Shown piece by piece: positions 1-37,353 of a DNA stretch of 37,353 nucleotides; position 1 is the first letter of the stretch; each line of letters opens with the position of its first letter. The translations under genes and the position numbers were made by a program. This DNA is from Saccoglossus kowalevskii (Eukaryota; Hemichordata; Enteropneusta; Harrimaniidae), in the NCBI RefSeq assembly GCF_000003605.2, contig NW_003120425.1, positions 201,405 to 238,757 of the forward strand, given 5' to 3'. The notes beneath the pieces are model-generated. The model saw only the letters and a program-made list of their open reading frames with translations. It was not told the DNA's origin and did not search any database.

Positions 1-580
1 GTTATTATTCCTCGTGAATATACACACCAGAAAGCGAGTTGTGTAAACATTTTTCCAGGTCAGTTTCATTCATTATTTTGTGACACAGCAACGCTAAAAT
101 ATTTGTCATCAGCTTTTGTTTTTGCCAACTCACCCTGGTCAACAGGCAACGTTTCAATAATTGGGGCCATACAGTTTTTTCATACAGTCTGTAAAATGTG
201 CCAAGCAGTTTAGCATTTATTTTACAAAATTGAGCTTAACATGAACAAAAATATGGGAGTTTATAACAGATTATTCGAACATTTAATGCATGACCATTAT
301 TGGCAGCAAAACGAGCAATTTAAATAAATTGACACATAAATGGCTTGTCTCACGACTAGAGCGATAATATGAGATGTTGCAATGTGAGACTTCTAATTTC
401 CCGTTGATTAATGTGACCAGTATCAATGTATTGTGTAAGTGTGTTAAATCTGAATATAGAACTTTATGTGTTAAATAAATACGCCTGGTTTATTTATAGG
501 TTATAATGAGGTTATGAGTAAACGATTAGACAATGTGACATGAACTATACCCAATACACAGATTGGAAGACGAGAAACAA

Positions 581-676
581 GGAATACACCGAGAAAGGGA
601 TTGCTGTGTGTAGATAGCCGGCAACACAAAGAATACACTGAGAAAGGGATTGCTGTATGTAGATAGCCGGCAACAC
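581..676. repeat. Two-copy 49-bp tandem repeat
   Basis: Two near-identical units lie head to tail with a period of 49 bases. The first runs from GAATACACCGAG at 582 and the second from GAATACACTGAG at 631, and each ends in AGCCGGCAACAC. Only a few bases differ between the copies. No coding role is visible. The surrounding 1-1194 stretch is otherwise featureless and belongs to the intron or flank downstream of gene B exon 2. Confidence 0.85.
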
Positions 677-1194
677 ATACAGAAGCGAAAAAGTCCTAAA
701 AAGTAAAAGTAATACACGCTAAGGCACTCACAAGAGAGATATGTTAATATCGAACCCACATCTATACTCTGTGGAAAACATTTAATTAACCGCAGCATTA
801 CACGTGAAGTTGACCAAAAGACAGATAGATAAACTATAAACATAATGTTCAGCTACTTACCACACGAGTATCGTATTAGATGACTTAATGATTAAATGAT
901 CATAGACACTCGTCATTCGTAATTGATTGACTTATTCGTGACATTGTTTTATATTTAGATTAAACAGATTTAGTATATTATCGTTGTACCTTTTCTTTAT
1001 AATCTGAACAATGTTATAGACATTTAAGCTCAAGGCTGGAAATACATAGTAATGACATCAATACATTTGTATGGATTAAATGTGAATGCTTGCAAGCGAC
1101 AATAATTTCATTCAATGCAGTATTGAATACGTATTAACTATTCAATGATTATCGCTGATATAAATTATATTGGTGGTCCTGTAATAATACTTAC

Positions 1195-1470
1195 ATCTAT
1201 TCAGAATAAGAGACAGCAGGGGTGCATGACTAATATCCCATTCTTCATAATACATGATGTATGATTTAGTTTGATCATATCCTCTATGGAATACACTCAC
1301 ACTATTAGATGTTACTTCTCCTTGAATTTTCATACTTAACGTTTTTGGGGCTACTGCTGGAGCTTCCAGAATTTCATAAACGAATATGACAGTTGTGCGT
1401 AAGTTCATTAATTTCACTTCTATAGATCCACTATCACATGTTTCCCAGTCTGCAGTCATTTTAAAGGCAC
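1195..1470 (-). CDS. Gene B exon 2: N-terminal domain of a secreted vWD-family protein
   Basis: This is an internal exon of 276 bases on the minus strand, phase 1 at both ends. It is preceded by the acceptor TACTTGCAG and followed by the donor AGAT|GTAAGT. It encodes 92 residues beginning, after the split codon, with AFKMTADWETC. The pattern DW-x-TC-x-x-G-x-IEV-x-L followed by TVI is shared with exon 2 of gene C at 27127-26707, as are the position after the signal-peptide exon and the phase. Beyond that the two exons diverge strongly, and this one is about 48 codons shorter. The last complete codons are followed by a T that would make Cys with a phase-1 GT start, as in gene C. The next exon lies left of the window. 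The function of this domain is not recognised; secretion is inferred from the upstream signal peptide. Confidence 0.72.
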
Positions 1471-1669
1471 CTGCAAGTACATTATAAATATTTCAGGTGT
1501 AAATCTCATGTAAGTAAGTCTCCATGTATGCAACTGATTGAGTTTGTGTACTGAAATTCAAACCTTTCGCGACGTGTAAAAAACAATTCCCCAAAATTGT
1601 GAATATGGTCACTTTAAATCATGAGTACATGAGTAATAAACAGAATCGACCAAAACAACTTTAAACTTA

Positions 1670-2660
1670 TATATTGTTGTAAATAAACGTGCCTAATCGA
1701 ATACACTTTCCATGGTGATAAAATGGCTAATTATTGCTGAACAACTATGCTGCGACTCGTTAATTCCACCTTTGAAGAGTGTTCATAGTATTCATATAAT
1801 AATAATTGTTTCTTGATACATGTATATTTTGCTGCCACTCTTCCATCAAGGTACCATACCAACACTAGTTCCTCCAGGGGAAGTTTGTGGTGTAAGGCAT
1901 ACAGGTTTAATACTAAACTAGCTCACATTATAAGTATACCACTCATTTATGGTAATTAACATAAACACAACCCGTGATTCAATATTTTCGTTGCAATGGT
2001 TCAAGCGTGTTTTGATTAAATAAAACAATAAGTGAATAGTGCTTCCTCTATTTTGTATCACAACATTTATATTGCTTTGACTAGACACGCATTTAGGAAA
2101 ATGTTTCCTTCTAAAACATTTATTGAAAAGCGTTTATTATCACAACGGTTTTAAAAAGAGCAGTATTTCAAAAGTGCTTCCATGGACAGATATTGATTTT
2201 GTTTTACAAAAATGCAATCACTAGGCGATACCGGCTTTCACATGAAGCACAATCACGACATTGAAAAGAGATTATATCAGACACAAATTTAAAGTGATTT
2301 AAAACAATTATGTACCCTTCAAAACAAAGTGAACAAAACCAACATCTATGGTGTATATAAAATGTCCTAATTGAATACTTTTTATATGATAATGAAATGG
2401 CTAATTATTGCTAAACAACTATGCTGTGACTCTTCAATTTTTGCTTCAGGGAGCTTGGGGTTTTGTTTTTGCGTCCACTTTCAATGGGCTTACAGCTTAC
2501 AGCAGTTTTTATGTAATATTAAATGTTTTTCAAAACTTGTGTGACCTTCAATGTCCCATCCCAACACTAGTTTCTCTAGTTTTAATACTAAACTAGTTTG
2601 CAATACAAGTACACGAAACAGCATATGGTAATTGACAATATACAAATTGTTTTCAGATGC
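1670..2660. repeat. Diverged tandem duplication, period about 660 bp
   Basis: The stretch around 1690-1765, which contains ATGGCTAATTATTGCTGAAC, recurs at about 2395-2435 as the same phrase with GCTAAAC. Later parts also match in order: CAACACTAGTT and TTTAATACTAAACTAG near 1860-1920 recur near 2563-2595, followed by a shared TATGGTAATT. The copies differ by indels and many substitutions, so the duplication is old. A 62-codon open frame inside copy 2 (2408-2596) is not supported as a gene. It lies in the first intron of gene B. Confidence 0.6.
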
Positions 2661-3238
2661 CTAATACTTCCACACTATCATAACTAAGCTTCATTTAATT
2701 GTTGAGCACCTGAACCATATAGAGAACATGAAACATCATTTAACACAGAGGAAATCAGTGACGCTTTCTCCACTTTAAATACAGCGCCAATAGTTCTCCA
2801 GTTACCCGACACTTGTTAAGATGAGATGAACAAATAAATTAGGGTCGCTTCATCAGCTCCAATTAACAGCAACAAGCAGCAGCAGTTTGTGACCACACCA
2901 TTGCATGAAGATCAGTTTTATTTCTACACGACAGTTTACAGTTTCACAATATCCCACACTAGCCAACATAACTGTTTCACACTCGTACAAGTCTCCCCAG
3001 AAACGAAACAGATTTATATAAGTTGGATTATTGGTGGTATAATAGAACCATATGTATATCGCTCAGAGTAAAACGAGTACTCAAACACTAGAATAACTAA
3101 ATTCACAAAGTCATTGCCAATAGTTTCTCTTACATTACACTTATAAATCATGACAGGTATGATAAAAACATCAAAAACAATAAGTTCATTATCTATCCAT
3201 TCAATAGACCCTTTGCACAATCTAACCTGAAGTGTATA

Positions 3239-3250
3239 TGCGCATGCGCA
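3239..3250. promoter_or_regulatory. Perfect NRF-1-type palindrome
   Basis: TGCGCATGCGCA matches the NRF-1 palindromic consensus, which is typical of TATA-less animal promoters. Just downstream lie an ETS-like GGAAGT at 3289-3294 and CGCCATTTCG, which resembles YY1. A donor-like CG|GTAAGT follows near 3340. The site could drive a plus-strand transcript through 3300-4000. It stands out in this AT-rich background, but function is inferred from motif match alone. Confidence 0.4.
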
Positions 3251-3270
3251 ACAATATGCAAATCGCTAAT

Positions 3271-4020
3271 TTGACCTAGATACTAGTAGGAAGTAAACTC
3301 GCCATTTCGAGGACGTGTATTTTCTACGAAGTAAACGGTAAGTTTTATCTTGTACTGTCTTTGTTGTGACTCTGTTTTTTTATGCAATTCAGCATTAATT
3401 CATCGAGCATGAACTATAGAATAGCTTGAATGCAATATTTGAGTCAGAACGGCAGTTAAAACGGTTGAATTTTAGCGATCATATTCACCGACTCGTTGAA
3501 AACAGCTAGCTACGGTCTAGCCCTTGTTCATGGCACAATCCGGCTGTCAGTGTCTGCAGTTGAGAAAAGACAATGATCTCACAAATTAACAATGTCAATA
3601 TTTGTAAGCATTTTTTTTCTGTTTTCGACCTCTTTTCATTTCGGACATCGTCTCTTTGCCTATGCATGACGTTCTGATATTGCACAGTTCCGGTAAGACA
3701 ACAAATTCTTATTATGGTATTCTCAGCTATTTTTCTTCATCTGTAAAGGTGTAATAAATTAATAGTAAAGCGATAATGCTATTCTGCTGTGTCCCGGGCT
3801 GTAGCAGTCAAGCCAAACCACGCAAAGGGAAACCGTATGGAGACGATGTTTCGACGAGATCATTTTTGTTGCCTCCGACCATGTGTCCATTTATTTCTTT
3901 GGGATTCTTTCACGGTTTTCCTCTTTACTTTATCGATTTCCGTAATGTTGGTATTGTGTACCATAGCGAATGCGATGTAAACACAGTATGAGTAGCACTT
4001 CCGCATAGCATCTAGGTCAA
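3271..4020. mobile_element. Candidate 750-bp DNA element with 24-bp inverted ends
   Basis: The left end (3271-3294) begins TTGACCTAGAT and ends GGAAGT. The reverse complement of 3997-4020 begins and ends with the same bases. By eye 20 of 24 positions agree. No immediate target-site duplication is evident, although ATATGCAAAT occurs just outside both ends in direct orientation (3254-3263 and 4037-4046). The interior carries a short frame whose start resembles a THAP zinc finger. A non-autonomous relic of a P-element-like transposon would fit. A host promoter with a chance inverted repeat is the alternative. Confidence 0.35.
3776..3991 (+). pseudogene. Short frame with a THAP-like start (fragment)
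   Basis: The 71-codon frame starts MLFCCVPGCSSQAKPRKG. The Cys-Val-Pro-Gly-Cys spacing is that of the first zinc ligands of THAP (C2CH) DNA-binding domains, which occur in P-element transposases and related host proteins. No second Cys-x2-His pair is seen at the expected distance, and the rest is low-complexity hydrophobic sequence. At best it is the first piece of a THAP domain whose continuation has been lost or is spliced elsewhere. It lies inside the inverted-repeat element at 3271-4020. The call is weak. Confidence 0.22.
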
Positions 4021-4408
4021 CTCGTATATATTAATGATATGCAAATGAAACATCCGGGACATTCGTGAGATTGTGCAAAACGTCTATAATCAACAATGAT
4101 ACATGGGCGAAGCTCATTCGAGTACACATGAAGTTTCACTGTGCGCTATTGATGTAGGAAAGATTTATCTGCAACAAGTCTAATAATCGATCAGATAACA
4201 CTTATCATAGTAAATTTGTCCAAGTGAGAAAATAACATTCGGTGCATAGTTGTACAATTTGGGCATGATATATCCACCATCCTACTGTGGTGATTTATAT
4301 TTTCATGTATTTCGGTGAGGCCGCTTTTCGCAGCCAAAGCGACTTCCAATGGTGATCCCTGGATGATCCACACCTGCTCGTAACTAGTCATGATCAGGTT
4401 CATTCGTA

Positions 4409-4785
4409 TGTTAGGGAATTAGTGATAGGAACAACTGGCTGATATAATGGTCGACTATGGAAGTTGGTTAAGTCAACGAGGCACCAATAAGTATGAGAGT
4501 TATGTCCCGACATCCGGGGCAATTAATCTGACATTATGGCGTGTTGAGTACTTTGCGTGATTGGCTATATGTGTGAAGGCCACGCCTTAGAGTCTTTTAA
4601 CTTCTCTGTAATTAGTTAACAGTTGGAATGTGAATAAAACCGATCTCAGTTAGTTGCGGCAAGCCCACGAGCGAAGGGAGTCAGTCGGGGTGCGGCCGAG
4701 AAGCACCGCGGCTGAGACAAAAAGTGAAACGATACGATTATCTGTGTGTCTTTGTTCGATAGAAAGGTGGAGAATTCCCCGAACT
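4409..4785 (+). repeat. Candidate LTR with adjoining primer-binding-like site
   Basis: The stretch starts TGTTAGGGAATTAG, contains AATAAA at 4633-4638, and has a relatively GC-rich tail around 4640-4730. It ends near CCCCGAAC, and TGGTACCTCTGAAG follows at 4786. TGG immediately after the end is the usual start of a tRNA primer-binding site in LTR retroelements. There is no second LTR, gag or pol frame in the window, and the flanking five bases do not match. It would therefore be a truncated element rather than a clean solo LTR. The identification rests on layout only. Confidence 0.3.
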
Positions 4786-5609
4786 TGGTACCTCTGAAGT
4801 GAAGGTTAGTAACACTCGATTTAATCGATTACTACTCTCTAGCTAAAATATATCAGAAAATGCCATAATATCAGTGCAATGTGTACCAAGAGTTATTATA
4901 ATGCTATACATTTGAACAACAGTACATTAATGGAAAATCTAACTGTCAACTAGTTTATGAGCATTTAAAAATGTATTGATTGCGTTATTTTAGGAATGAG
5001 GTGAAACTTAAGAAGCATCAAATATAGACAGTATTCGTTCTAATCAAAATATGTTATTATATTCCAAATCAGCTCAATTACTTTAATGAAGAGTTATTGT
5101 ATAATGTACACAATTTTGATACATTTTGATAAATATTTTGATAAATAGCTACAGCTACGCCTTCAAAACCGTAGACGATTTTGGCCCGATCATCAACAAA
5201 ACATCACCCGTATCCTGGGCAAGCGACTGGAAAAAGATGACGGTGTTCGGTCAAATCGGTGTATATTGTTGTATGTGGGTTCATAAGATAATGTTATTAA
5301 GTGATAACATCGTTTGCTGTCTAACTGACATCTGACTGACAATTGGTGCATCCTGACGCAATGCGGGGAAATAAGCAACCCCTTGCGTAAAGAGCGTATT
5401 GAAATATGAAGACAAAATTCATCAGGTCAATGAGACGAACAATTCACTAACAGTGTAAGTATGCACCACCATCAACCACTCTGTACACGTGGTGGTACCA
5501 GCAGGTGTCCGGAATGGGTAAGCGTACCCTGCTAGCATGCTACACCGTCAAGATGATACCAATAACTGCAGAAGCATGTAAATATCTGGGCAAGTTGTAC
5601 AATATTTTA

Positions 5610-6960
5610 TAGTGAGTCATATCCGGAAATACTGTCTTTCATCATTCGTGAGACAGATATGTCAAATTTGAAAATTAAATGCTTGTATCTTCAAAAAACC
5701 TTTTAATAGTTCTAACAAGCACTGATTGTGAGCTTTGAAGCCAGTGAGCTGTGTCTTACCCGGAAATCGTTGTACAAAACACACGCTCTAGAATATATAA
5801 GACGCTGTGATATATAGATACCATGAGCTGGAGTTGATGGAATATTGCTAGACAAATAAGGATAATTTCAAAATCAAAATTATCCCTTGTGTCATACAGC
5901 TTAGTATATAGACAATTCGGTCAAATCAAGGTAGGAAGCAGAATCCATGTTCTGAGTGGTCTTTTTAATTTTTAAAGGATAAATCAGGTCTAGATATTTC
6001 GAAATACCCTGATTATTGTAGCTCAACAGATCATCAATGTATCTGTATGTGTTGTTAAAGCGCTTTGCAAGTTGTTTCTTCCCTGACTGATGCAGAGGCT
6101 GCATAAAATCTGCCTCATATGAATATAAAAATAGTTCAGCAAGAAGTGATGCACAGTTTATACCCATAGGAATACCAACAGTTTGTCTAAAAGTCAAGCC
6201 ACCAAATTTGACAAAGATATTATCAATGCCAAAAGTGATCATAGATGTAATAGCATCTTCTGTATATTTATTTCTAGCATCTTCATTGTTACTAAAAACA
6301 GTTTTGTGTAATAACAATAAACTTATACCTACGACTGTCATTCTTGTTAAAGAAGACTTGTTGCACAAGAGATGTTAATCTAGTTTTAAGTTTATCATTA
6401 GGAATTTTAGTGTACAATGTATAAAAATCAAATGTATGAATAGAACTGTACCCAATGTTGTACTGACCTTGCAAGATATCTAACAGTTCTATTCAATTCT
6501 TAAGTATCCACTTTTGGTTGAGGCCAGTAGTTTCATAAACTTTGCCACAATAGCAAAAAATACAATTTTTAATGGTAGACAGAATGATGGTTAACAATTG
6601 TGACAAGCGTTTAGTGGTACATTTGCAAGAACCTGCTATATAAAGTTGTTTGTATGGATTCTTGTGCAGTTTTGGGATCCAATACAAACAAGGCAGCACT
6701 CTGTCCTCCTGTCGTACCAATACCAAACTGATGCAAAACATATATGTTATATATATATCTTCATCTGGTAAGCGGGAGAGACTATAGATTGTGTTGTTCG
6801 CATCTGTATGTGGTAGCAATTTATTAATTAAGCATTTGATGTAATAATGCTTGCAGATAAAAATAATGTTGTTAGATGCTTTATCTGCTGGAAAAATCAC
6901 ATACTTATCTTGTATAGCTTTCAGACAATCACTAACAGCTGAATCTAACAGCTCGAATAC
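5610..6960 (-). mobile_element. Decayed Penelope-like reverse transcriptase
   Basis: Read on the minus strand, three overlapping frame fragments follow the order of a metazoan reverse transcriptase of the Penelope-like type. They are FPADKASNN near 6895-6865, YWIPKLHKNPYKQLYIAG near 6690-6635, TFDFYTLYTKIPNDKLK near 6435-6385, GIPMGINCASLLAELFLYSYE near 6180-6115, and the catalytic YIDD at 6030-6041. Similarity continues through YDTRDNFDFEI at about 5912-5880 and, in a shifted frame, to about 5610. The element is broken by a stop after WILKN near 6493, a frameshift near 6300-6370, loss of sequence before the IFVKFGG stretch, and further shifts and stops below 5900. No GIY-YIG endonuclease is visible. 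The right edge meets a repeat that recurs at 36215-36330, so insertion was into existing family DNA. Confidence 0.8.
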
Positions 6961-6961
6961 T

Positions 6962-7080
6962 ATTTCGATTGAAATATCTTTTTTTCGACTTTAAAATAAA
7001 TAAATAAATTTAACTTAGAATTAACCTCTATAATTATAATTAGTTACTTTATTTTCTATTGTCCGGAATATAAATCTTGT
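6962..7080. repeat. Copy of 0.12-kb block shared with 12345-12420 and 36215-36330
   Basis: Phrases such as AAATATCTTTTTTTC, ACTTAGAATTAACCTC, TAATTAGTTAC and TTTTCTATTGTCCGGAATAT recur in order at 36225-36330. A shorter match lies at 12395-12420. The block abuts the decayed signal-peptide exon at 7088-7147 on one side and the Penelope relic on the other. It marks a boundary between tandem units of the gene family. Confidence 0.7.
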
Positions 7081-7087
7081 ACTCTCA

Positions 7088-7147
7088 TGCTCCAATTCTG
7101 TTATAAATCACCAGCCCTAGAACAATTATATAAAAAAAATACTTCAT
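7088..7147 (-). pseudogene. Gene A relic: decayed signal-peptide exon
   Basis: On the minus strand, ATG at 7147 opens a 20-codon hydrophobic sequence, MKYFFYIIVLGLVIYNRIGA. It is a clear homologue of exon 1 of gene C (MDKIYIIVLGLVLYNSNGA), with the shared core IIVLGLV-YN. In gene C the exon ends GCAA|GTAAGT; here the same place reads GCATGAGAGT, so the GT donor is lost and an in-frame TGA follows. The TATA box and the leader conserved between genes B and C are also missing, because sequence right of 7150 jumps to a region matching about 34910 onwards. The exon is therefore a dead paralogue stranded in gene B's first intron. Confidence 0.75.
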
Positions 7148-7179
7148 ACTAGCACTATTATTTGGCACGGCGGAATTGA

Positions 7180-7705
7180 CTATTTGAAAGAATTAGATAT
7201 GTCCAGATATTGCAATTTAGGCCTAGACACAGACACAATAGAATACATGCAGGACAGATATTGGAACATTCAAGAACAATAACAACGTAGAAATAATATA
7301 CCGCGCCAAAAAACCACTGGTCTTACTTTCTGTCATCTCGCATTCTTCTATAACGTTTTTCGTGGAATCGTATCCCCGAATAAATAGCAATATCATTCAC
7401 TTACTTATCTAGCAATGCTAAACTGAATTTGCTTGGAGTATCATTGAAAAATATCACATATTCAATTATGGTCAAATAATTAGTACAGTGTTCCGCACCT
7501 TATTGGTAAAAGTAGTTATTAATATTTGACGAAGACTAGGATTTTTGTTTACCTGCCATACATGTGAAAGGGGTCGATTGATGTTAATCAATTTCCGTTA
7601 AATTTTGCAATTTAATTTTTATTATTATTTTTCAACAGCAGCTACATTGTGAAATAGATCAGGCAAATGATTTTTCGTCATATACACACAGAATAAAATT
7701 GGACA
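7180..7705. repeat. Upstream block duplicated at 34905-35335
   Basis: Matches in order include CTAGACACA and ACAATAGAA near 7224-7243 and 34928-34949, AATAATATACCGCG near 7294 and 34988, GGTCTTACTTTCT near 7319 and 35017, and the phrases around CGAATAAA near 7375 and 35080. Identity is moderate with many small indels. Together with 7088-7147 and 8107-8925 it shows that the 5' region of the gene C type was duplicated as one segment. Copy A then carries about 400 extra bases at 7710-8106 that are absent from copy C, and nothing recognisable is seen in them. Confidence 0.75.
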
Positions 7706-8106
7706 TCTTCTCAGGATGGCAACATATTATCTGGGGAATGACTGGTTATATAATTGCTGTCCTCTATGTTTATTTTTCGGAGCGGCGCACACTTAGGTAT
7801 GTCAAAACCGGAGAACTCACTGTGTAATCTAAAATTTGTCTTGTATGTGTTTTGATTATGATTTAGAAGGTGGTTGTGGTGGTGGTCGGGGTGTGAGTGC
7901 TCATAAATGTATAAAACATTCCAAAAATACAAAACAATAATGTAATGTTACTCTAGCTCTGCTTTTGTTAGTATATAAGAATATTGTACTTGTATGTTAA
8001 TCCTGCATTAAAGACTAGTTAAAATAAATACCTATTAAAATATAAATGATATATTCGTATGCTGCTTAAAGTAGCTGCCGGTAGCATGAAATAAACCTCG
8101 TAATAT

Positions 8107-8925
8107 GCTTACTAATAATACACACTGTATTATTGCATATCGTTGTCTACCTGAATGTCACACAATGTTATCTACATAAGTCAAAGCATTACCAAGTTTC
8201 AATGATTTTCATGTGTGTTTGTTTTTGTTTTGTCGGAATTACATGTGGGAAAAAAAAACAGGAAGATAGCTTTAGGACAGCGGTCGTGCCTAACAATGGT
8301 GCACAGGTCAATTTACACCGCCATTTTGAATCTATTTTATTATTATTTTTATAATACCTACCCTATGTTAGCTTTATTGTAAACCTATATAACGCCAATT
8401 TCGTATTATTACCAAATTAATTGTTATAATTGTTTGTAATCCATATTTCGTCTGAGAGATTTGTTAGTTCTCGTTGGTTCATGATTCATAAATAACTCTT
8501 ACCCGATTTGCATCTGCGATGTGAATGCTTTGTTGCGATGACATGAGAGATTATGAAACCGGGTGGTACACACCCTGTTCTAATACTGCCAGCTCTACCA
8601 TTATATAATTTTCCATTACGCATCATCGCTAATATATTCACTATTTTCCTAAAATTAAACTTAATTTCAAGAACCGACCTCAGTTCAATATTCTAGTTTA
8701 ATATTAATATCAGTATTTTTAATTAAATTGTAATTAAGATTCATATAAAATAACTAGAGAATATATGACGCACATTAGAAAAACCAACAAACGAGAACAG
8801 AATATGCATATCATATATGTCATTTGAATAAAACATGAATACACAACCATATATTCATCGATAAAACAATTGAGTATTGTAATATTATACTATGTTAGTG
8901 CTGTTGGCATTAGTAGAGAAAAGGT
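8107..8925. repeat. 0.8-kb dispersed repeat, copy A
   Basis: This copy starts TACTAATAATACACACTGT and ends near TTAGTAGAGAAAAGG. Landmarks shared with copies B (10975-11790) and C (35340-36065) include GGTCGTG, GTTTATTGTAAACCTAT or its variants, ACCCGATTTGCAT, CCAGCTCTACCATTATATAATTTT, GACGCACATTAGAA and CAATTGAGTATTGTAATATTATAC. It has no intact coding frame. A poly-A run at 8249-8258 interrupts one frame. The repeat sits upstream of the signal-peptide exon relic in the same relative position as copy C. Confidence 0.85.
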
Positions 8926-10962
8926 GCAATATCTTTATTTTCTACTCTGGCCATTGGCCTTATGTACAGATACAAATAAATACATAATAAATTAGATTGA
9001 AATGGTTGCATAAATAAGTGAAGAAAAACAAATATAAAATCATAATACACAGAATTTGAATAACTAAGTGTTCTCTCCAAGCATAAGTTGTCGTACTCGA
9101 AAGCTATAAATATAAATTTACCCAGGTGTAATTGTACAAATGTGGTTTGATTCTGAAATAATGAAATAAACTGGATCTCTGTAGGTGGGGAGTAATAATA
9201 CTGTGCAATAAACTTCAACCTTAGGAGGTTATATTTGGAACATACTAATGTGAAGTGGTATTCATCCGATCAATTACATTACAGCCAAAAAGGCACAACC
9301 TTTGAGTACGTGGAGTACCACGGCCCTATCCTTTTCAATTTGTGCACGGGACGAGATCCTTAATTTCTGAATATTGCAGAAGACTGTCCAATATTTGTTA
9401 GATATTTCTTACATGATAATTCATGTTTCACCTTACAATAAGTTACAAGTTTGGGACTTCTATTAATTTCAGAGGTCCAATCTTGTCTGGAAATATCAAA
9501 GCACCTCTGTTTAAACAGTTCCTGTAATACACCAGAATTACCTACATATTGGTCAATCCAAATATGTCCAAAACCATATTTATAGAGAAGATTTTTAACT
9601 GTAAATGCCCAGCAGATAGTATCCGCTCCTGTCATATTAATTTGAAATTTATACGATTCTTTTTTAGATATGTGGAGAAACATCACTTATAATTTTTAAC
9701 CAAAAACGAATAATTTCAACATTTACATGCAATATGCATGGATAACATGGATAACGCCGTCCCAATTCCCCCCTAACAGCGGAATTAGTGGCAACAAAAC
9801 TAACACTTCAATAATAACATCATTAATATCAGAATAACATTTAATATCAGATTGTTTGCCCCCAAATAGCACTACCGTAGAGGAGAATTGGATAGAAATT
9901 TACAATCAAATATACGAAAAGCAACATCAGGTGGCACACCACCCAGATTCCGTAACTTTTTTTCCAAACAAAAAAGTGCTTTACCAGCCTGTTGAGAAAC
10001 ATATTTTTGTGCCTGATGCAATTTCGTAGAACTGGAAAGTATACCCCCCCCCAATAATTATATTTTGAAACAATTTGAATGTTTTTACCCTTCCAAAACC
10101 ATTTTCCCTGTTCTGTTAAGCGACCTCCTTTCCGAAGAAACAATAATTTTAGTTTTCTTAAGGTTCACTGTAAGTCTCCACTTTGAACAATAGTCTGCCA
10201 AATTATTCAAAAATCGTTGTAAACGAACAGGTGTACTACTAAACAGAGCCAGGTCATCTGAATACAACAAGTAACACAATTTTAAAGCACACAGGTAAAC
10301 TACAGTTGTATAACCTTGTCCAAAAGTTATATGAAGGTCATTAATGTAGAAGCAAAATAAAAGAGGTGAAATCACAGAGCCCTGTTGCAAACCCATACTA
10401 ATATTAAAGTAGTTAGTTTTCCCCCAGGGAGTTTGCACTGCCGCCTTTACATGCTGGTACATTGAATATAAGGAAGACCGGTCTTCGATAACTTGTAAAA
10501 CAATGAGAAATGATGTACCCTACCGAAGGCCTTCTCATTGTCTACAAATGCACAATAGAAACGACCTTTTAACTGAGAGACATATTTTTTCCACAAGAGT
10601 AGGTAATGTGGTTCTATGTTTCTGGAAATCACTTTGTTCTTCCAGAATTTCATTATAATGTTTTAACCAGGTATTTAACCTATTACGTAATATACTTATG
10701 ACGTTGATTAACATAATACTACTGTAATTACCGGGGTCATCCTTTTCCCTTCTTGTATACAGACGATATTAATCCCCTACCCTATTCATCAGAAAAGATT
10801 CCCTGGTCAAATACATTGTTGTATGAAACAAATAACATTTCATTAATCTCTATGGGAGCATTTTTCAAAAATTCTGTGGGTATGCCATCTGGCCCTGGAG
10901 CTTTAGTTTTCTTTAATTTATTTTAATTTTCCCTAATTTCATCCAGAGAAATAGACCTCAAA
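8925..10962 (-). mobile_element. 5'-truncated, decayed LINE (non-LTR) retrotransposon
   Basis: The minus-strand fragments follow a LINE reverse transcriptase. They are KTKAPGPDGIPTEFLK near 10910-10860, YKKGK and DPGNYSSI near 10765-10720, FCAFVD-like YCAFVDNEKAFGRVHH near 10560-10510, GLQQGSVISPLLF near 10390-10350, catalytic YSDD at 10253-10264, and NLKKTKIIV near 10165-10140. C-terminal sequence follows (GFGHIWIDQYVG near 9580-9545, LFKQRCFDISRQDW near 9520-9475), then a CNVI-DEYHF-type stretch near 9285-9245 and a last conserved piece, KFIAQYYYSPPTEI, near 9215-9170. The 3' end near 8928 has an AATAAA signal. Stops and frameshifts occur throughout, and the endonuclease region is absent. 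Direct copies of an 0.8-kb repeat flank it. Confidence 0.82.
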
Positions 10963-10974
10963 ATCTAATATGGA

Positions 10975-11790
10975 TACTAATAATACACACTCTCATATTG
11001 AATATCTTTGTCTACTGGCATGTTATACAATATTATCTATATAGGTCTAAGCACCACCAAGTCACTGATTTTTGTGTGTGTTGTTTCTGCTTTGTCAGAA
11101 TGAAGACAGCTTCGGGACACCGGTCGTGTCGAGCAATGGTGCGCAGTTCAATTTACACCGCCATTTTAAAACTATTTTATTATGTTTTGATAAATAATAT
11201 ATCAATTACAAATGACGTCCCTATGGTATGTTTATTGTAAACCTATCTGTCACCAATTTCCTATTATTATCCAATAAATTACTATTACAATTTGTAATCC
11301 ATACTTCGTCTGGATAATTTGTTTGTTCGTGTTTCGTTGGTTGATGATTCATCTAACCCGATTTGCATGTGCAATAATAATGCTTTGTTGGGATGGGATT
11401 ATTGCACATGGTAGTACACATCCTGTTCTAATACTGCCAGCTCTACTATTCTATAATTTTGCATTATGCGTCATCGCTAATATATTCACTATTATCCTAA
11501 AATAAAACCTATTTACTAGAACCGACCCTCAATTTAATATTCTAGTTTAATATAAATATAAGCATCCTTAAATAAATTGTAATTAAAATCAACATAAAAC
11601 AACTAGAAAATATATAAGTGACGATGCACATTATACAACAACAATTGAAGACAGGATACACATAGATTCTTCTTATGTCATTTAAACAATACATGACTAC
11701 ACAGCCAAGATATTCATCAATGAAACAATTGAGTATTGTAATATTATACAATGTTGGTGCTGGTAGCATTGGTGGAGAATACTCCTGTTT
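10975..11790. repeat. 0.8-kb dispersed repeat, copy B
   Basis: This copy starts ATACTAATAATACACACTCT, in the same orientation as copy A, and ends near GCATTGGTGGAGAATA. It is closer to copy C at several places, for example AATGACGTCCCTATGGT (11210-11226), which also occurs at 35521-35537. Open frames in it (10998-11240, 11323-11505, 11675-11977) are not conserved as protein across the copies and are not called as genes. Confidence 0.85.
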
Positions 11791-14496
11791 TCAAACACAG
11801 CAGCCCAACATACATTCAAATCGGGCAATAGTAATCATGAAACATCGTCCATGTTGTTTTGAAACTAGGCTTGCACTGTGGCGTTATAGTGCGGCCTATA
11901 AACTGGCGCTACCGTGTACAAAGACATACATAGCCATATCCGAAACATGGCTTATAAGTGATGAATCAAATGCGTAACATATCTTCAAAATTGGCGAGGA
12001 ACACTTGCTTTCCTTAAGTTTGTATATGTTTGACGCTGTACTGAGAGTATAATAAAACTTATTGCCAGAGTGATTGATAACTGTCGACGGAATTTCTGTA
12101 CATTTCGCCTCACTTCTGTTGGATAAATATAAACAGTAACGCTATATTTTCGGTGAGTCCAAGGTGAGGGTGGAATAAACAGAGTGTTGCACATACCAGC
12201 CTCTAGTACAGATTGATATTGGTATATGTGTTTACAGGTTATCATCAGACGGTTGTACTTTGGGCTTCTGTAAATTGTAAGAATTAGACAAATGGCAGTC
12301 ATACATGTATACATGTATATATATATAGAAATGTATGACAAATGTCTAGTTTGATGAATGTAATGAATATTTTGTTTCAAGTCTATTTCGTTTCAGCTCG
12401 TTTTATAATTAGTTACTTTTTATTCAATTCATGAATTCCAACTGTGAACTGTGTGCAAGCCTTTAAGGTTGAGTATCAAAGAATGATAAGTTTAATGTTC
12501 ACTTATTTTTGTGAGATCACGTAGAAGTAAATAGTATTGAATGGTCAAGTTGACAGAGGTGCTTTTAACCATCAGTTTTGGAAAACCATCCCAGAAGCAT
12601 TTGACCAAATGTGTGATTGTTTAAGAATTGTTCAAACAAAGAATGCAGGAGTTGTCTTATGTGTCTGGGATGATCGAGTGCAGCATTTCCCCATATTTTT
12701 CGATCTCTATTATTAATTTGTTCTGCATCTTTCATGGTAATGTTCATACGGTTTTCTTGGTTAATGTTAATGAAAATGCTGTATAAAATTCTTGAAATGA
12801 TTTGAGCCAAATTATAAAATTGTAATCCTTTCCACATATCTATTTTCCATGGTGTTCTCATTACTCGATCTGCTTGTTCGATTTAAGGGAGTCAACTACA
12901 TTGGTAGCCTAACTAGTCATTTTATAACAATCAATACAGGCCATTATGTCGGTGGTGGATTAACAAACCCTCAAGAATGACAATTACTAATGGATGTAAA
13001 TGCAAGATGGGTCTGTGTTAGTTCTCGACATTCAATTACTGAGTGACTTTGATTGTAAGATTGTTGTGAAATTGGCTACTTTAACAGTAGGTGATTAAGT
13101 GATAATCACTGTTACTTGCGATTTTAATTCAGTCATATTCTCAACAGATTGTTTGATAGACATAATTGGATATTCTCTGTGAAGACAAAGATGACAAAAA
13201 ACGTGAGGATGGGGAGGATGTGTTCCGGGGCCTACAGTTGGAGCATTTACTATTTTATCAGACTCTTATATTGGCCTTCTCATCACCTGATGCTGATCTT
13301 TGTCTTTGTCTATTCAACATGCCAGCTGTGTTCTCAGTTAGCAAAGGAAAATAAACTTGTTTAACATGCAGCAAACTGTTGGCGATACTAACTTATGTTA
13401 GGTATTTCGAACACTGTCTGAATTGAATGTTTTGTACTTATCATCCCTGGTAGTTGACTACAATATCATTGAGTTCATTCTGATTCAGTGTCGTACAATG
13501 CCCTGGTAACAAGCCAATGCTTTGAGTAGTCACAAAACAACACATAGATTGTAAAGCATATTTTATTGAAAGAATTTGCCCCTAACCACATGAGTGAGGA
13601 TACTACTACAATTGTAGGGTCCTGATAATTTTGAAAGTCGGCAAGATTGAGGGTTCTAGGAACATATTCAGTCTGTTGTGCAATGTGTTTTGAACAAACA
13701 ATCGATAATGATTGCAACTTAGCTTAATGTGTGGTTTACCATATTTGTTATGGTAATTTTATGCGATAATAGTGGGAAGATACAATAACAAAATAAACAC
13801 AAATGTTTCACTTTGTATCTGTTACGACTGTGTAATATTTACTGTCTTTACTGGGCAGTGATATTATATATTGTTTTCTGACAGTTTTGGGCTGGCGTTG
13901 GTCGGCTCGTGTACTGTGTAATGAGTTCACGTGATGTTAGAATATTTCTAATTTAGTTTTTTAACTCGTGCGTTCGAATATTTATTTGGTTTATTTGACT
14001 GTTTACTTATAGCTTGAACGTTGTATGTGTCTTCACTTTCAGGTAGTTTTTCTACCGATTTTTTGCAACCTAAAACGTGACTGTTCATTTGGAATTTTGT
14101 GAAATTTAACATGAATTGTTATGGCATCCACACACACAACATCTAATGTTTCAACTTTTAAATTGTCAGTAAACAAGCTTTTTCATATTAGCACTTCTAT
14201 GGGATTGACGTGCTGGAATGAATGGGTTCAATTATAGGTGTTCAATGGCGACGTCATCGACTAGTCCTCTAGAGAAAAAATGACGCCATGCAAAGTGAAC
14301 ATTTATCATCTACTTCACAGGCTTTTTCATACCCGATATTTAGGGCATTTAGCAGCACTTAGAATTCATTCATAGTTTTCAAATTTCGTGTACGGAGTGA
14401 CACAATCCATATATCTGCATTCCTTTAATACAACTGTATCTATATTATATACAACAATAAAATGCTCAAACACATATACGCCATAATTTTACTCAC
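11790..14496. other. Intron of gene B, mostly unassigned
   Basis: Past repeat copy B, the only recognisable pieces are a short AT and TACATG microsatellite at 12303-12326 and the repeat fragment at 12345-12420 (ATTTTGTTTCAAGT, then TTTATAATTAGTTAC), which matches 36195-36310. A minus-strand frame at 12565-12861 and a minus-strand frame at 13475-13717 are open, but no family is recognised with confidence. The remainder shows no splice-bounded exon that fits the gene B phase. Confidence 0.5.
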
Positions 14497-14548
14497 TTGC
14501 AACTTGACACAGCACCAGGATTATAATGATCGGGAAAGTCTTCATCAT
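14497..14548 (-). CDS. Gene B exon 1: signal peptide
   Basis: This first coding exon on the minus strand encodes MMKTFPIIIILVLCQVA plus one base, and ends GCAA|GTGAGT (phase 1). The residues have the charged start, hydrophobic core and small-residue end of a secretory signal peptide. A second ATG follows immediately, so the true start could be either Met. The exon is the counterpart of gene C exon 1 at 34704-34761: same phase, similar length, and 22 bases of identical leader just upstream. It joins in frame to exon 2 at 1470 across a 13-kb intron loaded with transposon relics, giving a Ser at the split codon. Confidence 0.72.
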
Positions 14549-14552
14549 AGAG

Positions 14553-14642
14553 ACACGATGTAGGATACGTGTTGCACGAGATACCCTGCTAAAATGTGTG
14601 GCAGGCAAATGTGTCAACAACCCGTTGACTCACACACATGTG
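14553..14642 (-). promoter_or_regulatory. Gene B leader and proximal promoter
   Basis: Positions 14553-14574 are identical over 22 bases to the gene C leader at 34766-34787. Further upstream, CACATGTG, an E-box palindrome, at 14635-14642 aligns with the one at 34834-34841. Between them gene C has a clear TATA box, but the aligned gene B stretch (around 14597-14612) reads as GC-richer sequence with none. The start site and regulation are inferred from alignment of the two promoters. Confidence 0.5.
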
Positions 14643-14659
14643 ACACACGGTGCTTAATA

Positions 14660-14815
14660 TTCATTATGCACCATAATGCATAGGAGATCCGTGTAAAATG
14701 CTGAAAGATTTGTTGAATGAAAGAATGTGAGCTGGCCACCGATAAAATAAACGTACATTCAAGAAAACAACGCTGCCAAATTCAAGTAAAATGAAAATGA
14801 ACAAGGCAATATTGA
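14660..14815. repeat. Upstream block shared with 36770-36900
   Basis: ATAATGCATAGGAGATC, GTGTAAAATGCTGAA, CGATAAAATAAAC (variant CGAAATAAAC) and GTTGCCAAAT/CTGCCAAAT recur in the same order at 36773-36890. The block lies about 120-270 bases upstream of gene B's ATG. At 36.8 kb it is not followed by a recognisable signal-peptide exon, so that copy has lost its gene part or is a remnant of duplication. Confidence 0.75.
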
Positions 14816-17800
14816 AATAGTGTCAGGAAATGCAATTTTACGAAACCTGACGAGATTGGTATTGCTATACATGTTGGTGTGAAAATTCATCTATGTATTA
14901 TTATTTAATGGTGATTCATATCCTTTTCGTCGATGAAGCGTGCTCTTTACAAGCTGGTTTGTATTGCACTGACATAATTACAAATTTGACTATCAGATCT
15001 ACACAACTAAGAATCAGTATGGTGGTACGCACCTGTTAAAACAATAGGCAGGCTGAGCAAGCTTCCAACTTACACGAAGTCATGTAAATAAAGCATTCCA
15101 AAAAGAATTTAGTTCACTTCAACCCAACATTGCCCAAGTACTGCCTGAGGTCCGCTGTAAATCTATCCAGTACTCTTTAAAAAATACGTTTGTGTTTATT
15201 TTAATAATTGATCATAATTGATGCACTACTGTACACGGACTGCTCTATTGATGATATTTATTAAATCGAATGTTGATATGAGTGCACCACCTACGTATTG
15301 ACAAATTTGCCTTATCCAGTGACCTTTGACTGCAAGCGCGAATCTACAACCCAAGCTCTCAACCAAACGATAAAATGAACCTCATCTACCAACCACAAGA
15401 CAGAATCATCTCTTTGCATGGTTCAAATATGTGTATGGCATTTAACAAATATTTTTCTTTAATCAACGAGGTAATTTCCTATCAGTTTGCATATGCCACA
15501 AACATTACAATACAAACAATGCACAAATCAAAGCATTACACCTCCATTTCAACAGTATATATTCAATTAAGGTAGAGATGCAGTTTACCTGACAGGTATT
15601 TTAATTAGTTAATTAGGAAACCAAGATGATCTCGCATGTCCACAAAACTATATATTTTCGGAAAGCTCATTGAATGAATTTAAAAAAATTTTAGTGTTTT
15701 TTTTTATGGACACTGTAGTTTGAAATATGCACAAAAATGTGCTTTTTGGTCAAAAGTGATTTACAAAAAATTTGCTCCTAAACCATGCTTCTGTTTCCTG
15801 TCAAAATTGGTTTGTGGGTACATATGTTTACTATGAAGAAAGCGCCGTCTTGAAAACTGTCTACCAGTTGTCAATTTTGCAGGGCAGCAGCCCAAATTTC
15901 ACTACTTCAAGTTTATGCATAAATTAACACCCAGGCTAGTTGTCTGTACGATTGTTGTAACACTGTTCAACCAAAAACAATACCCCGACGGCGTTTTAAA
16001 GATAAACACATTGTCAATCATTTGTGAAAATTTCAAAACAAAAGGTCAAAGCGTATATGAGCTATTTTCTTTAAAGTTCTGTGATGTGCACTGAAAAGAA
16101 GCTGAGATAATTGCCAATTTGCATAACAATTCACTCAGTAAGAAGCTTGCTAATGCTCATAATTAAAATGGCTGTAACAGTTCCAAATTTAAATGTATTA
16201 TCGTTTTGTTAAAAGTTAAATATAGTGCATAATATGGAGATCCCGTCATTTCTTTTTTTCACCATGTTTCTTTTTTATTAGTTATGTACAGCCTTGCTAA
16301 ATCTTGCTAAGCATTCAAAAAAGAGAATGTTTGCACCTGTTATCTATAGTTTAAAATCGGTTTTTGAGTAATGTTCCACTATTCACAATTCTACAAAATT
16401 TTAACAGTCTATAGCCAAGACTGTTTGGATAATAACAAGCAAAAAAAAGTCACTCCCAAGTGCCCACAAACATGCATCTCTAACTTTAAATTTAAATTTA
16501 TGTGGTACACTTGATAAACTAAATGACCCACGTAGACACTACATAAAGCATTTTATAAAAATTGAAACATTGAGAGAAGCAAACCAAAAAGTCATTCACA
16601 TTTACATCGTGACCACAGAGATACGAGAAATACACTAAATATAACGAGTGGACAATTCAGAAAACCCTGCAGGAAAATTTGGTCTATTTGTAGACGGTTT
16701 AGCCTCTTTCAGAGGATACTAAAATTAATTTTGTAGACTTGGAACGGCTCCTCATTGCTCGTATGGGAAATAAAAGCCCTAAGTCGATAAGCTGCAGAAA
16801 TATCATTACTAAAAAGCAATCACCTCATCAAACAGCTAATGCATTATTGAATGTTATCATATTTTGTACATGACAGGGGTATGGCATAACTATGACCAGA
16901 ATATGAATTATTTTTGATATTTAGGGAAAAACTGAAACTGAAATAATTTAAGAAGCCTGAAATGATTCTTTCGTATATGTTAGTTCACCTGAACCTAATC
17001 GTAGACTCATGCTAATATAAATTATGCTCACCCCACTAAAATGAAGAAAGTGAATAGGTACTAATAAAAATAGAAAATATCATGGTAAATGTTGAATCGA
17101 GAAAATAAATGACAAAAAGATGTTGAAGCAAGTTGTTAAGTTACCCAACATCTCTTACTTAACTTGTGTGTTTTGTTTGATGACTTAAGTGCGCAAACGA
17201 AACATTTTTAGCGGAACATTGGATAAATATACCTTGATGAAGAGAATAATTGATAACGTGGACAGGAGGTGAGATATAATACGGAATATTTGCTCGACTT
17301 AGGGGGACGCCATGTTTTACTGATGCTTTAGGATCTCGGGCACTGATATAAGTGACTAAATCGTTTACATTTACAGGTCAAAAAAAACAGAAACACGATA
17401 ATTACCAGTTAAATATTGAATAAAATCGCCCGGGCAGTAATGCAACTTGCTAAAGAAATTTAATGTACGTGGTAATGTTTTAGTCGATTTGTTTAAAATA
17501 TTATTTACCACTTTCCGCACTTGAATTTATTCGAATAATAGCGTTTCTTTGCTGACTTTACAAGTTCAGTCAACATTCATATACGGTCATATTTGAGTTG
17601 TTTTCAAAGTTTTGGGTTTGGTTAGAACCGATTTAAATATACCCTTTGATGGATGTTTTAATTTTAAAATTATAAGTTATATACTGTATTATAGGCATTA
17701 TCAGGTCGGAGTGATCGTACATTTGATGCCATGATATATTGTTCAAGTCCGCAATACACGCGATACATAGCTCCAAATTGTCAAATATTCACGATATGAT

Positions 17801-18840
17801 AATGTTTTTTCTTGTTTATGCGGTTTCCACAAAGATGGATTCCAAGTGCATAATTTTGAATATGTTAATACTGGTAAAGGACAAGGATTCAATATTAACC
17901 TGCGCTCTTCTGGAGTGGATCATTTATTTGTACACATCTTCAGTTCGACGGTATTTTGAAAGGTCATCACAATTTCACGGAACTTATCTACACGGGTTGC
18001 ATAATTTGTCTTTATTACTTACGTTTACTTAAACATTAGTGCCCATTGCTCTTTTCCCATTGTATACGGCATATTGTAAAAGGCTTGAAGATCTTGGCCA
18101 TCACAGATCGAATTCAGCTTCAGAACATTATCAAAATGGGAAATATTTTTTTACGTTTTGTTTATATCATATTTTTGTGGCACGAGGAAACGCATTTCAT
18201 TTAAAATGAGTCATACAGAAAGTGTCTTGACTAATAACACACACCATTGATTAACATGTATTTCATACCAATTCCATAAAACACGATGTAATACAATAGT
18301 GCAAAAGTGTGTTTCCAAATTAAAAGATCCGAACCAAACTACAATATAGAATGCTAACGAGGTAGTCAATTAAATACAATACACGTACATTTGAATAAAC
18401 AGTGTGTACACTTAAATTCCATATCGAATGACGCGAATATAAACAAATAGATTTAATAGACAATTCCGAGGCAAATATCTCCATCAAATTCACTTCAAGA
18501 TTAAAATTTCAGATGCCAATAGTATTATGAAATAGCAGAAGACAGAAATAATCTTAAATACATTTACAAAATAGTGCAATAATGTAATAACACGTGGCAA
18601 TGTCATGAACGGTAAAGTATCTACGAACATGCTTATTCGTATTCAGTTTCAGTAAAAGCAACGTCGTCTTATATTGTTGTATAGATGCACAAAACATGAC
18701 TTTTTCACAATCGCAATTTCAGAACTATACGGGTCATTGATGATGTAAAGTGAAGTTTACCAAGTATACATTTTTGATAAAAGTCTTTGATAAGCGGATC
18801 AATTCTTTAAAACAGGTTATTGGCAGGAGAATAGTTCATT
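14816..18840. other. Intergenic, no gene supported
   Basis: This lies between the 5' end of gene B and the 3' end of gene C. It is AT-rich and dense in stops on both strands. Two frames (15375-15575 and 17739-18032, plus strand) are short, without recognisable motifs or splice context. The stretch around 15690-16500 has many homopolymers and may be an old repeat, but no second copy is visible in the window. Confidence 0.5.
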
Positions 18841-18842
18841 GC

Positions 18843-19001
18843 TGCGTTTACACGACAGAAATTTATCTGAGCCCTACGGCTCGAGTCAGCAAAATGGCAG
18901 TTAATACGCGTTCGGATCGAGCCAAGTTCGGCTCAAATAAATCCGCAGGGTTGAGCCCTGATGGGATTGGGCCCCGACATGGCTCCGGCCGTGTAAACGC
19001 A
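18843..19001. repeat. GC-richer element with perfect 12-bp inverted ends
   Basis: TGCGTTTACACG at 18843-18854 is the exact inverse of CGTGTAAACGCA at 18990-19001. The 159-base interval is notably GC-rich for this window and repeats GAGCC-type words (GAGCCCTACGGCTCGAG, GATCGAGCC, TTGAGCCCTG). A related GC-rich patch at about 19245-19312 contains GACCATGTAAACCCATTGGGG, which resembles the right arm read onward. A small non-autonomous DNA element is possible. Frames crossing it (18750-19058 plus, 18933-19193 minus) are not supported as genes. Confidence 0.45.
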
Positions 19002-19511
19002 TCGGGGCACAATGATCGGGCTAAGACCATGTATTATTTCTACGAGGTTGGACAATAATCGTTCGCTGCATCGTTGCTCATATTCTTTGAGTCTACCTTT
19101 TCTCAATGCAGTGCATATTCCGCATTGACTTTCTCTGTCATTCTGACATGCACGTGCCTTGTATAGTAGGAGCAACACAAGCAAGAACCCCAATTCGTTT
19201 CAACCATGTTGTTTTCATTCTTAGTAATTAAGAGCGGTGTGACGAATTAGATCGAACTCGGCCGCGGATCTCGGCTATCGTTCGACCCCGACCATGTAAA
19301 CCCATTGGGGATAATCTCCTGTTAATTGGTGGGAGGAGCAGTATTTTGACTCGATAAAATGCTATTGTGTAAACATAGCACATATAGGAGGGGTAGAAGA
19401 AAGTAAATATTGTTTTTCTTTGTTTTTTTGATAATTTACCTACTAATGCATATAAAAACACACAGACAAACAAACATAGTGAAGCTACGATGTCAATTTG
19501 CAGTGATCTAC

Positions 19512-19517
19512 TTTATT
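19512..19517 (-). terminator. Polyadenylation signal of gene C
   Basis: AATAAA on the minus strand lies about 210 bases past the gene C stop codon (TAA at 19725-19727). A weaker ATTAAA lies at 19634-19639. The distance gives a 3' UTR of about 0.1 to 0.25 kb. Cleavage position is not determined. Confidence 0.5.
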
Positions 19518-19724
19518 AAAATACAATAAAATTGCCCACTTTATCCATTACAATTGAAACCACATCCAAATAACCCACACAACTTTTCAGATTCATCCGA
19601 ATTTTAGTAATAACAAGTACCCTTCACCAGTAATTTAATAATATTCCGAACAACGTTATGCTTATTTTATGTGCCGGATGCCCAAATATTCCACGTCACG
19701 CTGTGGTCGTTTCCATGGTTTCAA

Positions 19725-19734
19725 TTATTCACAG
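19725..19734 (-). CDS. Gene C terminal exon (three codons and stop)
   Basis: A long pyrimidine tract and TTTTTACAG precede C|TGT|GAA|TAA on the minus strand. The single leading C completes the phase-2 codon left by the exon ending at 20943, giving Ser-Cys-Glu-stop. Only a few residues thus follow the vWD domain, so there is no C8, TIL or further vWD module. The acceptor is strong and the phase fits. The exon is so short that transcript evidence would be needed to exclude another 3' end. Confidence 0.58.
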
Positions 19735-20942
19735 CTGTAAAAATGAAAAAAAAAATACAATAAGCTATAAAAATTACATTGCCTGTATTAAGACTGACAT
19801 TTATGAAGTAAACGTGATCAGAAGTTGATAATATACTAACTAAAAAAATCATAAATTTTGGAAACGAATGTATTAATTATTCGAAAGTCGTATCACTGTA
19901 TCTCATTTAGGAGTATTACCTTCCTTATTACATAACATTAAAACGAAAAACACAAGTTAATATTTTCAGATTCACGGGCAATTGCGGCCTTAAATATGTA
20001 CAGTTTTTAATATCATTCAATATTGAATATTACAATAATAATTTTGGTATCTTGATAAATGTTCTGTGTATATTTCATCCACTCAAAACCTTCAAATTTT
20101 GGAATCTTTTCAATCGAAATGGTGTTACTGGTAAATACATTTTTTAAAATATGGCGTAAAATGTGACCGAAATAGAAATAGAAACTCTGTGAACAAAATG
20201 AAGACATGTATACTGCTGATAGTGAGAACTACGTGGTAGTAAAGTGATCTGTTAATTCGATGTAGGTATAGTAAACCAATGTTAAAAGTGACAAATGCAG
20301 TGTCTTCCTCCTGTTTCAAATCTGGTTAGCGTTTTATTTTACTTATATATTACTATTAATTTTAAACTTCTTTTACAGTTAAGGATATATATTTTATAGG
20401 AGACATTGCGATTGAAGACGTACATGCGCCATTAATTGAGGAACAAACTAATTAAGTTGTCTTGCCAGATTTTGTTTAGATGAGTTATCTTTATACAATT
20501 CAAGTTATAATAGCGACATAGAAATTATCAACGTACATATATTATTATTTGGGGAACATGAACATAACATTTTATGTAATTAAGACTTTTTAGCTTGTAT
20601 TTTCCGCGCAAAAAGGTTAGATAATACATTATTGCTCTGTTTCAAGAAGTTTACACTGAATTTGAAAAAAAATACATCGATAGATAGCTGACCATCCATA
20701 TATTTATTTAATGAACAAGATTGTAATAGTTGCACTATTGTTTCATTATGTTTTATTTGCAGTAGACCTTCAAAATTGTAAAAGTACATAGCCAAAACTG
20801 TCTGGATATAAAAATAAATGCAAAGAATAACGTTTAGCGGCCCGAGAACTCACGAACATGTACATATACCTTAAATGACCAAATACGGAAAGTAGTATAT
20901 TGTACGGACAAATCAAAAACACGACGTCATTATAACCCTCAC

Positions 20943-21241
20943 CTTCCGGGAACCATCCAGCTATCTCCAAATTCGTATATATCATCTTTAGTCACAATAA
21001 CTCCATCAGATTTCATGAAGTCATCCTCAGGATCACCATTAGCGTTTCCTAGTAGACCACAGACATTGCCTCGCATATTAGGACCATTCAAAGCTATATT
21101 GATACCATGGGTTGGTTTAGTCCAAACCAGAGATAGAGCAGGGTTATTTAATTGTACGTACACGTGCTCATCTTCTACTTTCACAGTTCCCAATCCATTA
21201 CCAATTACAGCAGTTGAATTGGTGAAGAGTTGACCTTTTAT
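20943..21241 (-). CDS. Gene C exon 7: second half of the vWD domain
   Basis: This exon of 299 bases starts in phase 0 after CATACTGTAG and ends in phase 2 at GGAAG|GTGAGG. It encodes about 99 residues. They include VEDEHVYVQLNNPALSLVW, GINIALNGPNMRGNVCGLLG and NANGDPEDDF, and end FGDSWMVPG. CGL-GN-NGD--DDF is the hallmark end of von Willebrand type D domains, followed by the DSW seen in many of them. The usual CGLC is CGLL here, so one cysteine of the CxxC motif linked to multimer assembly in vWF is missing. The exon completes the vWD fold begun in 21675-21919, for a domain of usual length (about 160 residues). The protein is presumably extracellular. Confidence 0.88.
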
Positions 21242-21674
21242 CTACAGTATGAAAAGAAAGAAATAATAATAAAATTGTTCTTAATGTATATACCACATGA
21301 AACCTGTACTTGTACCTGATACATCATTAAAAAAATAACACTCATTAATGTCGAAATTATTGGAATTTTATTTTTTTCATCCAATTTTATATATATTTTA
21401 ATTATAATGGCTTGTATCAGTGTCATTTAGGTAAGGTCCTATTCAATTTCGATCAAGACACAAGTGTTGACTAGTTTTCCAGCGCCAGGCAAGAAAGGAG
21501 GGGCCTAGGACATAATCAAGCAAACGTTCGCCATATAACAAACTCAACTCAACTATTCATGAAACATACAACGCCCAAACTGATTAAACACATTTACATC
21601 ATTCACTAAAATTTTACTATTGACATAAATGCAATCAAGACAGGCAATTACCAAACGAATGTGCAACGACTTAC

Positions 21675-21919
21675 AAGAAAATTGTCATTCTTGAGTATAC
21701 GTAGTAACTGCATTCCGTCAACATTAACATCAACAGCATTAATACGAGTTAGTGGTTTTGAACGTAATTCAGAATATTTCCCACGGAATTCAGCAGTCAC
21801 TTGAAATGATGGTTTGTTGATGTTACTACAGTCCTGAGTGAGAACATATGTACACAGACCTTGGAAGTTGTATCTTACGCCGTCGAACGTTGTCATGTGA
21901 GGATCCTGTTCGGTAATTC
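21675..21919 (-). CDS. Gene C exon 6: first half of the vWD domain
   Basis: This exon of 245 bases starts in phase 1 after TTTTTACAG and ends in phase 0 at TTTCTT|GTAAGT. It encodes [18 protein letters not shown], then [25 protein letters not shown] and [12 protein letters not shown]-x-TTFDG-x-RY-x-F-x-G-x-CTYVL is the canonical opening of a vWD domain, including the aspartate and histidine region and the first two cysteines. It joins in frame to 21241-20943. The upstream hinge exon at 22229-22215 supplies the split Gly codon. Confidence 0.9.
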
Positions 21920-22214
21920 CTGTAAAAACAACACGTCTTTAACCGTTTTTGTTGTTGAATGTGATATTCTCTTTGATTACGTCATCTAATTACGCACACA
22001 GCTAGTTGTGCACACAGCCACTGAGTCAGTGACGCAAACAGTCAGTGTTTATGTATACAAACACTTCAAAATGTTCAAACATTTACCTGCCGTGCAATGG
22101 TGTTAAATAAAAGTATATATATTTGTGTGCCGTACTCCAACAAAAATACCACATATCAAGGTTTGTGCGAATACATTGTTCACACTATGTATGATCAAAT
22201 CAGGTATATCTTAC

Positions 22215-22229
22215 CTGTTGGCTTTGGAG
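22215..22229 (-). CDS. Gene C exon 5: 15-base hinge micro-exon
   Basis: Between TTCTTACAATAG and GTAAGATATA on the minus strand lie 15 bases that start and end in phase 1. They add five residues with the pattern T-PKPT and a split Gly into the vWD exon. Length and phase make it optional: skipping keeps the frame. It is too short to be seen as an open frame; the support is the pair of splice sites, matching phase, and Pro/Thr content like the two neighbouring micro-exons. Confidence 0.62.
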
Positions 22230-23331
22230 CTATTGTAAGAAAAGAAAGTGTAAAGTTTATTATTATGCAAAATATACATATATGCGTCTAATTCTTTTAG
22301 AAACATAATTTAAAAGTATATGAAACTAACGTTTTTCAACTGGAAACAAAATACTTTAGTACTGATACATTCACTACCCTTCACGCATTTGTTTAATATC
22401 TACGCTATATACAAATCGTACAAGAGTTATAAAACAAGTAAAACTGCAGATCTATATTTATGATGACAATAACAACATTAGTTTCTTCACCTCAATTTCT
22501 TGGAAGTAAAAGTACTTTAATCACATGACAAAATTCTCACGATAGTGTCACCGTTCTTGCTGCATATGAAGAGCATTCATTGCCACATACGTTTTTCTAA
22601 ATGATACATTTTGTGGTTGGACGCGGGGAGTTATAGTCATATTTCAACAGTTGATATTGAGTTCACATGCGATTCACAAATTTGGCGAATCGTGAACTCT
22701 TTATACTGGAACAATGTTACATGCAGGTTTTCCCACTATTTATGGTTTAATTAATTGCAATAAGATACAAATTGTGGTTTCCTTTGTAACCAAATGCAGA
22801 TCTTTCTCAAAATCAAAATATTTGTACCTGTCGAAAGGATAACCTCTACTGCCATTTTTGTATGGACATTCGTCCCTAGCTTGGATGAGAGTTCAAGCTT
22901 CGCATCCCATCACTTCAACATCCGAAATCAATATGGTGCAATATATTCATTTCTTTACTTAACATTTTTTTCACATAACAAAATAAATTCATATTTTGAC
23001 TCGCACTGAAGGATTTTCATGTTGTTGAAAAATGTATGTTTCAATATAAATTAACCATACTTTTATTATCTTAGAAAGGTGTCATATTGTCGAAGGTGGT
23101 ATGACAGTTATTGTTTATGTTCTTTAAAACTAGTTACACTAATTCAATAATCAAACCAATACAGTGGTGTACATTTAGAATGTTCAACGGATAATGAAAG
23201 GATTTACACTTGTAAATGCTGCTTAGTCGCCCCCTGTAAATCGATTGGGGCTGAACATCAAAGATGCAAAAACATATCATAAAAAGATACAATTCTGGTT
23301 TTGAAACCCGAATAGAAAATGTGTTACTTAC

Positions 23332-23352
23332 TGGGAGGAGGAATGGTGGTAC
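23332..23352 (-). CDS. Gene C exon 4: 21-base hinge micro-exon (unit 1)
   Basis: Flanked by TTTTAAAACAG and GTAAGTAAC on the minus strand, 21 bases in phase 1 at both ends encode TTIPPP plus split codons. It lies in unit 1 of the 1.47-kb tandem duplication and is paralogous to the micro-exon at 24795-24812, with one extra Pro codon. It would lengthen the threonine- and proline-rich hinge between the N-terminal domain and the vWD domain. Such segments are usually extended and O-glycosylated; that is inference here. Confidence 0.65.
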
Positions 23353-24794
23353 CTGTTTTAAAATAAAAAAATACAAATATCAAATCTGTGTGTCAAACTT
23401 AATGCCTCTGACAATGGTGCAAGTACACATAGATATGTTCCGTGCAGGTTAATCAATTACTGTTTTATATGTCATTTGTGATTGAAATCTAGTAATATTA
23501 GGAGGATCATATGAACAAAATATTACAGGTTGTGTATGATGTTTACATATACTCGAAACACTATAACATATGCCGCATAGAGTCAGTAACATCCACTGGT
23601 GGCGCTGTATAATTTCAAAATGTTTAGTGGCTCGCAAAGGTAGGCATGTCTAGGATATAGGTCTCGACGCACGCACGGACGCACACACACGGTCGCATTC
23701 GCAGAGGTAATCCTCAAGTCGCCGTTTTTGAACTGTGTCCGAACGGAGACTAATAATGTAGTGGAGAAGACGAACATGCACATTAGAGCCGGTCGGATTC
23801 ACCTTTCAAAGGTACCATCAATGTCGAAGCCGAATGATTGTATATGTATATGTATTTGATATTTTTTCTTCTATGATCTCAATTTTATGGTCATTGATCT
23901 TAACTTTTTGGTAGTTTCAAAGTTTCAACCAGTGCAGGTATTAGATTGTTCGAGGAAATTTTGGCTAAAAACGTGACCGAATGTTTCGTGATCGAAAAGA
24001 ATGCGATTGCAAATGATGGACGGAACCTCGTCTACCAGAAAATGGATAGATGGCGTGGACTTCGTGTAATTTAGTCTACTTTTTTCTAAATGATACATTT
24101 TGAGGTTGTATGCGGGGAATTGTAGTTATTTGTTAACATTTGACATTGAGTTCACATTCGATTCACAAATATGGTGAATCGTGAACTCTTCATACTTGAC
24201 CATGTTACATGCATGTTTTTCCACTATTTATGGTTTAATTAATTGCAATAAGATACAAATTGTGGTTTCCTTTGTAACCAAAATGCAGATCTTTCTCAAA
24301 ATCAAAATATTTGTACCTGTCGAAGGATAACCTTTACTGCCATTTTTTTGGACATTCGTCCCTAGCTTGGATGAGAGTTCAAGCTTCGCATCCCATCACT
24401 TCAACATCCGAAATCAATATGGTGCAATATATTCATTTCTTTACTTAATATTTTTTTTACTAATTGTCACATAACAAAATAAATTTATATTTTTGACTCG
24501 CACTGAAGGATTTTCATATTGTTGAAAAATGTATGTTTCAAAATAAATTAACAATACTCTTGTTATCTTAGCAAGGTGTCATATTGTCGAAGGTGGTATG
24601 ACATTTATTGTTTATGTTCTTTAAAATTAGTTACACTAATTCAATAATCAAACCAATACAATGGTGTACATTTAGAATGTTGAACAAGTAATGAAGGAAT
24701 TTACACTTGTAAATGCTGCTTCAGTCACCCCTTGTAAATCATTGGGGCTGAACATCAAAGATGCAAAAAGTATCATACAAATTGTGTTACTTAC

Positions 24795-24812
24795 TGGGAG
24801 GAGTGGTGGTAC
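24795..24812 (-). CDS. Gene C exon 3: 18-base hinge micro-exon (unit 2)
   Basis: This has the same acceptor (TTTTAAAACAG) and donor (GTAAGTAAC) as the copy at 23332-23352, here enclosing 18 bases that encode TTTPP plus split codons, phase 1 to phase 1. The split codon with exon 2 gives Cys, and that with exon 4 gives Ser. Both copies kept splice signals and frame after duplication, while nearby intron sequence picked up indels. This suggests that both exons are used, but selection has not been tested. Confidence 0.65.
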
Positions 24813-25392
24813 CTGTTTTAAAATAAAAAAATAAAAATATCAAATCTGTGTGTTAAACTTAATGCCTCTGACAATGGTGCAAGTACACATAGATAAGTTC
24901 CGTGCAGGTTAATCAATTACTGTTGTATATGTCATTTGTGATTGAAATCTAGTAATATTAGAAGATCATATGAACAAAATATTACAGGTTGTGTATGATG
25001 TTTACATATAGTCTCGAAAAACTGTAACATATGCCGCATAGAGTCAGTAAAAGCCACTGGTGGCGCTGCATAATTTCAAAATGTATAGTGGTTCGCAAAG
25101 GCAGGCATGTCTAGGATATAGGTCTCGACGCACGCACGGACGCACACACACGGTCTCACTCGCAGCGGTAATCCACAAGTCCCCGTTTTTAAACTGCGTC
25201 CGAGCGGACACTATTAATGTACTGGAGAAGACGAACATGTACATTAGAGCCGGTCGGGTTCACCTTTCAAAGATACCATCAATGTCGAAGCCGAATGATT
25301 GTGTATTGTATATGTATATGTATTTGATATTTTTTCTTTCGTGATCTCAATTTTATGGTAATTGATCTTAACTTTTTGGTAGTTTCAATGTT

Positions 25393-25911
25393 TCAACTAG
25401 CGCAGGTTTTAGAATGTTCGGGGAAATTTTTGCTAGAAACGTGACCGAAAGTTTCGTGATCGAAAAGAACGGATTGCAAATGATGGACGGAACTTCGTCC
25501 ACCAGAGAATGGATGGATGGCATGGACTTCGTGCAATTGAGTACGCCCTCCTACTATAGCCTGAAACTTAGCCTTGATGGGTAATTTGTTCAAAATAAAA
25601 TAAAATATTTCTCTTCGTAACTGCTTGTTTTCATTGTCAATGTGTGATCGAGTGTACATGGCCATGACATATAATAATTGCTTATCACTCGGGCTATTCA
25701 TACTGGGGATCAGATTCTGTCGTAAATACCAGAGACATCCATAGTTACGCCAGTCTGCAAACGACAAATGTGTTCCTACACTTGTCACACAGGTACGGAC
25801 AGCACTGTAATTATCAGTTAGCACAGCTCCTCTTGAATAATTTTCACATCGGGGGAAAACAATTAATATATTATAGTTATCCTGAGTGTTTTTGTTGTTG
25901 CTATAGGACAT
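25393..25911 (-). other. Unassigned 172-codon open frame
   Basis: This minus-strand frame is long for this AT-rich DNA, but no family is recognised. Its last 50 or so codons lie in unit 2 of the tandem duplication (HEVHAIHPFSGGRSSVHHLQ near 25530-25470), and the same stretch in unit 1 near 24040 is frameshifted. An overlapping plus-strand frame at 25372-25584 (including MMDGTSSTREWMDGMDF) is also open. The unique half (25543-25911) contains DWRNYGCLWYLRQNLIPS. It sits in gene C intron 2 in a position that does not fit the gene. Probably a relic of another element or a chance frame. Confidence 0.25.
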
Positions 25912-26706
25912 TATTCAAGTTACCTTGGCGAGTTCCAAATGAAGCTTGTGTTGAAGTTATATATTTCCGTGATTCAAGATTACAGAAGGTGTGACTCGTA
26001 CTCACATGACTATCCATTGCAACTTTTAGAAATGAAACAAAAGTCAAAAAATTGACTTTGTTTCAACAAAACTTAATTATGCATTCGTTCAACTAAATTT
26101 AATAGATTATAGTATTTTTAGCTGACGTTGTATACAATAATTATGTTAAATTTATATAAAAAATCATTTTAGTGCATCAATATATCGAACTAACAATCAT
26201 CAGATTTCGGCTGTTTACAAGTGTAGTTTGTTTAAACTTGGTACATACATTAGACATTATGGGCCCTTGTTGAGCTTGATCTTGTTTTGATGGTTCTAGG
26301 GCCATATCTCTGAAATTGTTTGACTGATTATGTTCAAATTGTATATATTCATCATACATCATGTCATAGATATACAGATGTGTTTACAATGGCCAACCGG
26401 CGACTATTTAATTTTGATGTTTTTAACAGAACAACACGTTCGAAAACAACAAACGAGCAATATATACTCGTCCGTGTGGAAGATTTTGTCTTATAGCAAG
26501 ACACGAAATCTGAACATTTGAATTTGAGAGTTCCGCTAAACCCTGTAAGCGAATGCATATAAGCAAAATGTTATAATGATAATTACAAAACCATCCGGGA
26601 GTACACTAACTACACAAGCAAATTGTCATTCATCTTAATGCAATACCGTTACCCACGATGTAATTGCTATTGTCTACTTGCAATATAAAATCACAGTTGT
26701 ACTTAC

Positions 26707-27127
26707 ATTCTGGTGGACTCACATCTTGCTGATCTGTTTGTATGTATTGGACTTCACGTTTCTTAGAACCATCCTTTACAAGGCCATACCATACAGTATA
26801 TATCTTATCTGCAGGTGCCGTGAATGTAATTTGTTTTGAAGTTTGACCAGCTGGAATAGTAATTACCAACGGGCCAATAACAACTGTGTTTCCGTCTTTC
26901 AGCGAAACATGAATTTTTGTATCTGTGTCATACGCCTTTTCAAGTACAAAATTTACATATATGGTCTTTCGATTGTCACCGCACGGCCACGTTGCTGTAA
27001 AAACTTGGACCCACTTCGTGCCTAGGAAAACAATTTACTATGACTGTTTGGCCAAGGTTCTTTATTAACACCACTTCTATGGTGCCATTTTCACACGTGT
27101 TCCAGTCTGCATCAAATGTAAAGCCAC
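26707..27127 (-). CDS. Gene C exon 2: N-terminal beta-rich domain, one base out of frame
   Basis: This internal exon on the minus strand is preceded by TATCTTGCAG and ends CCAGAAT|GTAAGT, phase 1 to phase 1. It begins GFTFDADWNTCENGTIEVVL, close to gene B exon 2, and ends VQYIQTDQQDVSPPE with a split Cys. The middle includes TWPCGDNRKTIYVNF and PAGQTSKQITFTAPADKIY, alternating hydrophobic strands like a beta sandwich. The length is 421 bases, one more than a multiple of three. The first frame is open to a TGA at 26976-26978, and the second is open from 27040 down, so a single extra base lies between about 26979 and 27040. Both halves are well conserved in style, so a sequencing or assembly error (A run at 27027-27030) is as likely as a real break. 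No domain family is recognised. Confidence 0.7.
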
Positions 27128-29451
27128 CTGCAAGATATAATGTATATGCATATTATTAAATATTATATTATAGCATTGTCAATACCAGCGAATTTTATAA
27201 CGTCATTTTCATTATTCGCGATAATGTATTGCATTATGTATTTCCGAGTTAAACCTGTGGTTAATTCTTGTTGCAGGGCCACTTTTTTAGCCGTGCATTA
27301 TCAGCCAATATAACATTAATTGCATATGCAAATATTATGTTTGGACCAATCAAATCTATGGATTAACACCATCAATATACTGGTATAATATAATATTTAT
27401 TTACTTATACGTCGGGCTTTAGTTTGATTTCGCCTTCATGACAATGCCCTGACAGATTGCAGCTTCACTTATTTGACATTAAATCATGTAACCTGTCTGG
27501 TTGGTCTTTATTTTGTTACTAGAAATGTTGAGTGTTGCCCTGACACCTACGTTAGGATGTCGTTTCACATTTAGTGGTGATATTTAAAGTCTAGTGTTTA
27601 ACATAAGAGAGGTTCTGGCTTACTATTTTTAACAGCTTTTATTTCAGTAGCCTTTACTTTGTTAAACCACTTATTCAATGCGTTGAAAGAGCAGTTGTGG
27701 AGAAACACGTCGAAAGACTACACTAACATGAAGATCTGTGTCACAGCGTTGACATTTTCAGAAATACCCATCAAGACAAATATAATGAATGCTTTCTAGT
27801 GGCTGTATTTACTGTATATTTCGGGTGGATACATGTCTGCAAGGGCATCAAATCAGACACTTTTAAAGACTGTTGTTGAGGTGCGCATACTGCACAAATT
27901 GTTTTTTGAATAATTCCGAGCTACCAGATTGAGTTAACACCAAAGGTAATAAGATGATATTCTAGTTGGGTGGGTGGTAAAAAAATGGAACTCTAGTTAG
28001 CCATTGCCCAGTATCATCCACTATATCAGACATATATTTCTCGCTGCCAGTGGTTGTTCAAAACAAGAAATCAGTCACCAATATGAAAAAAAACAATATG
28101 TCTTTTTAAAGAATGTATGTTGTACTTCATTGTGGACAAAACTGGAATGTGCATCTCTTCTTTTGGAAAGCAGATGTTGTTCATCGACAGCACCTAGACA
28201 CTCATTTCTGTGTTGTACACTGGGAGATGGCTACTCAATTCTAGAATAAAGTAGTGTGATACGGTTGTAGCCATATACATATTTAAGAAGTTTAATATTT
28301 ATGCTTATACATAAGCAGACTCCTTCAACACCACCATCCTATTCATACGTTGCCCACCTAGATTGTATTACAAAAGGCATTTACTTCAAGCCGTAATTGT
28401 CAAATTAGAAGTAAAATATGAATACCCCGTTTTTATATTAAAAAAAACTAAAAAAAAAAATATAAAATATTAGGAGATCAGTTACTGAACACTGGGCCTA
28501 AACTTCCTGTTACCACTAATGGCGCACTTCCGGCAGCCTCCTTCTGACAGATTTACTCGTGATTTAGTGAAGGTCGCTTATTGTTTGTAACATGCATAGG
28601 GAGTCTGGACCATGCTGTCATAATAACTTTGCAATATGGAGAAACATGTGTCTTTTTACCTAATTGTTTTGACCAAGTAGACAATAAACATGTACAGAAC
28701 ATGGTATATCTTGGTGATTTAACTGCAGAAAAAATAACACAAAGATACAACACAGTATAATAAAGGATCAGTAAGAAGCTGACTCAAATGTATGTCATTT
28801 CTTGTTTAGGTTTGAATGAAATTATGATATTGTAAGTGTTATACAGTTATTATTTACAATAGTAAATATATTGTGTATTTCATTATTTAACTTTTCAGAT
28901 TTTAAAATATTGTGGCATCTTATGTGTGTGTGGGGTGGGGGTCGCTTTGCATATATAATTATGCATAATGGTCAACCAGTGCGAGCCCCCTTCAAATAGT
29001 TACTATAACGACCGTACATTTAAATACCGCAATATTTACCCTGATTGCAATTTCAAATGACAACAATTTGGATTTTTAGGGAATTATATAATGTTTACCA
29101 TTTGAAAATGATATTCTCATAAAATAACAAAATTGCTATTAAATATAATTTAACTTTTTAACCAGATTTTCCAAAAATGCAATTATAGAATTATAAATTA
29201 TTTGCTTAATTAGTATCGCATGTGTACATTTTTTATAGTTATAGAAATTTTATTCCGCGTGAAAACGAAACAAATCCACAGTGAATAGAGCAGCGTAAAC
29301 ACACAAATTAGCATGACAAAAGATGACCTCTCTGACCTTTTACTGACTGCGTCAACGCCATTTGAAATACAGGGTTGTGTACAGTTTGGATCATTAAAGC
29401 AACGGATTTTCCACGTTTTCATTCCGGCTTTTGAACAATTTGGACTGTAAT
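27128..29451. other. Gene C intron 1, left part
   Basis: No exon that fits the phase-1 junctions is seen. Two frames, 28004-28249 plus and 28553-28753 minus, lack motifs. An A-rich tract lies at 28440-28470 and a GT/GGGT-rich stretch at 28922-28944. Nothing else is recognised. Confidence 0.45.
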
Positions 29452-30042
29452 TTACGCATTGAAAGTACAGCTGTGAAATAAACCGGTTTTGTGGCTCATC
29501 ATACTACTTGTAACTGTGGATATTTGACGTTCAGCGGTACTTAGTTTGAACAAAGTTTGAGACATGGCCGGACGCGGTGGTGTATCACGTACGGTGACCG
29601 GCACGGCAACCTCAGTTCCAACGTCTGACCTGCATACATATTTGGTATAACCAGAGTTTTGTGACATTATGCCTGACAAGTTCTGTCGTTGTTCTGGGGT
29701 AAGTTTGATGGTGTAAGATTCTCGCATCTTTTTTTGTGACACGTACATGATATGCCTTGTCTCAATTCCGGCCGAATGAAGGCCTTTGGACACCGGCGTA
29801 TGAAGCGCGGAATGTAAATTTATTATTTTGTGTATATTAGAATAAGAGGTACTAATAAATCCAAACCACGTACGTATTGGAGCCCGTGACCGACACTGCC
29901 AGAAGCCTGTCGATTTATCAGATATAACCAGTAATTCGCCCCATGGGCCGAGACGTCCACGTATTGCCTTCAGCAACCAACCACACGAATAAATCGACAG
30001 GCCTCTGACAGTGTCGGTAAATTTATAGGGCTGAATCGACAT
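29452..30042 (-). CDS. Hypothetical 196-residue frame inside gene C intron 1
   Basis: This is the longest open frame in the window, in a locally GC-richer patch. It starts MSIQPYKFTDTVRGLSIYSC and includes YTIKLTPEQRQNLSGIMSQN and VCRSDVGTEVAVPVTVRDTP. No signal peptide, membrane segment or known catalytic motif is seen. Its first 55 codons contain a 30-base inverted repeat (29889-29918 against 29989-30018). It may be a single-exon gene, a piece of a mobile element, or fortuitous. There is no obvious promoter or polyadenylation signal tied to it. The call rests on length and composition only. Confidence 0.35.
   Translation of the reverse strand: MSIQPYKFTDTVRGLSIYSCGWLLKAIRGRLGPWGELLVISDKSTGFWQCRSRAPIRTWFGFISTSYSNIHKIINLHSALHTPVSKGLHSAGIETRHIMYVSQKKMRESYTIKLTPEQRQNLSGIMSQNSGYTKYVCRSDVGTEVAVPVTVRDTPPRPAMSQTLFKLSTAERQISTVTSSMMSHKTGLFHSCTFNA
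29889..30018. repeat. 30-bp inverted repeat with 70-base loop
   Basis: The arm at 29889-29918 (starting ACCGACACTG and ending GTCGATTTAT) is the inverse of 29989-30018 with 28 of 30 positions matching. Transcripts of either strand could fold into a long hairpin. The repeat lies at the start of the 196-codon frame. Confidence 0.8.
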
Positions 30043-30044
30043 CC

Positions 30045-32290
30045 TCGGTTCGTAGCAGTTTAATAATAAAGTTGCATATTCCTTCAGACCAAAATTGAAT
30101 CAAAAATTACCTTTCGTGTTATTTTATAGAAGGAAATAACGCACTTTATGACACACAATGCAGCAATTTTCTTACATTTGCTGACCACCGCAAATCACAT
30201 TTTTGTAATTTATTTGAACCCATAACTACCATAACCACGACAGATGGCAATCTGCTGCCTTGGCTTTGTCTCTCAACAGAATTTTGATGAAAGAATATCA
30301 TTCACTGCTTATATTTAATAGTGCTATTCATTAATGCCAAATAACAAACGAATGTGATCAGAACAATGCTGTATATGTGACACCATGTGCCAGCAAATAT
30401 CAAGATGTCATTCAATACCGAATAATATACACTACTCTTTCAAATAAATTGTGAGGTTTTGTGCACTTTATTCAGTGCTAATTATTGGCCGTTGAACTAG
30501 TAAAAATATCACTTTTTAATGAAGACGGCAGGTTAAATTTTTCACCGAGGGGGTCATTGAAGTCATTCATATTTTTGAAATGAAAATTGTGTAATGATTA
30601 AGCAGAATATCTACTATTTTCTGGCAGTAAGGTTTAGCAAATTTGCAAAGTGGAAGGCAATTCAGGAATTGTTTGGAAAAATAATGATGTCCTATAGAAC
30701 TAACACAATGTAAAAATAACGCCTGCAATTTTGTCACTTTTCAGTTTATGAATATTGTTGGTTCTTAATAATGTTTTTATTGTAATTGGAGTAACACACT
30801 GAGTCACATACAATATTTTTGATTATGGAACATTATTTGTGTTCTGTTTAGTCATACAAAACTCTTTTCAAAGCTTTTCAATGGTGACGCTCAGCTCTCT
30901 TTGTCGTTCTATAATTTGGTGAAATTAAATTTCGCCGTATGATTGCATACGTGTAAACATTATTTATAAGACATTTTAGAAGGACTATAAAAATATATAT
31001 ATATCAGCTAACTTAGAATTGCAAGATAATCAGACGAAAAGAAATGCAGCAGTATGTTTGTGTTGTAAGTATGCAAAGACCAGAATAACATTTTGTCTAA
31101 ATTTTGCTAACATTGTGGGTGAACCATGGTAAGGATTGGTTAGCGGCACCACGTGTTTGTGATCAATGATTTGCTTGCACATATTGTGTTGTGTGTATTG
31201 ATTGTGAACATACTGCGCATCGTTTGATACTATCAGCACACAGCGTTCAGGATATGTTATTCTCGTAATGATTTCATAGTAATAATAACAGTTACATGTA
31301 CGATGCTTGCTGTACATTAGTCAGCATGAATCAAAATACTTTTTTCAGCCATGTGTTTAACATACATATGCTTATATAGGTTCCATATTACAGTTTATTC
31401 TTGTCTGTGTGTATACAAACCCTCTATCATAATCCGTGCAAGAGTATTCACTTTACACATGCCAGTAATTGAGAAATATGCCCTTATTTAAGTTACATCT
31501 CGTTTTATGTGGAATGTATTCAATTTAAGACATATAAACTATCAACCGTCAAACCTTATCAAACTTTTCTTGTTATTTTTAATAACTACAGGCATTATTT
31601 AAAAGACATAAGACATTTTTCTTAATTTGACATTAGAGTAATTAAACAACATTCAAACGTTAGTATTTATTCGGCCTGATGATGTTATCAACATGCTGAT
31701 CGTGATAATTAAAAGCACACATAAATGTCAGAATTTTTTTATAGAGACACATTGACATGTAACTAGGAATTGCAACTTGTAGAAATGTGCAAAAATTGCA
31801 ATTTATAAATCGAATTATTTTTTTTCCAAACCTTCATATTTTGTGTATACATGTTTTGTAACATCTACCATTATATAATGACTAAGAGGAAATAACATAC
31901 CAAACCATAAACCTGAATCTAAAGGTCGTATAGGGTAAGGTGAATGTCTAAAAAAACACAAAACAAAGGACTGTCACCAATCGACAAAACAATCCACGAA
32001 ACGGTCAAATACCGAAATTTATGACCCACGGGATTGGCGGAGCTAAGTAATCTAATTTGACAGCAACTGTCAATTGTTTCTTGTATGCTTGTATAGTCGA
32101 TGATGAGACAGGCAGGACAAGAACGCATAAAATTACACCCTAAACCAAAGTCAGAAGCAGAAGAATAAGATATAATTATCATAATATTAATAGAGTGAAT
32201 TGGTCTGTCGAGTAGTAAAAACTATACACATGAATACAAAGTATGGGATCCATCTGTTCTCTATACAAAGTCCGAAAACGGGGACTTATA
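30045..32290. other. Gene C intron 1, middle part
   Basis: AT-rich sequence with no supported gene. Frames at 31030-31317 and 31919-32182 (minus) show no motifs and no splice sites that fit the gene. Some poly-T tracts and an AT microsatellite near 30991-31004 are present. Confidence 0.45.
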
Positions 32291-33290
32291 ATTCGGTCTC
32301 CGTGCGTCGGTGCGTTTGTGCGTCCGTCCGGAGTCATATCCCAGAATCTCTTGGACCGATTCCGTTCATTCTTTGCATGTGCCTAGTACTTTATGTGGGA
32401 CATATGCACATCCAGTGGTTTAGCGAGTCGATTCAAAATGGCCGACTGGCAGCCATCTTGTTTTTTGAAAATGTTGTATTTTAGACATGCTTTGTTAGTT
32501 TTCATTCAAACTTGGTACATATATTATACATATTAGGATACATGTCCATGATGAATTATTTTCACAATTGGATCAAAGATGGCCGACTGGCAGTCATCTC
32601 GTTTTTTGAAAATGTCGTATTTTTGACATGCTTTGTCAGTTTTCATTCAAATTTAATACATAGATCATACATGTTAGGATACATGTCTCCGACCGTCCGT
32701 GAGTTCCTTAGTTTGTCCGTCCGTGTGTCCGCCCGTCCGTGCGTCAGTCTGTCCAAAGTCATATTTCAGAATCCTGACATATGCACATGCAGTGGTCTAG
32801 TGATTCGATTCAAAATGGCCAACTTGTAGCCATCTTGATTTTTGAAAATGTTGTATTTTGGACATGCTTTGTCAGTTCAAACTTGGTACATAGATTATAC
32901 ATGTTAGGATACATGCCCATGACGATTTATTTCGCAATTGGATCAAAGATGGTCGACTGGCAGGCATCTTGTTTTTTTATGTGGTATCTTGGACGTGCTC
33001 TGTCAGTTCTCATTCAAATTTGACACATAGATGTACTTTAAACATGTTAGGATGCATGTCCATGACAATTTGTTTCAAAATCTGGTCAAGGATGGCCGAT
33101 TGACAGCCATTTGACTTTTTGGCCTTACTACTATATTTCCATAATTTATGTATCATTTTCATTCGTATTTGGCACATACATCATACATATCAGTGTGTTT
33201 CATAATCACATCAAAGATGTCCGAATAACGGCTGTTTTTATTTTTCGCCATATTACTACTACACGGAACACGTGTTTTGATGTAAATAAA
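32290..33290. repeat. Satellite-like array, about 125-145-bp units
   Basis: Units start with GATTCAAAATGGCC or GATCAAAGATGGCCGACTGG at about 32430, 32572, 32809, 32942, 33086 and 33210. Each continues CAGCCATCTTGTTTTTTGAA, ACATGCTTTGT and TTAGGATACATGTCC or variants. A GTCCGTCCG-rich segment precedes the units at about 32300-32330 and again at 32690-32750, giving a higher-order repeat of roughly 0.4 kb. Copies degrade to the right. Long frames across it (32200-32484, 32512-32829, 32781-33023) arise from the repeat phrase and are not genes. A related single piece lies at about 26230-26345 (AACTTGGTACATACAT). Confidence 0.88.
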
Positions 33291-34695
33291 CAATCTGTTA
33301 TATACGCCACTTGGAACTAAAGTTTCAAGGACACGCTCGCGACAAGCCCTCCGCTTTAATATGACGAGCACAAAGAGAACTTTCAAAAGTTTAACGGGGA
33401 CTGTGTCATTTTCAATGACTTGCTAAACAGTTTAATTACTTTCTAGTATAAAAAATGACCGAAGGATAAATATTTCAATTCTCTTAAATTAGAACTTCGA
33501 TTCTCAACACATGAAACGCACCACATATGTTCAGGTAATGCAGTTATTAGGTATAACTTTTTGTTATATATATTTTTTTGCTGTCAGCTGTGGTACTCCA
33601 TTCGATAGTCGAATCTTAATGGCTGGCGTGCATTTTATAATAACTTGTTTCGCATTTTTTTATAATCCTCGTGATCACAATGTAAATCATAAAAGGCATT
33701 TAAAATTTAAAAACCAAGTAATATATACAATTAAAAAAACAATGGATATATAAATGGCCATAAAAACAGGCACGTCACTCATTGTGTTTCGTCTACAGGC
33801 CAACAAATCACTATTTTCCACTCCAGAATAAACCGAATATTATTAAACAAACCTATACTGTCAATACTTACTGTTATGAAATGACTGATATCAACACATA
33901 ACGATGGGTGTGAATTTCACAATGAAATGTCCATTATACGGATATTAACACTATAAAAGTTGTAAAACGTTTCCTTTTTTTATGTTACCACCACAGATTG
34001 GGAGATATTTTTGTATTGCTTCACTAATGTCGGCAACATTACTTGTAACGCTAATTTCAAATACTGAAGTTCGTTTATTTTACAGAAGAGAATCACGAGC
34101 CGAAACGTCCATTCTGGTCGAAACTCTTGGCCGAAACGTCCTCCATTCGAAATAATAAAGTGTCCGATATCAACAATGAGTGAAAAATGATTGTTTGACT
34201 GGACGCTTACACGTTGTAATAGTTGAACCTATCTCAAACCCAGGTCCGTTGTTTTGATTAACTGTCACGTAGGCGGGTAAGTAACTTTATTGCGTCTACA
34301 ACTCCTCACACACTGGTGGATCCCGAAAACCACGTCCGCGCACCTCCGGTGGGCTGGGTTTGTCAATTGTTTTTTTCTGTGGGCTGAAGGGGCGCCTTTA
34401 AATTCGCGCGTGTCACATGATTGATTGTCAAGGGTTCTACTCGTCAAGGGTGAGATTGCTTTTCTATAGAGCATGACGAAATGGTTTGATAAAGTATACA
34501 ACATGACAATGCACAGCATATTATAAACAAAATGGACAAGGGATTCATCAGAACCACATTGGTGGTTTCTTTCAGAGGATTGGAGTGGTGGGTAGTCATT
34601 ATATAATTAGAAAACGATTCCTATAAGCAGTTGATTGCTAGTAATGTTTCTATATTGTGGTTCAAACATAATTACACACAAATTCGATATAAATT
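33291..34695. other. Gene C intron 1, promoter-proximal part
   Basis: No exon is supported. A short word, GCCGAAACGTCC, occurs twice at about 34099 and 34131 with a related GGTCGAAAC between. Frames at 33511-33753 (plus) and 34265-34519 (minus) have no motif support. Confidence 0.4.
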
Positions 34696-34703
34696 GTACT
34701 TAC

Positions 34704-34761
34704 TTGCTCCATTACTGTTATACAGCACCAGCCCTAGAACAATTATGTAAATCTTGTCCAT
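34704..34761 (-). CDS. Gene C exon 1: signal peptide
   Basis: On the minus strand, ATG at 34761 opens MDKIYIIVLGLVLYNSNGA, with one further base before the donor GCAA|GTAAGT. A short charged start, an uninterrupted hydrophobic core and small residues at the end mark a secretory signal peptide. The phase-1 end joins exon 2 at 27127 to make Ser-Gly-Phe. The TATA box lies 54 bases upstream, so the leader is short. Homologous exons are found at 14497-14548 (gene B) and, decayed, at 7088-7147. The product is inferred to be a secreted protein: signal peptide, beta-rich domain, Pro/Thr hinge, single vWD domain, about 361 residues. Confidence 0.8.
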
Positions 34762-34765
34762 AGTT

Positions 34766-34787
34766 ACACGATGTAGGATACGTGTTG
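34766..34787 (-). promoter_or_regulatory. Conserved 22-bp leader element of gene C
   Basis: This element begins 5 bases upstream of the ATG and is identical to 14553-14574 before gene B's ATG. It falls where the transcript should start or just after, given the TATA box at 34815-34826. Its strict conservation, when flanking sequence has diverged, suggests a downstream promoter or translational role. The exact role is unknown. Confidence 0.6.
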
Positions 34788-34814
34788 AATATGACAAACA
34801 CCTGAAAACTGTGT

Positions 34815-34826
34815 GGCTTATATAGG
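34815..34826 (-). promoter_or_regulatory. TATA box of gene C
   Basis: The minus strand reads CCTATATAAGCC, a strong TATA box, and would place the start site near 34785-34796. The palindromic E-box CACATGTG lies just upstream at 34834-34841 and is conserved in gene B at 14635-14642. The aligned gene B segment has no TATA box. Confidence 0.72.
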
Positions 34827-34904
34827 AAAAACTCACATGTGACAGGCGGTGCTGAATGCTCATTATTCATCACACAGTAATCGACCAATTGAAACAATAG
34901 GGGT

Positions 34905-35335
34905 TGTCGGAAGATTACAATTTATGTCTAGACACAACACAATAGAAATACATGAAGTGAAAAAAAATGATGGAACATTCAAAAATAATAATAATATACC
35001 GCGGCAAAATTTCTCTGGTCTTACTTTCTTGTCATCTCACATTCGTCCATACCATAACGTTATTCATCGAATTGTATCGCCGAATAAACAGCATTCCCAT
35101 TCATTTACCTATCAAGCAATGCAAAACTAAATTTACTTGGGATATCATCGACAAATATCACTTATTCCAAGATGATTACGTCCTTTAAGGTTAAATAATT
35201 TTATTTATAATAAGTTATTGGATGAGATAGTACTTAGTACTTGACAAACACTATGCTTTACATGTGAATGGGTCGATTGCCGTTAATTCAGTTCCGGTAA
35301 GTTTCATTCATACACATACAATAAAGTTGGACATC
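34905..35335. repeat. Upstream block duplicated at 7180-7705
   Basis: This is the counterpart of the copy A block upstream of the decayed signal-peptide exon. Shared phrases include TAATAATATACCGCG, GGTCTTACTTTCT, CCGAATAAA and the stretch ending AAAGTTGGACATCTTC (AAATTGGACATCTTC in copy A). Frames at 34849-35130 and 34967-35188 are open here but are broken in copy A, so no coding use is inferred. Confidence 0.75.
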
Positions 35336-35339
35336 TTCA

Positions 35340-36065
35340 TCACTGACTTTCATGTGTGTTATTTCATGTGTGTTATTTCTTTGTCGGTATGACATGTGAG
35401 AAAAGAAGACATGAAGACAGCTTTAGACAGCGGTCGTACCGTACAAGGGTGTGTAGTTCAAATAACATCGTTATTTTAAAACTATTTTGTTATCATTTTA
35501 ACAATTAATATATTACTTAAAAATGACGTCCCTATGGTCGGTTTATTGTAAACCTATCTGACGGCAATTCCTTATTATTACCAAATTCATTATTTATATT
35601 TTTTAACTATATCTGTCTGGGAAATCTTGATTCATGTGTCGTTGGTATGCAATTCATTAATTAGGCTAACCCGATTTGCATGTGTGCTGTGCCTGCTTTG
35701 TTGGAATGACATGAGGGAGCAGACGACAAGGTGGTACACATTTTGTTGTCAGCTCTATCATTATATGATTTTCCATCATGCGTCATCATATATTCACTAT
35801 TTATCTAAAATTATTCACAAGATCCGGCCCTTCCTTTAATTGTTAGTGTAATATTAATATCAGTATCTTTAAAAAATGCAATTAAGCCTAATATAAAACA
35901 ACTAGAAAATAGATCAGTGATGACGCACATTAGAAGCAACTAATGAAGACAGGATATGCATAGCCTTTTTTGAACAATATATGAATACACAGTCGACATA
36001 TTCAGCGATGAATCAATTGAATATTGTAATATCATATCATGTTAGGGCTGGTAGCATTAGTAGAG
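35340..36065. repeat. 0.8-kb dispersed repeat, copy C
   Basis: Third copy of the repeat at 8107-8925 and 10975-11790, in the same orientation. It keeps AATGACGTCCCTATGGT, GTTTATTGTAAACCTATCTG, ACCCGATTTGCATGTG and the end phrase GCTGGTAGCATTAGTAGAG. The left end lacks the TACTAATAATACACAC start seen in A and B and carries a small internal duplication (TTTCATGTGTGTTAT) near 35349-35379. Confidence 0.85.
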
Positions 36066-36214
36066 AAAGAGTATCATCCTTTTTTTCCCCAACAAAACAT
36101 GAACAGCACACAAGCAAACCAAAACCCACGAAACACGAATTAAGAGGTCCCCGATGAAACATATATTACAACTGGCTAGGTGAATGAACGCAATGATTAT
36201 TTTGTTTCAAGTAT

Positions 36215-36330
36215 ATTCCGTTTAAATATCTTTTTTTCCACTTTCAAATAATTACAAATTCAACTCAGAATTAACCTCAATCGTTTTATAATTAGTTACA
36301 TTCTTTTCTATTGTCCGGAATATGAATATG
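36215..36330. repeat. Copy of 0.12-kb unit-boundary block
   Basis: Matches 6962-7080 in order (AAATATCTTTTTTTCCACTT, AATTAACCTC, TAATTAGTTAC, TTCTATTGTCCGGAATAT). It lies about 0.15 kb past repeat copy C, the same arrangement as after copy B at 12345-12420. Confidence 0.75.
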
Positions 36331-36769
36331 TCGCTTGATATATTTTCTGTGTTCTAAAATTTTGTTGTTTTACGTAATTTAAATTGATGAATAAGTAATC
36401 ACAATTTAGATATTAGCTGTGATTCTCGAAGTTGTTCCTGTGGTGGCGACATTTAGTTTTCAAGAATAGGTTTTTGAAATGAACGATGGAAACTGACGTT
36501 TCTTTTTATTGAGTCACTAGGGGGCCTTTTTGTTTATTTGCATAATTTCCGAAAGTCTCAAACCTAAGTGACCTAGTCTTTTTTCCAGACAAACAACTAA
36601 ATTTCGCTACAGACAATGAAAAATGTTACTGTTCTATAGCGTACATTGCTGGTTTAAAACGAAGTCAACATGTAGACGAAGCATCGGAAGATTGCTGATT
36701 GAATACATTGTTGATTCCCTTTGATCTGTTATCAATTTCATTGGGAACGTAACAGTGTCCTCATAATGC

Positions 36770-36900
36770 AGTATAATGCATAGGAGATCGGTGTAAAATG
36801 CTGAACGATTTGATGGGTAAAAAATGAGAGCTAGACACTGACGAAATAAACTTACGATCAGGAAACAACGTTGCCAAATGCAAGTAAAATAAAAATAAAA
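36770..36900. repeat. Copy of the gene B upstream block without a gene
   Basis: Matches 14660-14815, including ATAATGCATAGGAGATC and GTGTAAAATGCTGAA. In gene B the sequence left of this block leads into the promoter and signal-peptide exon. Here, at 36400-36770, no such exon is recognisable. The rest of the window to 37353 shows no supported gene; frames at 36634-36951 (minus) and 36955-37167 (plus) have no motifs. Confidence 0.7.
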
Positions 36901-37353
36901 CATCACACTCGTCAAATTCTTCCTATAACACTCGTGTAAATCCCATTTCAACAGATGGATACCCTATACATATTCATATGTAAATGTATATGTACACACT
37001 GTCTAAATAGCATCGCCAACATCCATATCCTACGTGGCACACCTGGTATATCTTATACAAATACAAATATATTAATTATAGGTTGTACAACTTCAATGTG
37101 TGTGTATGACAGAGAAACTTTTAAAGGTAAAATTGACGTCAACAGCATCAACCATCTTTATTTCTAATAGAGTAAACTGTCATACATGTAAGTGTGTTAT
37201 CTATGTAAGTATGTTATCCACTGATTTCTATTGTTAGAGAAGTGGAAATACGCGTGTTTTAAACAATATAATCAGTCACGTGATTTGTGTTTGCAATTTA
37301 TTTCTCTTCTTCCACAGTATATTCTGTGATATTTGCCTGGTTTTCTAAATAGG

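Follow-up and report, generated by a model that had tools for sequence, protein, structure and literature searches.

Tandem duplication of a candidate hinge microexon in a predicted VWD-domain gene of Saccoglossus kowalevskii

The question raised by this locus of the enteropneust Saccoglossus kowalevskii is whether a protein linker has been lengthened by copying one very small exon together with its flanking introns, and how many of the resulting exons a transcript could leave out. The window, by which we mean the whole stretch of 37,353 bases that was analyzed (contig NW_003120425.1 of assembly GCF_000003605.2, positions 201,405 to 238,757), contains no N. An initial annotation had described two head-to-tail units of 1.47 kb here, with a microexon in each. 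We consider it likely that the locus is a secreted-type VWD gene in which a hinge microexon was duplicated in tandem, with one to three hinge microexons included in the mRNA and at least one of them obligatory.

The tandem units and their uneven divergence

The two head-to-tail units hold up in a self-comparison, where they are the top self-match of the window with a bit score of 2003.

22592 to 24075, no strand assigned: tandem unit 1, the downstream copy in transcript order, 93.9% identical to unit 2 without gaps
24081 to 25542, no strand assigned: tandem unit 2, the upstream copy in transcript order, aligned to unit 1

The 93.9% identity is taken over 1440 aligned bases, of which 1352 match and 88 differ (by 52 transitions and 36 transversions), with 66 gap columns besides, and the Jukes-Cantor distance is 0.064, or 6.4% corrected divergence. 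There are 18 indel events, of which 2 have a length that is a multiple of three (3 and 6 nt) and 16 do not. The aligned ends of the units are separated by 5 bases, and the self-comparison finds no third copy in the 37,353-base window. The duplication of an intron-exon-intron block is real.

Divergence is patchy along the units, the observed chi-square being reached in 6 of 2000 permutations, and the highest-divergence bins go up to 15%. Around the microexon, in a stretch that reaches 200 nt upstream and 100 nt downstream of it, there are 7 mismatches in 282 bases versus 81 in 1158 elsewhere (p = 0.0007, with the 282-base window chosen post hoc). This is no more than suggestive of constraint around the microexon. 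It does not amount to proof, because an exonless patch at 22733-22955, compared with the matching bases of unit 2, is lower still, with 1 substitution in 220. The unevenness in general could come from gene conversion or from constraint; for the patch, the cause may be gene conversion or some element. Despite its near-identity, the patch carries four 1-base indels relative to unit 2.

The host gene and its candidate microexons

The exons of the gene are all on the minus strand and are given here in transcript order.

34704 to 34761, minus strand: probable first coding exon, signal-peptide-like, the best of 3 scan rows; donor score 8.9
26707 to 27021, minus strand: upstream exon (exon 2), encoding an unnamed domain and ending in phase 1 with T; its 5' end is uncertain (27127, 27021 or 26994)
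24795 to 24812, minus strand: candidate hinge microexon m18, 18 nt, phase 1/1, TTTPP; acceptor 8.0 and donor 7.7 bits; rank 5 of 675
23332 to 23352, minus strand: candidate hinge microexon m21, 21 nt, phase 1/1, TTIPPP; acceptor 8.0 and donor 7.7 bits; rank 6 of 675
22215 to 22229, minus strand: candidate hinge microexon m15, 15 nt, phase 1/1, PKPT; acceptor 8.6 and donor 11.6 bits; rank 1 of 675
21675 to 21919, minus strand: VWD exon, N-terminal half, starting with GA in phase 1 and ending in phase 0; Pfam VWD 4.2e-13 (ORF); splice scores 6.7 and 6.7
20943 to 21241, minus strand: VWD exon, C-terminal half, phase 0 to 2; Pfam VWD 2e-08 (ORF); splice scores 9.2 and 11.8

The product is probably a secreted protein with a signal peptide, a small unnamed domain, a Thr/Pro-rich hinge and a VWD domain, as read from the sequence. 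The spliced protein has Pfam VWD (PF00094) as its sole match above cutoff, at 2.3e-25, and its VWD part has 33 distinct PDB sequences as relatives at E ≤ 0.01, including FCGBP (Fc-fragment-of-IgG-binding protein), mucins and von Willebrand factor. The upstream domain has no PDB relatives at E up to 1, and we leave it unnamed because its best Pfam match, LapA at 7.1e-4, is below the family cutoff. The first exon (34761-34704) reads MDKIYIIVLGLVLYNSNGA; its signal-peptide-like start rests on a hydropathy scan and on a paralogous first exon, and as the scan was limited to hydrophobic starts followed by a phase-1 donor, the phase is a condition and not a finding. Beyond 20943, no convincing exon emerged from the list of candidate acceptors. 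A search for VWD relatives in viral contigs had 3 stretches fitting the pattern and 0 confirmed, and no RNA families are found in the sequence at gathering scores.

The paralog lies in tandem with the studied gene and in the same orientation.

near 14497 to 14548, minus strand: paralog first exon, signal-peptide-like, resembling the first exon of the studied gene
1195 to 1470, minus strand: paralog second exon, phase 1/1, ending in T before gtaagt like the exon that ends at 26707

Over 30 residues, the start of the paralog second exon shares 57% identity with the segment 27128-27000 (E 4e-7 in the comparison within the window), and no paralog hinge or VWD was found in the window. Of the three acceptors considered for exon 2, the one at 27127, homologous to that of the paralog, scores best (6.8, versus 4.2 at 27021 and 5.0 at 26994), and it produces a frame break; 27021 or 26994 give open frames. 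The break may come from an error in the sequence, from a genuine switch of acceptor or from decay, and given this break the gene could be damaged or a pseudogene. On the minus strand at 26990-27130, two segments that both look like domain starts adjoin in different frames within exon 2. A third first-exon-like piece is found near 7068-7134, without the splice donor.

All three candidate microexons lie in one 4.8-kb intron, between 26706 and 21920. Each unit has one candidate on the minus strand, m18 in unit 2 (24812-24795, GTACCACCACTCCTCCCA) and m21 in unit 1 (23352-23332, GTACCACCATTCCTCCTCCCA). In the unit alignment they differ by a single 3-nt indel with zero substitutions, and they have an identical 20 nt upstream and an identical gtaagtaa downstream, so the description of one phase-1/phase-1 microexon of 18 or 21 bases per unit, with a common acceptor and donor, agrees with both flanks and scores. 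The 3-nt indel is in frame, versus 16 of the 18 unit indels that are not multiples of three, a weak contrast that concerns one event. The 20-nt tract preceding m18 and m21 is rich in A besides T, which counts against them. Because both start with GT, recursive splicing was considered; such splicing would recreate a donor behind the upstream exon that scores 0.0, versus 5.2 in the intron, making it unlikely.

The splice scores come from approximate matrices for animals, not trained on this species. With them, no other candidate of 9-30 nt reaches 8.0 at the acceptor and 7.7 at the donor together on either strand of the 37 kb, and 200 Markov-simulated intron blocks of the same length have a mean of 0.025 candidates at that level, or 0.005 with length divisible by three, a comparison that is partly circular as the thresholds were taken from the microexon sites themselves. 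A less circular ranking orders by joint score every minus-strand candidate of 9-51 nt whose acceptor and donor both score 0 or more, 675 in all, giving the ranks listed above; 707 plus-strand candidates satisfy the same conditions. The composition of the encoded peptides is a test independent of splice scores. Among the other candidates on both strands with lengths divisible by three, 190 of 249 are open in phase 1, and 0 of the open controls with at least 3 residues combine a T/P/S share of 75% or more with a P share of 40% or more, limits that all three microexons pass; one two-residue control (TP) is within both. Since m18 and m21 are copies, the three sites count as two independent ones. 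From their splice scores and their in-phase Thr/Pro-rich peptides, the microexons look real.

The third hinge exon that the initial annotation placed at 22215-22229 stands as a site, with the first rank of 675 by joint score, and is not supported as a product of the same multiplication. With 150 nt on either side, m15 scores 22 against the unit, a value matched by 35 of 200 shuffles, so that homology to the units is not detected in this comparison. The duplication thus made two exons from one, and not three, as m15 and its flanks do not resemble the unit.

Splice combinations and the all-skip stop

Under predicted splicing, 7 of the 8 inclusion patterns of the three microexons translate as open frames, and in these the hinge that separates PPE from ITEQ is 6 to 19 residues long; the full three-microexon hinge would be CTTTPPSTTIPPPTPKPTG. 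Because the duplicated exons are phase-symmetric (18 and 21 nt, both phase 1/1), a copy adds six or seven residues with the frame unmoved, and the earlier reading of an intron-exon-intron duplication that lengthens a Thr/Pro linker in frame is upheld by alignment, phase and translation. The reading frame imposes no mutual exclusivity on the duplicated microexons.

The eighth pattern is different. With all three microexons skipped, the T that ends the upstream exon meets the GA that starts the VWD exon, and the junction reads TGA, so this mRNA cannot encode the VWD part. As predicted from the sequence, each microexon is skippable singly but not all three, and at least one is needed for an open frame. 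The sequence does offer the scope for several hinge lengths that was anticipated, in its seven open combinations; the idea that each exon could be skipped freely does not survive the TGA, and neither does an isoform with 0 hinge exons as an mRNA encoding VWD. The next exon junction lies 245 nt beyond the stop, and by the usual rule a stop that far ahead of a junction leads to nonsense-mediated decay, for which the all-skip mRNA is a predicted target. The stop alone does not imply selection, because 3 of 64 random codons are stops.

The junctions also have consequences for the residues of the hinge. The codon at the end of the upstream exon is TGT (Cys) when joined to m18 or m21 and TCT (Ser) when joined to m15, junctions between microexons in transcript order are Ser or Thr, and the last junction is Arg or Gly. 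Hence the hinge has one Cys or none, and translation of the predicted forms shows that the choice of microexon would decide which.

The new point of this locus is the all-skip stop, and the rest is an instance of known tandem exon duplication. The stop predicts that mRNAs encoding VWD have one, two or three hinge exons and never none, which separates free cassette splicing from obligatory inclusion. A more speculative idea, which we hold to be rather improbable, is that the three microexons act as an OR gate, in which inclusion of any one switches the VWD part on and also sets hinge length and the one Cys. If true, the T-GA stop would be read upon skipping all three, leaving the N-terminal domain only or sending the mRNA to decay, and the duplication would have made the gate more robust and the hinge longer.

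Origin of the units and comparison with known systems

Local tandem duplication is the simplest account of the units. In the mechanism we propose, the hinge would be written by phase-1-bordered microexons in a minus-strand gene, and one of these, together with about 1.4 kb of flanking intron, was duplicated in tandem. Splicing would then include one to three microexons, so that the hinge would measure 6 to 19 residues and perhaps carry O-glycans, and an mRNA that skips all of them would go to nonsense-mediated decay. The outer flanks of the duplicated pair have 3 bases, ACG, in common, a trace that short microhomology could leave.

The same ACG is also compatible with the unit being a mobile element that arrived as a dimer and carried the microexon along, and the best end-to-end inverted match in unit 1, at 12, is reached by 25 of 1000 random placements. 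That match is set in by 12 bases at one end of the unit and by 28 at the other, though, and in unit 2 the value is 6, under the control mean of 7.6. No third copy is present in a window that has several multi-copy repeats, and for three ORFs in and beside unit 2 Pfam gives nothing like a transposase, the sole match being CheF-arch at 0.035, below cutoff. A mobile-element origin therefore appears unlikely as judged within the window, and the dimer insertion is to us the least credible of the alternatives. Somewhat less implausible, and still unlikely, is that the assembler set two alleles of one locus in tandem, in which case the 18-nt and 21-nt exons would be allelic variants. The patchy divergence (6 of 2000 permutations) also fits alleles of mixed ancestry. 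Against it, 6.1% substitutions and 18 indels in 1.44 kb are high by the yardstick of alleles in most animals, and the copies abut, with their aligned ends 5 bases apart in a window without N.

A different doubt concerns the exons and not the units, namely that the microexon sites are intronic decoys, the gene being dead or spliced in another way. The break in frame that the homologous acceptor at 27127 causes in exon 2 would fit this. Yet joining the upstream exon directly to VWD gives TGA, and the sites are phase-matched, encode Thr/Pro, rank high by score and share one 4.8-kb intron, so that decoys seem to us quite unlikely. These explanations are partly compatible with one another, and the confidences we attach to them do not sum to one.

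Under the duplication reading, the locus provides a clear case of linker growth by copying an exon of 6-7 codons with flanks that are still alignable. By sequence criteria it belongs with the tandemly duplicated exons: one gene carries two homologous exons in head-to-tail order, and the introns around them are homologous as well. Such head-to-tail copies within a single gene are described in PMC9741552, with mutually exclusive substitution; in our case the frame forces no such exclusivity. A related system is the human IgG3 hinge, where, according to PMC4202688, the hinge exon is duplicated to give up to four hinge exons, and the IgG1 hinge exon has 15 residues. As there, a hinge between two extracellular parts appears to be lengthened by copying a hinge exon, with m18 and m21 as the copies and m15 not detectably related. 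Unlike that system, the exons here have 5-7 codons, versus the 15 residues of IgG1, skipping every hinge exon makes a stop, and the gene is not an immunoglobulin heavy-chain constant gene, VWD being its sole Pfam match above cutoff and unrelated to that family.

The schistosome micro-exon genes (MEGs) encode secreted proteins and contain symmetrical exons of very small size, which allow variants that differ by a few residues; according to PMC4350168 such exons make up most of the coding region, and MEGs appear restricted to platyhelminths. The tiny symmetrical exons in a probably secreted protein are similar here, whereas only the hinge is made of microexons, totaling 54 nt beside ordinary domain exons of 245, 299 and about 315 nt. 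By analogy, the predicted gene works like IgG3 hinge growth and like MEGs and is a member of neither. Among the matches listed for literature on microexon-built or duplicated hinges, no such case appears in the titles and abstract starts.

Elsewhere in the window, the minus strand has reverse-transcriptase-like fragments at 5901-6374 (Pfam RVT_1 1.9e-3, below cutoff) and 10085-10519 (3.2e-16). A dispersed repeat of about 0.7-0.8 kb is found in three copies that are 73-76% alike, at 8088-8920, 10948-11779 and 35340-36068. Direct repeats that overlap one another, 73-90% alike, are clustered at 32399-33121, and within the cluster is a tandem run of GTCCGTCCGTGCGTCA at 32715-32754.
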